From Candidatus Tepidiaquacellales bacterium OLB4/UTCHB1 (GTDB lineage Bacteria > Bacteroidota > Ignavibacteria > Tepidaquicellales > Tepidaquicellaceae), in NCBI GenBank assembly GCA_002050165.1, contig MWSW01000004.1:1-64000 (forward strand): 64,000 bases of DNA. Direction: 5' to 3'. The translations under genes were made by a program, and so were the position numbers. Of this stretch, positions 1 to 64,000 are shown in pieces (the stretch's first letter is position 1; each line of letters opens with the position of its first letter). The notes under the pieces are model-generated. The model worked only from the letters and a program-made list of their open reading frames with translations. It was not told the DNA's origin and ran no database searches.

Positions 1-25
1 TTGTTTACTTAAGTAATTTCCTGCC

Positions 26-397
26 TTACTTCAGGAGTACCATTCGTTTTACATCAATAAAGTCAGCTGAGTGCAACCTGTAGAAATAAACTCCGCTCGA
101 TAGCACAGACGCATTGAAGTCTATGCTGTAATATCCCGGAGCCATTGTCTGGTTCACAAGCGTTGCTACTTCCCGACCCGTAATGTCAAATATCTTCAAT
201 GTTACCAATCCCTGCTTCGCTATTGCAAAGTTTATCTTCGTTGTCGGGTTGAACGGATTCGGGTAGTTCTGCGATAACTCAAACCGTTCGGGTATCGTTG
301 TACCGGTTACAGGTTCCAGTCCCGATGCCTCTTCGTTTACATAGTCAATTGCTGCTTTCAGTATTCTGTGAACCGGTCCGCCACTCGCACCGACCGT
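26..397 (-). pseudogene. Displaced T9SS C-terminal sorting domain of the adjacent subtilase
   Basis: Read from about 397 down to the stop at 26, this frame encodes a linker, the motif QNYPNPFNPTTKI, a DITGREV segment and the ending SSGVYFYRLHS...VKRMVLLK, which is a classic T9SS type A sorting domain (known to direct secretion across the outer membrane and be cleaved by PorU). It has no start of its own and lies in a different frame from the protease gene that overlaps and precedes it. Upstream in the same frame, after a TAA at 400-398, the reading STYCIYTGDT also looks protein-like, so the continuous gene probably suffered a frameshift near 430-460 plus this stop. Either the gene is damaged or the sequence has errors here. 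Identity as a sorting domain is secure; its status as a remnant is inferred. Confidence 0.8.
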
Positions 398-3035
398 TTA
401 TGTGTCGCCTGTATAGATACAGTACGTGCTGGCTCGTCCCGGGCTGGTTGTGTTTCTTTATCACTTCCGGCCATGAGCCTATCGTACTATCGGCAAGCCC
501 GGAGTTAATGTACGAACCTATTAACCCCTGTTGAGATACGCCCGGTCTGTCGGCTACATAATCCCAGCCGAGGTAATTGTTGATAAAGTTCAGATCCTGA
601 TAAGTCGAACCATTTCGCCCGAACTGATATCCGACATCCTCTGAAAATATAATCAGCTTTGATTTTGTCGCAACCGTTGTTCCACCTGAGTTGAGATATG
701 CGATGACTGAATCCTTCTGCTTCGTGCTCAATACGCTTGTCCCTTGTCCGAGTAGTATTACACCCTTATAACCTCGCATTGTCATCGCATCCGTAGAGGT
801 CTGTCCGCCACGGTTGAACAGGTCATAAGTTTTATTGAGTTGGTTCAGTACATTGATAACCGAATCTCTGGATGTTCTGCCAGAGGATGAGGTTGAATCG
901 TACATTACAAGGAAATCACCTTTATCCTGTCGCTTGAAGGTAATGTTGTATGTCTGAGTTGACTTAATCGAGTCAAGTCCGTTGTATGCCCAGACAGCCC
1001 ACTGACCAACGATTGAATCGCCCGGGTCAAGTCCAATTCCGCTGAGGATAACGTCAAGTCCGGAGTTAACGAACGAATACGATGAGTCAAACTCCGCATC
1101 AACATTAAGCAGTACTGTTGAGATATTTGGTGAACCGAACTTCCAACGGTAAGTTGTACCATCACCGGATTTAGTCCAGTTGAAATTTACCTGTGAGTTG
1201 TTAAACACAGATGTAGTAATTGTCGTATTGTTCGGCGGAGAGTTCAGGTTGAAAGCCGAAAGCTGGGGGATACCACGTTTAAATGTTATTGTTCTAGGAC
1301 CGTTTGTAGACTTTAATGAATCAACCGGATTTACCTTATATGCCCAGATATCCCATTGACCTGTTACACTATCACCCGGCTGCACACCAAAACTTGCAAG
1401 GATAGAATCTATTTCACCAGTGGTTAACGTCAGTGAATTAGTTGACGACGGGAGAGTTACTAATCTTGTAGGTAAAGAAGTTCCGAATATGAAGTTGTAA
1501 TGAGCACCTGTAGCAGAAGTATCCCATGTAAAACTAACCGGTGTCGTACCGCCGGGTACTGTTGTCACAGATATCCCTGATGCCGGAGAATTCAAAGTAA
1601 AAGGATTGAGTGGGTAAATTCCAATTTGCTGGAATGCTGCCCATACATCAATAACTCCCATACCGTATGTATTATCTTCACCAGGTGTTCCAAGATCAGT
1701 GGCAGTATTGTAAAGGAGTTCGAGAATTTCAGGGCCTGTCATTGATGGTGCGACTGACTTAAGCAATGCTGCAGCTCCGACCACGTGAGGGCAAGCCATT
1801 GAAGTACCGGACATTGTCATATATCCGCTATTTCTATTAGCAGACCTTACATCTTCACCGGGGGCAGATACCTCAGGTTTAATCAACAATGAACCAGTAC
1901 CACCGCATACTGACGGTCCTCTTGAGGAGAAGCTCGCAATCGGATACGGGAAAGGTTGGTTACCGTTAACAGCACCGGTTGAAAATGCGTTAATAATAGT
2001 TGTATTGATGTTTTTCGGTCTGGTAATTGTTGAAGCGCCTGGTCCACTATTTCCGGCGGAAAAGACTATACCGACTCCTCCGGCTTCCATTGTATTTAGC
2101 GCTGCAACGTAAATGCTTGTGCATTCATTTGTAATACTAGGATCCCACCAGGAGTTTCCGATTGCAACCGGCATATCGTCAACTGTACCGGCGTTGCTGT
2201 CAGGGTTCAGTGCCCACTGCCAGGCAGCAATGGAATAGCTGGTATGTGAACTTGAACAAATGGTCTTAGCTGCCATCCATTCGGCATCTATTGCGATTCC
2301 AATCGTGTCACTGCCTGCTCGCCCGCACATTGTACCAACAGTATGCGTCCCGTGATTATCGCAATCTGATGGCGATGTTGTACCATCTCTATCGTACCAC
2401 GCTTGCCACCAGGGTCTGCCATTCCCCCGCCATTTATAGTTAAGTGCAGGATGTTCAAGCTGTACTCCCGTGTCTACTCCCATGACTATCGTACCCTGAC
2501 CCCTGAATCCAAGAGCCCACAGCTTATGAGCATTAATAGCCTTTATGCCGTTTTCTACTCCCTCTTTGAACTGCTCTGCAATTCCCTCCTGAACAGGTTC
2601 ATCTAGTTTGAGTTCGGAATCAATGTCCATCATAGCAACATCGTTTCTAGAGGCAAGTGTTGTCAATACTTCTATATTAGCCTCTACCACTACCATATTC
2701 ACAATCCAAAACGGTTCTATCTCTCTCACTTTTCCAACCGACTTCTGGCTTTCAAGATAATTGAGAATATCAACCTGTGTGTTTTGTGCGTGTTCTGTTA
2801 GCGTAGTTATCACAGTGTAAGCTCTTTCCTGTGGTGTGGCTCTGTTGTGAGTTAACTGTTGTCCGAGTGTAACAACATCAACTTGACTTTCAAGTACAAC
2901 GAACACTCTAATGTATTCAAGCGGATTAAGACCTTTCATCTTATCGCTAAGTCTCGGTGAAATTTCTACCGGAGACGAAAATGCATAATTGCAGAATAGT
3001 ATAATTGCAATTACTGAAAATAATAATTTTTTCAT
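345..3035 (-). CDS. Secreted subtilisin-like (S8) serine protease, C-terminus frameshifted
   Basis: 896 residues with a signal peptide (about 1-20) and a propeptide-like region to about 150. The S8 peptidase domain (about 165-470) carries the full triad: Asp188 in VMGVDTG, His228 in NHGTHTVG, Ser412 in SGTSMACPH, and oxyanion Asn329 in SAGNSG. Two related beta-sandwich-like modules follow (about 478-588 and 592-702), each ending in a GDSxxGQW...ITFKR pattern, then a region of about 170 residues with alternating beta/alpha character (about 703-875). The last roughly 25 residues are out-of-frame sequence before the TGA at 347-345; the expected T9SS sorting domain lies in another frame down to position 26. 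As written the protein would lack its secretion signal for T9SS. Family assignment is firm; the substrate is unknown. Confidence 0.9.
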   Translation of the reverse strand: MKKLLFSVIAIILFCNYAFSSPVEISPRLSDKMKGLNPLEYIRVFVVLESQVDVVTLGQQLTHNRATPQERAYTVITTLTEHAQNTQVDILNYLESQKSVGKVREIEPFWIVNMVVVEANIEVLTTLASRNDVAMMDIDSELKLDEPVQEGIAEQFKEGVENGIKAINAHKLWALGFRGQGTIVMGVDTGVQLEHPALNYKWRGNGRPWWQAWYDRDGTTSPSDCDNHGTHTVGTMCGRAGSDTIGIAIDAEWMAAKTICSSSHTSYSIAAWQWALNPDSNAGTVDDMPVAIGNSWWDPSITNECTSIYVAALNTMEAGGVGIVFSAGNSGPGASTITRPKNINTTIINAFSTGAVNGNQPFPYPIASFSSRGPSVCGGTGSLLIKPEVSAPGEDVRSANRNSGYMTMSGTSMACPHVVGAAALLKSVAPSMTGPEILELLYNTATDLGTPGEDNTYGMGVIDVWAAFQQIGIYPLNPFTLNSPASGISVTTVPGGTTPVSFTWDTSATGAHYNFIFGTSLPTRLVTLPSSTNSLTLTTGEIDSILASFGVQPGDSVTGQWDIWAYKVNPVDSLKSTNGPRTITFKRGIPQLSAFNLNSPPNNTTITTSVFNNSQVNFNWTKSGDGTTYRWKFGSPNISTVLLNVDAEFDSSYSFVNSGLDVILSGIGLDPGDSIVGQWAVWAYNGLDSIKSTQTYNITFKRQDKGDFLVMYDSTSSSGRTSRDSVINVLNQLNKTYDLFNRGGQTSTDAMTMRGYKGVILLGQGTSVLSTKQKDSVIAYLNSGGTTVATKSKLIIFSEDVGYQFGRNGSTYQDLNFINNYLGWDYVADRPGVSQQGLIGSYINSGLADSTIGSWPEVIKKHNQPGTSQHVLYLYRRHINGRCEWRTGSQNTESSN

Positions 3036-3135
3036 GGTTGTTAAATTTGAGGTTGCACAAGATAAAAAGATTTAACCTATTTTACAAAATATTTCGGTTG
3101 TATAAAACGTTAATTTAAATTTAGAGAGAATGGGT

Positions 3136-6120
3136 TTACTTGATGACCACTAATTTTTTTGTAATAATTATACTTTCCGACTTAAGCCTGTAGAAGTATA
3201 TCCCGCTCGGTAACCTGCCGGCATCAAACTTTACTTCATAAATACCTTTTTCTTTAACTCCTTTATCTAAAACAGAAATTACTCTTCCCGTAATATCGAA
3301 AATTGAAAGTTCAATATTTGATTTTTCGGGTAGCGAATATTTTATTGTAGTAATCGGATTAAACGGGTTAGGGAAATTTTGACCGAGGGAGTAATCACGG
3401 ATTAATTCCGGGTTACTTTCACCGGAAGAAATAATATAATCACCTGTAACTATTACATTATCTATCGTCCACCATTTAATACCGTTCGAGAGACTTGTAA
3501 AAAATCTGAATTTGAGTAACGGGTTATCGAAAGCATCAGGTAGTTCAACTACAAGTCTGATGTTTCGAAGAGTAATATCGGACATGCTCAGAGCTGACTC
3601 CCATGAGATACCACCATCGTAGCTTACTTCAATTCTCGCTGTATCAGATGGGGCTAAGTTAAATATATCGCAGTCAACGAGAAGAAAATTATTAAATCGG
3701 TTTGTACAATTTATATTGTCACTTATGCTTAACATACTCCTGATAACGGTTTGCGGTCCACACGCTTTTAAATTTGCAGAGAGAAGAGGAGATATTGATG
3801 TAAACTTCATATTGTAATGATTTGAGTACGGTTCGTTTTCGATTCCCCAAATGCAATCTCCACCTAGATTTTCAACCTGCCAATTTACCAAACCATTTAC
3901 GAACCCATCGAAAAAAACAGGAGGTGGACTAATTCTCACAAACGATATTGTATTGGAATCAACAGCTTTTATAGAATCATATCCGTTATTTGAATACACG
4001 GTCCAAATACCGTTTACAGTATCTTCAATGTTTACGCTCTTATTCATTAAAACAATATCCATATCCGAATTTTCAAGGGCAAAACTGCTGTCGTAACCAT
4101 TCTGCAATGATTGAAGGTTCAGGATATAACCGGAATCAAGTTCGGGAATTTTCATTACAAATCTGTATGTATTTCCATTACCTGCAGAACCCCAGTTGAA
4201 ACTAGTTCTTTGCATCGAAGAAACGTTCGTGAATACTGTAGTATCCGGTAAAGGATATTTTAACGAAAATGGGGTCATCATCGGTGTACCCCTGATAAAA
4301 GAAACTCTCCAAGGTCCGTTTTGTGAGCTTAATGAATCGGTCCCGTTAGGTGTCTGTCTGAATGCTGTAACGTTCCAGGTACAATGAATTGTATCTCCGG
4401 GAAGTAAACCGTTTTGGATTAGAATATTATCAAGCTGTTGAAGTTTAATGTAATAGAAATTCTTCGATGACGATGCTTCTAAAATCAATTGATTTGTAGC
4501 TGTATCCCTGACTGAGAATCTGTATATAGCGCCAGTTGCGGAAGTATCCCATTCAAACTTTATGGAATCCTGAGCTTTGTAACTTGATGTAAAAATCTGT
4601 CCACTGCCTGGATCATTCAAATGAAAATTATTTAACGGAAAATTTATATTAATAACCTGAGTTGACCATAGCTGATAATTCCCCGTTGAATTATCCATCC
4701 AAATCGGATAAACAAAAGAACCTGAAGCAACAATATCAATATAATCACCACCGTAACTTCCGGCTATCCCTTGTATTGGGGATGGTTTGAATCTATGATT
4801 GCTCAACACAAATTCATCCCAGGTATCACCACCGTCAGACGACCTTGCGATAAATACTTCCGCGGAATCAGATGAAGTGTTTCTGTTATCGAAATAAATT
4901 ACATTAACAAATCCAAAGTTATCTACACAAATTGCAGGCATAAATTGTATTTTTCCGTTATTTATCGGGTCTTGATTTACCCTTACTCCGGGAAGCCAAG
5001 TAACTCCGCCGTCCGTTGATCTGGTCAATATAATATCAGGGTCAGTACCGGCAGGCATTTGGTCTTCCTGCGGAGTAATTACATAAAGCCTGTCGTTATA
5101 CACGCCGTTGCTTTTATCAATTGCTATTTTCGGAAAATCATTTACACGGATATTGTACGGAGATAAAGAAGGCGATCTGATTCCGTTCATCGTAAATGCT
5201 TCATTATCTATTAACCAGGAATTAGCCCCGTCTATCGATATCCCAAACCCGACCCTTTTCCCTGTGAAAGGTGAAACTATAGCGTGATCGCGCCATACAG
5301 CATAAATTACACCATCGTTACCGACAACCGAAGAAATACCCTGCGATGCCGGGTAAGGTGATGTCGGGGTATTTAACTGAACCGGGTTCGACCACGAAAT
5401 CCCGCTATCCAAACTTTTGGAAAACTTAATAACCCTTTCACTCGGGTTAGAGAAATCTGTCCAAAAACTATAAGTGTTCCCGTAATAAGGGCTAAGTGGA
5501 TTATTATCTGTTGTGGCAGAAGCGGTTGAGTTACTGTTACTGTTGCTGACCGTTAAATAGCTTTCCCAATTCACTCCGAAATTTGTTGACCTGGAAATAC
5601 TCACCGATTGGTTTATAATACCGGTTAGATGATTTATCATTAATACACCGTTCTTGTCTATTATTGTCGTCGGAGATCCTGCATGATTTCCCATAGGTAA
5701 TGAAGGTAAGGTATCATAACCGTTCCAGTTACTACCTTCATTGGTGCTAAGGTAATATCCTTCGCTCAGAAAAAAGCTACCGCTACTCACAATCGTCGTA
5801 CCGGATGCAAAAAGATTTCTGAACATAACTGGATCGGAGGTAATACTTGCGTCGGTTTGATGGGTATTTACAGATTGCTTAATTCTGATACTTGGGTTGA
5901 TAATTATTAGCCCTTGATCTGTTATGTATTTGCGAGGATGATTATTTACCGGAAGTTCAAGCTGGTTACGATTGTTGAAAATAACAGGAGTTCCGTCTGA
6001 AACAACAAGCAACCTTTCGTTAATATCTTCTATTCCTTCGAATGAACTCATTTTATTAAATATAAATCCGAACACAGATAGTAACAGAATTGAAATTAAT
6101 ATGAAAGAAATGTTACGCAA
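3136..6120 (-). CDS. T9SS-secreted Asp-box (sialidase-fold) repeat protein
   Basis: 994 residues starting at a TTG directly before a signal peptide (MRNISFILISILLL). Residues about 100-480 contain Asp-box-like repeats such as SLDSGISW, STDGGVTW and SSDGGDTW, the hallmark of BNR/sialidase-type beta-propellers. Two modules (about 495-607 and 613-727) resemble those in the neighbouring protease, for example WDTSATGAIYRF here against WDTSATGAHYNF there. A jelly-roll-like domain (about 735-900) precedes a complete T9SS sorting domain with NFPNPFNPITTI and an ending in SGIYFYRLKS...KKLVVIK. No sialidase catalytic residues could be identified with confidence, so an enzymatic role is not claimed; a binding or adhesive role is equally possible. 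It is followed downstream by the protease on the same strand, with a 100 bp gap. Confidence 0.85.
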   Translation of the reverse strand: MRNISFILISILLLSVFGFIFNKMSSFEGIEDINERLLVVSDGTPVIFNNRNQLELPVNNHPRKYITDQGLIIINPSIRIKQSVNTHQTDASITSDPVMFRNLFASGTTIVSSGSFFLSEGYYLSTNEGSNWNGYDTLPSLPMGNHAGSPTTIIDKNGVLMINHLTGIINQSVSISRSTNFGVNWESYLTVSNSNSNSTASATTDNNPLSPYYGNTYSFWTDFSNPSERVIKFSKSLDSGISWSNPVQLNTPTSPYPASQGISSVVGNDGVIYAVWRDHAIVSPFTGKRVGFGISIDGANSWLIDNEAFTMNGIRSPSLSPYNIRVNDFPKIAIDKSNGVYNDRLYVITPQEDQMPAGTDPDIILTRSTDGGVTWLPGVRVNQDPINNGKIQFMPAICVDNFGFVNVIYFDNRNTSSDSAEVFIARSSDGGDTWDEFVLSNHRFKPSPIQGIAGSYGGDYIDIVASGSFVYPIWMDNSTGNYQLWSTQVININFPLNNFHLNDPGSGQIFTSSYKAQDSIKFEWDTSATGAIYRFSVRDTATNQLILEASSSKNFYYIKLQQLDNILIQNGLLPGDTIHCTWNVTAFRQTPNGTDSLSSQNGPWRVSFIRGTPMMTPFSLKYPLPDTTVFTNVSSMQRTSFNWGSAGNGNTYRFVMKIPELDSGYILNLQSLQNGYDSSFALENSDMDIVLMNKSVNIEDTVNGIWTVYSNNGYDSIKAVDSNTISFVRISPPPVFFDGFVNGLVNWQVENLGGDCIWGIENEPYSNHYNMKFTSISPLLSANLKACGPQTVIRSMLSISDNINCTNRFNNFLLVDCDIFNLAPSDTARIEVSYDGGISWESALSMSDITLRNIRLVVELPDAFDNPLLKFRFFTSLSNGIKWWTIDNVIVTGDYIISSGESNPELIRDYSLGQNFPNPFNPITTIKYSLPEKSNIELSIFDITGRVISVLDKGVKEKGIYEVKFDAGRLPSGIYFYRLKSESIIITKKLVVIK

Positions 6121-6245
6121 GTATCGTACGGGATAGTTTAATTTTCTGAATGTAAAATTACAATCAGTATTTTAAGTATCAATGTATTATAAAAAATAAA
6201 ATAACCATAATACCCCAAAGAATATTGAAAACATTACTAGGAAAG

Positions 6246-7301
6246 TTAAGCCTGCCTGACAATGACGGGTTCTTCGCAAAGCTTTATACCGAATTTTTCC
6301 TTTACTTTCGATTTAATTTTCTCAGCAAGATTAATCAACGCATTATAACCTCCGCCCCTGTTGACCAAAGCCAATGAATGTCTGGCGGATATTCCGACAT
6401 CATTTTCTGAGTACCCTTTTCCGAAACCTGATTTTTCAATCAACCAAGCAGCGGGTACTTTAAATTTTCCGTTCAGTTTATAAAACGGAGGAACCAAATT
6501 CAGTCCGTCACATACGCCAATAAAATTTTCGAAATCTTGTTTCGTTAAAACAGGATTTGTAAAAAACGATCCGCAAGATGATGTGTCAGGATCGTTCTGA
6601 TTAATAACCATGGATTTTGTCCGCCGGATTTTGATAACCTTATTTCGGACTGTTTTAAGTTTTTCCAACCTTGAGAGGGAGGAATAATCGTCAATTTCCG
6701 TTATTGCATTTTTAATATCTTTATAAGTTAATTCCGGTTCATGTTGTTCATACAGCTGAAAAACAACCGAAGTAATGATGAACCTGTTCTTATCTTTTGT
6801 TTTAAATCTGCTTGTACGATAACCAAATCCGCACTCAGTTTTATCAATGGATATTTCATTAAGCGAAATTACGTCCAGGCAATTTACAAATTTAATGGTA
6901 TCACTTACTTCTTGTCCGTATGCGCCGACATTTTGTATCGGTGTTGCACCTACCGAACCCGGAATACCGGACAGACATTCTATACCCTGTAATCCATGAT
7001 TCACACAGAGTTTGACAAAGTTATCCCAATTTTCGCCTGCCATAGCTTTAACCTGACTTTTGTTTTCCAAAAATGAAATTCCCTTCATGGAAATCTTTAC
7101 AACAAGCATATCAAGGTAAGCATCAGGAAAAATTATATTGCTGCCACCTCCTAGAAATTTAAGCGGTAACATTAATCTCCTCGATAATCTTATAGATTCT
7201 TTCAGTTCATCAATTGATGTAACCTCAACAAAGTAATTTACTTTACCGCCGGTTCGTATAGTTGTAAGTTCAGATAGCTGAACATTTCTATGCACATTCA
7301 T
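6246..7301 (-). CDS. murB: UDP-N-acetylenolpyruvoylglucosamine reductase MurB
   Basis: 351 residues, close to the length of E. coli-type (type I) MurB. It performs the NADPH-dependent reduction of UDP-GlcNAc-enolpyruvate to UDP-MurNAc, the second committed step of peptidoglycan precursor synthesis in the cytoplasm. FAD-binding motifs GGGSNIIF (from residue 51) and GIPGSVGATPIQNVGAYGQE (112-131) are present, as are YRTSRFK (Arg162), the catalytic serine in SCGSFFTNP (Ser245), PAAWLIEKSGFGKG, and a C-terminal EEP matching the active-site glutamate region. The ATG start lies 3 bp after the stop of the upstream TPR-like gene, so the two are probably co-transcribed. Nothing is unusual in the sequence. 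Confidence 0.95.
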   Translation of the reverse strand: MNVHRNVQLSELTTIRTGGKVNYFVEVTSIDELKESIRLSRRLMLPLKFLGGGSNIIFPDAYLDMLVVKISMKGISFLENKSQVKAMAGENWDNFVKLCVNHGLQGIECLSGIPGSVGATPIQNVGAYGQEVSDTIKFVNCLDVISLNEISIDKTECGFGYRTSRFKTKDKNRFIITSVVFQLYEQHEPELTYKDIKNAITEIDDYSSLSRLEKLKTVRNKVIKIRRTKSMVINQNDPDTSSCGSFFTNPVLTKQDFENFIGVCDGLNLVPPFYKLNGKFKVPAAWLIEKSGFGKGYSENDVGISARHSLALVNRGGGYNALINLAEKIKSKVKEKFGIKLCEEPVIVRQA

Positions 7302-7304
7302 GAT

Positions 7305-8183
7305 TCAGAATGAATATGAACTTTTCAACCCTGGAATTTCTGTTAAAATTTCTTCCTCAATTTTATCTCCGTCAGAAATGAGGTTTTTCACTTTTAACGA
7401 ACTTTCCTGTATTGTAGGCGCTCCTTCTCTTATAGTTGACTGGATAACGTTGATACGATTGTTCATCCATGCATTCAACAATTCTTTAAACTCTATTAAT
7501 TGTTGTTCGGGCGCTGAGGATGAATAAGTATAGTCAAGCATTTCCTGTCTGATATCATTCAGGTTCCTGAGATTTCGCTTCATTCCGTTGGCATCTTCCA
7601 GTTCAGCTAATTTATACTCTGCAGCAAATTTATCCTGTAACCTCACTAAAAGCTTTGCAAATGTTCGCGAAGCATCCTGATCACGTATTTTCTGTTCCAG
7701 TTCTTTCTCTGCATCCAAAAGTTTTCCCTCGTCATTTTGCTCAAGTTGTTTAGCAAGTTCCTCGGCTTGCAAAACCTCTTCAATTTTCATAAGCATAAGC
7801 CGGGTTTCATTATAATATTCATCCGTGAGAATAACCTTATCAAGGTGTTCTTTAGCTTCAGCGAATTTTTTTTCGTTGAACAATAAAAGTCCGTTAATAA
7901 AATTTATTTTTGACTGAGCGTTATTGTAATCACTGCTCGAAGGAGGAATTTCCTGAAATTTGTACAACGCTTCCTTGTATTGTCTTTGACCTAAATATTG
8001 TATCCCTAAATCGTATGCGGACTGGTATAAAAAAGCGTAATATGATAAAACAACTATCGCTATTACAAGTACGCCGATTACGATAAATAAGATTACAGGT
8101 TTTTTTGATCTTCCATCACGCCCGTCTGAAAAACTCAGGTTATCTTCCAGTTCAAAGTCAGTATTGTCCGGATTAATTTTCAT
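7305..8183 (-). CDS. Membrane-anchored TPR/coiled-coil protein of unknown function
   Basis: 292 residues. A charged N-terminal cytoplasmic stretch (1-27) is followed by one transmembrane helix (about 29-51) and a TPR-like region (about 55-140) with the signature spacing of AYDLGIQYLGQRQYKEALYK and FNEKKFAEAKEHLDKVI. The rest (about 140-290) is strongly helical and charged, likely coiled coil. The topology suggests a single-pass protein with its helical part outside the cytoplasm or facing the periplasm. It sits 3 bp upstream of murB, hinting at a cell-envelope role, but no family with known function was recognised. The gene is intact with an ATG start. Confidence 0.7.
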   Translation of the reverse strand: MKINPDNTDFELEDNLSFSDGRDGRSKKPVILFIVIGVLVIAIVVLSYYAFLYQSAYDLGIQYLGQRQYKEALYKFQEIPPSSSDYNNAQSKINFINGLLLFNEKKFAEAKEHLDKVILTDEYYNETRLMLMKIEEVLQAEELAKQLEQNDEGKLLDAEKELEQKIRDQDASRTFAKLLVRLQDKFAAEYKLAELEDANGMKRNLRNLNDIRQEMLDYTYSSSAPEQQLIEFKELLNAWMNNRINVIQSTIREGAPTIQESSLKVKNLISDGDKIEEEILTEIPGLKSSYSF

Positions 8184-8230
8184 TAATGAATTTTTTTATT
8201 TTAAAATACCCCCATTGAAAAAAATTTAAA

Positions 8231-8509
8231 ATGAATAAAAAATATTATAAGTTACAGAAAGTATCTATGTCAGAGGAAGAACACTGGTCAAAAAAAATTA
8301 TTGTTTTCTGGAATCCACCTTTAGGATTCTTTGATGAATCAGCAGAAAATATTGCACATGGACTTAAGGATGATTCTGTGTCACTGGCTCAGGCAATTGA
8401 AAGAATTGATACATACATCAGCCGAAACGAATCAAAAATTTCCGGTGATACAATATTGCGACTTAACAAAGCTAAAGAACTCTTATATAAACTTTTCTGT
8501 GAAAGCTGA
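8231..8509 (+). CDS. Small hypothetical protein
   Basis: 92 residues, acidic and mostly helical, with no signal peptide or membrane segment. It reads MNKKYYKLQKVSMSEEEHW at the start, contains an aromatic NPPLGFFDE patch around residue 30, and finishes in two amphipathic helices. A second ATG at residue 13 could be the true start. It stands alone between the divergent TPR gene (47 bp away) and glgB (121 bp downstream). No family was recognised. Codon composition resembles its neighbours and the frame is fully open, so it is probably real, but support is moderate. Confidence 0.55.
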   Translation: MNKKYYKLQKVSMSEEEHWSKKIIVFWNPPLGFFDESAENIAHGLKDDSVSLAQAIERIDTYISRNESKISGDTILRLNKAKELLYKLFCES

Positions 8510-8630
8510 TAACATCCGGTGTTATATAGAATATTTTATCTGAGAAACCTGGATGTTCAGAACTGACTTCCTCATTATAATTTTATTGTCTATTGAGTAT
8601 TTTACCCATTGAATTTATAGTTTTATTGCA

Positions 8631-10871
8631 TTGAAAAAAAAGCGCCGCTTCAATCACGTTTCAAAAACAGATATTAATAAAATCTCAACTTTCGAGCATC
8701 AATATCCTATTGATATACTCGGTGCAAAGGTTGACAAGAAAATCCATTCCGTTCGCATAATTACATTCCTGCCCAAAGCGATCAATGCATATATTAAAAC
8801 TAAACACGTATCAATTCAGCTTGACCGCATCAGCACAGGAAATATTTACTCTGCAGTAATTGAAAATACTGATATTGTGCCTGAATATACAATACATTTT
8901 GAAGATGAAGACGGGAATGAGTTTGCATTTCATGATCCGTATAATTTCCCGATTGAATTTTCAGATTACGACGAACACCTTTTCGCAGAAGGGAATCACA
9001 ACAGAATTTACGAAAAGCTCGGTGCACACAAAAGAAAAATTCTCGGTAAACAAGGTGTGATGTTCACTCTTTGGGCCCCAAACGCGAAAGCAGTTGCATT
9101 AGCAGGTGAATTCAATTCATGGACTCCGGGAATGTTTCCAATGCAAAAATTAACCGCTAATGGAATCTGGGGACTTTTCATCCCGGGGATTAATGATGGG
9201 GTACAATACAAATTCGCCGTCAAAGATAATCACGGTAACATTGTAATGAAAACCGATCCATTTGCGTTCGAATCGGAACTTAGACCTTCCAACGCATCCA
9301 TAATTTCCTCGCTGAACGGATTTAAATGGACTGATAAGAAATGGATTAACAAAAGGAAGAAAACCATTAAGTATAAAACTCCAATTTCCATTTACGAGCT
9401 TCACCTCGGAACTTGGAAAAAGGATTTCGGTGCAAACGAATGGGGTTTTAAAAATTACCGCGACCTCGCTCATGAAATTGTTGAATACGTAAACTTAATG
9501 GGTTATACACATATTGAATTGCTCCCGGTAATGGAACATCCTCTCGATAATTCATGGGGCTACCAGGTTGTAAATTATTACGCACCGTCAAGCAGATATG
9601 GAACTCCGCAGGATTTCATGTACTTTGTCAATCATTGTCATTTAAACGGGATTGGAGTTATTCTCGATTGGGTTCCGGGACATTTTCCAACCGATGCGCA
9701 TGGATTGGCGAAATTTGATGGTACAGCGCAATTTGAATATTCAAATCCGCTCAAATCATATCACAAAGATTGGGGTACGCTTATCTTTGATTACGGAAAG
9801 AATGAAGTTAGAAATTTCCTGATTGCCAATGCGCTGTTCTGGATTGATAAATACCATATTGATGGGCTACGAGTTGATGCTGTTGCTTCAATGTTATATC
9901 TCGATTACTCAAAAAATGACGGTGAGTGGGAACCAAATATTTATGGCGGAAATGAAAATCTCGAAGCAATTGAATTCCTTAAACGCCTTAATGATACAGT
10001 ACATCGGGAATTTCCCGGAATACTTACCATTGCTGAGGAATCAACTTCCTGGCATGGGATCACTAAACCATCTTATACCGGTGGACTCGGGTTCGATATG
10101 AAATGGAATATGGGCTGGATGCATGATACATTGTTTTACTTTTCTCAGGATCCGGTTTATAGAAAGTTTCATCACAATAAAATCACCTTCTCGTTGTGGT
10201 ATTCATTTAATGAAGATTACCTGTTACCATTATCACACGATGAGGTTGTTCACGGAAAGAAATCTCTTATTGATAAAATGTCCGGTGACCTGTGGCAGCG
10301 CTTCGCTAATCTGAAACTACTTTACGGTATGATGTTCGGACATCCCGGCAAGAAGCTGAACTTCATGACAAATGATATTGCGCAATACCTCGAATGGAAT
10401 TCAAACGGAGAGCTAAATTGGGATGTACTTGAAATTGAACACAATAAAAAGTTTAACCTTTTTTTCAGGGACATCGCTCACCTGTACCGAAAGCAACCGG
10501 CGTTATTTGAAGTTGATTTTAAAAGTAACGGTTTCAGATGGCTTGACTTTAAAGATGCCGATAATAGCGTCCTTGCCTTTGCGAGGTTTTCCGCCGATAA
10601 TAAGGAAACAATAATTTTTACATTTAATATGACACCGGTAATTCGCACCAATTATGTTTTCGGTGTTCCGCAAAAAGGTATATATCGTGAGATACTAAAC
10701 AGCGACGCGGTAGAATACGGTGGAAGCGGAGTCGGAAATCTCGGCGAAATAATAGCCGAAGAAATTCCCCATCAGGATTTTCTTTACTCAATTAAAGTTA
10801 CTTTACCTCCTCTGGCTGTGAACGTATTTAAACTTGATAATCCCAATGACCCGGTTGAGTTGTCTTCATAA
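8631..10871 (+). CDS. glgB: 1,4-alpha-glucan branching enzyme GlgB
   Basis: 746 residues, normal for the family. It cuts alpha-1,4 chains and re-attaches them by alpha-1,6 bonds during glycogen synthesis. Order: an N-terminal N1-type module (about 20-115), a CBM48 module with FTLWAPNAKAVALAGEFNSW (about 145-235), the GH13 barrel (about 255-640) and a C-terminal beta domain. Catalytic residues are visible: nucleophile Asp416 in DGLRVDA, acid/base Glu469 in TIAEEST, and Asp537 in LSHDEVVHGKKS. The only plausible start is TTG, since no in-frame ATG precedes the conserved N-terminal module. It heads a co-directional glucan cluster with a GH57 enzyme, malQ and a phosphotransferase-like fusion. Confidence 0.95.
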   Translation: MKKKRRFNHVSKTDINKISTFEHQYPIDILGAKVDKKIHSVRIITFLPKAINAYIKTKHVSIQLDRISTGNIYSAVIENTDIVPEYTIHFEDEDGNEFAFHDPYNFPIEFSDYDEHLFAEGNHNRIYEKLGAHKRKILGKQGVMFTLWAPNAKAVALAGEFNSWTPGMFPMQKLTANGIWGLFIPGINDGVQYKFAVKDNHGNIVMKTDPFAFESELRPSNASIISSLNGFKWTDKKWINKRKKTIKYKTPISIYELHLGTWKKDFGANEWGFKNYRDLAHEIVEYVNLMGYTHIELLPVMEHPLDNSWGYQVVNYYAPSSRYGTPQDFMYFVNHCHLNGIGVILDWVPGHFPTDAHGLAKFDGTAQFEYSNPLKSYHKDWGTLIFDYGKNEVRNFLIANALFWIDKYHIDGLRVDAVASMLYLDYSKNDGEWEPNIYGGNENLEAIEFLKRLNDTVHREFPGILTIAEESTSWHGITKPSYTGGLGFDMKWNMGWMHDTLFYFSQDPVYRKFHHNKITFSLWYSFNEDYLLPLSHDEVVHGKKSLIDKMSGDLWQRFANLKLLYGMMFGHPGKKLNFMTNDIAQYLEWNSNGELNWDVLEIEHNKKFNLFFRDIAHLYRKQPALFEVDFKSNGFRWLDFKDADNSVLAFARFSADNKETIIFTFNMTPVIRTNYVFGVPQKGIYREILNSDAVEYGGSGVGNLGEIIAEEIPHQDFLYSIKVTLPPLAVNVFKLDNPNDPVELSS

Positions 10872-10976
10872 AAAATTTTGTATGTGGTTATTTATTAGAA
10901 GTACAGAATTCCGGTTCTACCATTAAGTTTTGTTTCCTTATTAAAAAAATAAATCTGAAACATAAAATCTGATTGA

Positions 10977-12500
10977 TTGAATAAAAAGCATTTGATAATC
11001 CACGGACATTTTTACCAGCCACCACGGGAAAATCCCTGGACTGACGAGATTGACCCGGAGTTTTCAGCGGCTCCTTTTCACGACTGGAATGAACGTATAC
11101 TTCAGGAGTGTTATAAACCAAATACTGAAGCTGTTATCGTCAACTCTCACGGGGACATTATCCGGCGCGTGAACAATTACGAATATCTGAGTTTTAATTT
11201 CGGGCCGACTCTGTTTTCATGGCTCCGCAAGAAACACCGCCACACATACGAAAAAATTATTGATGCTGATAAAAAAAGCATAATTAAAAACAACGGACAA
11301 GGGAATGCGATTGCACAAGTTTACAATCATATCATTATGCCTCTCGCATCTGAGCAGGATAAAATTACTCAGGTAAAGTGGGGGGTGAAAGATTTTGAAT
11401 TTCATTTTGCACGCAAACCAGCCGGAATGTGGCTCGCTGAAACTGCATGTAATAACGAAACTCTCAAAGTTCTTGCCGATGAAGGAATAAAATTTACGAT
11501 CCTAGACCCATCACAAGCGTACGCTATCAGAAAAATCGGATCCGAACAATGGGTAAGTAAACCTGAACTGGAACTTGATACTTCACGACCGTACAGGTTT
11601 TTCACTAACGAAAAATTTATTGATGTATTCTTTTATAATGGAAAACTTGCACGCGAGATTGCTTTTGACGACCTCATTTTTCATTCTGAAAAATTAATGG
11701 ACAGGATTGTAAATTTAAGTTACGGGTTCAGAATGATTTCAGCTGCAACCGACGGAGAGACTTTCGGGCACCACAAACATTTCGCAGACAGATCTATTGC
11801 ATATTTATTTTCTGAACTTACCTCAACGAACGGGTTTTCGGTAACAAATTATTCCAATTTTCTGAAATTAAATCCACCCGATTACGAAGTGATTCTTGAT
11901 AACGGACCACTAGGTGAAGGAAATTCCTGGAGCTGCGCACATGGCGTTGGCAGGTGGAGCGACGATTGCGGTTGCCATACCGGTGGTGAAAATGGCTGGA
12001 ACCAAAAATGGCGGAAAACCCTGAGATTTGCGCTCAATGACCTTGCAGTGAAACTTGACTATGTATTTATTAAAGCCACCAAACACCTCTTAAAAGATCA
12101 CCGGCAAGCGAGAAATGAATACATTGATATTATGCTTAACCCGGATTCTGAAACGATTGAAAAATTTTTTTACTTTAATTCAGTGAAATATTTGGATCAA
12201 TCGGAGGTGAATCTCTGCCTGAAACTTCTCGAAATGCAAAAGTACCGTATGTTTATGTTTACAAGTTGCGGCTGGTTTTTTTCCGATATTACAAATATTG
12301 AAACTATTCAAATACTAAAATATGCCGCAAAGGCAGTTGAACTAACCGCTGATGCTACCGGGAATGATTTTGAAAATGTGTTTTTGAAAAATCTGATGGA
12401 AGTAAAAGGTAACACAAAATCACTGCCAACTGCTGCGGATGTTTACCGGAAAAAAATTAAGCCCCTGAGTAAGTCAAAGCATAGAATAAGAATAATGTAA
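10977..12500 (+). CDS. GH57 family glucanotransferase/amylase-like enzyme
   Basis: 507 residues, TTG start immediately before the conserved GH57 opening HGHFYQPPRENPW. GH57 landmarks are present: the nucleophile candidate Glu155 in GMWLAETAC and the acid/base candidate Asp259 in AATDGETFGHH. A glycine/cysteine-rich segment (SWSCAHGVGRWSDDCGCHTG, about 321-340) is typical of the subgroup that carries a DUF3536-type C-terminal region; from memory, those proteins are often around 800 residues, so this copy appears short at its C-terminus. The family acts on alpha-1,4-glucans (transfer, branching or hydrolysis). Position between glgB and malQ (11 bp before malQ) supports a role in glycogen or maltodextrin processing. 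The exact reaction cannot be read from sequence. Confidence 0.85.
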   Translation: MNKKHLIIHGHFYQPPRENPWTDEIDPEFSAAPFHDWNERILQECYKPNTEAVIVNSHGDIIRRVNNYEYLSFNFGPTLFSWLRKKHRHTYEKIIDADKKSIIKNNGQGNAIAQVYNHIIMPLASEQDKITQVKWGVKDFEFHFARKPAGMWLAETACNNETLKVLADEGIKFTILDPSQAYAIRKIGSEQWVSKPELELDTSRPYRFFTNEKFIDVFFYNGKLAREIAFDDLIFHSEKLMDRIVNLSYGFRMISAATDGETFGHHKHFADRSIAYLFSELTSTNGFSVTNYSNFLKLNPPDYEVILDNGPLGEGNSWSCAHGVGRWSDDCGCHTGGENGWNQKWRKTLRFALNDLAVKLDYVFIKATKHLLKDHRQARNEYIDIMLNPDSETIEKFFYFNSVKYLDQSEVNLCLKLLEMQKYRMFMFTSCGWFFSDITNIETIQILKYAAKAVELTADATGNDFENVFLKNLMEVKGNTKSLPTAADVYRKKIKPLSKSKHRIRIM

Positions 12501-12511
12501 ATGATATCAAA

Positions 12512-14341
12512 TTGAGCACAGAATATTTTTTAAACTCCCGGACCGGTTCTCAATGGAAATTAATCGACGTAAAGAAGCGGGCAGGGCTTGTTGTACCTCT
12601 CTTTTCAGTTTGGTCAGGAAATAAAACTATAGGTGAGTTTACCGATATCAATCTATTAACTGACTGGAGCCGTTTGTGCGGTTTGTCAATTATTCAACTT
12701 TTGCCTTTGAACGATATGGGAAGCGACAATTCACCATATAATTCGGTTAGTTCATTCGCTCTTGACCCGGTGTATATTAATTTAAGCAAACTGAAAGAAG
12801 TTTCAGCAGGTAAAACCAGAAAAATTATTTCATCCATAAAATTTGAAAACCTTAATACACAACGCGTAAATTACAGGATAAAAAGAAAAAAACTTAATAC
12901 ACTTCGAAAAATATTTACCGAAGCATTTCTGGATTCTGAAGAATATTCGGATTTTAAACATCAACAATCACACTGGCTTGACAGCTACGCGCTTTTTAAG
13001 TTAATTAAATCACATTACAACGGAAAACATTGGGAAACGTGGGACAGGCGTTTTCGAAATATTGATTCACTGACTGTAAAAGATATTCTAAAGCACAAGC
13101 GGGAAGAACTGAATTTCATTGCTTGGGTGCAATGGCAGGCGTACAATCAACTCAAGGAAGCAAAATTGTACGCTGAAAAAAATTCGGTTCTGCTAATGGG
13201 TGATCTGCCCTATCTTGTATCTTCTGATAGTGCTGATGTCTGGCAGAATCCTGATTATTTTAAACTGGATAAAGTTGCCGGCGCTCCACCTGATATGTAT
13301 ATGCAAAAAGGACAGAGATGGGGAATGAGTCCTTATAACTGGATGAATATTGCAATCGGAGGTTTCACATATATTAGAGACAGATTAAAATATGCTGAAA
13401 ATTTCTATCACTCCTATAGAATTGATCACTTTATTGGTCTCCTACGCATCTGGACTATATCAAAAAATATAAGTGAATCTTTTGGTGGAGAGGTCGGACA
13501 ATTTGATCCGGCGGATGAAAATATCTGGAAACAACACGGCAGAGAAATTGTAAACGAATTTATATCGGCCTCTTCAATGCTCCCGGTTGCAGAAGATCTT
13601 GGAACTGTTCCAAATGATTCTTTTGAGCTACTACATGAATTAGGAATTCCAGGGATGGAAGTTCTCCGTTGGAAACGCAATTGGAGCGATGGCGGAAGTT
13701 TTGTTAACCCGGAATTTTTCAGGGAAAATTCTATCTCGGTTTTGTCAACTCACGATTCGTCTACTATATCCGCATGGTGGAAATTTGAGGCGGGTAAAAC
13801 TGACCTGAGTTCATTTTACAAAAACCTCGAACAGTATGGGATCTCACGCGAAGAGATTCAAATCTTAAGAAATAAACTTTTCAAGAAATACATAAATCCT
13901 GCCGGAAGAGTTGAATGGCGGGCTATTGTTAGCCCCGAGTCTATCAATGAATTTACATCCAACTTCAGCGATAATGTGAAATATTATTTGCATGAGCTAT
14001 ACAAATCAACCATTCGCGAACGAACCGATTTTGCATCTTTAATTGGATATAATTGCATGCTATCAGATGAAATCAATGTAAACTTTATCCGCAATTGTCT
14101 TCAAACTGCACTTGGTGCATCATCAATTTTTAGTATCCAGTTGCTGATGGAGTGGCTATATCTTGACGGAGATATTTTGAAACGTTTCAGTAAATGGCGC
14201 GACAGGATAAACTTTCCCGGAACTGTTAGCAATCTTAACTGGACATGGCGATTACCTATAAGTCTCGAAGACATGATGAAGTCTGAAGTAATTAAAATTA
14301 TCAAAACTCTGGTTGAACAATCTGGCAGAGGAGATGGTTAA
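12512..14341 (+). CDS. malQ: 4-alpha-glucanotransferase (amylomaltase) MalQ
   Basis: 609 residues, GH77 family. It transfers maltooligosyl units between alpha-1,4-glucans, recycling short chains from glycogen breakdown. Catalytic positions: nucleophile Asp305 in YRIDHFIGL, acid/base Glu361 in VAEDLGTVP, and Asp415 in LSTHDSST. The SPYNSVSSFALDP motif near residue 73 matches the usual SPY...FA(G/L)NP substrate-binding region. Starts with TTG 11 bp after the GH57 gene. The C-terminal end overlaps the next gene's ATG by 8 bp, implying translational coupling. Confidence 0.93.
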   Translation: MSTEYFLNSRTGSQWKLIDVKKRAGLVVPLFSVWSGNKTIGEFTDINLLTDWSRLCGLSIIQLLPLNDMGSDNSPYNSVSSFALDPVYINLSKLKEVSAGKTRKIISSIKFENLNTQRVNYRIKRKKLNTLRKIFTEAFLDSEEYSDFKHQQSHWLDSYALFKLIKSHYNGKHWETWDRRFRNIDSLTVKDILKHKREELNFIAWVQWQAYNQLKEAKLYAEKNSVLLMGDLPYLVSSDSADVWQNPDYFKLDKVAGAPPDMYMQKGQRWGMSPYNWMNIAIGGFTYIRDRLKYAENFYHSYRIDHFIGLLRIWTISKNISESFGGEVGQFDPADENIWKQHGREIVNEFISASSMLPVAEDLGTVPNDSFELLHELGIPGMEVLRWKRNWSDGGSFVNPEFFRENSISVLSTHDSSTISAWWKFEAGKTDLSSFYKNLEQYGISREEIQILRNKLFKKYINPAGRVEWRAIVSPESINEFTSNFSDNVKYYLHELYKSTIRERTDFASLIGYNCMLSDEINVNFIRNCLQTALGASSIFSIQLLMEWLYLDGDILKRFSKWRDRINFPGTVSNLNWTWRLPISLEDMMKSEVIKIIKTLVEQSGRGDG

Positions 14342-16799
14342 ACCCACCTTAAATCTACTCGGAGGCTTAGGTAGTAGTGCGGAATATTGGAAATTTGTAT
14401 TACCACATTTCAGTAAATATACACCAACGCCGATTGAACTCCCCGGATTCGGCAATAATAAATCTGATTCTTTTCGCAACAACGACGAACTCGCCCGTTC
14501 ACTGATAAACCTTACGAAACCGGGTGAAGACATTCTCGCATGCGGCTTTGGTGCGCTTGTCGCTCTCCGTGTTGCAACTATTGATCCATACCATTTTAGA
14601 AATTTTATAATCCTTGCACCAATCGGTGCATTCATTGGGAAAAAGCAGCCTAAAATTTTTCCGCAGTACCTTGATGGAATACCCTTTTTAAAATTTTTAA
14701 TTTCTGTAAATCCTTCCCTCTTAAAAAAGTACTTAACTATTGCTCCACGTGATAATGAAATTTTTGAAATCATCGCACGCGGAATTAAAAATTACAGCGC
14801 ATTGAAATCTATTTTGAACCTGATTTCTCCGGTTGATGCACTGGATTTATTTGACTACATAGACAATAATGTCAGAATATTATGGGGGGCAAAAAACAAT
14901 GTAATAGATATCTCACATATCGCCGCATGGGATAGTATTCTCAAACGCGCTAATCTGTCAATCACGATAAAAAATGATTGGGGACACTTTCCGTATTTTG
15001 ATGATCCTCCCGGTTTCGTTAAAACCGTAGAAGATGAATCCGAATCCTTTAAATCGCACACAAAAGCAGGAAGATTAAAACTTGCAAAGATTGCGGGACT
15101 TAATGTTCCGGAATTTTGTGTAGTCGAAAAATATATTGACGAATTTAAGCCTGATAACACGAAATCCTTTGTGATTAGATCCGGATTTTCAAATGAAGAC
15201 AAAGCTGATTCATCTGAACCGGGTTTACATAAATCATTCCTTAGAATCCGTCCGGAAGATGTTGAGCAAAAGGTAAATGAACTTTTCAGCAATGGAGCGG
15301 ACGAGGTAATAATTCAAAAATATATAGAACCGCTTGTCTCAGGTGTAGCTTTTGTAAGAAATATTTCAACCGAAATTGAATGGGTAAACGGCCACCTTGA
15401 AGGACTGACTTCAGGGAAAGTAACACCTCAGAGTGCAGTTATATCAAAAATGCAAAACGGGTGGGAAGTCGGCTGGAATAAAAGCATGGATGAATCTCCG
15501 TTTATTGTTATGATTTCATACCTGAACGAGTTCCTCTTAAATTGTATTTCAAAGTTTCACTACGAACACTGTAATATTGAGTGGGCATGGGATGGATTGG
15601 AATTCTATCTACTCCAGCTCAGACCTGTAACCAATTTCGGTTGGCGAAGGCTTATTTCTTCCGCAAATCTGGATGAAATACTCCCGAAACAAGTTAGTAA
15701 TTTGATGAACGAAGCTCAGATAAAAGCTGCGAAAAGTATCGGCAGACTCTACGCTCTCTGGGATTACAGAACAATTGAAAACAACGAACCGTTCACCGTA
15801 GAATTTAACCACGCACAGTATATAAACTGTGACCTTTTCCTTTCAAGTTTCAAAAATTGGGGATTACCGGCAAAACTGTTCTTTAGAGAAATTGGAGGAT
15901 ACTCCCCTGAGCCACGATTTAATTTTTTCCGGTTTATTCTGACCATACCGAAGTTTATTAAAATGCTCATTCTTGCGAGACAAAAAGTAAAAATGTCGTA
16001 TTTAAAACTTCTCGATTTTGAAGTTGAGTTAAATCATCTATTGAAATTAAATTCACCTCACCGCGAATATTTAATCAGGCACTGGTTTATTCGATATTAC
16101 CTGTTTATTACAAGAACAAACATAGTTTTGAAGGCTTGTCTTTCGAGCGCAGGCGGGAACTTCATGGGTAATCCGAAAACTGTTTACTCTGAAATGTTAC
16201 AAACAAAATTTCCACATCGTGTAAAATTTGAAAGCGATCCGGCATCCGAGCGGAAGGTTGAAAAATTTTACCATGTCAGCAGTTTTCCAAAATGGAATTT
16301 ATTCCTCAGAATATGGAGTGCGATAGGATTACCGGGTATGCGGGGAAGATATATTGAAATTAGGGAATGGTACAGAGATAACAATATGCGACTCATACAA
16401 CGGTTACATTTTGCATTGAAAGGAACGGAAGCTTTCGGATTATCAGAGGCAGTGCGATTGAAGTCGGGAACATTCTGGCAAAATAGTGGAGTTGATGAAA
16501 GTGCGGATTTCAACGATTCTATACCATCAATAATTTATCCCGGTGATGTTATCGGAATTATCGGAAAGGATATTCTGATTGTTGACGCACTTGAACCGGG
16601 ACACTTCGAAGAATATAAAAATGCTAAAGCTGTTATTGCACGAAATGGTGGTATGCTCTCTCACGGTGCAATCCTATTAAGGGAAATTAAGAAACCATCC
16701 GCTATAATCAGTAATTTCCCGGATAACCTTTCAGGGAAACTCGTGAATTTCAAGAACGGGGTTATAACACTGATGGACAACCTCAATTCTAAAATCTGA
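14334..16799 (+). CDS. Alpha/beta-hydrolase-like domain fused to PEP-synthase/RPH-like phosphotransferase
   Basis: 821 residues from the ATG at 14334, which follows a GAGGAG site and overlaps the malQ stop; a TTG at 14313 is an alternative. Residues 1-230 form an alpha/beta-hydrolase-like domain with LLGGLGSSAEYW and a retained His218 (DWGHFPYF), but the nucleophile elbow reads ACGFGAL, so Ser is replaced by Gly71, and the usual acid position is Asn. From about 240 there is an ATP-binding domain of the PPDK/PEP-synthase type: FVIRSGFSNEDKADSSEPGL, EPLVSGVAFVRN, GKVTP, IEWAWDGLEFYLLQLRPVT. The C-terminal swivelling domain has ARNGGMLSHGAILLREI with the phospho-histidine. The order (ATP-grasp, middle, His) matches rifampin phosphotransferase and PEP synthase. 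Substrate unknown; the glycogen neighbours suggest a glucan or sugar, which is inference. Confidence 0.8.
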   Translation: MVKPTLNLLGGLGSSAEYWKFVLPHFSKYTPTPIELPGFGNNKSDSFRNNDELARSLINLTKPGEDILACGFGALVALRVATIDPYHFRNFIILAPIGAFIGKKQPKIFPQYLDGIPFLKFLISVNPSLLKKYLTIAPRDNEIFEIIARGIKNYSALKSILNLISPVDALDLFDYIDNNVRILWGAKNNVIDISHIAAWDSILKRANLSITIKNDWGHFPYFDDPPGFVKTVEDESESFKSHTKAGRLKLAKIAGLNVPEFCVVEKYIDEFKPDNTKSFVIRSGFSNEDKADSSEPGLHKSFLRIRPEDVEQKVNELFSNGADEVIIQKYIEPLVSGVAFVRNISTEIEWVNGHLEGLTSGKVTPQSAVISKMQNGWEVGWNKSMDESPFIVMISYLNEFLLNCISKFHYEHCNIEWAWDGLEFYLLQLRPVTNFGWRRLISSANLDEILPKQVSNLMNEAQIKAAKSIGRLYALWDYRTIENNEPFTVEFNHAQYINCDLFLSSFKNWGLPAKLFFREIGGYSPEPRFNFFRFILTIPKFIKMLILARQKVKMSYLKLLDFEVELNHLLKLNSPHREYLIRHWFIRYYLFITRTNIVLKACLSSAGGNFMGNPKTVYSEMLQTKFPHRVKFESDPASERKVEKFYHVSSFPKWNLFLRIWSAIGLPGMRGRYIEIREWYRDNNMRLIQRLHFALKGTEAFGLSEAVRLKSGTFWQNSGVDESADFNDSIPSIIYPGDVIGIIGKDILIVDALEPGHFEEYKNAKAVIARNGGMLSHGAILLREIKKPSAIISNFPDNLSGKLVNFKNGVITLMDNLNSKI

Positions 16800-16925
16800 G
16801 AGACATGCGTAAACGGAAGAGTATTTTATAAAATATTTTTATTGTAATTACCAAAACTCTCCAATTTTGTACTCACCTGATTGAAACCTGTTTAAACTGA
16901 AAAAATTTTTTTTTATTTTTGAAAA

Positions 16926-17246
16926 GTGAAATTCCTGATTTCCATATTTTGTTTTTATTTTCTCGCGCTGACAGCTTTGCCTTGTGTTGATAACAACGAA
17001 TGCGGTTACAGTGACCGAACTCAATCAACCCCGGTAAGTTCAGATTATGTCAACCACGAGCAGGAAGCTGAACATTGTTCACCGTTTTGCGTATGTGTTT
17101 GTTGCGGTCAGACCTGGGGTTTCACGCAATTGCAAATAGATTTAGGTTCTTACCACCCAATACCAACCGGAAAGATATCGCTTAAATCCATATCATACCT
17201 GTTGGAAATTCCTTTTTCCATCTGGCAACCGCCAAAAATCAGTTAA
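16926..17246 (+). CDS. DUF6660-like small exported cysteine-rich protein
   Basis: 106 residues with a GTG start and signal peptide (about 1-17). The mature part begins ALPCVDNNECG and contains the cysteine cluster HCSPFCVCVCCGQTW, with several acidic and His residues. This pattern matches the small proteins found directly upstream of RND heavy-metal pumps in Bacteroidota (DUF6660 family by recollection). It lies 97 bp before the CzcA-type gene. A role in periplasmic metal binding or sensing is plausible but not shown. Confidence 0.7.
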   Translation: MKFLISIFCFYFLALTALPCVDNNECGYSDRTQSTPVSSDYVNHEQEAEHCSPFCVCVCCGQTWGFTQLQIDLGSYHPIPTGKISLKSISYLLEIPFSIWQPPKIS

Positions 17247-17343
17247 TGGTTCATTAATGTTCCGATTTGTCGGATCGTGTGAAAATTTTTCGCAGCATGT
17301 TGGTATGCGATAATGTGCATACATACATTAACCTGATTTTAAT

Positions 17344-20300
17344 ATGATAGACAAAGTAATTGCATTCAGTATAAAAAATAAATTTGTTATTGCGCTTTTG
17401 ACTCTCGCGTTAATTCTATGGGGATTATGGAGCGCCAACAAATTACAAATTGACGCCGTCCCGGATATAACCAACAACCAGGTTCAAATTATAACAGTTT
17501 GCCCAACGCTTGCAACTCAGGAAGTTGAACAATTGGTAACATATCCGATTGAACAAAGTATGGCAAATCTTCCTGATTTGGTGGAGTTACGGAGCATTTC
17601 CCGGTTTGGACTTTCAGTAATAACAGTAGTGTTCGATGATAATGTTGACATTTACTTCGCCCGTCAATTGATAAACGAAAAGCTAAAAGATGCAGGGGAT
17701 AAAATTCCAAAAGGTGTAGGTACACCGGAATTAGCACCTGTAAGTACCGGTCTGGGAGAAATATATCAATATATCATCCACCCTGTCAGCGGCAGTGAAG
17801 ATAAATATTCTGCAATGGAGTTACGTACTATGCAGGATTGGATCGTCGCACGTCAACTTTACGGTACACCTGGAGTTGCAGAGGTAAACAGTTTCGGCGG
17901 GCAACTCAAACAATATGAAGTTTCGATAAATCCCGACAGACTTGTTGCAATGGGAGTTTCTGTTCCTGAAATATTTACGGCATTAGAGAGGAATAATGAG
18001 AATACCGGCAGCGCATATATTGACAAAAAACCAAGTGCATATTTCATTCGCGGTGTCGGATTAATAGGTTCATTTGATGATATCAAAAATATCGTAATTA
18101 AAGCGAACCCGAATGGAATCCCGATCTTAATTAAAGATGTTGCTGAAGTTCGTTTCGGCAGCGCTGTTCGATACGGCGCAATGACTTACAACGGTGAAGT
18201 GGATGCAGTCGGTGGAGTTGTAATGATGCGTAAAGGTGCAAATAGTTCCGATGTGGTCAACAGGATAAAAGAAAAAATGCAAACCATTCAAAAGTCACTT
18301 CCTCCGGATGTTAAAATTGAACCTTATCTTGACAGAACGGATTTGATAAACCGCGCAATTTTTACCGTGCAAAAAAATCTCATCGAAGGCGCATTGATAG
18401 TAATTTTTGTGTTGGTCTTATTTCTTGGAAATCTACGTGCTGGATTGATAGTTTCTTCCGCTATTCCACTTTCTATGTTATTTGCTTTAGGAATGATGAA
18501 CTTATTCGGAGTTAGCGCAAACCTAATGAGCCTCGGGGCAATTGACTTTGGTCTGATTGTTGATGGAGCTGTGATTATTGTTGAAGCTACAATGCATCAC
18601 CTTGGTTTGCGAAAGTCAATCGGGAAATTATCACAATCGGAAATGGATAAAGAGGTTTATAAATCATCCTCAAAAATACGCAGTAATGCTGCATTTGGTG
18701 AAGTTATCATTTTGATTGTTTACATCCCGATACTAACACTTATCGGGATCGAAGGGAAAATGTTCCGACCTATGGCACAAACTGTGGTTTTTGCAATTTC
18801 CGGCGCGTTGATATTATCACTTACATATATTCCTATGATGTGCGCTCTGTTCCTGCCAAAACAAATTTCCCAAAAGGAAACGTTCAGTGATAAAATAATG
18901 AAGATTTTCCAGCGCATTTATTCACCACTCCTCGAAAAAGCAATTAAATATAAATTAAGCATCGTCAGTGTAACCGTTACAATTTTTGCAGGAACTGTGA
19001 TGTTGTTTTCAAAAATGGGAGGAGAATTTATTCCAACTTTACAAGAAGGTGATTTCGCAATTCATTGTATCTTACCTCAGGGGACGTCGTTATCACAAAG
19101 TCTGGAGACGTCTATGCAGGTCTCCCGAATGTTGGGTGAATTTGACGAGGTGAAAATGGTAATCGGCAAAACCGGAACCGCCGAAGTACCAACCGATCCG
19201 ATGCCTCCGGAAGCAACGGATTTAATGGTAATTCTTAAACAACCCGATGAATGGAAACGTGATATCAGTTACGATGAACTTGCAGATGAAATGATGCAGA
19301 AGTTGTCAACTGTGCCGGGAGTTTTCTTTGAAAAAAGTCAACCAATTCAAATGCGATTTAATGAGTTGATGACCGGGATCAAACAGGATGTCGCAGTTAA
19401 AATTATAGGAGAAAACATGGACACACTTTTAAATTACGCCAATAAAATAAAATCGGTTGTCCAAAATGTGGAAGGTACAACTGAACCAAGCGTTGAACGG
19501 ATAACCGGTTTACCTCAAATTGTAATTAAATACAACCGTTCACAGATTGCAAATTATGGTTTAAATATTAAGGATATTAACCATATCATAAGCACTGCGT
19601 TCGCTGGTGGAACAGCAGGAGTTGTTTTTGAAAATGAACGTAAATTTGATTTGGTAGTGCGATTAGACAGCACTCATAGAAACAATATTGAAGACGTAAG
19701 CCAGCTATATATTCCAACAAACAATGGAACACAAATTCCATTATCGCAAGTTGCCGAAATCAAAATGGAATTAGGACCGGCACAGATAAGCCGTGAAGAT
19801 GCGAAACGCAGAATTGTAGTTGGTTTCAACGTTAAGAACAGGGATGTGGAAAGTGTTGTTGATGATATACGAAATAATCTGGATAAAGAAATAAAACTTC
19901 CGGAAGGGTATTACTACACTTTTGGAGGAACATTTGAGAATTTACAAGCTGCATCTAAAAGACTGATGATTGCTTTGCCGGTCGCATTGGGGCTTATATT
20001 CACGCTTCTTTATTTTACATTTGGTTCATTCAAACAGGCATTACTCATTTACACTGCAATTCCAATGAGCGCAATTGGAGGTGTTTTTGCTTTGGTCATT
20101 CGTGATATGCCATTTAGTATATCGGCAGGAATCGGTTTTATTGCATTATTTGGCGTAGCTGTATTAAATGGAATCGTACTTATCGGGACTTTCAATCAGT
20201 TGGAAAAAGACGGAGTCAGTGATATTACTAAACGCATTATAGAAGGGACAAAAACCCGTCTCCGGCCGGTATTAATGACTGCTGCTGTTGCATCGCTTGG

Positions 20301-21693
20301 ATTTCTTCCTATGGCGATTTCAACAAGTCCGGGAGCAGAAGTCCAGAAACCGCTTGCTACTGTTGTAATAGGCGGCTTAATCACTGCAACTTTCCTCACA
20401 CTAATTGTTTTACCTTTATTGTACATGATTTTTACTAAAAATAGAAAAGTTAAAGTTTCGCCATTGGTAGTATTATGCTTTATAATTTTCACGGTCGGGG
20501 GAGTAAATGCCCAATCAATGAAAATTATTAATCTCGATGAAGCCATCAAAGTTGCATTGGAAAATAACTTGAAACTTCAATCGAAACAATTGGACTTGCA
20601 ATCATACCAAAGTATGCGCGGATCTTCGTTTGAGTTACCTAAAACAAACTTTAATATTCAATACGGACAATACAGCAGTATCAATAATGATCTCGGTTTT
20701 CAAATCAGTCAGACTATTCCGTTTCCAACTTACTATTTTGAAAAGTCAAAATTACTGGAAGCAGAAATGCAAAACATCGAATTGCAACGAAAAGCATTAA
20801 TGAACGTTATTACTTCACAGGTCAAATCACAGTTTTACGAACTACAATATTTATCAGCCGTAAAAGATCGTTTGAAATATCTGGAGGTTTTATACATTGA
20901 TTTTGTAAATGCAGCCGGATTGCGTTATAAAACCGGTGAAACGAATTTATTGGAGAAAACAACAGCGGAAACCAAATATGGTGAGATTCAGCTTTTACTT
21001 AAACAAAATGAGTCAGATTATTTAATGACATACAATAAACTGAAAACATTGATGAACACTGGTGAAGATTTTGTGATTGAAAGAATTGTCGAATTTCAGC
21101 CTCTTGCCTTAAACATTTCGTTTGATACATCGCTTGTTTCAAATAATCCTGCGCTGGAATCAATGTACAAGGAAGTATTGATAGCCAGACAGAACAAAGA
21201 AATTGAAATTGCATCATTACTCCCTGAGCTTAATATTGGATATTTCAATCAATCGCTTATCGGAACACAGTCAGTTAACGGTAATGAGGTACATTTCGGA
21301 ATTGGTGATAGGTTTCATGGAGTTAACTTAGGTATAAATGTACCGCTTACTTTTTTCAATTCATCTTCAAAAATCCAATCTCTCGACTTTAAACAACAAT
21401 CTCTGCTGAGAGAAGCAGATAATGTTAGAATCCAATTGCAGAATCAATTGCGTAATGCATACGTGCAATACGAACAGATTTTATCGCAATACAAATATTA
21501 TAGTTCAACTGCTCTTCTAAATTCTGAAGTAATAATCAACACTGCAAAGGTAAGTTTTCAAAGTGGTGAAATAGACTATATAGAATTTTTGCAGGCACTT
21601 GAAACAGTAACTGATGTACATTTAGCTTACCTGAACTGTATAAATCAACTTAATCAATCGGTTATCAACATTACCTCTTTAATTAATAAATAA
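17344..21693 (+). CDS. CzcA/CusA-type heavy-metal RND efflux pump fused to a TolC-like domain
   Basis: 1449 residues. Residues 1-1040 are a complete heavy-metal-efflux RND permease with a first helix at about 13-30, two large periplasmic loops and the central helix motif AIDFGLIVDGAVIIVEA carrying Asp401, Asp407 and Glu414. Those residues match the proton-relay set of the CzcA (Co/Zn/Cd) subgroup rather than the Cu/Ag-type CusA. A transmembrane/signal-like segment (about 1040-1058, LVVLCFIIFTVGGVNAQS) leads into an outer-membrane-factor (TolC) domain (about 1060-1449) rich in long helices. Such RND-TolC fusions are known in Bacteroidota. With the adaptor 9 bp downstream this makes a full tripartite pump in two genes. 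Confidence 0.93.
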   Translation: MIDKVIAFSIKNKFVIALLTLALILWGLWSANKLQIDAVPDITNNQVQIITVCPTLATQEVEQLVTYPIEQSMANLPDLVELRSISRFGLSVITVVFDDNVDIYFARQLINEKLKDAGDKIPKGVGTPELAPVSTGLGEIYQYIIHPVSGSEDKYSAMELRTMQDWIVARQLYGTPGVAEVNSFGGQLKQYEVSINPDRLVAMGVSVPEIFTALERNNENTGSAYIDKKPSAYFIRGVGLIGSFDDIKNIVIKANPNGIPILIKDVAEVRFGSAVRYGAMTYNGEVDAVGGVVMMRKGANSSDVVNRIKEKMQTIQKSLPPDVKIEPYLDRTDLINRAIFTVQKNLIEGALIVIFVLVLFLGNLRAGLIVSSAIPLSMLFALGMMNLFGVSANLMSLGAIDFGLIVDGAVIIVEATMHHLGLRKSIGKLSQSEMDKEVYKSSSKIRSNAAFGEVIILIVYIPILTLIGIEGKMFRPMAQTVVFAISGALILSLTYIPMMCALFLPKQISQKETFSDKIMKIFQRIYSPLLEKAIKYKLSIVSVTVTIFAGTVMLFSKMGGEFIPTLQEGDFAIHCILPQGTSLSQSLETSMQVSRMLGEFDEVKMVIGKTGTAEVPTDPMPPEATDLMVILKQPDEWKRDISYDELADEMMQKLSTVPGVFFEKSQPIQMRFNELMTGIKQDVAVKIIGENMDTLLNYANKIKSVVQNVEGTTEPSVERITGLPQIVIKYNRSQIANYGLNIKDINHIISTAFAGGTAGVVFENERKFDLVVRLDSTHRNNIEDVSQLYIPTNNGTQIPLSQVAEIKMELGPAQISREDAKRRIVVGFNVKNRDVESVVDDIRNNLDKEIKLPEGYYYTFGGTFENLQAASKRLMIALPVALGLIFTLLYFTFGSFKQALLIYTAIPMSAIGGVFALVIRDMPFSISAGIGFIALFGVAVLNGIVLIGTFNQLEKDGVSDITKRIIEGTKTRLRPVLMTAAVASLGFLPMAISTSPGAEVQKPLATVVIGGLITATFLTLIVLPLLYMIFTKNRKVKVSPLVVLCFIIFTVGGVNAQSMKIINLDEAIKVALENNLKLQSKQLDLQSYQSMRGSSFELPKTNFNIQYGQYSSINNDLGFQISQTIPFPTYYFEKSKLLEAEMQNIELQRKALMNVITSQVKSQFYELQYLSAVKDRLKYLEVLYIDFVNAAGLRYKTGETNLLEKTTAETKYGEIQLLLKQNESDYLMTYNKLKTLMNTGEDFVIERIVEFQPLALNISFDTSLVSNNPALESMYKEVLIARQNKEIEIASLLPELNIGYFNQSLIGTQSVNGNEVHFGIGDRFHGVNLGINVPLTFFNSSSKIQSLDFKQQSLLREADNVRIQLQNQLRNAYVQYEQILSQYKYYSSTALLNSEVIINTAKVSFQSGEIDYIEFLQALETVTDVHLAYLNCINQLNQSVINITSLINK

Positions 21694-21702
21694 TTTGGTA
21701 AA

Positions 21703-22965
21703 ATGAGAAATATTATTTTTGTTTTCCTCCTTTTCACAACTATCATTTTTATTGCCTGTAACAAAAGCAATGAAGAGCAACACAGTGAAGACAATACTGT
21801 TCACGAAGATCACGGGAGCGTTAATTTGGTAAGTTTAACTCATGAGCAAATGAGCTCGATAAATGTTGAGTTAGGAAAAATTGAAAAAAAGCAACTGTCT
21901 TCATCGCTTAAAGCAAATGGATTTTTAAAAGTACCAAATCAAAATAAAGCGAATGCAACCACAATAATGGGCGGTGTAATTAAGTCGATATTTATTCAGA
22001 CAGGAAACCACGTCAGGCGTGGACAGGTAATTGCAACTATTTCCAATAATTCTTTCATTACAATGCAGGAAGATTTATTGAGCATTGCGTCGAAGTTAGA
22101 ATTAGCGGAATTGGAATTTGAAAGACAAAAAATGTTGGTAGAAGGAAATGCGGGAGCGTTGAAGAACCTTCAGGCAGCAACCACGGAACTTAACACGTTA
22201 AAGTCCAGAAAGGCAAGTTTACAAAAACAATTAGAGTTAATAGGTATTAATCCCGAAACATTAACGCCTGATAATATTCGTTCAAGTGTAAACGTAATCA
22301 GTCCGATCAGCGGTGTAATCAGCAATATCATGGTTAATATCGGCAGTTATGTTGATGCTGCCAACCCGGTGGCTGAAATTGTGGATAACAGCAGGTTGCA
22401 CCTTGACTTGTACGTTTATGAAAAAGACATAAAGAAACTGAAAGTCGGGCAAACTATTCATTTCACGCTTACGAACAATCCGGGCAGGGAATATGATGCA
22501 TACATTTATGCAATAAGCAACACATTCGAACAGAATACAAAAGCAATCGCAGTTCATGCAAGAGTAAAAGGTGATAAGCAAGGTTTAATAGACGGTATGA
22601 GCGTTACAGCGTTGATAAGTTTGACGGATGCGACAGTTGATGCAGTTCCTACGGATGCAATTGTAAACCACGAAGGACAAGACTATATATTCATAGTTTC
22701 CGGCAAAAAGAATGAAACCAGTCACACTGAGGGAACAAAGGAACACGAACACGACGATCACAGCCACGATCAAAACTCTACGGACGAACACAAGGAAGAA
22801 GTTACAACTTTCGAGAAAATTCCTGTTAGCAAGGGCACAACCGATATAGGTTTCAGTGAAATAACTTTATTAAAGGAAATCCCGCATGATAGTAAAATTG
22901 TAGTTAACGGGGCGTTCTATATACTGGCGAAAATGACTAATCAAGGTGAAGCTCACGCACATTAA
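21703..22965 (+). CDS. CzcB-type periplasmic adaptor lipoprotein with His-rich tract
   Basis: 420 residues, an RND membrane-fusion protein. A lipoprotein signal (FIACNKS, Cys about residue 19) anchors it. The barrel-sandwich/hairpin region contains MGGVIKSIFIQTGNHVRRGQ and the matching half SPISGVISNIMVNIGSYVDA, flanking a coiled-coil hairpin (about 115-185). Near residues 340-370 there is an inserted His/Asp/Glu-rich stretch with EHEHDDHSHDQ, likely a metal-binding loop. It starts 9 bp after the pump gene, so the two are co-transcribed. It links the inner-membrane pump to the TolC-like domain. Confidence 0.92.
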   Translation: MRNIIFVFLLFTTIIFIACNKSNEEQHSEDNTVHEDHGSVNLVSLTHEQMSSINVELGKIEKKQLSSSLKANGFLKVPNQNKANATTIMGGVIKSIFIQTGNHVRRGQVIATISNNSFITMQEDLLSIASKLELAELEFERQKMLVEGNAGALKNLQAATTELNTLKSRKASLQKQLELIGINPETLTPDNIRSSVNVISPISGVISNIMVNIGSYVDAANPVAEIVDNSRLHLDLYVYEKDIKKLKVGQTIHFTLTNNPGREYDAYIYAISNTFEQNTKAIAVHARVKGDKQGLIDGMSVTALISLTDATVDAVPTDAIVNHEGQDYIFIVSGKKNETSHTEGTKEHEHDDHSHDQNSTDEHKEEVTTFEKIPVSKGTTDIGFSEITLLKEIPHDSKIVVNGAFYILAKMTNQGEAHAH

Positions 22966-23129
22966 TTCTACTCAGGAGAAAATAATTTTCACTACTGCTA
23001 TACGGGTAACTGACTCAAGATTTAAACCTGAATTATACGGATTGCAAAAATTTACGACTTTAGATAATTCGCTTATCAATACAAAATGAACCTTTGATAA
23101 TTCTTTTTTGATTTACAATTATTACACTA

Positions 23130-23822
23130 ATGGATTTATACGGACAAAAGGGCACGTGCCTTCCTCAAAAAATCATTATACATCTGATAGAACTTTTCTT
23201 CTTATGGTTATCATTTTGGTTACTGTTTCAACATGGCGGAGATATATTTGCAAATTTGTTAAACATTCAAAATACTATCTCTGATTCGGGGGTAAGACGG
23301 AAAATTTTATTCGGTTTTAATTTAATAACCTTTTTCAGGTTTTCCTACATGATGACTTTTTTACTTAAAAGGAAAATTCCCTGGGGAGAAGGACTGAGCG
23401 TACTGTTTGCATTTGCAATCTACTATATTGGGTTTTCTTTGTTCTCAATTTCAATTACTAAACCTATCGGATGGCTTGAGTATTTTGCTATAGTGCTTTT
23501 TATAGTTGGATGCGTTTTAAACAGTGGTGGAGAAATTTTGAGAAATAACTGGAAAACGAAACCGGAAAATAAAGGCAAACTTTACACCGGAGGATTTTTT
23601 AAATATTCCCGTCATATAAATTATTTCGGTGATATCCTTTGGGTAACCGCCTATGCCATTATTACCGGTAACATTTGGGCTTTATCAATCCCTTTAATGC
23701 TTTTCTGCTTTTTTGCATTTTATAATGCTCCTATGCTTGACAATTATTTAAAAGAAAAATACGGAAAAGAGTTTGAGAATTATGAAGCAAAAACAAAAAT
23801 GTTAATTCCGTTCATTTATTAA
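23130..23822 (+). CDS. DUF1295/isoprenylcysteine methyltransferase-like membrane protein
   Basis: 230 residues with about six hydrophobic helices. The C-terminal part has GGFFKYSRHINYFGDILW followed by a tail with YGKEFENYEAKTKMLIPFIY, the pattern of DUF1295 and steroid 5-alpha-reductase/ICMT-type integral membrane methyltransferases or reductases, where SRHPNYFGE is usual. Ile replaces the common Pro. It sits alone, 164 bp after the metal efflux set and 174 bp before the ClC gene. The substrate is unknown; lipid modification is a reasonable guess. Confidence 0.75.
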   Translation: MDLYGQKGTCLPQKIIIHLIELFFLWLSFWLLFQHGGDIFANLLNIQNTISDSGVRRKILFGFNLITFFRFSYMMTFLLKRKIPWGEGLSVLFAFAIYYIGFSLFSISITKPIGWLEYFAIVLFIVGCVLNSGGEILRNNWKTKPENKGKLYTGGFFKYSRHINYFGDILWVTAYAIITGNIWALSIPLMLFCFFAFYNAPMLDNYLKEKYGKEFENYEAKTKMLIPFIY

Positions 23823-23996
23823 TCAGGTGATGGTTTTAGTTGTAAATCTTTTTAACCTGCTGGAAGCGTGAACTTATTTAATTTGTAACGCTTGTATTAT
23901 TAATTAATATAAACCTTCCGGTAGTAAACCACAAAGCGTAGTTTCAATATCCGTTTCAGCTTAATTTCTACTAAATAACCGAAAGTAGTTTAAGCG

Positions 23997-25901
23997 ATGA
24001 ATTTCAAACACATAATGTTGTTAAAAAAAGATAACTCCATACCGGTTGCAGTTTCATTAACTTCGACCTTTCAAAAAGAAAATCTTTCAGACAAGAAAAA
24101 GTACAATAAAAAGCAGTTGTTCAAACTTTCTGCAATTGCGGTATTAATAGCAGTCGCGGTCAGTTTAGTCGCAAGGTTATTAGTTCACTTAATAGATCTG
24201 ATTACCAATATAGCTTTTTACGGAAACATTTCAATTGAACCATCAAATCCCGCTAATAATCTTATCGGTTGGCCGGTTGTATTTATTCCTGTAATAGGCG
24301 GTTTGATTGTTGGCTTAATGGCAATGTATGGTTCAAAAGCAATACGCGGACATGGAATACCTGAAGCAATGGAACAGATACTTACGAATCAAAGCCGGAT
24401 AAAACCATCAGTAACTTTCCTAAAACCAATTTCATCCGCAATCTGTATAGGGACGGGCGGACCATTTGGCGCTGAAGGACCAATCATTGCAACTGGCGGA
24501 GCGTTGGGATCTGCAGTCGGACAAGTTTTAAGCATTACACCGAACGAGCGGAAAATATTGCTCGCATCGGGTGCAACAGCCGGTATGGCAGCTATTTTCG
24601 GTAGCCCGGTTGCCGCTATTTTATTGGCAATTGAACTTCTGCTTTTTGAATTTTCACCAAGGTCATTCGTACCGGTGGCATTAGCTTGTATAACCGGAGC
24701 TGCAGGGTATCATGTTCTTTTTGGCGAAGGTGTGGTTTTTTCAATGCCTGAAATTGTTGAAAGCGCATCGAATTACGCTCTCTTCTTCTATAGCGTTATC
24801 GGATTAGTGATAGGATTACTTTCTATCGCCGCTACTAAAATCGTTTACTGGATTGAAGATATGTTTGAAAAGCTACCGGTTCACTGGGCGTGGTGGCCAG
24901 CGATTGGAAGCCTTGCCGTCGGAATGATCGGTTACTATCAGCCCCGTACACTCGGTGTAGGATACAACAACATTACAGATATTTTATCAGGTTCACTTTC
25001 CGTACACTTAATGATATCATTGTGCGTTCTTAAATTTTTATCGTGGGCTGTTTCGCTTGGTAGCGGTACATCTGGTGGAACGCTAGCGCCATTGCTTACT
25101 ATCGGCGGATCAGTCGGCGCATTGAGCGGATATCTGGGATTAAACTGGTTTCCGGATGCCGGCATCTCTATACCGTTATCAGCTTTGGTAGGAATGTCGG
25201 CAATGTTTGCAGGTGCATCAAGAGCATTCCTTACGTCTATAGTTTTTGCCTTGGAAACAACGGGACAGGTAAACGCTTTTCTTCCATTACTGGCTACCTG
25301 TACCGGTTCGTACTTTGTTTCTTATTTTTTGATGGATAATACAATTATGACAGAAAAGATTGCCAGAAGAGGAATTATTACTCCATACTCTTATGAACCG
25401 GACATATTGGAAAAAACTAAAGTAAGTCAAATCATATCAGACGATGGAATTGTTATCAGCAGTTCTATGAAAATAGGTGAAGTTAGAAACTGGTTGGAAC
25501 AGGAATCGGATTTAATGTCGAATTATTTCGTTATAGCTGATACTGACAGTAAATATGTAGGATTGTTAAGTTCAAGCAACCTGTTCAGTTCAATTCATCC
25601 GGCTGATACAGAAGTGGGAGAATTAGTAAAACGAAAAAATATATTCGTTCATCCCGAAGATTCATTGAAACGAGTTGTAGAAACAATGGCGCGTGAGAAT
25701 GTTGATTTATTGCCGATACTTTCGGAGAACAAGATTATCGGTATTCTATCCTACGGACATATTTTATCGGTTTATAAGGATGTTCTGGATGAAAACGAAA
25801 AAAAGCAATCACACATTTCCTTAACCCGCCAAAGCCTTCGAATACTCGTCAAAGGGCAGAAGTTGATTGCGCTGATTAAAAAGAAAAATTCAAATCAATG
25901 A
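23997..25901 (+). CDS. ClC-family chloride/proton antiporter with C-terminal CBS pair
   Basis: 634 residues. The ClC core (about 45-455) shows GTGGPFGAEGPIIATGGALG with the gating Glu160, expected for an exchanger rather than a channel, and the late motif GSGTSGGTLAPLLTIGG. The anion-coordinating GSGIP motif is GHGIPEAM (His119 in place of Ser), a variant I recall from other bacterial ClC-CBS proteins. Two CBS domains follow (about 475-590), likely binding adenine nucleotides. It lies 36 bp before the Crp/Fnr regulator gene. Anion specificity cannot be read from the sequence. Confidence 0.92.
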   Translation: MNFKHIMLLKKDNSIPVAVSLTSTFQKENLSDKKKYNKKQLFKLSAIAVLIAVAVSLVARLLVHLIDLITNIAFYGNISIEPSNPANNLIGWPVVFIPVIGGLIVGLMAMYGSKAIRGHGIPEAMEQILTNQSRIKPSVTFLKPISSAICIGTGGPFGAEGPIIATGGALGSAVGQVLSITPNERKILLASGATAGMAAIFGSPVAAILLAIELLLFEFSPRSFVPVALACITGAAGYHVLFGEGVVFSMPEIVESASNYALFFYSVIGLVIGLLSIAATKIVYWIEDMFEKLPVHWAWWPAIGSLAVGMIGYYQPRTLGVGYNNITDILSGSLSVHLMISLCVLKFLSWAVSLGSGTSGGTLAPLLTIGGSVGALSGYLGLNWFPDAGISIPLSALVGMSAMFAGASRAFLTSIVFALETTGQVNAFLPLLATCTGSYFVSYFLMDNTIMTEKIARRGIITPYSYEPDILEKTKVSQIISDDGIVISSSMKIGEVRNWLEQESDLMSNYFVIADTDSKYVGLLSSSNLFSSIHPADTEVGELVKRKNIFVHPEDSLKRVVETMARENVDLLPILSENKIIGILSYGHILSVYKDVLDENEKKQSHISLTRQSLRILVKGQKLIALIKKKNSNQ

Positions 25902-25937
25902 CAATTTTACTATCTTTCTATTAACCATTTGCGAAGA

Positions 25938-26531
25938 ATGCATAACTTCAGATTCACAACATTTTTAACCTCCAATATTAGTTCATCTGAAAATGAAATT
26001 GACTATCTCCTCTCCAGATGTAAAATCAAAAAGGTAAAAAAGGGTGAAATTTTATTGCGACCTGGTGAAGAATGTAAACACTCATTTTTTGTGGAAAGCG
26101 GGTTACTGCGTCAGTTTGCAATTGATGATAAAGGCAAGGAACACATCATACAATTCGCACCGGAGAACTGGTTTATTGCTGACAGGTCAAGTGTTTACTT
26201 CGGTGAACCTTCGGTTTATTTTATTCAGGCATTGGAAGAGTCAAAGGTATTTTTAATTGAAGAGCAACTGTTCCTTCAACTTTCTGAATCTGATCCGGGA
26301 TTTTTAAAATCTAATCTACGTTTGCTCCATAATCACATCAGACATTTGCAAAAAAGAATTAAACAACTTCTGAGCGATTCAGCCGAAGAACGATATTTAG
26401 ATTTCATTAAAATTTATCCCGATTTAACTCTGAGAGTTCCGCAGGTTTACATTGCATCATATTTAGGAATCACTCCCGAAAGCCTTAGTCGCATACGATC
26501 AGAATTGGCAGGAAAGAATTTTACTAAATAA
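25938..26531 (+). CDS. Crp/Fnr-family transcriptional regulator
   Basis: 197 residues from the ATG at 25938 (a TTG nine bases earlier is also in frame). A cyclic-nucleotide-binding-like beta-roll (about 15-125) contains KKGEILLRPGEECKHSFFVE and is followed by a helical linker and a helix-turn-helix near RVPQVYIASYLGITPESLSR. There is no Cys cluster for an iron-sulfur sensor and no clear cAMP-binding set, so the ligand is unknown. Proteins of this short type are abundant in Bacteroidota. The pirin gene 66 bp downstream is a candidate target. Confidence 0.88.
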   Translation: MHNFRFTTFLTSNISSSENEIDYLLSRCKIKKVKKGEILLRPGEECKHSFFVESGLLRQFAIDDKGKEHIIQFAPENWFIADRSSVYFGEPSVYFIQALEESKVFLIEEQLFLQLSESDPGFLKSNLRLLHNHIRHLQKRIKQLLSDSAEERYLDFIKIYPDLTLRVPQVYIASYLGITPESLSRIRSELAGKNFTK

Positions 26532-26597
26532 TTTCTTAACCTACATCAATGTGAAAGTTGGAAACTCTATTTAATTTTGTCTTAAAAACCTATTATT

Positions 26598-27476
26598 ATG
26601 TCAACCAGAAAAGTTCAGTTAGTAATCAGCCCGGTAGAACCACATTACGTAGGCGATGGGTTTAGAGTACACAATTTTATTCCGGGGATAAATGAGTTAA
26701 GTATGCAACGTATGAGTCCGTTTATTTTGATGGATTACAATTCGAAATTTATTTTTGAACCAAGTGAAACCCCGAAAGGTGTAGGGGTTCACCCACACCG
26801 AGGTTTTGAAACTGTTACAATTGCTTACAAAGGAAAAGTTGAACACAACGATAGCAGCGGTGGTGGTGGCGTAATCGGCGAAGGGGATGTTCAATGGATG
26901 ACAGCTGCAAGCGGAATTTTACACAAAGAATTTCACGAGAAAGAATGGAGCAAACAAGGTGGTGAATTTCAAATGGTACAACTTTGGATAAACCTGCCGG
27001 CTAAGGATAAAATGAGCAAACCTAAATATCAGGCGATCCAAAAAGCTGATATGAGCCGTTACGAAATTGAAAATAACGGCGGAGAAATTGAAATCATTGC
27101 AGGTGAATTTAATGGAATAAAAGGTAATGCATCTACTTTTACACCTCTTCATTTGTATAATGCACGATTGAAAAAAGGTGCTACTGTGAACTTTAGTTTC
27201 CCTGAAGATTACAATACCGCAATGTTGGTCATTGAAGGTAACATAAAAGTAAATAATTCGGAAACTGCTCCAACAGATCATTTCGTATTAATGGCAAACG
27301 ATGGAAAAGATTTTTCCGTAAATGCTCAGGACGATGCAGTCGTATTGGTTTTAAGCGGCGAGCCGATTAATGAACCTATTGCTGCACATGGTCCGTTTGT
27401 TATGAATACACGGGATGAGCTAATGCAGGCATTTGACGATTTCAACAAAGGTAAATTCGGATATCTGGAGTACTAA
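26598..27476 (+). CDS. Pirin-family cupin protein
   Basis: 292 residues, two cupin domains. The N-terminal cupin holds the metal ligands His65 and His67 (GVHPHRGFETVT), His109 and Glu111 (ASGILHKEFHE), the pattern of iron-binding pirins, some of which have quercetin dioxygenase activity. The C-terminal part has AAHGPFVMNTRDE, typical of the family. ATG start. It follows the Crp/Fnr gene and ends 85 bp before the convergent desaturase-family gene. A stress or redox role is usual for the family; no substrate is implied. Confidence 0.92.
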   Translation: MSTRKVQLVISPVEPHYVGDGFRVHNFIPGINELSMQRMSPFILMDYNSKFIFEPSETPKGVGVHPHRGFETVTIAYKGKVEHNDSSGGGGVIGEGDVQWMTAASGILHKEFHEKEWSKQGGEFQMVQLWINLPAKDKMSKPKYQAIQKADMSRYEIENNGGEIEIIAGEFNGIKGNASTFTPLHLYNARLKKGATVNFSFPEDYNTAMLVIEGNIKVNNSETAPTDHFVLMANDGKDFSVNAQDDAVVLVLSGEPINEPIAAHGPFVMNTRDELMQAFDDFNKGKFGYLEY

Positions 27477-27561
27477 AAACTTCAAGGACTTTTCTTCGGA
27501 TATAATATAAGAAGACTGGGTTTATTCCTTATTGAGAATTTCCAGAGTTTATCGGAATGAT

Positions 27562-28461
27562 TTAATTCACGTTTTGCTTTTTATTGAGGTACTCATTAAA
27601 CTCCTCAAATCGCCTGAATGCATATAAATGTTGCCGGATGTAATTTGCAATATCGAAATAAATAACAGTGGGAATAAGTTTATACTTCGGAAGAGAATTA
27701 AGAAAGGTTTTGTCTTCTGCCTGAAGTGTAATAGGATAACCGGGCGTATCGCGTAATCCGTATTGTTTTGGTTTTTTTAAGTCCGGGTTCGGGAAAAATG
27801 CAGTACCGAAAATCCAATCCCAAACCGCGAGTTTTGTGCTGTAGTTATTTTGGTATTCCTTTCCTTCGTCGTCCGAATGATGCCACCGGTGCATTTCAGG
27901 ACCGTTAATAAAGTACTGTAGTGGTCCCAACCGAACATCAATGTTTGCGTGAATGAACATCCCCCATATAGCACTTATCATTCCCTTGTAAACTGCGACT
28001 TCGGGTGAAGCGCCAAGTAAAATTATCGGAGCGAACTCTATTGTTTGGTTAATAAATATCTCAAGCGAATGAGACCTTGCTCCTGAAAGCCAGTCAACTG
28101 TCCTTGGTGAATGGTGAGCTTCATGTAATCGCCAGAGATATTTGTTGCTGTGTTGCCAACGGTGAAACCAATAGATGTAAAAGTCGTGAGTTACAACAAA
28201 GAATACAACCTGCGCCCAGACCGGAATTCCTCCAATCACGCTGTATTGATAAAGGTCAGTATTATTTTTAATAAAACCAAGAAACCAAAATATGATAAGA
28301 CCAAGAACGTAGCTTTGAATAATGGTATACATTACCACGTCATTGAAAAAACCTTCTCTAAAAACCTTTTGGTTTTTAGTGTATGGAAATAACCGTTCGA
28401 ACAGCATCATTAAAAGAGCTGCTGAAACGATAACAATCAATGACCATTTTTCAGTGCTCAT
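27562..28461 (-). CDS. Fatty acid hydroxylase / sterol desaturase superfamily protein
   Basis: 299 residues, integral membrane, with helices near 7-22, 45-65 and further hydrophobic stretches around 80-95 and 145-165. The di-iron histidine boxes are present: HDFYIYWFHRWQH, then LHEAHHS, and later MHRWHHSDD with HANIDVR before it. These define the superfamily that hydroxylates or desaturates lipids using oxygen at the membrane. It is followed on the same strand upstream by the NeuB/SDR pair (45 bp gap), though a functional link is not evident. Substrate unknown. Confidence 0.9.
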   Translation of the reverse strand: MSTEKWSLIVIVSAALLMMLFERLFPYTKNQKVFREGFFNDVVMYTIIQSYVLGLIIFWFLGFIKNNTDLYQYSVIGGIPVWAQVVFFVVTHDFYIYWFHRWQHSNKYLWRLHEAHHSPRTVDWLSGARSHSLEIFINQTIEFAPIILLGASPEVAVYKGMISAIWGMFIHANIDVRLGPLQYFINGPEMHRWHHSDDEGKEYQNNYSTKLAVWDWIFGTAFFPNPDLKKPKQYGLRDTPGYPITLQAEDKTFLNSLPKYKLIPTVIYFDIANYIRQHLYAFRRFEEFNEYLNKKQNVN

Positions 28462-28506
28462 GGATAATTAAAAATAAACAGTACAAAAATAAAATACCCT
28501 GACTTG

Positions 28507-29379
28507 TTACAAAATTTTGCGTAGCTTTTTACGCGGTCCAATTTCGCTCTTATAGATTCTTTTAATCCCGTCTCCGAGGGCTTGTTCAATATCGCGAATA
28601 TTTTTTACCAATCTGTGAAAGCCCTCAATTTCAACTGAAGCGGCCTGATCACTACCCCACATTGCGCGGTCAATAGTAATGTGCCGTTCAACAAAACTTG
28701 ACCCAAGCGCAACCGCTGCCCATGTCGGAGCAAGTCCTGTTTCATGACCTGAATATCCTATCGGATTATTTGGAAACATTTTCGATAATGTACTTATCAT
28801 TCTCAGATTCAATTCTTCGAGAGGACACGGATAAGTTGAGGTTGAATGAGCAATGAGCAGGTTATCTTCACCGATATTGATAACAGCTTTTTCAATTTCA
28901 TTTATTGTTGACATACCGGTGGAAATTACCAACGGCTTTCCGGTTGATTTTTTCTTTTTAAGCAGGTTTAAATCAGTAAGCGATGCTGAAGAAGCTTTGT
29001 ATAATTTCGGGTTATATTTTTCAATAAAATCAACTGACTCCTCGTCCCAACATGAGGCGAACCAATCAATTCCGATTTTACGACTAAGGTTATCTATTTC
29101 GGTGTAATCATTTTCTCCAAGTTCTATTTTATGTCTGTATTCAATATAACTCATTCTTCCCCAAGGTGTATCCCGTTCGACATTCCACTGATCTTTAGGA
29201 ACACAGATTTCAGGTGTTCGCTTTTGAAACTTAACAGCATCACAACCGGCAGCTTTGGCTCCGTACATTAATTTACGCACATTATCCATCGAGCCATTAT
29301 GGTTAATACCAATTTCAGCAATTATATACACTGGCTCACCACTGCCAATATACCGGTTACCGACTTTTATTTTCCGCAT
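28507..29379 (-). CDS. NeuB-family synthase (nonulosonic/sialic acid type), no SAF domain
   Basis: 290 residues from the ATG at 29379, chosen because it lies 19 bp after the upstream SDR stop and starts the conserved MRKIKVGNRYIG segment; an earlier in-frame start at 29430 would overlap the SDR gene. It shows the PEP-dependent aldol-type condensation domain: AEIGINHNGS, AVKFQKR, FASCWDEESVDF, VISTGMST, PIGYSGHE and FVERHITIDRAMWGSDQ. Members make N-acetylneuraminate, legionaminate or pseudaminate for glycan or flagellar/cell-surface decoration. The C-terminal SAF (antifreeze-like) domain of E. coli NeuB is absent. No CMP-sugar transferase is in the window, so the product is uncertain. Confidence 0.88.
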   Translation of the reverse strand: MRKIKVGNRYIGSGEPVYIIAEIGINHNGSMDNVRKLMYGAKAAGCDAVKFQKRTPEICVPKDQWNVERDTPWGRMSYIEYRHKIELGENDYTEIDNLSRKIGIDWFASCWDEESVDFIEKYNPKLYKASSASLTDLNLLKKKKSTGKPLVISTGMSTINEIEKAVINIGEDNLLIAHSTSTYPCPLEELNLRMISTLSKMFPNNPIGYSGHETGLAPTWAAVALGSSFVERHITIDRAMWGSDQAASVEIEGFHRLVKNIRDIEQALGDGIKRIYKSEIGPRKKLRKIL

Positions 29380-29398
29380 TTTACCGTATGAAAATTTA

Positions 29399-30232
29399 CT
29401 ACCAGCAAGTCCACCCGCCATCGACAACAAGATTCGCGCCTGTCATATAGGAAGATGCATCACTGGCAAGGAACACAATCGCTCCCATATAGTCATCAGG
29501 TGTTGCCATTCTACCCAACGGAACTTTAGCAGAATAATTTTTAATGAAAAATTCATCCTGCGAGTTTTCAACACCTCCGGGTGAAAGTGAATTTACGCGG
29601 ACACCTCTGTTCCCCCAATATGCAGCTAAAAACCTTGAAAAGTTAAGGATTGCACCTTTTGCAGTCGGGTATGAGACAGATTTATAAAATTTCTGCTCTC
29701 CTGTTTCATCCCTGTAAATTGATTGATCAGGTCCTACTATTCCGTAAGTTGATGCAATGTTAATTATACTCCCTTTTCCCGCCTTCGTCATTTCTGTCCC
29801 GAAAATTTTTGAACATAAAACTGTTCCGGTTACATTAACCCTGATAGCCCGTTCAAACGATGCAACTGAAAAATTTTCAAACTTTGATTCCTCTAATGCA
29901 GATTGCGAATCCTCAAACTTTTCGTTCAGCGCTGCGTTATTAACAAGTATATCAATCCTGCCGTATTTTTTAATTACATGATTGCGTGTGTTAATTACGT
30001 TCACTTCATCGGTGATATCAAGCAATCCGCCGATTGAGTCGTTTCCTAATTGATGTGCAAATTCTTCTGTTGCTTTCCTGTCAAGATCGCCTGCGACAAC
30101 ACATGCACCGGCATTGGCAAGAACTTTACAGTGCTGCCTGCCCAATAATCCAAGCGCTCCCGTTACTATAGCTACTTTTCCTTCCAACGAGAAAAGTTCG
30201 TTAAGCTGTGTATTGTTTTGTAAATTATCCAA
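29399..30232 (-). CDS. Short-chain dehydrogenase/reductase paired with NeuB-type gene
   Basis: 277 residues, classical SDR fold with the cofactor motif TGALGLLG (24-31), NNAA (98-101), active-site Ser161, and Tyr188-x-x-x-Lys192 in YPTAK. TTG start. The extended loop between the fold core and the catalytic tyrosine ([15 protein letters not shown]) resembles SDRs from surface-sugar clusters, such as PtmA beside a NeuB homologue in Campylobacter flagellar glycosylation (recollection). Immediately followed by the NeuB-type gene on the same strand, so it probably acts in the same nonulosonate pathway. The sugar substrate is not determined. Confidence 0.87.
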
Positions 30233-30618
30233 TAATTGTGCTATTTGTGGGATTATTATTAAATTTTACCTCTAAAGTTAATTAAAGTAACGGTAAGTTA
30301 CGATTAAGAATATTACCCCTGATTAGTAAAGCTTTTAATTAGCAGTAATTCCGCAAACCAGAACTTTTATATTCGTTGTAGTTATTCCTTAAAAAGGTTG
30401 TCAATCCGCATGGATTTTTTGTCTGTTATGAATTTTTTATCCTGAACTAAACCTTTCCCCTTTTCAAACGTTAATAAAAGTATGTGTGAAAGACCTCTAT
30501 GTAAACTTAAATCACTTTTGTATTGTTTCGATTTCGCTATATTAATATTATTGCTAAAATAAAATTCAGACCAGGGACTCCACATTTACGATTTCATTTG
30601 AATTAAATCGAGAAATCA
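30233..30618. other. Intergenic region between divergent SDR and porX genes
   Basis: 386 bp of AT-rich DNA. It should hold the promoters of the SDR/NeuB pair (leftward) and of porX (rightward). I see no RNA gene, repeat or clear operator. A 67-codon leftward frame (30585-30382) is present but has no recognisable features and is not called. Confidence 0.5.
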
Positions 30619-32211
30619 ATGACCACAAAAACTTCCGAAGTATCCGTATCAAGCAGCAAAATCCTATGGGTGGACGATGAAATTGACCTGCTAAAATCAA
30701 ACATAATGTTTCTACGGCAGAAGGGGTTTGATGTTAGCGAAGTAAACAACGGTGAAGACGCAATCGCATTAATCCTAACCGAAAATTTCGATCTTGTATT
30801 TATGGATGAAATGATGCCGGGCATGGGAGGTCTTGAAGCATTGGTAAAGATAAAGGAAATTAAACCTAATCTGCCCGTTGTTATGGTAACAAAAAACGAG
30901 ACTGAAACTTTGATGGAAGAAGCTATCGGGCAGAAGATTTCCGATTACCTGATTAAACCCGTTAACCCCACACAGGTATTACTTGTGTGCAAGAAAATTC
31001 TAGAATCAAAACGGATAAAAGGTAACACCGTATCCCGTGATTACATACTGGAGTTCAATAAAATATCCGCACTGTTATATGAAAATCCAACATGGTCAGA
31101 ATGGATAGACATTTACAATAAACTCACTAACCGTGAAATCGAAATCGATACTCACCCAGAGCTTGGTCTTAAACAAATGTTAACTGATCAAAAGAAGGAA
31201 TGTAACGTTGAATTTTCAAAATTCATTGAAAACGAATATGTGAAATGGGTAAATGGTTTTGACGATAAACCAACCCTTTCGCACGAAATAATGGAGAAAT
31301 ACGTATTCCCCGAACTTCCCGATTATGATTCGGTATTTTTCTTTGTTGTTGACTGCATGAGATTAGATCAATGGCTTATGATGGAAAAATTTTTACATCC
31401 GTATTTCGATATAAAAAAAGATTACTATTACTCTCTCCTCCCGACTGCGACACCATATTCAAGGAACGCAATATTTGCGGGACTTTACCCGTCAGACATT
31501 GAAAAACATTATAGCGACTTGTGGAAAGCTGATGACGACCTTGAGAACAGTAAAAATAATTTTGAGAAAGAATTTTTACAAAAACTCATTGATAGAAAGC
31601 GCATTAAACTCAGGAACGAGTTACGCTATACAAAAATTATGGATTCGGATTTCAGTCGTGGTATTGAGAGCAAGATACTTTCCTTTTCCGGCTCACACCT
31701 GAATGCAATTGTTATTAACTTCCTGGATATGATGGTTCACTCCAGAAGTGATTACGCTATATTAAAGGAAATTGCACCTGACGAAGCCGCATTCAGATCG
31801 CTGACAGCCTCATGGTTTGAGCATTCATCTTTCTTCGGAATGCTCAGACAACTATCTGCTAAGCCAAATATAAAAGTTATTATTACTACTGACCACGGCA
31901 GCATCAGATGTCTCCACGGGGTAAAAGTTTTCGGTGACCGTGATACAGCTACAAACCTGCGGTATAAATATGGGAGAAATGTCAAAGCGGAACCAAGAAA
32001 CGCTATTTTCGTCAAGAAACCTCTCGATTATAAACTCCCCGTAAGAAATAATATGGTAAGTTACATAATTGCCAAAGAGGATTTCTATTTTGTATATCCG
32101 ACGGATTTCCATAAATACCTCAACCAATATAATGACACATTCCAGCACGGCGGAATCTCACTTGAAGAAATGATATTGCCAATAGTTTCTTTAGAATCCA
32201 AAGCAAGGTGA
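30619..32211 (+). CDS. porX: T9SS response regulator PorX (receiver + PglZ)
   Basis: 530 residues. The receiver domain (about 13-135) has WVDDE, phospho-acceptor Asp63 in FMDEMMPGMGG, and the KPVNP loop. The rest (about 165-525) is a PglZ/alkaline-phosphatase-superfamily domain with metal and active-site motifs FFFVVDCMRLDQW, TATPYSRNAIFAG, ITTDHGSIR and FQHGGISLEEM. This two-domain architecture and the receiver sequence match PorX, which with the kinase PorY controls T9SS genes. It agrees with the T9SS cargo proteins at the left end of the window. tsaE begins 3 bp after its stop, so it may be expressed with housekeeping genes. PorY is not in the window. Confidence 0.92.
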   Translation: MTTKTSEVSVSSSKILWVDDEIDLLKSNIMFLRQKGFDVSEVNNGEDAIALILTENFDLVFMDEMMPGMGGLEALVKIKEIKPNLPVVMVTKNETETLMEEAIGQKISDYLIKPVNPTQVLLVCKKILESKRIKGNTVSRDYILEFNKISALLYENPTWSEWIDIYNKLTNREIEIDTHPELGLKQMLTDQKKECNVEFSKFIENEYVKWVNGFDDKPTLSHEIMEKYVFPELPDYDSVFFFVVDCMRLDQWLMMEKFLHPYFDIKKDYYYSLLPTATPYSRNAIFAGLYPSDIEKHYSDLWKADDDLENSKNNFEKEFLQKLIDRKRIKLRNELRYTKIMDSDFSRGIESKILSFSGSHLNAIVINFLDMMVHSRSDYAILKEIAPDEAAFRSLTASWFEHSSFFGMLRQLSAKPNIKVIITTDHGSIRCLHGVKVFGDRDTATNLRYKYGRNVKAEPRNAIFVKKPLDYKLPVRNNMVSYIIAKEDFYFVYPTDFHKYLNQYNDTFQHGGISLEEMILPIVSLESKAR

Positions 32212-32214
32212 AAT

Positions 32215-32643
32215 TTGACAAAGGTTGAATCCAATTCTCATCAGGATACATTTGAGGCGGGAATCGAATATGCGAAATTACTCTCACCCGGGAATGTGGT
32301 CGGGTTAACAGGTGAACTTGGTTCAGGAAAAACGGTTTTCGTCAAGGGTATCTGTAAATATTTTAATGTAGACGAAGATGTGATTAGCCCGACTTTTATC
32401 CTCGTTAACCAATACACCGGTACAATCCATCCTGATAAATCACCGGGTGAAATAAATCATTTTGATCTCTATAGAATTCAATCAAAAGAAGAACTCGGGA
32501 CAATTGACATCTTTTCTTACGTTTCACAAAACTCAATTTGTCTTATTGAATGGCCGGAAATTGTAATGGAAATTTTACCGCAAATACGGATTGTAAATTT
32601 CACACATTCAGGTAATGAAAACCGTAGATATATTTATTACTAA
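32215..32643 (+). CDS. tsaE: tRNA threonylcarbamoyladenosine ATPase TsaE
   Basis: 142 residues, usual length. P-loop GELGSGKT (33-40) followed by the family motif SPTFILVNQY and a Walker-B-like NHFDLYRI, then LIEWPE. TsaE is the ATPase that drives the TsaBDE complex in making t6A37 on ANN-decoding tRNAs. TTG start 3 bp after porX; its stop overlaps the tsaB ATG (TAATG), a coupling expected for partners of one complex. Confidence 0.95.
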   Translation: MTKVESNSHQDTFEAGIEYAKLLSPGNVVGLTGELGSGKTVFVKGICKYFNVDEDVISPTFILVNQYTGTIHPDKSPGEINHFDLYRIQSKEELGTIDIFSYVSQNSICLIEWPEIVMEILPQIRIVNFTHSGNENRRYIYY

Positions 32644-33284
32644 TGGATGGACTTACTTTATTGATAGATTGTTCGTCAGCAAATGTACAGTGGGGAATAG
32701 GTGATATAAACTCTCTGCTGCACAAAGAATATTTGAATAGAGAAAATAATGCCGATTCGTTAATTTCAGAGATTAAAACCGGTTTTGAAGAGCGATCATT
32801 GAGTTTGCGGTCAATAGAATTTGTATTTCTTGCAAATGGGCCGGGTTCATTTACCGGATTGAGAATAGGTTCAGTCATTTCTAAAGGTATCTGTTTTATC
32901 TCCGGTGCGAAACTGATTGAAGTTAACTCAATTGACATCATCGCAGAAAAGTCAAGTTCGGTAGGAAACATAATCTGCCTGATAAATTCAAATATGAAAA
33001 CCGGGGAGTTTTATTTTGCAGAATATTTTAAATCTAAACAGACCGAGCGGATTTCGGAATATGGTTTGATACATCCGGAAGATATCAAGCCGGGAATAAT
33101 AGCGGTAGTGACAGAAGATTCCGTTTGTAATATCAACAGTGCTGAACGGGTAACCACAGATACAATTGAACATTTGTTTACGATCGGAAAAACAAAAAGG
33201 AAGTTCGGTGAATATTCTGATTCTTATAAAAGTGAACCGTTTTATATTAAACAATTTAATCCGGTAACAAAAACAAGAAAGTAA
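32643..33284 (+). CDS. tsaB: tRNA threonylcarbamoyladenosine biosynthesis protein TsaB
   Basis: 213 residues, an actin-fold (ASKHA) protein. It shows LLIDCSSANVQWGI at the N-terminus and the TsaB signature NGPGSFTGLRIGS. It is the scaffold partner of TsaD and TsaE in t6A synthesis. It begins inside the tsaE stop codon and ends 4 bp before the accD start. The C-terminal half is short and variable as in other TsaB proteins. Confidence 0.93.
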   Translation: MDGLTLLIDCSSANVQWGIGDINSLLHKEYLNRENNADSLISEIKTGFEERSLSLRSIEFVFLANGPGSFTGLRIGSVISKGICFISGAKLIEVNSIDIIAEKSSSVGNIICLINSNMKTGEFYFAEYFKSKQTERISEYGLIHPEDIKPGIIAVVTEDSVCNINSAERVTTDTIEHLFTIGKTKRKFGEYSDSYKSEPFYIKQFNPVTKTRK

Positions 33285-33288
33285 TGTG

Positions 33289-34131
33289 ATGGCATGGTTT
33301 AAAAGAAGTACGGACAATATTAAGTCGGATAGTCTTAAGAAGGATACTCCGGATGGTATATGGACGAAATGCCCTGACTGTAACGATGTAATTCACAAAA
33401 AGCAATGGGAGGCAAATTTATATGTGTGTTCAAAATGCGGTTATCATTTCAGAATTGGGAGTGAGAAATATTTTCAACTGCTTTTAGATGAAGGAAGTTT
33501 TCGCGAACTAGACAGAAAAATGAAATCAATAGATCCACTGAACTTCTCCGATACAAAACCTTATGTAAAGCGCATTGAGGATACAATTAATAAAACTGGT
33601 TTATATGATGCAATCAGAACAGGTACCGGAAAAATAAACAATATAGATATCGTCATCGGTTGTATGGATTTTGATTTCATCGGTGGAAGTATGGGAAGTG
33701 TTGTTGGTGAAAAAATATCGAGAGCAATTGACAAAGCAATTAAAACAAAATATCCGTTAATAATTTTATCCTCAAGTGGTGGTGCAAGAATGATGGAGGG
33801 CGCTATATCGCTTATGCAACTTGCCAAAACCTCAACACAGTTAGCAAAGCTCAGTCAATATAAAGTTCCATATATATCAATACTGACAAATCCCACGACA
33901 GGTGGTGCAAGTGCATCCTATGCAATGCTTGGCGATTTCAATATTGCCGAACCTAACGCGTTGATTGCATTTGCCGGTCCGAGAGTAGTTAAACAAGCTA
34001 CCGGGAAAGATCTCCCACCGGGATTTCAACGGGCTGAATTCGTTCAGGAACATGGATTCATTGATTTTATAGTTGAACGAAAAGATTTAAAAAGTAAACT
34101 AACGCAACTATTAAACCTGATTAAAGATTGA
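33289..34131 (+). CDS. accD: Acetyl-CoA carboxylase carboxyltransferase subunit beta
   Basis: 280 residues from the ATG at 33289 (a GTG three bases earlier is possible), giving the familiar opening MAWFKRS. It transfers the carboxyl group from carboxybiotin to acetyl-CoA, forming malonyl-CoA for fatty acid synthesis. The zinc ribbon is Cys28/Cys31/Cys47/Cys50 (CPDC...CSKC). The crotonase-fold core shows SSSGGARMMEGAISLMQLAKT, NPTTGGASASYAMLGD and AFAGPRV. The gene is co-directional with tsaB and overlaps panC by 4 bp. Confidence 0.96.
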   Translation: MAWFKRSTDNIKSDSLKKDTPDGIWTKCPDCNDVIHKKQWEANLYVCSKCGYHFRIGSEKYFQLLLDEGSFRELDRKMKSIDPLNFSDTKPYVKRIEDTINKTGLYDAIRTGTGKINNIDIVIGCMDFDFIGGSMGSVVGEKISRAIDKAIKTKYPLIILSSSGGARMMEGAISLMQLAKTSTQLAKLSQYKVPYISILTNPTTGGASASYAMLGDFNIAEPNALIAFAGPRVVKQATGKDLPPGFQRAEFVQEHGFIDFIVERKDLKSKLTQLLNLIKD

Positions 34132-35012
34132 AAGTAATTAAAAAGCCATCCTCGCTTCAGGAAATTACCGAATTTTTAAGGCTGACCGGAAAGCGAATCG
34201 GTTTCGTTCCAACTATGGGTGCTTTGCACGAGGGACACGTTTCCCTCTTGTTAAATTCATCTGATCTCTGTGATATTACGATTGCAAGCGTATTCGTAAA
34301 TCCAATTCAGTTTACGGAAGAAACAGACCTGGAAAAATATCCACGTGATTTTAAGCGTGATTATTTCATTTGTCAGAAAGCAAATGTTGATTACATCTTC
34401 TACCCATCAGTGGATGATATGTACGGAGAAAATTATCTGACCGAAGTGAAAGTAAAAGAGTTGTCGGATAAATACGAAGGCGAGTTCAGACCCGGGCACT
34501 TCACCGGTGTAGCAAGCGTTGTACTGAAATTACTCAATATCGTTAAACCTCACGTTGCTTTCTTTGGTCAGAAAGATGCCCAGCAATGTACAGTTATAAA
34601 AAAAATGGTAACTGATTTGAATCTTGATACGGAAATTATTGTTTGTGATACTGTACGGGAAAGTGATGGACTCGCGAAAAGTTCAAGAAATGTATTTCTG
34701 GATGAAACCGAAAGGAGTAACGCTGCAGTTTTATATAAAGCACTTGAACTTGGCGGAGACCTCATCCTCGGAGGCAAATATAATAACTCTCAGGATGTTT
34801 CATCTCAAATGTATCACTTTATAAAATCACAGGTTCCCAGTGCCGAAATTCAATATATCGCAATAACCGACAACAAGTTATTAGATGAAATAAAGGATTT
34901 AAACAACTTTGAGGGAAAAGTACTCGTATCTTTAGCAGTGAAATTCAACGGGGTAAGATTAATTGACAATATTCTATTAACCAAAAAAGGGATATTAAAT
35001 CATGTTACGTGA
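34128..35012 (+). CDS. panC: Pantothenate synthetase PanC
   Basis: 294 residues. It condenses pantoate with beta-alanine using ATP. The nucleotidyltransferase signature FVPTMGALHEGHVSLL (HxGH) is near residue 25, followed by SVFVNPIQF, the GEFRPGHFTGVASVVLKL motif, FGQKDAQQ and the late SSRNVFLD (KMSKS-like) motif. TTG start overlapping the accD stop by 4 bp. The 3' end overlaps panD by 11 bp; together they supply the vitamin B5 branch. Confidence 0.95.
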   Translation: MKVIKKPSSLQEITEFLRLTGKRIGFVPTMGALHEGHVSLLLNSSDLCDITIASVFVNPIQFTEETDLEKYPRDFKRDYFICQKANVDYIFYPSVDDMYGENYLTEVKVKELSDKYEGEFRPGHFTGVASVVLKLLNIVKPHVAFFGQKDAQQCTVIKKMVTDLNLDTEIIVCDTVRESDGLAKSSRNVFLDETERSNAAVLYKALELGGDLILGGKYNNSQDVSSQMYHFIKSQVPSAEIQYIAITDNKLLDEIKDLNNFEGKVLVSLAVKFNGVRLIDNILLTKKGILNHVT

Positions 35013-35382
35013 AATGTGTAAATCAAAAGTTCACCGAGTCAGAATAACACAGGCGGAACTATATTACGAAGGTAGTTTAACTCTTGATAAAGTATTAATG
35101 GATGCTGCCGGCATGGTTCCTTTCGAGAAAGTTCATGTAGTAAACATAAATAACGGTCAACGGTTCGAAACTTATCTGATCGAGGGCGAACCGCATTCGG
35201 GTGTATGTAGCCTGAATGGAGCCGCCGCAAGGTTAGGCGCTATAGGCGACGAGGTGATTATTATTAACTATGGAATGTTCGACGATAAAGAGTTGAATGA
35301 ATTCCAACCCAAAATAGTTTATGTTGACAAGTACAACCGGATTGTTGATAACAAAATTAAAACTGAACTGTTTAATAACTGA
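35002..35382 (+). CDS. panD: Aspartate 1-decarboxylase PanD
   Basis: 126 residues, the pyruvoyl-dependent enzyme that makes beta-alanine from aspartate. The self-cleavage site is Gly24-Ser25 in YYEGSLTLD, exactly where expected. Other conserved parts are KVHVVNINNGQRFETY and GEVCSLNGAAAR-like sequence (here HSGVCSLNGAAARLG). The ATG lies within the end of panC and is preceded by an AAGGG site. A hairpin terminator follows at 35403. Confidence 0.96.
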   Translation: MLREMCKSKVHRVRITQAELYYEGSLTLDKVLMDAAGMVPFEKVHVVNINNGQRFETYLIEGEPHSGVCSLNGAAARLGAIGDEVIIINYGMFDDKELNEFQPKIVYVDKYNRIVDNKIKTELFNN

Positions 35383-35402
35383 GTTCATAAATTTGAACTT
35401 AC

Positions 35403-35424
35403 AATCCCGGTAATCGGGATTTTG
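35403..35424 (+). terminator. Hairpin terminator after panD
   Basis: Seven-base stem AATCCCG / CGGGATT with loop GTAAT followed by TTTG, 20 bp after the panD stop and 17 bp before the GlmU-like gene. It fits a short Rho-independent terminator ending the porX-panD transcription unit; the U-run is short, so termination may be partial. Confidence 0.6.
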
Positions 35425-35440
35425 TTCTCAAAAAAATTTT

Positions 35441-36199
35441 ATGTCGAAAAAACTCGCCACTATTATTCTCGCCGCCGGAAAAGGTAAGAGAATGAAAAAT
35501 CCCGAAAAATCTAAAGTAATGTTTGAGCTCGATGGTAAACCTATGATTGGCTATGTGATAGATCTAGCTCTAAGTATTAATTCCGATCTGGTAATTCCGA
35601 TTGTCGGTCATCAGAAGCAAACAGTTATTAATTACGTCAATGACTCTTTCCCCGGTGATCTGGACAAAATAACTTTTGCTCATCAAGATCAGCAACTCGG
35701 TACGGGTCATGCTGTGATGCAAACAAAAGAAATTCTGAATGATTTTGATGGTAATGTATTAATTCTATCTGGTGATGTACCTCTGTTGTCGGTGGAGACT
35801 CTGCAACAGTTTATAGATTTTCACGAACTCGGAAATTACCGTGCTTCTCTGATTTCGGCAATACTTGATGAACCCACAGGTTACGGTAGAGTAATCCGGG
35901 ATGAGAATATTGACTTCTCTCACATCGTTGAAGATAAAGACGCAACCGATGAGGAATTGCGAATAAACGAGATTAACTCCGGGATATATCTCATGGATGC
36001 AAAGGAAATGTTCGAAGCGTTGGAAACAGTAAATACTGAAAACGCGCAGGGCGAATATTACCTCACAGACGTTTTTAAATTCTTCTCCGGGAAAAACATG
36101 AAAATCGGTGCTGACCCTGTGTACAATCAATACGAAATTACCGGTGTGAATACGATTGAACAACTCGAAGAACTTGAAGAAATAAAAAAATCTTTATAA
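35441..36199 (+). CDS. Single-domain GlmU-like UDP-GlcNAc pyrophosphorylase
   Basis: 252 residues. The nucleotidyltransferase motif LAAGKGKRM (residues 10-18), PMIGYVIDLA, HQDQQLGTGHAV and LSGDVPLL match the N-terminal uridylyltransferase half of GlmU, which converts GlcNAc-1-P and UTP into UDP-GlcNAc. The protein ends just after the linker region (ITGVNTIEQLEELEE), so the left-handed beta-helix acetyltransferase half is absent. glmM starts 9 bp downstream, supporting a role in amino-sugar nucleotide synthesis. A separate glucosamine-1-phosphate acetyltransferase would be needed elsewhere. Use of another sugar phosphate cannot be excluded. Confidence 0.82.
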   Translation: MSKKLATIILAAGKGKRMKNPEKSKVMFELDGKPMIGYVIDLALSINSDLVIPIVGHQKQTVINYVNDSFPGDLDKITFAHQDQQLGTGHAVMQTKEILNDFDGNVLILSGDVPLLSVETLQQFIDFHELGNYRASLISAILDEPTGYGRVIRDENIDFSHIVEDKDATDEELRINEINSGIYLMDAKEMFEALETVNTENAQGEYYLTDVFKFFSGKNMKIGADPVYNQYEITGVNTIEQLEELEEIKKSL

Positions 36200-36208
36200 C
36201 AAATTTTA

Positions 36209-37576
36209 ATGTCAGATATCATTGCCTCGGTGTCAGGGGTTCGGGGTATTTACGGGGATAACCTAACACCGGATAACATTAACAGTTTTACCTCTGCCTT
36301 TGCGGTTTATTGTAAAAATGAAAACAAAAATCTCATTGTAGTCGGCAGGGACGGGAGACTACACGGTGAAAAAATTTCAAATATAGTAATTGTTTCTTTA
36401 CTTTTAAGCGGTTATAACGTAGTTGATATAGGCACTGCGCCAACACCTACTGTACAGATTGCCGTTGAGGAACTCGGCGCTGCAGGTGGTATTGCAATTA
36501 CCGCATCTCATAATCCTCAGATATGGAACGGATTGAAATTTTTAAATTCCGATGGCACCTTCTTATCAGCCAAACAAATAAAAAAATTTCTGTCTATAAA
36601 ATCTAAAGGTAACTTTTCCTATGCTAACGTAAACAATATAGGCGTGTATTCAGAGAATGACACCTTCCTTGATCTTCATATTAAAATGTTACTCTCACAA
36701 CCGGCAATAAATACGAACGCTATTCGAAAGAGGAAGTTCAAGGTTGTTGTAGATGCTGTAAATAGCTCCGGTTCAGTAATTGTTCCCAGGCTTTTAAAAC
36801 AACTGAACTGTTTTGTAATTGAACTCTACTGCGACGGCAGCGGTATTTTTCCACATACACCTGAACCGATTCCCGAAAACCTTGGTAAACTTAGTTCAGC
36901 TGTTAAATCTTACAAAGCAGATCTCGGTATTGCAGTTGATCCGGATGCTGACAGATTGGTAATTATTACTAACACCGGTGAACCTTTCATAGAAGAAAAT
37001 ACAATTACGACCGCGGTAAATTATTTACTGAAAAAATCCACGACTGAGAATACCCCAATCGTAGTAAATTTATCCACTACCCGCGCGGTGAATGATATCG
37101 CCAAGAAATTCAAAGCAAAGGTTTACCGATCACCTGTTGGAGAAATAAATGTTATCGAAGAGATGAAAAAGAGAAATGCAGTAATCGGCGGAGAGGGAAG
37201 CGGTGGAGTAATATTTCCCGCGCTCCATTTCGGGCGCGACTCACTTGCCGGGATCGGTTTACTGCTTTCTGAGTTTGCAGAGTTCAACGGTACTGTTGAT
37301 GAATATAAGAAATCTCTTCCACAGTATTTTATACTTAAATCAAAATTTGAAAACCTTAAAAACCCGGACGCAATTCTTATTAAAGCCGATCAACTTTATT
37401 CAGGTAAAAATTGCCGGGTAACTAAAACAGACGGGGTTAAATTAGATTTTACCAATTATTGGATTCATCTGAGGAAATCAAATACTGAACCGGTTATCAG
37501 GGTCATTATAGAAGCCGAAAGCAAAAAAGCTGCTTCGAACATACTTAAAACATTTAAAAAAAGTTTAAATATCTGA
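36209..37576 (+). CDS. glmM: Phosphoglucosamine mutase family protein (GlmM-like)
   Basis: 455 residues, alpha-D-phosphohexomutase family with all four domains. The catalytic phosphoserine is Ser100 in ITASHNP; the metal loop is DPDADRLV; the sugar-binding loop is GGEGSGGV; and the phosphate-binding loop near the C-terminus is RKSNTEPVIRV. GlmM interconverts glucosamine-6-P and -1-P for UDP-GlcNAc. Adjacency to the GlmU-like gene favours GlmM over phosphomannomutase, though the latter is possible. ATG start; 1 bp before the next gene. Confidence 0.88.
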   Translation: MSDIIASVSGVRGIYGDNLTPDNINSFTSAFAVYCKNENKNLIVVGRDGRLHGEKISNIVIVSLLLSGYNVVDIGTAPTPTVQIAVEELGAAGGIAITASHNPQIWNGLKFLNSDGTFLSAKQIKKFLSIKSKGNFSYANVNNIGVYSENDTFLDLHIKMLLSQPAINTNAIRKRKFKVVVDAVNSSGSVIVPRLLKQLNCFVIELYCDGSGIFPHTPEPIPENLGKLSSAVKSYKADLGIAVDPDADRLVIITNTGEPFIEENTITTAVNYLLKKSTTENTPIVVNLSTTRAVNDIAKKFKAKVYRSPVGEINVIEEMKKRNAVIGGEGSGGVIFPALHFGRDSLAGIGLLLSEFAEFNGTVDEYKKSLPQYFILKSKFENLKNPDAILIKADQLYSGKNCRVTKTDGVKLDFTNYWIHLRKSNTEPVIRVIIEAESKKAASNILKTFKKSLNI

Positions 37577-37577
37577 C

Positions 37578-38414
37578 ATGTCAAAATACAGTTCGTATTT
37601 ACCTAAAAATTACAAGTTCAAATTCATTAAATATAAGAAAGAAGGTTATAAATCCATTATTACAATTAATCGCGAATCAAAACTAAATTGTCTTAACCTT
37701 GAAACAATACGCGAATTGACGCTTGCTTTCAAGGAGGCTTCATGGGATGATGAGATAGCGGTTATAATACTTACCGGCGCAGGAAAGCGTGCATTTTCGA
37801 CCGGCGCCGATGTAACTGAACAAAATGAGTTCTTTGTCGCTAATCCGGATGATTATTACAAATGGATGTATGAGTTCATTCAGTTGCATGAAGTAATGCG
37901 CAACGTCGGTAAACCTACAATTGCCCGTCTTAATGGAATGGTTGTAGGTGGCGGTAATGAGTTAAATATCAGTTGTGATCTTGCAATTGCAGCAGACCAC
38001 GTAATTATAAAACAAGTTGGTCCAAGGATGGGAAGTGTACCGGCAGCAGGTGCAACTCAGTTCCTTCCGGTAATTGTAGGTGATCGGCGGGCGAGGGAAA
38101 TTATATTTCTATGCGAAGATATATCAGCTGATAAAGCGCTTGAATGGGGGCTTGTAAATCAGGTCGTTCCATATAATGAACTTGATGATGCTGTAAACCT
38201 GATGGCGGAAAAGTTGTACAATAAACTTCCCGAATGCCTACGGTATGCAAAACAACAACTGAATTTCTGGAAGGATTTTTCCTGGCATACAACTATCGGT
38301 CACGCCAGAGATTGGCTTGCTATTCACAACCTGTCACCTGAAGTAAAGGAGGGAATTTCTGCTTTCAACAAAAAGCGGAAAGTTAATTACAAAAAAATTA
38401 GATCAAAGAAATAA
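37578..38414 (+). CDS. Crotonase-family enzyme (enoyl-CoA hydratase/isomerase, MenB/BamA-like)
   Basis: 278 residues. Crotonase-fold oxyanion motifs are AFSTGADVTE and VVGGGNELNISCDLAIAAD, followed by KQVGPRMGSVPAAGATQFLP and AREIIFLCEDISADKALEWG. The QxGPxxGS and GNEx(N/W) segments and the tail with WLAIHNLSPEVKEGISAFN recall MenB and the ring-hydrolysing BamA group more than simple fatty-acid hydratases (from memory). It follows glmM by 1 bp but has no obvious pathway link to it. Candidates include a menaquinone-type or ring-cleaving acyl-CoA reaction; the substrate is undetermined. Confidence 0.82.
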   Translation: MSKYSSYLPKNYKFKFIKYKKEGYKSIITINRESKLNCLNLETIRELTLAFKEASWDDEIAVIILTGAGKRAFSTGADVTEQNEFFVANPDDYYKWMYEFIQLHEVMRNVGKPTIARLNGMVVGGGNELNISCDLAIAADHVIIKQVGPRMGSVPAAGATQFLPVIVGDRRAREIIFLCEDISADKALEWGLVNQVVPYNELDDAVNLMAEKLYNKLPECLRYAKQQLNFWKDFSWHTTIGHARDWLAIHNLSPEVKEGISAFNKKRKVNYKKIRSKK

Positions 38415-38421
38415 AAAATTT

Positions 38422-40968
38422 TTATTCTTCACGCAACGCCAACGATGGAGAAGTTTTTGACATACGGATACCGGGATAAATGCCTGCAAGGGTTGCTGCA
38501 AATACAGATAGAACAATAGCTAAAAATAACTCCAACGGTAAAATCTCAAAGTGCAAACTCCATCCGAAAGACCTTTTATTAATAACATAAATCAGAATTA
38601 CTGCGATAAAATTACCTAACGGTACTGAAATAAGTCCTGCAATAAACCCCATCAAGCCTGTTTGTAATGTTACCATTCTCCAGAGTTGTCCAGGTGTCAT
38701 TCCTATTGCGCGTAAAATACCGTATTCTTTCGCTCTTTCGAGTTGAAGCGCTAAAAGAGAACTTAAAATCCCAATGAATGCAACCGCAACCGACAGTAGT
38801 TGAATTACATACGCGATGATGAATGTACGGTCGAAGATGTCAATAGAAGTTTCACGTAAATATTTATTGGTTCTGATTAATATTTCTTGTCCGGGATTAA
38901 TTAACTTTCTGATGTCATCCGATATTTTATTTATATCAGAGGCGGGGTTGACATAAACCGCTACTCCGGATAAATCTTCATCGTTCCAATATTTCCGATA
39001 AGTACTATACCAAATATTTACAATCCCCATATCGGATGCATAGTCGTAATAAATTGCAGCAACTTCGAAGTCCCGTTCGCCTTTTTGAGTCGGGAGTTTT
39101 ATTATTGACCCGACTTTAAGATTATGTTTGTAAGCAAAGGGTTCTGTAATCATCACCCTATCTTTAGTTGTAACTTCGTTCCACAGAGTTTTCATATTTC
39201 CTTCTTTTATCCGGTAAGTGTTGAATTTTCTCTTATTGTATTTTGAACCGAGAATTGTAGTTAAACCGTAATTGGTTAATATTTGAATCTCTCTGTAATA
39301 ATTAACTGACTCTACACCGGGGAGTTTCTCTATTTTTTGAGGGAGATTAATATCATCAATTGTTGAAGTGTTACTCCGCCCGATAAGAGACGGTGCGGAA
39401 ATATACAAATCCGCTTCAAGAGTTGACTGAAGCCACGATACAACAGTTGACCGGAAACCGGATACCATTGTTCCAACGCCAATTGATGCTGCAACGGCAA
39501 TTGACAGTGCAGCAATTGATACACCGGTTCTGCTTAAACTTGAAACTATTCCTACCGATGCAACCTTACCTGTTATACCAAATATTTTTTTTATAGGTAC
39601 TGCAGTAACCCTGGTTATAAATATAATCACGATTGGAACGAGTAAACTATATCCCAAAATTAACGGCAGAATTCCGACATAGCTGTATTCAATATTCTTC
39701 CCGGAAATATAAAAGACTATTATTGACATACAGATTAATCCAAACCCAAGTGCTGATATTATACGGAGATTCTTCTTTAACGAAGTTTCAATATCCGACC
39801 TTATTAATACATTTCCTGCCGGTGAATCTGATGCTTCTTTGGCGGGTTTCAGGGACGCTATTACCGAAGCACCAAGTCCAAGTAAAATCCCTTTTATGAT
39901 AATTTCTGTTGATATATCAGTATCAGTAACATTTACTACAAAATATAAATCGTTTATTGACTGAACTACAATTTTAACCAATTCCTTACCCATAAAAACA
40001 CCTGCCATTAAACCTAATACTGTGCCGGCGATTCCAAGTATAACGCTTTCCCTGATGATAATTGAAAATACTTCAAATTTAGTAACCCCCAGTGTTCTGT
40101 AAAGTCCAATCAGCCGGCGACGTTGCACAACAGAAAACGTCGCAGTATTGTAAACGAGAAATATTCCAACTATGAGTGCAAGAAAACTCATTGCTTTTAT
40201 GTTCAGATCAAAAGCGCTTAGCATTTCAAACGTTGAACCTGACCTGATATCCGAAGCCTTAAGCAATGCTCCAGGAGGCAAATATGAACGGACGGTTGCA
40301 ATTTCATCATCGGATAATATTAGATCAATTCTCGATAACCTGTTATTCATATCAAATAATTTTTTAGCGGTTGAAATATCGAGAATGATTACATCATTGA
40401 GTGAAGACGGATTGCTTAATTGATCAACATTAAAAATTGAACCAATTTCCAGTTGAAATTTACGACCACCGTAGGTGAAATCAAGTGTGTCATTTTCTGA
40501 AATATTCAGATCGGAGGCGGTAATTGATGAAATGATACATTTGTTTTCACCAGAAAGAAAACCTCCAAGCCCACCTTTAATTTCATTAGTTGCACTTAAA
40601 ATGTAATCTCTGAAATCGTTTTCACAGAAGACATCAATTCCAAGCATCCGGAACGTTCTGCGCTCACCATTGTGCTCTAAGGTTGCAAATTTTTCTACGA
40701 TAGGTGCGGATGGTATTATACCTTTTTCTATACGAAGGAAAGTAAATAAAGAATCCTGAACGCCTGTTGGTTCAGATATAATCTGATGTGTAGTTTTACC
40801 GGATACAATTTCCATTGATTGTTCAAACGCTTGTCTTGAACTTTGTCCTGCAATATCAACTGAAACTACAGCAGCAACTCCTAACGCAATTCCAAGTATC
40901 GAAAGAAATACCTGCCATGGATGTTTTGAAAAATATTTATATCCTGAACGGTGCAGTAAATTGGTCAA
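38422..40968 (-). CDS. ABC transporter permease of the FtsX/MacB type
   Basis: 848 residues with a TTG start 3 bp after the ATPase stop. An N-terminal helix (about 18-40) is followed by a large extracytoplasmic domain (about 45-260), then three helices of a first FtsX domain (about 260-380), a second set (about 410-500), another extracytoplasmic region (about 510-720), and a final FtsX domain with three helices ending in SLALREE. Pairs of FtsX domains in one chain are typical of permeases that act on lipoproteins, peptides or outer-membrane components without crossing the membrane themselves. The substrate is not known. Confidence 0.88.
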   Translation of the reverse strand: MTNLLHRSGYKYFSKHPWQVFLSILGIALGVAAVVSVDIAGQSSRQAFEQSMEIVSGKTTHQIISEPTGVQDSLFTFLRIEKGIIPSAPIVEKFATLEHNGERRTFRMLGIDVFCENDFRDYILSATNEIKGGLGGFLSGENKCIISSITASDLNISENDTLDFTYGGRKFQLEIGSIFNVDQLSNPSSLNDVIILDISTAKKLFDMNNRLSRIDLILSDDEIATVRSYLPPGALLKASDIRSGSTFEMLSAFDLNIKAMSFLALIVGIFLVYNTATFSVVQRRRLIGLYRTLGVTKFEVFSIIIRESVILGIAGTVLGLMAGVFMGKELVKIVVQSINDLYFVVNVTDTDISTEIIIKGILLGLGASVIASLKPAKEASDSPAGNVLIRSDIETSLKKNLRIISALGFGLICMSIIVFYISGKNIEYSYVGILPLILGYSLLVPIVIIFITRVTAVPIKKIFGITGKVASVGIVSSLSRTGVSIAALSIAVAASIGVGTMVSGFRSTVVSWLQSTLEADLYISAPSLIGRSNTSTIDDINLPQKIEKLPGVESVNYYREIQILTNYGLTTILGSKYNKRKFNTYRIKEGNMKTLWNEVTTKDRVMITEPFAYKHNLKVGSIIKLPTQKGERDFEVAAIYYDYASDMGIVNIWYSTYRKYWNDEDLSGVAVYVNPASDINKISDDIRKLINPGQEILIRTNKYLRETSIDIFDRTFIIAYVIQLLSVAVAFIGILSSLLALQLERAKEYGILRAIGMTPGQLWRMVTLQTGLMGFIAGLISVPLGNFIAVILIYVINKRSFGWSLHFEILPLELFLAIVLSVFAATLAGIYPGIRMSKTSPSLALREE

Positions 40969-40971
40969 GTC

Positions 40972-41664
40972 TTATAATTTTCCTGTTTCAACTCTAATCA
41001 GCTTTCCGTCAGCAACACGGAATATAGTATCAGCTAACCCGATTACTTCCTTACTGTGAGTTGCCATAATCATTGTCTTATTCCTGCGCCGTACCAACTT
41101 ATCGAGAAGGTTTATAACAATCTGAGCATTTTCTGCATCGAGATTTCCGGTGGGTTCATCGGCTAAAATTAATAATGGATCGTGTATAATTGCCCGTGCA
41201 ATTGCGACCCTTTGTTGCTCTCCTCCTGATAAAATATCAGGGTAACTTTTAATCCGGTCAACTAATCCTACCTCATCAAGAACCTCTATCGCTTCACGTT
41301 CAGATATTTTCCCATGTTTCCCATTAAGCTCAAGCGGAAGTAACACGTTTTCCAGTACAGTCAATGTTGGTATTAGGTTGAAAAATTGAAATACAAACCC
41401 AATGTGCTTTCTTCTGAATATTGTCCGGTCCTGTTCAGATAAAGTTGTTATATCAGTATCACCGATTATTATAGTACCGGAATCAGGCAGGTCAATACCG
41501 CTCATCAGATTTAATAACGTAGATTTCCCTGAACCGCTTCGTCCTAATAAAATTGCGATTTCAGCCTTTGAAAAACTTACCGATACATCGTTGAGAACCC
41601 TATGTAATGATTTTCCTTCGCTGTACGATTTGTTAATGAGATTTATCCGAATGAATTTATTCAT
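40972..41664 (-). CDS. ABC transporter ATPase, LolD/MacB type
   Basis: 230 residues. Walker [11 protein letters not shown]-loop [16 protein letters not shown], signature [14 protein letters not shown], Walker [14 protein letters not shown] and the H-loop in ATHS. The Q-loop and GNLD ending place it in the LolD/MacB/FtsE group, matching the downstream FtsX-type permease. It energises a periplasmic or envelope function. ATG start. Confidence 0.94.
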
Positions 41665-41753
41665 TTTTTTGATTAACAGTGTTGGAGCGAATAAAACGTT
41701 TTACGTATAAACGCGTTTCGGATTTTTTCACTTTTAAACTTCCGACGGATATT

Positions 41754-42236
41754 TTATGAACTATTTCGCGACGGACCTTTTATCGCTCCGGGCTTTTTCA
41801 AGAGAACCCGCACAATCCCTGTTTGCCCGACGTGGTAAGTTTCGTGAAAGGCATAAAAACTAATTTTCTCCAATGTATCATCGTTAATTAACGCTTCAGC
41901 TGACGGATTTTCTAAAGCGAATTCAATTAAACTCTGGGACTTATTAAATTTCTCGATTAAAATGTTTGTGTTTAACCCGTCGTTCATATCGGTAGCAGTG
42001 TTACCGTTTGAATAAAGTCTTTCCATCTCAGCGGAACACAGTTTAAGTTTTCCAAGAATTGTTAAAACATTATCACGGAAAAGTACAATATGCCCGAGTA
42101 TCCAGTTCATTGAATTTATATTTTCCGCCGGCATTTTCCTGCATTCGGATTCAGTGATAGAATCAATATTTGCCATTAACGCTTGTGCGTTTAATTTGTA
42201 AATTGCCAACATTGGTTTGGTGTATTGTTTCATCAT
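41754..42236 (-). CDS. DinB-fold metal-dependent protein
   Basis: 160 residues, four-helix-bundle DinB/YfiT-like. The metal triad is His49 (MNWILGHI), His131 and His135 (HETYHVGQTG), the characteristic DinB pattern. Related proteins include thiol-dependent transferases and proteins of unknown role. Two consecutive ATGs could start it. It is isolated between the ABC transporter and NDH-2 genes on the same strand. Confidence 0.85.
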   Translation of the reverse strand: MMKQYTKPMLAIYKLNAQALMANIDSITESECRKMPAENINSMNWILGHIVLFRDNVLTILGKLKLCSAEMERLYSNGNTATDMNDGLNTNILIEKFNKSQSLIEFALENPSAEALINDDTLEKISFYAFHETYHVGQTGIVRVLLKKPGAIKGPSRNSS

Positions 42237-42313
42237 TAAGAAATAGCTGGTTTAAAAAATTTAATGGTTAACTGTAAACTGAATTTTATAATATTATAAT
42301 TTAAATAAATCGA

Positions 42314-43579
42314 TTATTTCTCTCCAGGGTATGTAATCACTCTCGCTGATGCCCCGAAAGTAATGTAACTCCAGATCCAGGTTATAAGTATTGATATTTT
42401 ATTTTTAAATCCAACCTGATAGAAAAGGTGAATAAATAACCAACTGAACCACCCGATACGACCTTTAAGTTTTATTTTACCCTTTTGAGCAATTGCAGTA
42501 TTTCTTCCGATTGTAGCCATACTCCCTTTATCGTAATATTTGAATGGTTTTGTTTCCTTTCCCTTAATATCACAAATTATTCTACGGGCGACATATCGTC
42601 CTTGCTGCATTGCAACCGGAGAGACGCCGGGCAATGGCTTACCGTTAGAACCCGTAAAATTTGCAATATCTCCGATCGCGAAAACTTCAGGATATTCGTT
42701 GACCGAACAATATTCATTTACCAAAATCCGCCCTGACTTGTCTAACCGAAGCCCGAGTTTTCTGGAAATGGAATTTGCTTCTACACCGGCAGCCCAGATT
42801 ACAAATTCAGCATATAAGTTTTTTTCTGTACCATCAAGAAACCTTACCCTGACACCGTTTTCAAATATGTCAAGCACCCGTGTATCCGTATATACGGTTA
42901 CTCCCCTTTTAATTAACTGCAACTTTGTATATTCTGAAAGCGACCTGTCAAAAGTAGGGAGCAAATCTGATCCCGCTTCTATCAATGTAATCTTCGTCTT
43001 TGACGTATCAACTGTTCTGTATTCATTTTTTATTATCTTACCGGCTAATTCTGCGAATGCTCCGGAAATCTCAACCCCTGTTGGTCCGCCACCAACTATA
43101 ATAAAACACAGAAGATCTTTTGATTTTTTCGGATTAACCTCAGATTCCTCAAACGCTATTAAGAGTTTGTTACGAATTCGTAATGCATCTTTTAGAGTTT
43201 TAAGTGGCAATGAATTTCTTTCCCAGTGCTCATTTCCAAAATAACCTGTTCGAGCTCCCATTGCCATTACAAGGTAATCGTAAGTTACTTGTTTATCCGT
43301 CATGTGAATTATTCGATTAGGCAAGTCAATCCCCGTTACTTCCTGCATTAGTACTTTCACATTTTTCCGCCTTGCTGTCAGATTCCTTGTGGGAATTGCA
43401 ATATCCGGAGCGCTTAAAACCGCCGATGACACCTGATATAAAAGCGGTTGGAACAAGTGATGATTGTTTTTATCAATAAAGGTTATCTGAACATCGGGAT
43501 ATCTGGAAAGTTTTTTAACTACCTGTAGCCCACCAAATCCTGCACCTATAACTGCAACATTTTTTCGGTTCTTATTCAT
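42314..43579 (-). CDS. ndh: Type II NADH dehydrogenase (NDH-2)
   Basis: 421 residues. FAD-binding motif GAGFGGLQVVKKL at residues 11-23, the second Rossmann motif IVGGGPTGVEISGAFAEL, and AIGDIANF near residue 300. NDH-2 oxidises NADH and reduces quinone at the membrane without pumping protons. The C-terminal part (about 365-405) has hydrophobic helices for membrane association. It overlaps the upstream gene by 4 bp (ATGA), forming a coupled set with a small exported protein and a GH3 enzyme. Confidence 0.93.
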   Translation of the reverse strand: MNKNRKNVAVIGAGFGGLQVVKKLSRYPDVQITFIDKNNHHLFQPLLYQVSSAVLSAPDIAIPTRNLTARRKNVKVLMQEVTGIDLPNRIIHMTDKQVTYDYLVMAMGARTGYFGNEHWERNSLPLKTLKDALRIRNKLLIAFEESEVNPKKSKDLLCFIIVGGGPTGVEISGAFAELAGKIIKNEYRTVDTSKTKITLIEAGSDLLPTFDRSLSEYTKLQLIKRGVTVYTDTRVLDIFENGVRVRFLDGTEKNLYAEFVIWAAGVEANSISRKLGLRLDKSGRILVNEYCSVNEYPEVFAIGDIANFTGSNGKPLPGVSPVAMQQGRYVARRIICDIKGKETKPFKYYDKGSMATIGRNTAIAQKGKIKLKGRIGWFSWLFIHLFYQVGFKNKISILITWIWSYITFGASARVITYPGEK

Positions 43580-44043
43580 TTCGCAGATTCAGTTAAATCT
43601 ACATACAAAGAAACTCCCGGAATCGAACCTGAAATTTCGTCAACGCTATCAATAAAATATTTGACTTTAATTTTATAATCTGTACCGGCGACTGACACGC
43701 TTCTTAGTTGGTCAAAAAGGTAATCGAAAATAATTTCTTTACCGGAATCCTTAATAGATAATTTACTAATCTTGAAAAACGAGTAACTGATTTCATAACT
43801 ATACTTCCCGAAAAAAAATATTTGGTTTACTTGACCACCCCATTGGTTTGCCCGTGATCTGGAAGAATAAACTATCAAATTTCCGGCTGAAGATATTCTG
43901 ATAAGTTCATTGTCCTCGAAGAAATCCAGATACAAAAGTTTACCCTCCCTGTCGATATAAATTGACAACGGATTTATACTTTCAGCGGATAAATCTGCCG
44001 TTAAAGGTAAAAGTAATACAGTGAGCAAGATAAATGTTTTCAT
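43576..44043 (-). CDS. Small exported protein of unknown function
   Basis: 155 residues from the ATG at 44043, chosen because it begins the signal peptide MKTFILLTVLLLPLTADLSA; an earlier frame start at 44073 would overlap the GH3 gene. The mature part is beta-rich (YIDREGKLLYLDFFEDNELIRISS). No family recognised. It lies 11 bp after the GH3 gene and overlaps ndh by 4 bp, so it is expressed with both. Confidence 0.65.
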   Translation of the reverse strand: MKTFILLTVLLLPLTADLSAESINPLSIYIDREGKLLYLDFFEDNELIRISSAGNLIVYSSRSRANQWGGQVNQIFFFGKYSYEISYSFFKISKLSIKDSGKEIIFDYLFDQLRSVSVAGTDYKIKVKYFIDSVDEISGSIPGVSLYVDLTESAK

Positions 44044-44054
44044 ATGGGAAGTTT

Positions 44055-45239
44055 TTAAATTAATCCGAGACATATTTTCGCCCTCAGTATCCTTTTCACG
44101 GAGGCAAAAACCTGTTGTTTATAGTTTTCATCAGAGCTAATCAATTCGATTATTTGCGAGTGAAGTTTTCTCTCATCAGGTGGCATAATGATCAGGTCGC
44201 ATCCGGCTCTCACCGCTTCCAGAGACGCGTTCGGGAATTCCCTTAATGCACCCATATTCATAGCATCTGTAACTATTATTCCCCTGAATTCAAGTGAGTC
44301 TCTAAGCAAGTCACTGACAATTCTCTTTGATAATGTCGAGGGTAAACCATCTGTACTATAATCATTATCTGAAACCCTGATATGTCCTACCATTACCGAG
44401 ATAACTCCCGCATCTATAGCTGATCGGAATACTTCGAGTTCCTTCATTTCGCCACTAATAGTAACAAGTTGTTTATGGCTGTCGCCAGTTATATTACCGT
44501 GCCCTGGAAAATGCTTCGCGGTTGCAATTATATTATTTTCCTGTGTCCCTTTAATAAATGCGCTCACAAACTTCGGTATTGAATCTATATCCCCCCCAAA
44601 TGACCGGTTCCCGATAATTTCCCGGTTGAACGGGAAGTCGCAAACCGGCGCAAAGTTATAATTGAAACCTATAGCCTTTATCTCACCTGCTATCTTACTT
44701 CCGATTTTATACGCTTCAATAACTGAATGAATTTCATTTGTGTTTTTAAACTGCGATATACCGGAAATTCTACGATTGATTAAACTTGGTTCGGCATCGG
44801 ATGAAATCAACAAATGAAGATTCCCGCTTGAAGTAACAACGTCTTTTAATTCATTAATCCGTTGAGATAGCTTACCTGAACTACCACCAAGAAATAATAC
44901 ACCGCCGGTAACCCCATCATTTACTAAATCTCTTACAATTGAAAAGGGTTTACCTTTCTTACCCGCAGAAGTCATAATCAATTGCGAAATTCTTTGATGG
45001 TCAGTAAGCGATTTGAAAACAGAGTCCGTTCGCGCATCAAGTTCGGGGAGATTGGAGTAATAATCGTTGAGATTAAATGAGCTACGATTATTAACGATAA
45101 CGCACGGAACCGTTCTGGGTACTCTTAAATCAGTCGCGATTAACAGAAAAATGATAAGGCTAAATATAAACATAAGTGAAGTATCAAATACAAAATTAAA
45201 TCTTTCAACCGGCAATTTTAGGTGATATATTTTTCTCAT
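44055..45239 (-). CDS. GH3 family beta-N-acetylhexosaminidase-like protein (NagZ-like)
   Basis: 394 residues from the ATG at 45239; a GTG at 45269 would add ten residues. An N-terminal transmembrane anchor (about 20-40) precedes a GH3 barrel. It has the NagZ-type motif ATAKHFPGHGNITGDSHKQL, supplying the His/Asp pair, and the nucleophile Asp in IVTDAMNMGAL. NagZ removes N-acetylglucosamine from muropeptides; here the anchor suggests an envelope-located enzyme rather than a cytosolic one. It heads the coupled set ending in ndh. Exact substrate is inferred from family only. Confidence 0.85.
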   Translation of the reverse strand: MRKIYHLKLPVERFNFVFDTSLMFIFSLIIFLLIATDLRVPRTVPCVIVNNRSSFNLNDYYSNLPELDARTDSVFKSLTDHQRISQLIMTSAGKKGKPFSIVRDLVNDGVTGGVLFLGGSSGKLSQRINELKDVVTSSGNLHLLISSDAEPSLINRRISGISQFKNTNEIHSVIEAYKIGSKIAGEIKAIGFNYNFAPVCDFPFNREIIGNRSFGGDIDSIPKFVSAFIKGTQENNIIATAKHFPGHGNITGDSHKQLVTISGEMKELEVFRSAIDAGVISVMVGHIRVSDNDYSTDGLPSTLSKRIVSDLLRDSLEFRGIIVTDAMNMGALREFPNASLEAVRAGCDLIIMPPDERKLHSQIIELISSDENYKQQVFASVKRILRAKICLGLI

Positions 45240-45721
45240 TCCGAAAATGATAATATTGAATAACTCCACCGAAACATGGGTGTTTTTACAATTTCAATGT
45301 AGCAAATATCTGCGTTCAATAGCGCACAGAACATAGTTTCACAAGGTTTATTTCATTTATCTTGTTGAATAATTTGAGCAAACAATGTTATGCTTACTGG
45401 AATTAAAATTACTTCAGGCGTGTTCAGTTAATTGAACTTTCGTATGTGTTTTATTACCTTTTTTTAATGTATTTAAAATAATTGACTTTAATTTTATCGG
45501 CATTAAAAATATCAGGTTTTAATAAATAGACATTTTAAACCATAATACTTTTTTAGAAAAATTTACTTTTTATTTATAATCTACAAATTGAACATTCAAA
45601 CTGTAGAAATTAATAGTTACTTTAAATCCTTTTCAATAATCCGACTATACTGATATTCTTAAACATTTAGAGTTTATAAGTAAACTATTCCACTATATTT
45701 AAAAAATTATTAAACCTCAAT
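45240..45721. other. AT-rich intergenic region between divergent GH3 and NYN-CSD genes
   Basis: 482 bp, strikingly AT-rich, with no frame that looks coding. It must hold promoters for the leftward GH3 set and the rightward NYN-cold-shock gene; a TATAAT at 45575-45580 is a weak candidate. No hairpin terminator, repeat or RNA gene was recognised. Confidence 0.5.
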
Positions 45722-46696
45722 ATGAACTCAGATAATAATATATCACTGAAAAAAATCGGAGTATTTTATGATGGAAATTATTTTCTTCACGTCAGCAATT
45801 ATTACAACTACTTTCATCCCCGGAAAAGTAGAATCAGTATTTCGGGTTTACATGAATTCATCAGAAATGAAGTTGCAACCGAAGAAAATATAGATGTAAG
45901 ATTATGTCAGATAGTAGATGCTCATTATTTTCGAGGACGCTTATCTGCACAAGAAGCAAGCCAGAAAGGTAATATGCTCTATTATGACAGAGTGTTCGAC
46001 GATATACTAATGTCCGAAGGGGTTGTTACCCATTACCTCCCTGTCAGAATCAAGCAGGAAGTGAAAATGGAAAAAGGCATAGACGTATGGCTCGCTCTTG
46101 AATGTTTTGAACTCGCTTTCTATAAAAATTTTGATGTAATCGTATTGATTACTTCCGATGGCGATTACGTTCCGTTAATCCGAAAACTTAATACACTTGG
46201 AATGAGAGTAATGGTGTTAAGTTGGGATTTCGAGTATATGAACGATGAGGGTCAGAAGATGATAACACGAACATCACAGGATTTACTTGAAGAAGTTTCT
46301 TACCCGATTTCAATGCATGAAATTATTGATAACCGCATTAGAAAAAATGATCCGCTTATAAACAACCTTTTCGTGAAAAACGATAAAAACATTATCACCA
46401 GTCCAACGCCTGCGGTAGTTCCGGAAGGAGAGAAACTTAAAAGTAATATACTTAGTCTCAAGAGCGGATTTGGATTTATAAAATGGCCAAACAATAACGT
46501 TTTCTTTCATTATACTTCGCTTGTTGATACCGATTTCAACGAGTTAAAGGAAGGTGATACGGTAGAATTCGAAATTGAACTTAATAAAAAAGGCGAGCAA
46601 ATTGCCAAAAATGTAAAACGTATCATAGATGATAGTATCGGAAATCGTTTAGAAAATTACTCCAGTGAATTCGAACATAATCCGTTCGCAGATTAG
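45722..46696 (+). CDS. NYN-domain (PIN-like) predicted RNase fused to a cold-shock domain
   Basis: 324 residues. The NYN/DUF88 (LabA-type) domain (about 9-195) shows Asp17 in GVFYDGNY, Asp121 in KGIDVWLALE, and Asp146/Asp148 in ITSDGDYVPLIRKL, the acidic set expected to bind a metal in PIN-like nucleases. A linker (about 196-238) leads to a cold-shock/OB domain (about 240-302) with SGFGFIKW and NVFFHYTSL matching RNP1- and RNP2-like strands, then KEGDTVEFEIE. The combination suggests an RNA-processing or RNA-decay enzyme with its own single-strand-binding module. Function and target are unproven. Confidence 0.8.
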   Translation: MNSDNNISLKKIGVFYDGNYFLHVSNYYNYFHPRKSRISISGLHEFIRNEVATEENIDVRLCQIVDAHYFRGRLSAQEASQKGNMLYYDRVFDDILMSEGVVTHYLPVRIKQEVKMEKGIDVWLALECFELAFYKNFDVIVLITSDGDYVPLIRKLNTLGMRVMVLSWDFEYMNDEGQKMITRTSQDLLEEVSYPISMHEIIDNRIRKNDPLINNLFVKNDKNIITSPTPAVVPEGEKLKSNILSLKSGFGFIKWPNNNVFFHYTSLVDTDFNELKEGDTVEFEIELNKKGEQIAKNVKRIIDDSIGNRLENYSSEFEHNPFAD

Positions 46697-46855
46697 CATA
46701 TTTCTTTATATTCTTCTGTAAACTTTAAAATCTATCCGTAGCTTTTTACCCTGCATTCATCACAATTGCGAGGTTTTGTGTTTAATCACTTAATGCTCCC
46801 GGTATTGAAACTTATCTCCCATGATTTGAATTTAATTCGTATTCATTTTTTAAAT

Positions 46856-46870
46856 AAGATAAATTATCTT
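46856..46870. promoter_or_regulatory. 15 bp palindrome upstream of DUF4870 gene
   Basis: AAGATAA-A-TTATCTT, a perfect 7+7 palindrome around a single central base, ending 14 bp before the ATG at 46885. It could be an operator or a chance palindrome in AT-rich DNA; no second copy was noticed. Confidence 0.25.
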
Positions 46871-46884
46871 TTAAAGAATTAAGC

Positions 46885-47337
46885 ATGAATACAGTTAACA
46901 TTAATCAAACAATAATTGATGACAATGAAAAACTTCTTGCACTGTTGTCTCACCTTGGATCTATGTTCGGTGGGATATTATTGCCATTAATTATTTGGGC
47001 GGTACAAAAGGATAAATCACAATTTGTAAGATTTCATTCTTTGCAGGCAATTTTCTTTCAACTGCTCTTTATAGTCGTGGTGGTAATTATTGTTGTTATT
47101 GTGGCAGGTATATACTTGGCTTTTATTTTCACTTACGGTTTATCGAACCCGGATACAAGCGGTTTATTTTTCCCGAATATTATTATCGGTGTGGTTATGT
47201 ATTCATCAATTTTTTTCTCTATTTTCATTTTGTACGGGTACTCAATCTATTTGGCTGTCAAGTCATACAAGGGAGAATACACAAAGTATCCCATCATCGG
47301 TAATATAATATACAAGAGAGTTTTCGGAGAATATTAA
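46885..47337 (+). CDS. DUF4870-family membrane protein
   Basis: 150 residues with three to four hydrophobic helices. The N-terminal LLALLSHLGSMFGGILLPLI followed by WAVQKDKSQFVRFHSLQA is the DUF4870 signature (helix, then K(K/D)xxxFVxxH). Function is unknown; members are small inner-membrane proteins. It ends 33 bp before a convergent lipoprotein gene. Confidence 0.85.
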   Translation: MNTVNINQTIIDDNEKLLALLSHLGSMFGGILLPLIIWAVQKDKSQFVRFHSLQAIFFQLLFIVVVVIIVVIVAGIYLAFIFTYGLSNPDTSGLFFPNIIIGVVMYSSIFFSIFILYGYSIYLAVKSYKGEYTKYPIIGNIIYKRVFGEY

Positions 47338-47370
47338 GTATCTATTAACTTTTCCCGTTAATGCTATTTG

Positions 47371-47967
47371 TTATTGTTTGATAAATTTTCCATCAGTGTT
47401 TAGTAAGTACGTCGTAATTGATTTACCCATACTGACTTTAATTTTATCATTTTCAATTTCAGCATCCATCATAACACCATTAAAGAAACCCGCTATTAAA
47501 ATTGCGTCAACAAGATTACCCCCGTTATCGTAAGTACACATCGTAAAATATTTTTCTTCTCCGGAATCTGAAAAAATTACCGGACATTTTAATTTTGAGT
47601 TGAATAGGATTTTCTGATAAAAATATTGGTTTGTTTGAGTAGAATCGGTTTTACTTTTAATAATATTTTCATTTGTTAGTTTCGGAAGAAATTTGTTAAA
47701 ATCTCCTTGAATTTTTTCCAGACTTTTTGCGATATCATATTTTTCCTTACCGATTCCCGGTAATGGAATCAGGATCGGTTGTGTAACATCGGTAAATTTT
47801 GCAAAGTATCTGTCGAAGCTACTCCCGGTTTCCGATTTATTTTCTTTTAAAATACCTGATGGTTTATCCGATAATTTAAATTCCTGCTCTGAGATAGTTA
47901 TTTGTTCATCACCATTGTTTCCGCAAGAAATTAAAACTACCGTTACAAGTAAAATTATTTTTCTCAT
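47371..47967 (-). CDS. Predicted lipoprotein, unknown function
   Basis: 198 residues from the ATG at 47967, which starts the lipoprotein signal MRKIILLVTVVLISCGNN (Cys15); an upstream in-frame extension to 48021 would put the signal internally. The mature part has no recognised family. It is divergent from the Nudix gene, with 85 bp between start codons, and convergent with the DUF4870 gene. Confidence 0.65.
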   Translation of the reverse strand: MRKIILLVTVVLISCGNNGDEQITISEQEFKLSDKPSGILKENKSETGSSFDRYFAKFTDVTQPILIPLPGIGKEKYDIAKSLEKIQGDFNKFLPKLTNENIIKSKTDSTQTNQYFYQKILFNSKLKCPVIFSDSGEEKYFTMCTYDNGGNLVDAILIAGFFNGVMMDAEIENDKIKVSMGKSITTYLLNTDGKFIKQ

Positions 47968-48052
47968 ACCTGAAATTAAAAATTTGAAACATAAGATTCC
48001 ATTTAGTAGAGAAGAAAACATTCGTGTTTATTACTTTTACAAAAAATTTATT

Positions 48053-48487
48053 ATGTCCTTTATAACCCAAGTCAGTGCCCTCGTTATAAAAGACGAAAAG
48101 GTGCTGATGATAAAAGAGAAAAGTCCCGATATATCAGGATTATGGAACTTACCCGGCGCGCACATCCGGTTGAAAGAGCGGGTTGTTGATGCCGTAATTC
48201 GTGGTACATTAGAAGAGACCGGTCTGCATTTCATTCCCGAATCGCTGCTTGGAATTTACACAAGTTGTACGGATAATCACTATTATCACTTTGTGGTTAA
48301 AGGTAACATCACCCCAGATCAGGAATCCGGCACAATTTCCGGGACTGAATCTGAATGGGTGAGTTTATCTGAAATGAGTAACCGCGAACTTATAAATGCG
48401 CGACAACTCGAAAATATTATTGATGACTATCTGAGTGGGTTTCATATTCCGCTTTCTTTGTTAAAAGAAGACCTTGATTTCGATTAA
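48053..48487 (+). CDS. Nudix-fold protein with degenerate Nudix box
   Basis: 144 residues from the ATG at 48053; the frame is open further upstream but the Nudix fold begins here (MSFITQVSALVIKDEKVLMI). The box at 35-58 reads GAHIRLKERVVDAVIR then GTLEETGL. Against GX5EX7REUXEEXGU the first Gly is Ala36 and the first Glu of REUXEE is Gly51, while Glu42, Arg50, Glu54 and Glu55 are kept. Gly51 replaces a residue that can serve as metal ligand or base, so hydrolase activity may be reduced or altered. No substrate is implied. Confidence 0.8.
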   Translation: MSFITQVSALVIKDEKVLMIKEKSPDISGLWNLPGAHIRLKERVVDAVIRGTLEETGLHFIPESLLGIYTSCTDNHYYHFVVKGNITPDQESGTISGTESEWVSLSEMSNRELINARQLENIIDDYLSGFHIPLSLLKEDLDFD

Positions 48488-48541
48488 AATACTGAGTTTT
48501 ATATCAGATTGCCGGGAAGTATCTTGTATCAAAAAACATTT

Positions 48542-49951
48542 ATGCAGAAACATACGCGAATTGAAAGGGATTTTCTCGGTGAGCGGGAAATTCCGGACGA
48601 ATATTACTTCGGTATTCAAACCCTGCGGGGAATAGAGAACTTCGACATCTCAAGGCTCACACTCGAATCATTTCCAAGCCTTATTAAATCACTTGGATAC
48701 GTTAAAAAAGCAGCAGCACTGACAAATAAAGATCTTGGAGTGCTTAAACCCGAAATTGCCGATGCTATCGTTCAAGCATGTGACAGCGTCATTGCGGGTG
48801 AACTTAACGACCAGTTCCGTGTGGATATGATTCAGGGTGGTGCCGGAACTTCAACTAACATGAACGCAAATGAAGTGATTGCAAATAAGGCGCTCGAAAT
48901 TCTCGGACATCCAAAAGGAAAGTATGAAATTGTTCACCCGAATAATCATGTCAATTGTTCTCAATCAACCAACGATGTTTATCCAACCGCCTTGAGAATT
49001 GCTTTATATATGAGAATTGGTCATGCACTTGAAGAAATGGAATTACTCCAGCTTGAATTTTCCGCTAAGGGAAGAGAATTTAAAGACGTTTTAAAAATGG
49101 GAAGAACCCAGTTGCAGGATGCCGTTCCAATGACGCTTGGACAGGAGTTTACCGCATACTCGGTTACCGTCCAGGAAGACATTAAAAGGTTATCGGAAGC
49201 ACGTGCTCTCGTTACTGAAGTTAATCTGGGCGGAACTGCTATAGGAACTATGATAAATTCACCCGAGGGGTACAGGGAAAGAGCAACTGAATATCTCAAA
49301 CAAGTTACAGGTCTTCCGCTTGTAACTTCACTTGACCTCGTTGAAGCAACATGGGACACGGGAGCTTATGTTCAACTTTCAGGAGTGATGAAGAGAATCG
49401 CGGTTAAACTTTCGAAAATTTGTAACGACCTGCGGTTGCTATCCTCGGGACCTCGTGCAGGACTTAACGAAATTAATCTACCACAAATGCAACCGGGATC
49501 ATCAATTATGCCCGGAAAAGTAAATCCGGTTATTCCCGAAGTCGTAAATCAGGTGGCATTCCAAATTATAGGAAGCGATGTAACCGTAACAATGGCAGCA
49601 GAAGCCGGTCAGTTGCAACTCAATGTGATGGAACCTGTGATTGCGTACAACCTGATTTATTCACTTGGATTGCTCAGCAGAGCATGTAAAGTGCTCAGGG
49701 AAAAATGTGTTTCGGGTATAACTGCAAATGTGTCAACTTGTAGGGATATGGTCTTTAACAGCATCGGAATTGTTACAGCATTAAACCCGATACTTGGTTA
49801 CGATGTCTGTTCCTCAATCGCTAAAGAGTCTCTGAACACGGGTGAATCAGTTTTTAACATTGTCCTTAATCGGGGATTACTGTCAGAAGAAAAATTGAAA
49901 GAAATATTTTCCCCTGAAAACTTAATGAATCCAAAATTCATAAGTGAATAA
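48542..49951 (+). CDS. aspA: Aspartate ammonia-lyase
   Basis: 469 residues from the ATG at 48542 (a TTG at 48509 is in frame but precedes non-conserved sequence). It interconverts aspartate and fumarate plus ammonia. The fumarase/aspartase signature GSSIMPGKVNPVIPEVVNQV is present, with GGAGTSTNMNANEV, HPNNHVNCSQSTNDVYPTA and MGRTQLQDAVPMTLGQEF. The opening RIERDFLGEREIPDEYYFGI is typical of AspA rather than FumC. Monocistronic in appearance. Confidence 0.94.
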   Translation: MQKHTRIERDFLGEREIPDEYYFGIQTLRGIENFDISRLTLESFPSLIKSLGYVKKAAALTNKDLGVLKPEIADAIVQACDSVIAGELNDQFRVDMIQGGAGTSTNMNANEVIANKALEILGHPKGKYEIVHPNNHVNCSQSTNDVYPTALRIALYMRIGHALEEMELLQLEFSAKGREFKDVLKMGRTQLQDAVPMTLGQEFTAYSVTVQEDIKRLSEARALVTEVNLGGTAIGTMINSPEGYRERATEYLKQVTGLPLVTSLDLVEATWDTGAYVQLSGVMKRIAVKLSKICNDLRLLSSGPRAGLNEINLPQMQPGSSIMPGKVNPVIPEVVNQVAFQIIGSDVTVTMAAEAGQLQLNVMEPVIAYNLIYSLGLLSRACKVLREKCVSGITANVSTCRDMVFNSIGIVTALNPILGYDVCSSIAKESLNTGESVFNIVLNRGLLSEEKLKEIFSPENLMNPKFISE

Positions 49952-49998
49952 AAGAATTATTACAATTTTTAGAAATCCTCATAAATAAAAACTAAATT

Positions 49999-51525
49999 AT
50001 GAAAATTTTTATTGCCGCTATTTTTGTAATCTTTACCTCTTCTAACTTGTTAATGGCACAAAACTTTTATGATCCTAACGAACTGTTCCATCAATCAAAG
50101 AATACTCCCTTATCAGGCGAACTCAAGCAACGGAAATTAACAAATTCCAGAATGATGAAACTCCTCAGTTCTGTTACCACTTATAAACAGGATCTGTTCG
50201 AAAGAGTTAATTTTCAACAAGAACAGTACAATGAACCATCTGAATTTCAGATGACAACAGGAATTGGTCTTACACGGGTAGATTCAACCAATTACTATTT
50301 GCTTAATTTATTCCCTTCGTACACAACCCGTGATCAGAGCTTCAGCGCTGATCTCGATTTACCATTGAGGTTTAAGTCCGATGGATTCGACTTCAGAAAG
50401 GAAGACTATAAAACATTTACTCAGGTTTTAAGTTCGCTCAATGTTACTTACACTCAGATAACGCAATCAAATGATTTTGGTATTCAGGGAGCATTTAAGC
50501 AAGTTAAGGAACATTCTCTCGGAAACGGTTCATTAATGTATCAGTACAACAATTCGACAAGTTATGAAGCAAGAAAATCGGGAATCAACCTTGCTGCAGC
50601 AATCATTGGGGGCAGTGCAAATTTTATGCTTAGCGATATTACCAGTGGTGGCGTATTGGGGTTTGGTTTAGATGCGGAAATTTTACAACTCGCCGGAGGG
50701 AAAAGCGGTAAACTTGATATCCCGGTGCTTAAACATCTCGAACTCGGTTTTAACTTCGCTGGTGATTTCAACGAAAATGCAGGAATACTCAAAATTGACA
50801 CCTTGACCGGCAAAGTACTTGAGGATATTGGGTCAATAAATATGATCAATACTTACCTTGCAGTGCGATTGTTTGACACTCAGGAGTTCTTCATAAAGGG
50901 TTATGCAGACTACTCCAAGATTTTTAGCTTCGGGGATAACTTTATGCTTGGAGCCGATATGAACCTCTATACCGATTTTGGTTCTCTTGTTGTTACATTT
51001 CAACGGCGCTTTCAGGGTGGTAAATATCTCCCGACATATTTTGATTCATTTTACGAAAAAGACCGCTACTCAATTACAAATAAACTTAATGGCACGTATG
51101 CGCTTAACTCAAAAGCTGCATTGCTGAACTCAATGGAAGAACTGAAAGGAAGTACTTACCTGCAATCTTTCCTCGAAATCGGAAAACAGCTTTACCTGCT
51201 TGGCGCATATCAAAAAATTGATGCACTTGATTTGGGAGGTGAGGTTTATATGATTGCTGCACTTCCGAATATCTCACCAGATTTTTCCATTTATGGCGGA
51301 TACTACAAACGAAGGATAGACGATGTCAAAAACCTCTTTACATTTGATGAGAACGCTTACTTCTTTGGGAAACTTGATTATTATCTTTCCGAAATGATTG
51401 TGGCTTCATTATCCTATCAACAAACTTTCGCAGCTGTCAGAGATAACAACGGTGCAATTATTTCTTATGAACCACAGAAGCGTTTACAACCGGAGATTAA
51501 TTTTATTTTACCTTTGGGGCGATAA
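49999..51525 (+). CDS. Predicted outer-membrane protein, unknown function
   Basis: 508 residues with a signal peptide (MKIFIAAIFVIFTSSNLLMA, cleavage about 20). The mature protein is rich in alternating aromatic/polar beta-strand patterns and ends in FILPLGR, consistent with a beta-barrel or large beta protein exported to the outer membrane. No family was recognised. It follows aspA by 47 bp and ends at a bidirectional hairpin. Confidence 0.65.
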   Translation: MKIFIAAIFVIFTSSNLLMAQNFYDPNELFHQSKNTPLSGELKQRKLTNSRMMKLLSSVTTYKQDLFERVNFQQEQYNEPSEFQMTTGIGLTRVDSTNYYLLNLFPSYTTRDQSFSADLDLPLRFKSDGFDFRKEDYKTFTQVLSSLNVTYTQITQSNDFGIQGAFKQVKEHSLGNGSLMYQYNNSTSYEARKSGINLAAAIIGGSANFMLSDITSGGVLGFGLDAEILQLAGGKSGKLDIPVLKHLELGFNFAGDFNENAGILKIDTLTGKVLEDIGSINMINTYLAVRLFDTQEFFIKGYADYSKIFSFGDNFMLGADMNLYTDFGSLVVTFQRRFQGGKYLPTYFDSFYEKDRYSITNKLNGTYALNSKAALLNSMEELKGSTYLQSFLEIGKQLYLLGAYQKIDALDLGGEVYMIAALPNISPDFSIYGGYYKRRIDDVKNLFTFDENAYFFGKLDYYLSEMIVASLSYQQTFAAVRDNNGAIISYEPQKRLQPEINFILPLGR

Positions 51526-51532
51526 TTTAAAT

Positions 51533-51562
51533 GCTGCCTGAAGAAAATTTTCTTCGGGCAGC
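51533..51562. terminator. Bidirectional hairpin terminator between convergent genes
   Basis: A 30 bp inverted repeat, GCTGCCTGAAGAAAA followed by TTTTCTTCGGGCAGC, perfect except one T-G pair. It lies 7 bp after the plus-strand stop (51525) and 6 bp before the minus-strand stop (51569). The GC-rich outer stem with an A/T inner part fits a two-way transcription stop for both converging units. Confidence 0.7.
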
Positions 51563-51568
51563 TATGCT

Positions 51569-52162
51569 TTAAGCTGAACAGGGAGCGACTATATCAATGC
51601 ACAACAATCTCCACTTACCGTTAATAATTCCGAAATAAAAACCAGACGTACTATCTGTGCTATATATGAAATGTGTAATCAACCGATCAATTTTTATTGC
51701 GTTGTTGATTGAACTTTCGTAGCTCATCTTATCAATAAATTCATATTCCAAATTCAAATTATAAATTTCCTCAATTTTGGGTGTACCTGACTTTCCGTAA
51801 AAACATCCCTCAACATCCCACGTACCCATTTCACATGAGAAGACCGGTACTCTCCCGGGTTTCAATATATTACAACTAAAATCCATTTGATTTAGCCGGG
51901 CAACTCCGTAACCGTCATCAAGCATGACAATCTGGTCGTAATTATTAAAGTATTCAGGGATAACTGCCGCACCGGGATTATCAAGCACGAAGAAACCAAT
52001 CTCCGGATCAATATAACCCTGTATTCCGGATATGTCTTTTTGGTTAAATGCGTTTATAAATCCCTTTGCTACTTCGCGGAAATCCACTTCGTTAATTTCG
52101 TTTTTCGAGGATGAACACGAAAACAAAAATAGTGGAAAAAGGAACAATAACAATTTAGTCAT
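51569..52162 (-). CDS. Predicted lipoprotein, unknown function
   Basis: 197 residues from the ATG at 52162, overlapping the upstream lipoprotein gene by 8 bp; a TTG at 52171 is the alternative. Lipoprotein signal MTKLLLFLFPLFLFSCSSSK. The early VAKGFINAFNQKDISGIQGYI resembles the opening of NTF2/SnoaL-like folds but is too weak to assign. Last gene of a three-lipoprotein set before the hairpin at 51533. Confidence 0.65.
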   Translation of the reverse strand: MTKLLLFLFPLFLFSCSSSKNEINEVDFREVAKGFINAFNQKDISGIQGYIDPEIGFFVLDNPGAAVIPEYFNNYDQIVMLDDGYGVARLNQMDFSCNILKPGRVPVFSCEMGTWDVEGCFYGKSGTPKIEEIYNLNLEYEFIDKMSYESSINNAIKIDRLITHFIYSTDSTSGFYFGIINGKWRLLCIDIVAPCSA

Positions 52163-52811
52163 TGATATCAATCATTGATTTAACGCTTTTAAATACTACA
52201 TCTGCAGGAGGTGTAAATGTATCCTTGGGTAATTCCGGATTTATTTCAAATGCAGTTGCTACAAGCGTCATTTCTTTGTTTTGAATTTTAAGCGGAATTT
52301 GATCATCGTAAACTGACATCAATGTTCCGCCGCCTATATCATAAATCTGACAAAGTTTCCCTATAATAGTTTCAGTTCCAAGTTTCTTATGTTTTTTCAA
52401 TTCTTCCTGAAGGCCTGCTATATCCATTTTAGTCGGATCGTCTGAAGATTCACCTTTAAATTCTTTCAAACCCATTACAACATTTTGCTTCGCGTATCCC
52501 ATATCCATCATCATATAAACCGAATCTCCGCTACTAAAGGTAACCGTTTCAAACGATTGCCCTGCAACTTTGAAACTAACCGTACTTTTAAAATCCGAAC
52601 CCTGCACAATTTGGGTGGACTCACCTTCCATAATACCGCCTGTTATTTTATATTGAACTTGAAATGATTTTACTTCACCCGATATTTCAGTTTTACTTTC
52701 TTCTGTTTTATCCTCCGCTCCGGGTTTATCGGTAGGATTCTCCTGTTTTGAACACGAGAGAAAAGTTAAAGAAAATAAAAGGGCAAATACAACTAATTTT
52801 AGTTTTTTCAT
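52155..52811 (-). CDS. Predicted lipoprotein, unknown function
   Basis: 218 residues with a lipoprotein signal (LLFSLTFLSCSKQ, Cys20). A low-complexity acidic/Lys linker (about 22-45) is followed by a beta-rich domain (SFQVQYKITGGIMEGESTQI). Its ATG overlaps the stop of the HExxH lipoprotein by 4 bp and its 3' end overlaps the next lipoprotein by 8 bp, so all three are coupled. No family with known function recognised. Confidence 0.7.
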   Translation of the reverse strand: MKKLKLVVFALLFSLTFLSCSKQENPTDKPGAEDKTEESKTEISGEVKSFQVQYKITGGIMEGESTQIVQGSDFKSTVSFKVAGQSFETVTFSSGDSVYMMMDMGYAKQNVVMGLKEFKGESSDDPTKMDIAGLQEELKKHKKLGTETIIGKLCQIYDIGGGTLMSVYDDQIPLKIQNKEMTLVATAFEINPELPKDTFTPPADVVFKSVKSMIDIND

Positions 52812-53833
52812 TTTTGTTTATTTGTTTGTAGAATTTTCAATAATTCATCGGTTATTTCGGGATTGGGCAGATTCGTTTTTTCTGTCAGCAATAAGTTAAA
52901 ATTTTCCGCCATAATTTCTTCCGGATTTATTATGTAATGTGTATTATTTCCAATCAGGTCATAAAAATTTTTTACCTGGTCCAGCGGTATCAAAACACTT
53001 TTTCCTGAATTTTGTACAATGGCTTTCTCCATTCCTTCTCCGGTTACTGCAATGAAACCCAGTTTTGTATAAGTGAAAAAACTTCCACCATCAAAAGGCC
53101 TTTCAGAGTACATCAACATTATTCCGTTAAGTTTAGTACCATCTATCGTTTCTAATTCAGCATAGTAATCGAAATAAGGCGCATCCGGGTTTGAAATTTT
53201 AATGTTTTTTAAATCTTCCGGCAATACCTGATTATTGCATTTTGTAAATCCAATAAGCGAATAAATTTTCTCTCTGAGATTTTCATCGGACCGTGAAATG
53301 ATATGAAAGAGTTCGTGATTGAAAAGGGAAATTAAACTTTGTTGAAAAGTAAATAATCCACTTTCTGTCAAAACAATATAATTTGATCTTGTATAACCCA
53401 TTGCATTTCCTTCTTCCCGGCCGGTAGTTTTTACAACAAAGATAGTATCGGGCAGCGTGAGTGAAATTGACAATTTCTTGAACTGCGATGCAGCAAACTC
53501 AACTGCAGCTTTTATTTTTTCCTTTTCACTATCAGTCCACTCGCGTACCTGTGATGCAACATTATTTAAATAGTCATCAACAGACGGAGTTTCAGCATCC
53601 GGTTCTACCAACAACTTTGATCTTAAATCAAACTCTCCAAACTTATCTGTATAATCATCTGAGACTGATACAAGCTCAATACCCTTTTCAACATCCGCAA
53701 GTACTACAACACATTCATCTGTTAACCTGTATTCATTTCCGGGAAGTCTTGACGAACAGGCTGAGAATATGAATACAAAAAGTATATACTTCCAACGATA
53801 AAAAGTTTTTCTATGTATAAAATTTAATCTCAT
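52808..53833 (-). CDS. Lipoprotein with HExxH metallopeptidase-like motif
   Basis: 341 residues. Lipoprotein signal ending FSACSS (Cys26). A HExxH zinc-binding motif, His173-Glu-Leu-Phe-His177 in SLFNHELFHIISRSDE, lies in the middle of a helical-to-beta region, with acidic residues shortly after that could supply the third ligand. This suggests a membrane-anchored zinc peptidase, but the rest matches no family I recognise, so activity is only inferred. First of three overlapping lipoprotein genes; 31 bp downstream of the nitrilase gene. Confidence 0.7.
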   Translation of the reverse strand: MRLNFIHRKTFYRWKYILFVFIFSACSSRLPGNEYRLTDECVVVLADVEKGIELVSVSDDYTDKFGEFDLRSKLLVEPDAETPSVDDYLNNVASQVREWTDSEKEKIKAAVEFAASQFKKLSISLTLPDTIFVVKTTGREEGNAMGYTRSNYIVLTESGLFTFQQSLISLFNHELFHIISRSDENLREKIYSLIGFTKCNNQVLPEDLKNIKISNPDAPYFDYYAELETIDGTKLNGIMLMYSERPFDGGSFFTYTKLGFIAVTGEGMEKAIVQNSGKSVLIPLDQVKNFYDLIGNNTHYIINPEEIMAENFNLLLTEKTNLPNPEITDELLKILQTNKQK

Positions 53834-53864
53834 TTATTCGTATAACTTTTTATAAATTTTTAAA

Positions 53865-54701
53865 TCACGAGTAGTATTTTTCAACCACTCTATCTTCGAA
53901 CACGTGATTAAATTTGTTAAGATGTTTTTTATCTGCTTCGGATATTTTAATTTTTACAAATCTGACTTCCTCTTTCGTTAAAGGCGCCTCAGCAAGTTTT
54001 TTCCCATCCGGGTTGTAAATCAGACTTTGACCGGTAAACTTTAATTTACCGTTTTTATTTTTTTCAGAGCCGATTCTGTTGGCAGTGATAGTGAATACCC
54101 TGTTTTCAACTGCTCTGGCATACATTGCCCGCTGACAATAGGGCATTACAAGGTTAGAAGGGTGACAAATAATCTGAGCTCCTTTTAAAGCTAATGTCCG
54201 AGCAGCTTCGGGAAATATCCAATCGAAACAAATCAACATACCAATCTGAACCCTGACACCATTCCTAAATCTGATTGAATGAACTTTAAACCCTGTATCG
54301 CCGGGAGCGAACCATAGTTTTTCTTCATTGTACAAGTGAGTTTTTCTGTAAACTTCCCAGGTTCCGTCAGGTTTTGCCAGAAAAGATGAATTGTAAAAAT
54401 TATCTTTGGCTTTCTCACAAAAACCTGCAATAATATAACCGCCGACTTTTGCAGAAATATCTAAAAGCATACGTGTAAATATACCATCTCCCGCCCTCTC
54501 TGAAGAATTCGAAAGTTGTTCGTGAGATGAAAAATAATACCCTGAATTCGAAAGTTCAGGCAGTACAATTAAATCCCAACTTTTTTTCTTTAACAGGGAT
54601 TCAATTTTTTTGACGTTTTTTTCTGAATCGCAAAAGTATGGCTTAAATTGAGCGTAACCGATTTTCAGTTTTTTTTCCTCAATCCGATGAGAATTTTTCA
54701 T
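53865..54701 (-). CDS. Nitrilase-superfamily carbon-nitrogen hydrolase
   Basis: 278 residues. The catalytic triad is visible: Glu49 in IVLPELSNSGYY, Lys120 in VYRKTHLY and Cys158 in MLICFDWIFPEAAR. The CFDWIFPE pattern and GFCE segment suit amidases of omega-amidase or carbamoyl-type branches. It hydrolyses an amide or N-carbamoyl substrate in the cytoplasm; the specific compound is not readable. It lies 102 bp after adenine deaminase on the same strand, hinting at nitrogen or nucleobase salvage. Confidence 0.9.
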   Translation of the reverse strand: MKNSHRIEEKKLKIGYAQFKPYFCDSEKNVKKIESLLKKKSWDLIVLPELSNSGYYFSSHEQLSNSSERAGDGIFTRMLLDISAKVGGYIIAGFCEKAKDNFYNSSFLAKPDGTWEVYRKTHLYNEEKLWFAPGDTGFKVHSIRFRNGVRVQIGMLICFDWIFPEAARTLALKGAQIICHPSNLVMPYCQRAMYARAVENRVFTITANRIGSEKNKNGKLKFTGQSLIYNPDGKKLAEAPLTKEEVRFVKIKISEADKKHLNKFNHVFEDRVVEKYYS

Positions 54702-54803
54702 TTCCCTAAATAAATACTTACAAAAAAAATTGGAACAATTGTGAATTCATACTTTGAAACATTCACCATTCCAAAATAATAATTTAAAATGTCTTTAATA
54801 TTT

Positions 54804-56453
54804 TCAGGCAATATCCTGATTACTTTCAGCAAACAATTCCGTGAACTGAAATTTTGAAACATCGAACAAACCTTTGTCACCAAGTTTTAATGAAGGAATT
54901 ACAAGCAACGCCATGAACGATAACGTCATAAATGGTGCGAGAAGTTTTGTACCGCAACTTTTCGCCAGTTTGTCAATTTCGGAATATTTCTTTGCAACAC
55001 TGTAACCATCTTCATTAGACATAATCCCTGCTACGGGGAGAGGTAATGTATACACTTCATCGCCGGTACAAACTGAAATTCCACCTTTATTTTCAATTAT
55101 TGCATTAACTGCACGTCTGATATCCTCATCGGTAACCCCGACACAAACTATGTTGTGCGAGTCATGAGCAACGCACGAAGCAATTGCTCCCTTTTTTAAA
55201 CCAAAATTTTTGATAAATCCGATTGAAGGTTTCGATCCGCCGTATCGTTCAACAACTGTGATTTTCAAAATATCACCTTCTACATTGCTGACTGCGTTTC
55301 CGTTTTCTATTTTGACTTTGCCCGGAATACTGTTAGTAATCAGCTCACCGTCAAGAGCTTCGATTGCGTTTACTGTATCGCCTTTTGCAGTTATTTCAAA
55401 ATCCTTGTTTTCTTTTAATTGAGTGTTGAAATTATTTATAGTCTTTTCTGTGATACTTTCGATAAGCGGTTTATTTTTATCCGCAACTTTTACACCGTCA
55501 ATATAAGTTTGCAATATTTCAAAATCCTCAAGGTTGTTCACAACAATAAAATCAGCCGGATCGCCTTCGCGAAGCAATCCTACATTTAACCTGTAATGCT
55601 CTACGGGATTGACACATGCAATTTTTAAAACCTTGAAGATATCGTACCCGTTTGCAACTGACCTTTTTACATGTCCGTTTATATGATATAATAAAAGATC
55701 ATCGGGGTGCTTATCATCGCTGCAGAACATAATATTTTCATAGTATTCGGGAATAAGCGTATGGAGGGCATTGTAATTCTTTGCAGCGGAACCTTCACGT
55801 ATTAATATTTTTACACCGAGCGCTAATTTTTCCATTGCTTCTTCGAGCATATAACATTCGTGATCAGTAGATATCCCCTGCGAGAAATATTTCCGGGCAT
55901 CATCGCCCATCAATCCCGGAGCATGTCCGTCAATTGGAATGTTCATGGATTTGGCAACTTCAATTTTTTTCATCACCACAGAATCGTTGTAAATCACGCC
56001 GGGATAATTCATCATCTCGCTCATATAAATTAATCCGTTTGACTCAAACAACTCACGAATATCCTCTGCCGTTACAGTTGCACCCGCAGTTTCAAAATCA
56101 GTCGCAGGCACGCATGATGAAGCTCCAAAATAAAATTTGAACGGTACTTTTTTCCCGTTCTCAATCATATATCTTATTCCCTCAAGTCCCAACACATTTG
56201 CGATTTCATGCGGATCGGACACTGTTGCAACTGTTCCGTGCAAAACCGATAATCTTGCAAACTCAGACGGGATCAGCATTGAACTTTCAACGTGCACATG
56301 AGCATCAATAAATCCCGGAAGTATAAATTGTGAAAATTCGGAATCGGATTTCTGAACCGATGCTATTATCCCGTTTTCAACAGTTACAACAGCAGGATAA
56401 ATCATGTCATGATGTAAATCTACAAAGTTCGCTGAAATTGAAAATTTTTCCAT
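54804..56453 (-). CDS. ade: Adenine deaminase
   Basis: 549 residues, the amidohydrolase-type adenine deaminase (Ade/YicP), converting adenine to hypoxanthine and ammonia. Metal site motifs are LPGFIDAHVHVESSML, VSDPHEIANV, DGHAPGL, STDHECY and MFCSDDKHPDDLL. The C-terminal domain carries the family segments AHDSHNIVCVG and PLPVAGIMS. ATG start 1 bp after the hybrid kinase stop, a tight junction that suggests co-transcription. Confidence 0.94.
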   Translation of the reverse strand: MEKFSISANFVDLHHDMIYPAVVTVENGIIASVQKSDSEFSQFILPGFIDAHVHVESSMLIPSEFARLSVLHGTVATVSDPHEIANVLGLEGIRYMIENGKKVPFKFYFGASSCVPATDFETAGATVTAEDIRELFESNGLIYMSEMMNYPGVIYNDSVVMKKIEVAKSMNIPIDGHAPGLMGDDARKYFSQGISTDHECYMLEEAMEKLALGVKILIREGSAAKNYNALHTLIPEYYENIMFCSDDKHPDDLLLYHINGHVKRSVANGYDIFKVLKIACVNPVEHYRLNVGLLREGDPADFIVVNNLEDFEILQTYIDGVKVADKNKPLIESITEKTINNFNTQLKENKDFEITAKGDTVNAIEALDGELITNSIPGKVKIENGNAVSNVEGDILKITVVERYGGSKPSIGFIKNFGLKKGAIASCVAHDSHNIVCVGVTDEDIRRAVNAIIENKGGISVCTGDEVYTLPLPVAGIMSNEDGYSVAKKYSEIDKLAKSCGTKLLAPFMTLSFMALLVIPSLKLGDKGLFDVSKFQFTELFAESNQDIA

Positions 56454-56454
56454 T

Positions 56455-57894
56455 TTAGTTTTTCTGTGTATATACTTCTATTTTTTTAAAGAATTCATCT
56501 TTATTGAATGGTTTGGTAAGGTAGTCATCCATACCGGATTCAAGACATCGTTCTCTGTCCGCTTTCATTGAATAAGCCGTGATACCAACAATTGGTATAT
56601 GCCCACCGGTATCCCTTTCGATTCCACGGATTATTCTGGTTGCCTCCAATCCGTCCATTTCCGGCATTTGAACATCCATTAATATCATATCATATTTTTT
56701 CTTTTCAAGTTTATCGAAAATCTGGATGCCGTTTTCAACAGTATCAACTTCTATATCCCGTTTCGATAAAAGTTCAGTGACCAGCCGTTGGTTAACGTAA
56801 TTATCTTCAGCAAGCAATATTGACGTTTTCTTCTTAGGTTTAACTGTGATTACTTCCACCTCTTTCGGTTTGAGTTTATAATCATGATGAGGTTTTTGAA
56901 ATTGAAGTTCACAGATAAACTCACTGCCAATATCAACTTCACTGCGCACCCTTAGATCGCCGCCCATGATTTTTATAATATTTTTGATTAACGCCAGACC
57001 AATCCCTTTCCCTTTGTAAGTCATTTTCAGGTCGTTCGTATCATAAACTTTGGGCTCAAATATATCGGAAAGTTCATCTTCCGGAATTCCAATACCGGTA
57101 TCTTTCACCGACAGCAAAATTATTGTTTGCGGTATGTTCCTTTCAATTTTTGAGACCGTAATATTTATTGTGCCCTTCTCGGTAAATTTAACAGCGTTTG
57201 TAAAAAGATTTATTAAAATCTGCTTTGTTCTTAGTGGATCCCCGATCACTATATAATCGCTTTCATCTACGTTAATCTCAAGAGTCAGTCTTTTCTTATC
57301 AACGTCGTTCTTCAAAATTTTACAGGTACTTTCAACCATTTCCCGAAAATCAAATTCGTAGGAATCGAGTTTAAACTTCCCCATTTCAATCCTCACGAAA
57401 TCCATAATATCGTTTACGATCGCAAGTAAAGTTGTGGACGAGGTTTTTATTATATCAACGTATTCTTGCTGCTCTTCAGTGAGTTCCGACATTGATAAAA
57501 GGTCAGTCATTCCGATAATCCCGTTCATTGGCGTTCGGATTTCCTGACTCATGTTGGTTAGAAACCTTGTTTTTGCTTTATTGGCAGATTCGGCTTTATT
57601 TTTATTGTCAACAAGCTCAATTACCTTGTCTTCGGAAAGCTTTCTTGCCGAGAGCAATCTTTCGTCTTCGGCTTTCTCTCTGCTACGGAGTATATAGTCT
57701 GCGAGAAAATAAAACACGAATGATGTTGTTACTACAAGTAACAGCCTACGGTATAATTCTGCTTCCGAGAAAAGATTTACTTCTGAAATACCCCTGATAA
57801 GGTATTTATCGGAGAAGAATAAACACAACATGCAAAATATTGCGTACGAAACCGCAAGCAAGATTCTGGGATTATTTGTAAAGTTTCGCTTCAT
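56455..57894 (-). CDS. Hybrid sensor kinase lacking the phospho-acceptor histidine
   Basis: 479 residues. Two N-terminal helices (about 10-30 and 50-68) with almost no sensor loop, then a coiled linker, a HisKA-like domain, an ATPase domain (N-box FTNAVKF, DTGIGIP, GKGIGLALIK) and a receiver with Asp407 in ILMDVQMPEMDG. The HisKA H-box reads FLTNMSQEIRTPMNGIIG, with Gln117 (codon CAG at 57546-57544) where SHEIRTP normally has His. The ATPase and receiver are intact, so the chain may be a non-phosphorylating or partner-dependent kinase. It is preceded by the beta-lactamase gene (55 bp) and, beyond it, a receiver gene. Confidence 0.88.
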   Translation of the reverse strand: MKRNFTNNPRILLAVSYAIFCMLCLFFSDKYLIRGISEVNLFSEAELYRRLLLVVTTSFVFYFLADYILRSREKAEDERLLSARKLSEDKVIELVDNKNKAESANKAKTRFLTNMSQEIRTPMNGIIGMTDLLSMSELTEEQQEYVDIIKTSSTTLLAIVNDIMDFVRIEMGKFKLDSYEFDFREMVESTCKILKNDVDKKRLTLEINVDESDYIVIGDPLRTKQILINLFTNAVKFTEKGTINITVSKIERNIPQTIILLSVKDTGIGIPEDELSDIFEPKVYDTNDLKMTYKGKGIGLALIKNIIKIMGGDLRVRSEVDIGSEFICELQFQKPHHDYKLKPKEVEVITVKPKKKTSILLAEDNYVNQRLVTELLSKRDIEVDTVENGIQIFDKLEKKKYDMILMDVQMPEMDGLEATRIIRGIERDTGGHIPIVGITAYSMKADRERCLESGMDDYLTKPFNKDEFFKKIEVYTQKN

Positions 57895-57949
57895 ACATTT
57901 CGCTTATGTTTTGAATTATAACAATACAACCTGAATTTATAAATCCACT

Positions 57950-58741
57950 TCAGATAATACGCATACTCTTTAATATCAGCTTTGAAATTTCCCTGGCTTT
58001 TACACCACTCGCATCTTTTCCTTCCAGTAGTATAGCAAAAATATAAATATTATTGCCAAGTTCAACAGATCCGGTGAACCATCCGATATCGTTAAATCCA
58101 TTTTTCGATCCCGATCCCGTCTTTCCGCTGAAACGGTAATATTCGTTTTCCTCCTGAAGTAAAAGTTCCTTCGTCTTCTCTATGTAAACCGAATCAACCG
58201 GTAAATTAAAAGTATATAACTTCTCAAGGAATTTTACCTGCTCTAAAGGAGAAATTGTAAGCGAACTATACAGCCAGAAATTATCTATCCCACCGCTAAT
58301 ATCCTTGTTGCCATAATCAAATGAAGAAAGAAAATGTTTGTAATTTTCGTCACCTATTAAATTAGCGAGATGTTGGTAATACCATACGGTTGAATTTTTA
58401 AAAGCAGTTTCCAACGTCTGATCAGAGTTCCATGCCTCAATACTTCGCACTGTTCCATCCCACTTTAAAAAATTGCTATCGGGTTTAATCACCCCAAGTT
58501 GTAATGCAATTAGAGTATTCGGAATTTTAAAAGTCGAGCATGGTGAATATCTGGTTGAACATTTCTTTGAATTATGTTCAATGTAATATTTGTTGTTGTA
58601 ATCATATAAAACAAATGCGCCATCAAACTCCCCGAAAAATTTTGAAAAGTCAGTTTCGTAAAAATGACCCTTTGACTCAGTATTACATGAAAAAAGAAAG
58701 AGAGAAAAAATTGTAACCGGAATAAATAAATATTTTAACAT
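57950..58741 (-). CDS. Class D (OXA-type) beta-lactamase lipoprotein
   Basis: 263 residues. A lipoprotein signal (IFSLFLFSCNTES, Cys19) suggests anchoring in the envelope. All class D landmarks are present: Ser69-Thr-Phe-Lys72 (PCSTFKIPNT), Ser117-x-Val119 (FKNSTVWYYQ), Tyr143-Gly-Asn145 (FDYGN) and Lys207-Thr-Gly209 (SGKTGSG), plus GWFTGSVE. Class D enzymes hydrolyse beta-lactams through an acyl-serine with a carboxylated lysine. The length and motifs fit OXA-like enzymes; resistance spectrum cannot be predicted. It sits between a receiver gene and a degenerate hybrid kinase gene on the same strand. Confidence 0.92.
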   Translation of the reverse strand: MLKYLFIPVTIFSLFLFSCNTESKGHFYETDFSKFFGEFDGAFVLYDYNNKYYIEHNSKKCSTRYSPCSTFKIPNTLIALQLGVIKPDSNFLKWDGTVRSIEAWNSDQTLETAFKNSTVWYYQHLANLIGDENYKHFLSSFDYGNKDISGGIDNFWLYSSLTISPLEQVKFLEKLYTFNLPVDSVYIEKTKELLLQEENEYYRFSGKTGSGSKNGFNDIGWFTGSVELGNNIYIFAILLEGKDASGVKAREISKLILKSMRII

Positions 58742-58783
58742 TATGGCTATTTTCAGGTAAGAACAAAATCAAACAATATAAAT

Positions 58784-59173
58784 TCACTTGTCTGACGGTA
58801 GGTTTCTTTCGATGACTTTGTAGAATTCCTCTTTTGTAAACGGTTTAGGGAGATAGTCATCCATCCCCATTTCAAAACACTTCACACGGTCGGTTTCCAT
58901 TGCAAATGCAGTAACGGCGATGATGGGTGTTTTAAAAGATTTGGATTCCTCGAGTCGCCTTATTTCAATCGTCGCCTCAAATCCATCCATTAACGGCATT
59001 TGAATATCCATCAGAATTAAGTCAAATTTCTCCTTATGGTAAAGCTCCATCGCCTGCTTCCCGTTTGAGCTGACGAATACTTTAAATCCTTTCTTCAAAA
59101 GCAACTTCTCGATCAGTTTTTGATTGATGAAGTTATCTTCTACTACAAGTACCTTGTAACCTGATGGATTCAT
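58784..59173 (-). CDS. Stand-alone receiver domain protein
   Basis: 129 residues from the ATG at 59173 (a TTG at 59182 would add three). It is only a receiver: VLVVEDNFINQKL, Asp56 in LILMDIQMPLMDG, AVTAF and KPFTKEEF. No output domain. The sequence resembles the receiver of the hybrid kinase downstream (shared VEDN/AEDN, MDxQMPxMDG and GMDDYLxKPF). It may exchange phosphate within a local relay or act by protein contact. It is 42 bp upstream of the beta-lactamase. Confidence 0.88.
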   Translation of the reverse strand: MNPSGYKVLVVEDNFINQKLIEKLLLKKGFKVFVSSNGKQAMELYHKEKFDLILMDIQMPLMDGFEATIEIRRLEESKSFKTPIIAVTAFAMETDRVKCFEMGMDDYLPKPFTKEEFYKVIERNLPSDK

Positions 59174-59221
59174 GTTATCCAACTAACTTAATATTACAAA
59201 CCTTTAAAATAAAGGTTATGA

Positions 59222-59683
59222 TTAATACTGTTCAATTTTTGGAGAATTTACCAAAATAACCGATGAAACCGTGAGGGCCACGAGACCGGCAAAAAGCGAA
59301 TAAGTAAACTGATAAAATGACTGAACGAACGGGTTATAGTAAAATTCACTTGTGATTAAAAACTCGACACCATTTAAAAACTTGTGAATATATTTGTAAT
59401 AGTAATATATGAAAACACTTGTGAGTGAGGATACAAAAAATGTGATAATAAGACCGTACTTCACCCCTTCTTTAAAAGAAAGTAACCTGTAATCATTGAA
59501 TCGTCGTATTTCTTTAATACCGTAATACATGAATGGAAAAGATAATCCCAAAATAACCGGATAAAAAGAAAAGTCGTTGTCCTTAAAAGTTAGTATCCCA
59601 AACCTGAAAAGTAAGGTTTCAAGCAAAACCCAGAATATAAACAATCCAGACGTGAAAGTAGCCCATTTAAAACAAATAAGCAC
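59222..59683 (-). CDS. DUF4199-like membrane protein
   Basis: 153 residues with a GTG start and four hydrophobic helices (about 8-27, 40-57, 75-97, 120-145). The middle KEIRRFNDYRLLSFKEGVKY pattern, a charged loop before a glycine-containing helix, is typical of DUF4199 proteins of Bacteroidota. Function unknown. It begins 2 bp after the E1 dehydrogenase gene stop. Confidence 0.7.
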   Translation of the reverse strand: MLICFKWATFTSGLFIFWVLLETLLFRFGILTFKDNDFSFYPVILGLSFPFMYYGIKEIRRFNDYRLLSFKEGVKYGLIITFFVSSLTSVFIYYYYKYIHKFLNGVEFLITSEFYYNPFVQSFYQFTYSLFAGLVALTVSSVILVNSPKIEQY

Positions 59684-59685
59684 TT

Positions 59686-61719
59686 TTAATAATTAATTAA
59701 CTGACCTAATTTTTCTTTAAATCTTTTAATTGGGAAGAAGTTTTGTTCAAGTTCAACTGCAAATGGAACAGGCGTATCAAGTCCTCCTGCTCTCATCACC
59801 GGAGCGTCAAGTTTTTCAAAAAGGTTTTCTGTGATAAATGCGGAAATTTCTGCGCCGATGCCACCAGTAATACAATCTTCGTGGAGTACAATTATTTTAC
59901 CGGTTTTTGAAACTGAATTAAGAATAGTTCCTTTATCGAAAGGTAAAAGAGTCCTCAAGTCAATAATATCAAAGGATACATTCGGAAATTCCTTCGCACA
60001 CTCAACAGCCCAGATAACCCCAAGTCCGTAAGTTATAATCGTAACGTCATTTCCTTCTGAAACCATTCTCGCCTTTCCGGTTTCAACTGTATAATATTCA
60101 TCGGGAATAACATCTTTCAACCTCCTGTAAAGTGCTTTGTGTTCAAAGAACATAACCGGGTCGGGATCTTCCAGCGCTGCGAGCATCATCCCTTTGGCAT
60201 CGTATGGCGTGGATGGATAAAAGATTTTCAAACCGGGTGTATGAAAAAACCATGATTCATTAGATTGTGAGTGAAACGGACCAGCTCCGACTCCGGCTCC
60301 GGCGGGCATCCTGATAACTACATCCGCATTCTGTCCCCAACGGTAATGGATCTTTGCAAGGTTATTGACAATTGCATTAAATCCGCACGTAACAAAATCA
60401 GCAAATTGCATTTCAACTACCGACTTAATACCCTTTATCGAAAGACCTAATGATGCGTTAATAATAGCTGATTCGCACAGCGGAGTATTACGAACACGTT
60501 GCTTTCCAAATTCAGCCGAAAATCCTTCGGTAATTTTAAAAACTCCACCATATTCAGCAATATCCTGCCCCATGATAACCATATTTTCATACTTTCTCAT
60601 CCCTAATCTCAGACCGTCGGAAATTGCATCTATAAATCTCTTTTCTGATTTAGCATTGCTAATAGCAATTGTAATTTTTTGTTTGTAATCAGAATGTACA
60701 TCATTCAATTCGTGTTCATCATCAGGTTCTACCGGTGGTTGACTGAATGCTATATCAACTGCATCATCAATTTTTTTCTTGTATTCATTTCTCAAATCAA
60801 AGATGGTGCCTTGTGAAAGTACTCCCGCTTCTGTGAGAAATGATTCATAGTTTATTAACGGATCTTTTTTCCCCCAGAGTTCAAATAATTCCTTTGGAAC
60901 ATATTTAACACCTGAAGCCTCTTCGTGACCACGCATCCTGAAAGTTAAACACTCCAATATAACCGGTCTTGGATTTTTCCTTATTGAGTCCGCAAGATTG
61001 GTAACAGTATTATATACCTCTAATAAATTGTTGCCATCAATCAGATAACCTTCTATACCATAACCTTCCGCCTTTTGGAATAAGTGTTTACATCTGTATT
61101 GTTCAACCGTTGGTGTTGACAGCCCGTATCCGTTGTTTTCTATTAAAAAAATCACCGGCAAATCCCAGACCGCGGCAACATTTACAGCTTCGTGAAAATC
61201 GCCTTCGCTCGTTCCACCATCACCTGTAAAAACTACAGTAACTTTTTCCTCCTGTTTAAGTTTACACGCAAGCGCAATACCGTCTGCAATTCCCATTTGG
61301 GGACCAAGGTGAGAAATCATCCCGACTATGTGATGATCCTTCGAGCCGAAATGGAATGACCTTTCACGCGCTTTTGAATACCCGTTATATTTCCCCTGCA
61401 ATTGCATAAACAAGCGGTCCAACGGCATACCACGCGAGGTAAACACTCCCAAATTTCTATGCATCGGTAGTATGTATTCATCATCATAAAGAGCTTTTGC
61501 AACTCCAACTGATATTGCTTCCTGACCGATACCGGAAAACCATTTACTTATTTTTCCAAGCCGAAGCATGAGCAACATTTTTTCCTCAATTAACCGCGGT
61601 AAAAGGATTGCTTTATATAATTCAGTAAGTTTTTCATTTGTAATATCCCTGCGGTTAAACTGCATTGCGGGCGTTATACCGCCCAAGCCGGTAATTTCAA
61701 GATGTTCGGTTTCTTTCAA
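59686..61719 (-). CDS. Fused alpha-beta E1 component of a 2-oxoacid dehydrogenase
   Basis: 677 residues. The E1-alpha half (about 1-340) has the thiamine diphosphate motif GDGGTSEGDF ending in IENNGYGLS and the phosphorylation-loop-like SFHFGSKDHH. The E1-beta half (about 350-677) has GQDIAEYGGVFKITEGF, FADFVTCGFNAIVN, RMPAGAGVGAGPFHSQSNE and LHEDCITGGIGAEI. In two-subunit enzymes these are separate; here they are one chain. The family decarboxylates pyruvate or branched-chain 2-oxoacids with E2/E3 partners, which are not in the window. TTG start. Branched-chain type is favoured only by resemblance. Confidence 0.9.
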   Translation of the reverse strand: MKETEHLEITGLGGITPAMQFNRRDITNEKLTELYKAILLPRLIEEKMLLMLRLGKISKWFSGIGQEAISVGVAKALYDDEYILPMHRNLGVFTSRGMPLDRLFMQLQGKYNGYSKARERSFHFGSKDHHIVGMISHLGPQMGIADGIALACKLKQEEKVTVVFTGDGGTSEGDFHEAVNVAAVWDLPVIFLIENNGYGLSTPTVEQYRCKHLFQKAEGYGIEGYLIDGNNLLEVYNTVTNLADSIRKNPRPVILECLTFRMRGHEEASGVKYVPKELFELWGKKDPLINYESFLTEAGVLSQGTIFDLRNEYKKKIDDAVDIAFSQPPVEPDDEHELNDVHSDYKQKITIAISNAKSEKRFIDAISDGLRLGMRKYENMVIMGQDIAEYGGVFKITEGFSAEFGKQRVRNTPLCESAIINASLGLSIKGIKSVVEMQFADFVTCGFNAIVNNLAKIHYRWGQNADVVIRMPAGAGVGAGPFHSQSNESWFFHTPGLKIFYPSTPYDAKGMMLAALEDPDPVMFFEHKALYRRLKDVIPDEYYTVETGKARMVSEGNDVTIITYGLGVIWAVECAKEFPNVSFDIIDLRTLLPFDKGTILNSVSKTGKIIVLHEDCITGGIGAEISAFITENLFEKLDAPVMRAGGLDTPVPFAVELEQNFFPIKRFKEKLGQLINY

Positions 61720-61783
61720 AGTTAGTTTTGTCCGTTAAAGAGACAGACAAGATTTCATCTGCCTGAAAAAGGGTTGAACGATT

Positions 61784-62305
61784 TTATTCTGAACTTGTAT
61801 TTGTAATCTCCGGTGCAGCTTTTCGCTTTGCGAGTTCACTGTTCATCAGTAAAATTCCGTTCCCGTCGTTATTTATTAATTTTAATTTTGCAATAAGGTT
61901 GGTAAATAAATCAATCTCTTCTACCTGCTCATCAACGTACCATTTCAGGAAACTGATAACCGCATGATTATTTTCCTGTATCGCCGTATCCATCAGATGG
62001 TTAATTGATTCGGACACTCTGTTTTCCTGGGCAAGTGCCGTCTCAAAAACATTGAGAATTGAATCGAATTCGACAACCGGTTTGTTTATAGTTTCAAGAT
62101 TAACTTTTCCACCAATCGTATTTATGAAATCAAAAATTTTCATCGCGTGGAAGTGCTCTTCGCTTGCTTGTACTCTGAAGAAGTTTGAAAAACCATCAAG
62201 ATTAATTGACTCAAAATATGCAGTCATAGATAAATAAGAATACTCGGAGAAAAATTCCAGATTAATCTGGGCGTTTAATTCATTTTGTAATTTTTTGCTT
62301 AGCAT
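61784..62305 (-). CDS. ftn: Ferritin (FtnA type)
   Basis: 173 residues, four-helix ferritin without haem-binding Met. The ferroxidase residues Glu17, Glu50, His53 (SEEHFHAMK), Glu94 and Gln127 (YVDEQVEE) all match bacterial FtnA positions. It stores iron and oxidises Fe(II). ATG start; 65 bp upstream of the E1 gene's start on the same strand. The tail PEITNTSSE is short and polar. Confidence 0.95.
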   Translation of the reverse strand: MLSKKLQNELNAQINLEFFSEYSYLSMTAYFESINLDGFSNFFRVQASEEHFHAMKIFDFINTIGGKVNLETINKPVVEFDSILNVFETALAQENRVSESINHLMDTAIQENNHAVISFLKWYVDEQVEEIDLFTNLIAKLKLINNDGNGILLMNSELAKRKAAPEITNTSSE

Positions 62306-62374
62306 GAATTTAAGTTTTCCACAGATTAGGAAGAAGTGAGATTAGTTTAAATGAAAAAATATTGGGTAAAATAG

Positions 62375-62695
62375 TTAATCTTTCCATCCGGCTTCGGATT
62401 TCCAGTTTGTATAATATATTTTAATGTCAGCTTCAGATTTCCACTGTGTGAAATATATTTTCCAATCGGCTTCGGATTTCCATTCGGTGAAGTACCAAAT
62501 ACCCGATTCAGGTTTTGCCTCAGACTTCCACTCGGTAATATACACAATCATATCCGCCTCTGATTTCCATTCAGTTACATAAATCTTTTTATCCGCTTCG
62601 GATTTCCATTCAGTAACGTAAACTTGCTGCGCAAATAAATTTTCAGTGATGAATCCCGTCATTATAAAAAATAAAAAAATTAATATCGCTTTCAT
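62375..62695 (-). CDS. Exported WKSEA-repeat protein, likely 7(1) septoil knot family
   Basis: 106 residues. A signal peptide (1-22, ending LFAQ) is followed by six tandem units built on (I/V)YxTEWKSEAD, e.g. VYVTEWKSEADKK, IYFTQWKSEADIK, IYYTNWKSEAGWK, with one unit extended by PESG. The spacing and VYxxxxKSxAD pattern match the DUF6150/7(1) septoil knot family (from memory), a predicted deeply knotted beta protein. No enzymatic residues; structural or envelope role unknown. It lies between ferritin and the Spy/CpxP-like gene. Confidence 0.82.
   Translation of the reverse strand: MKAILIFLFFIMTGFITENLFAQQVYVTEWKSEADKKIYVTEWKSEADMIVYITEWKSEAKPESGIWYFTEWKSEADWKIYFTQWKSEADIKIYYTNWKSEAGWKD
62384..62637 (-). 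repeat. Six tandem WKSEA-coding repeats
   Basis: About 36-48 bp units within the septoil-like gene. On the plus strand each shows variants of TCxGCTTCGGATTTCCATTC. The repeats are in frame and explained by protein structure, not by a mobile or CRISPR element. Confidence 0.8.
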
Positions 62696-62733
62696 ATTTT
62701 TTTTATAAGATAAAAATCATATATGAAATAAAA

Positions 62734-62757
62734 AAGCCCGGCATAACGACCGGGCTT
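62734..62757 (-). terminator. Rho-independent terminator of the Spy/CpxP-like gene
   Basis: Eight-base stem AAGCCCGG / CCGGGCTT with an 8-base loop. Read on the minus strand it is followed by a T-run (TTTTTATTTCAT), 18 bp after the stop at 62776. Confidence 0.85.
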
Positions 62758-62775
62758 GATAGGATAACTGAACTA

Positions 62776-63195
62776 TCACCAGTCTCGCATTCTATGTTTT
62801 CTGTCCATCCTGTTCCTCTCCTTGTTCATTTTTTCCGATCGCAATTTCTCAATTTTATCTTTTTGCTCGTCTGTCAACACCGCGTCAATTTTTGTTTTCA
62901 GTTCTTCCCTCTTCGATTTCATTTCATCCCTGCGTTTATCGCGCTCTGTTTTCATTTCATTTCTTTTCGCTTCCACCTCTCTGAAATGCGGCAACAATAT
63001 ATCGTAAATTTGAGATGCTTGAGTTTCAGATAAATCCAGATTTTGTTTCATCCTTTCGACGCGTTGCGTTGCTCTCTCTTCAGGTGTTTTGTCTGACCAG
63101 CGGTCACCCCTGTGCCTTTGGGAAAATGCTGCATCGGTTGTGAATAAACTTACAAGTAAAATCAAACTTGCGGTAACAAAAGTTTTGTTTATCAT
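62776..63195 (-). CDS. Spy/CpxP-like (LTxxQ) periplasmic protein
   Basis: 139 residues with a signal peptide (MINKTFVTASLILLVSLFTTDAAFS). The mature protein is almost entirely helical and very charged, with LTxxQ-like motifs LSETQASQIYDI and LTDEQKDKIEKL that define Spy/CpxP-type proteins, including envelope chaperones and metal-stress factors. It may respond to envelope stress here, but only the fold is supported. It ends at a strong hairpin terminator. Confidence 0.82.
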   Translation of the reverse strand: MINKTFVTASLILLVSLFTTDAAFSQRHRGDRWSDKTPEERATQRVERMKQNLDLSETQASQIYDILLPHFREVEAKRNEMKTERDKRRDEMKSKREELKTKIDAVLTDEQKDKIEKLRSEKMNKERNRMDRKHRMRDW

Positions 63196-63286
63196 GGCTA
63201 CTTTATTTTAATTTCATAACTTTGACAACCTCTGTTGAGATATGGTTTAATTCAATTCCACATGAATACAAAGAAACACTTTAGTG

Positions 63287-64000
63287 TTATTTTAAATTTA
63301 TTGTTATAATTTCATCATTGGGATAAATAGAATTAACTACATCCATTCCCGAAATTACTTCCCCGAATATGGTATATCGGGTATTTAGGTGAGGCTGAGG
63401 TGAATGTGTTATGAAAAATTGTGAACCCTCCGTATCTTTTCCCGACGATGCCATACCTACAATCCCTTCGTTAAACTCCAACATTGAAAATTCGCTCCTG
63501 ATACTATATCCCGGACCACCGTATCCGTTCCCTTTTGGATCGCCGGTCTGTATTACGAAGTTTGGAACTACCCGGTGAAACTTCACACCGTTGTAAAATC
63601 CTTTTTGTGAAAGTTCAATAAAATTGAGCACTGTAAACGGAGCTTCAACCAGATTAAGTTCAATTATGATTTTTCCTTTAGTGGTTTCAATTTCTGCAAA
63701 TTTAAACTTATGAATCAAATCAAGATTTTTCTCCTGGTATTTAAAACGGGTATTATTGAATACAAACGAACCGGGACTTATCTTATTTAAAGCATCTACT
63801 GCGGCTTTCGAAATCTCGGGATCATCCGATAATGCCAACTTGCGCAAAACTTCAATAGCGTTTTCTGAACCAAGTTCGCCAAAGGTTTGGATGAACATTA
63901 TCAATACATCTTTATCTGTTCTTTCATCTAAGTCGTTTACATCGAAAGTCAGAATCAGAGAAGTTTCATCCCGATACCGTGAAAATTTTTCCGACGTAAG
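63287..64000 (-). CDS. HEAT-repeat/cyclophilin peptidyl-prolyl isomerase (partial, 5' end outside)
   Basis: At least 237 residues; the frame is open to the window edge, so the start lies beyond 64000. A HEAT-like helical pair (about FIQTFGELGSENAIEVLRKL ... ALNKIS) is followed by a cyclophilin domain with FYNGVKFHRVVPNFVIQTGDP, GGPGYSIRSEF, GSQFFITHSPQPHLN and FGEVISGMDVV. The core arginine and phenylalanine of the active site (FHR...Q) are present. Such HEAT-cyclophilin chains occur in Bacteroidota and assist protein folding, often in the envelope. Confidence 0.88.
   Translation of the reverse strand, partial: LTSEKFSRYRDETSLILTFDVNDLDERTDKDVLIMFIQTFGELGSENAIEVLRKLALSDDPEISKAAVDALNKISPGSFVFNNTRFKYQEKNLDLIHKFKFAEIETTKGKIIIELNLVEAPFTVLNFIELSQKGFYNGVKFHRVVPNFVIQTGDPKGNGYGGPGYSIRSEFSMLEFNEGIVGMASSGKDTEGSQFFITHSPQPHLNTRYTIFGEVISGMDVVNSIYPNDEIITINLK

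Follow-up and report, generated by a model that had tools for sequence, protein, structure and literature searches.

The stretch of DNA analysed here (64,000 nucleotides; hereafter the window) carries on its plus strand a glycogen-type cluster that starts with the branching enzyme gene glgB (8631–10871) and continues with a gene for a GH57/DUF3536 protein (10977–12500), both recognized by profile matches, and with malQ (GH77; 12512–14341). The next gene (14334–16799, plus strand, 821 amino acids), whose ATG start overlaps malQ by 8 nt, is the subject of this analysis. It is present in a single copy in the genome, and its open reading frame, coordinates, domains and residues were all confirmed on re-checking. 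The product joins an α/β-hydrolase fold (residues 1–236; 14334–15041) to an RPH-type dikinase, which is composed of an ATP-grasp domain (residues 237–435; 15042–15638), a putative substrate-binding domain (residues 436–733; 15639–16532) and a swivelling phospho-His domain (residues 734–821; 16533–16796). In Pfam, PEP-utilizers (PF00391, residues 745–789) and PPDK_N scored above the cut-off, and Abhydrolase_6 (residues 9–229) scored slightly under it. The database records examined annotate such proteins merely as 'PEP-utilizing enzyme' and include no curated family spanning the fusion, and our literature search returned no paper on it.

The AlphaFold2 model predicts that residues 1–236 form a complete α/β-hydrolase fold, with a VIA-align Z of up to 23.4 (1zoi, 231 residues, rmsd 2.5). 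The nearest folds are esterases, D14/KAI2 and BioH, the latter aligning to the domain model with a Z of 21.7. In a phmmer alignment, Gly71 (14544–14546) was paired with the nucleophile Ser of BioH (GWSLGG), and the Ser-x-Gly-Gly-x-x-Ala pattern fits Gly71 as the nucleophile position, which is occupied by Ser in active members. This column is Gly in 83 of 83 aligned fusion proteins and in 5 of 5 unfused homologues, leaving no Ser, Cys or Asp at the nucleophile elbow. Placing the nucleophile at residue 73 instead, by reading GxSxG as G71-x-73, would assign it to a column holding Asn in 70, Ser in 11 and Gly in 2 of the 83 fusions; this placement is disfavoured by the small-residue pattern after the elbow, by the BioH alignment and by the GTGIGG motif of the unfused homologues. 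Whether 71 or 73 is the elbow, the aligned sequences point to no conserved nucleophile, and a comparison of fused and unfused forms showed that none of the Ser, Cys, Thr or Asp residues of this domain that might act as an alternative one is invariant. The triad residue His218 (14985–14987) is kept in all 83 fusions and is also invariant when the unfused homologues are included. These results bear out the preliminary description of a hydrolase domain that has lost its nucleophile but retains His218 and the fold motifs. The loss of the acid, which had been proposed as well, applies to the window copy alone: position 188 (14895–14897) is Asn there and Asp in the other 82 fusions, and Glu in the unfused homologues, so Asn188 is a private change and not a family trait. 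Other hydrolase matches in the phylum (e.g. L109, L110 and L112), which can serve as controls, keep the Ser (HSFG, HSMG) and have no kinase alongside.

Over at most 25 Pseudomonadota pairs, the median dN/dS was 0.104 for the hydrolase domain, 0.111 for the ATP-grasp, 0.101 for the middle domain and 0.071 for the His domain. In Pseudomonadota, the dead domain is therefore under purifying selection equal to that on the ATP-grasp (dN/dS about 0.10), and its probable role is that of a conserved module for binding or regulation, as had been suggested earlier. The same selection, together with the retention of His and of Asp (Glu in unfused forms) despite the invariable replacement of Ser by Gly, would also agree with a domain that is still enzymatic, using a His and Asp/Glu acid/base dyad and no covalent nucleophile, as a lyase, hydratase or isomerase whose product is phosphorylated or activated by the kinase. 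We consider such a dyad enzyme unlikely, given Asn at the acid position of the window copy and the want of any invariant Ser, Cys, Thr or Asp across both forms; furthermore, the kept His and Asp may be structural.

The assignment of the C-terminal part as a PEP-synthase/RPH-like module with an ATP-site Arg and a phospho-His was supported, the dikinase looking complete. Among the 83 aligned fusions, K244, R282, E416, R430 and H777 are invariant and Q428 is found in 82; with E288/D289 included, the ATP-grasp residues are kept in 82–83 of 83. The family thus has the catalytic Lys and Arg and the Glu...QxRP end of an ATP-grasp, and the modelled domain matches the ATP domain of RPH-Lm (5hv6) with a Z of 15.8. 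The predicted phosphate-carrying residue, His777 (16662–16664), lies in the GGxxSHG motif of the swivelling domain. RPH-Lm is also the best solved match for the full model as a whole chain (E 8e-12) and for the kinase model alone (E 4e-13). The middle domain, recognized from an alignment with the unfused kinase (see below), contains the motifs HRxxxExDPxxxR (628–640) and RExxR (677–681), the latter aligning, in the fusion as in the unfused kinase, with REYPK of RPH-Lm; in RPH, this motif belongs to an apex region whose Glu and Arg are critical for the second transfer (PMC4844700). The model is of low confidence in this part (pLDDT 30–70 in several stretches) and so does not define the substrate pocket. 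Pfam gave no match to the PEP/pyruvate-binding C-terminal TIM barrel typical of PEP synthase and PPDK, the protein stopping after the His domain. The rifampin phosphotransferase model NF041857 (equivalog cut-off 999 bits) was not among the matches listed for the window protein and scored 20.9 bits with a Burkholderia homologue.

More than 80 full-length fusion homologues at 35–47% identity were found, so the fusion architecture is not due to chance. Besides one genome of the window's own family, the carriers are Pseudomonas, Burkholderia, Rhodoferax, Chitinimonas and Chitinolyticbacter, with dozens of genomes in Pseudomonas and Burkholderia. As no relative was detected at E 1e-15 in 397 further Pseudomonadota genomes, the family is rare outside these genera within the Pseudomonadota sampled. 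Matches on Leisingera/Phaeobacter plasmids turned out to be longer 'PEP/pyruvate-binding' proteins aligned mainly over the ATP-grasp and do not represent this fusion. Phage origin was rejected, there being no PHROGs match and no relative on viral contigs. A role in anti-phage defence was rejected as well: neither the window protein nor one Pseudomonas homologue matched a PADLOC model at E 0.01.

A second family of the phylum includes five genomes in which the hydrolase and the RPH-like kinase are encoded by separate genes; these are adjacent in four (G207, G341, G249 and G485; loci L103–L105 and L108) and apart in the fifth (G370). The two halves are thus linked apart from any glycogen gene. 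The unfused hydrolases carry the motifs GTGIGG, WGEKE and HFP, and share with the fusion the Gly for Ser and further features such as RLxPxLM, while the kinases are 26–27% identical to that of the fusion with identical signature motifs. In contrast to the fusion, this system comprises two genes and is preceded by a SelL-related redoxin. The unfused kinase scores best to the prodigiosin ligase PigC (138 bits) and RedH, above RPH (105 bits), and acyl compounds are among the substrates of hydrolase folds such as BioH. One could therefore envisage a PigC/RedH-like ligase, in which the phospho-His yields an acyl-phosphate or similar species that is condensed with a second substrate on the pseudo-hydrolase domain. 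However, the scores are far under the equivalog cut-offs (1300 bits), and fusion members match PigC and RedH at merely about 14–23 bits, which makes a ligase of this type rather improbable.

The gene order glgB-GH57-malQ-fusion had led to the proposal that the protein is a counterpart of glucan water dikinase acting on glycogen or maltodextrin, in which the dead domain would bind glucan or have a regulatory role. In its favour, the overlap with malQ (8 nt in the window) recurs in the only other intact fusion of the window's family, likewise behind GH57, and the ATP/His chemistry class is that of glucan water dikinase. In a survey of 88 homologous loci (82 with the fusion and 6 with the unfused system), mostly covering up to 9–12 kb on each side, no homologue of glgB, GH57 or malQ was found. 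Within the window's family, 2 of 27 malQ-bearing genomes have an intact fusion and two more have a remnant; the malQ tree places the carriers in a way consistent with a single placement of the fusion behind malQ (support 81/77). The window protein contains no starch-binding or other carbohydrate-binding domain, Pfam giving PEP-utilizers, PPDK_N and Abhydrolase models alone. The fusion behind malQ is probably only co-transcribed, and with a hydrolase fold closest to esterases, D14/KAI2 and BioH and an RPH-type domain order, the glycogen reading is weak and a glucan substrate very improbable.

Elsewhere, the neighbourhoods vary. A membrane-type protein of about 160 amino acids is present at 69 of 82 fusion loci and a TIGR01777 SDR with a membrane N-terminus at 50; one or the other is the nearest upstream ORF at 66, in several different surroundings. 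The usual partner in Pseudomonas is the small membrane protein, often together with the SDR. These partners are missing at the Burkholderia loci and near the fusion of the window. A TIGR01777 SDR is encoded in all seven genomes searched, including that of the window, where it does not lie beside the fusion; being this common, its presence by itself carries little weight.

Combined, these observations suggest, with a probability of about 0.65, that the fusion is an ATP-dependent RPH-type small-molecule dikinase carrying a non-hydrolysing N-terminal domain derived from an α/β-hydrolase; its substrate is probably not glycogen. ATP would be held by the ATP-grasp through K244, R282, E416, Q428 and R430, and His777 would accept its β-phosphate, which the swivelling domain may then carry to the middle domain. 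There, R677/E678/R681 and the HRxxxExD motif could assist the transfer to the substrate, with release of AMP and Pi. The hydrolase domain, with its Gly-loop, conserved His(-Asp) and Ser-to-Gly replacement, would act as a non-catalytic module for the substrate, a carrier or a regulatory ligand. The most likely substrate would be a metabolite that is small and perhaps hydrophobic, and on which the protein acts together with the membrane partner, although the product could differ, because some superfamily members (PigC, RedH) are ligases. More tentatively, the proteins may constitute an unnamed metabolite-dikinase family, in which a ligand-binding pseudo-hydrolase of D14/KAI2/BioH-like fold controls the access of the substrate to the RPH-type swivelling kinase or hands it over. 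The target would be a lipid or a hydrophobic metabolite, and the small membrane protein, often with the SDR, would take part. If so, a kinase has recruited a dead enzyme as a receptor, an arrangement conserved in two distant phyla, in some genomes as a fusion and in others as a gene pair. The fusion illustrates clearly how an enzyme fold can stay conserved once its nucleophile is gone, here joined to phosphotransfer machinery. Its study could uncover a new phosphorylated metabolite and show how pseudo-hydrolases serve as substrate or regulatory modules. Many Pseudomonas associated with plants and soil carry it, as does Burkholderia, which makes it testable in tractable laboratory strains.

In glucan water dikinase, the β-phosphate of ATP is passed to a His and then to the substrate, and the phospho-His domain is N-terminal to the nucleotide-binding domain. 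In the fusion, the His domain lies C-terminal to the ATP-grasp, which is the RPH order, and the starch-binding CBM domains of glucan water dikinase are missing according to Pfam. Rv2047c/PRK05865 combines an epimerase-type SDR with a PEP-utilizing swivel domain, a pair found as separate genes in many Pseudomonas operons, but no hydrolase domain is described for it; Rv2047c has a genetic phenotype (mycobactin poisoning, pks12 operon) without an assigned reaction (PMC7058343). The two-component aromatic dikinase HpeHI also applies RPH-type ATP-grasp and swivel chemistry to a small molecule, and the ATP-grasp of the window protein aligns to HpeI (PDB 9goj) with a Z of 12.4. HpeHI is split at another point, between the ATP-grasp and the rest, and the abstract on it mentions no hydrolase partner (PMC12167813). 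RPH-Lm (PDB 5hv1-3, 5fbs-u) shares with the fusion the order of ATP-grasp, substrate-binding and swivelling His domains, the Lys, Arg and Glu/Gln/Arg ATP residues, RExxK/R and the phospho-His, at about 15–20% identity in structural alignments. In comparison with RPH, the middle domain of the fusion (about 300 residues) is shorter than the RIF-binding domain, and the N-terminal hydrolase domain is additional. This domain has the fold, the Gly-rich loop after strand 1 and the triad His of BioH and D14/KAI2, with Gly where these enzymes have their nucleophile Ser.

The fusion gene (14334-16799, + strand), present once in the 2.42-Mb genome, encodes 821 aa, and its ATG lies within the last codons of malQ, the two genes sharing 8 nt. 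malQ (12512-14341, +) directly precedes it in a cluster with glgB (8631-10871, +) and, between these two, the gene for a GH57/DUF3536 protein (10977-12500, +). By sequence reading, a 1449-aa ORF at 17344-21693 apparently joins a CusA-type RND efflux protein and an outer membrane component of TolC-like type. The best-supported reading of the fusion is a small-molecule dikinase of the rifampin phosphotransferase (RPH) type, whose pseudo-hydrolase domain would bind its substrate, the carrier of that substrate or a regulator. In Pfam searches, PPDK_N and PEP-utilizers (residues 745-789) both exceeded the cut-off, with Abhydrolase_6 (9-229) marginally under it. Residues 1-236 form a full alpha/beta-hydrolase fold in the AlphaFold2 model (mean pLDDT 70), and VIA matched this domain to an esterase (Z 23.4), D14/KAI2 (~22) and BioH (21.7). 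The top whole-chain Foldseek match was RPH-Lm, an RPH of solved structure, which again ranked first (E 4e-13) when the kinase part was modelled alone; the RPH ATP-grasp was matched at Z 15.8, and model confidence is low in places in the middle domain.

Catalytic residues were surveyed in 83 fusion proteins: the window's copy, a second one from its family, two taken from Burkholderia plasmid records and 79 from the genome scan. Position 71, assigned to the nucleophile from the BioH alignment and the small-residue pattern, is Gly in all 83, and His218 of the triad is likewise invariant; the preliminary description had noted both residues in the window's copy. Its claim that the acid was also lost holds for the window's copy, which carries Asn, but not for the other 82, which carry Asp. 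No invariant Ser, Cys, Thr or Asp was found among ten hydrolase sequences, three of them unfused. In the kinase, no change occurs at K244, R282, E288, D289, E416, R430 or H777, while Q428 is kept in 82/83, bearing out the retention of the ATP-site arginine and the phospho-His (H777). The RExxR (677-681) and HRxxxExDPxxxR (628-640) motifs are counterparts of RPH motifs, and the matching region of the RPH apex subdomain holds residues critical to the second transfer (PMC4844700). On this sequence evidence the kinase is intact and the hydrolase domain is no serine hydrolase. Nucleophile-independent His-Asp chemistry is possible for this domain since both residues are conserved, although the Asn in the window's own copy speaks against it. 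In the Pseudomonadota fusion, the dead domain is constrained like the ATP-grasp and is no relic: median dN/dS values, from up to 25 pairs that are 80-95% identical, were 0.104 (hydrolase domain), 0.111 (ATP-grasp), 0.101 (middle domain) and 0.071 (His domain).

Full-length homologues occur at 47% identity in a second genome of the window's family (L002), at 37% in Burkholderia plasmid records and at 35-39% in 80 genome contigs, mostly from Pseudomonas but also from Burkholderia, Rhodoferax, Chitinimonas and Chitinolyticbacter. Among the 397 additional Pseudomonadota sampled, no relative turned up at E 1e-15. In a second family of the window's phylum, a profile search (A1 profile) revealed hydrolase and kinase as genes of their own; the hydrolase carries GTGIGG and HFP, and the kinase has the fusion's signature motifs. 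These genes adjoin in four of five genomes, preceded by a SelL-related redoxin, and lie apart in the fifth. The gene set of redoxin, nucleophile-less hydrolase and RPH-like kinase is seen at loci L103-L105 and L108, while hydrolase and kinase are on different contigs in G370, the fifth genome. Since fusion and gene pair have hydrolase features in common beyond the generic fold (RLxPxLM), the partnership is probably old and independent of the fusion event.

The nearest upstream ORF is a ~160-aa membrane-type protein or a TIGR01777 SDR in 66/82 fusion loci, usually 9 nt away or overlapping. The membrane-type protein is present in 69 of these loci and the SDR, with an N-terminal membrane region, in 50. 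Among Pseudomonas groups the outer neighbours vary, whereas this small set of membrane-type protein and SDR keeps together. At L011:7068-8991 and similar loci in many Pseudomonas genomes, the membrane-type protein, which has no Pfam match, and the SDR lie upstream in several different surroundings, and at L014 the small membrane domain is joined to the SDR itself. Burkholderia copies stand alone. In Chitinimonas (L070:4666-8995 and L087), genes for a DoxX-like SDR, a TIGR01777 SDR and a DUF4166 protein share a cluster whose last member is the fusion.

The search for the fusion elsewhere thus recovered it in Pseudomonas, Burkholderia and others, but without glycogen-cluster genes beside it: the window's GlgB, GH57 and MalQ, used as tblastn queries, gave no match in the 82 fusion loci or in six loci of the unfused system. 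Within the family, malQ is present in 27/29 genomes and is followed by an intact fusion in only two, and by a shortened ORF in two more, which are related species. The shortened ORFs (L003:1417-2286, - strand, and L004, perhaps truncated where its contig stops) derive from the fusion and retain only portions of its ATP-grasp and of its middle domain; the hydrolase domain, the His domain and the catalytic Lys/Arg of the ATP-grasp are missing. They are 42% identical to each other and possibly still constrained, given an NG86 dN/dS of ~0.38 (dN 0.53, dS 1.39). These four genomes group together in the malQ tree (support 81/77), which was rooted at the midpoint and in which the window's branch is long; the latter measures 1.29, far above the median end branch of its family relatives (0.23). 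The grouping of the four is consistent with one placement behind malQ, followed by decay. The glycogen link is therefore one local arrangement and not independent evidence of function; a glycogen substrate, as suggested earlier, is unlikely.

The superfamily of RPH-type dikinases has fast-diverging substrate domains and members with a range of small molecules as substrates (PMC4844700; the two-component aromatic dikinase HpeHI, PMC12167813). Because a membrane partner and an SDR accompany the fusion, its substrate may be a hydrophobic metabolite. No curated family covers the fusion, named models scoring far under their cut-offs, and no description of a pseudo-hydrolase joined to an RPH-type kinase was found in the literature searched. 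Rv2047c, an SDR/PEP-utilizing protein in an operon with pks12, was tied by its authors to a lipid-like product (PMC7058343); that link belongs to Rv2047c, whereas for the fusion family a hydrophobic metabolite is what the neighbourhoods suggest. The chemistry proposed for the fusion is a known one; it is the architecture that may be new.
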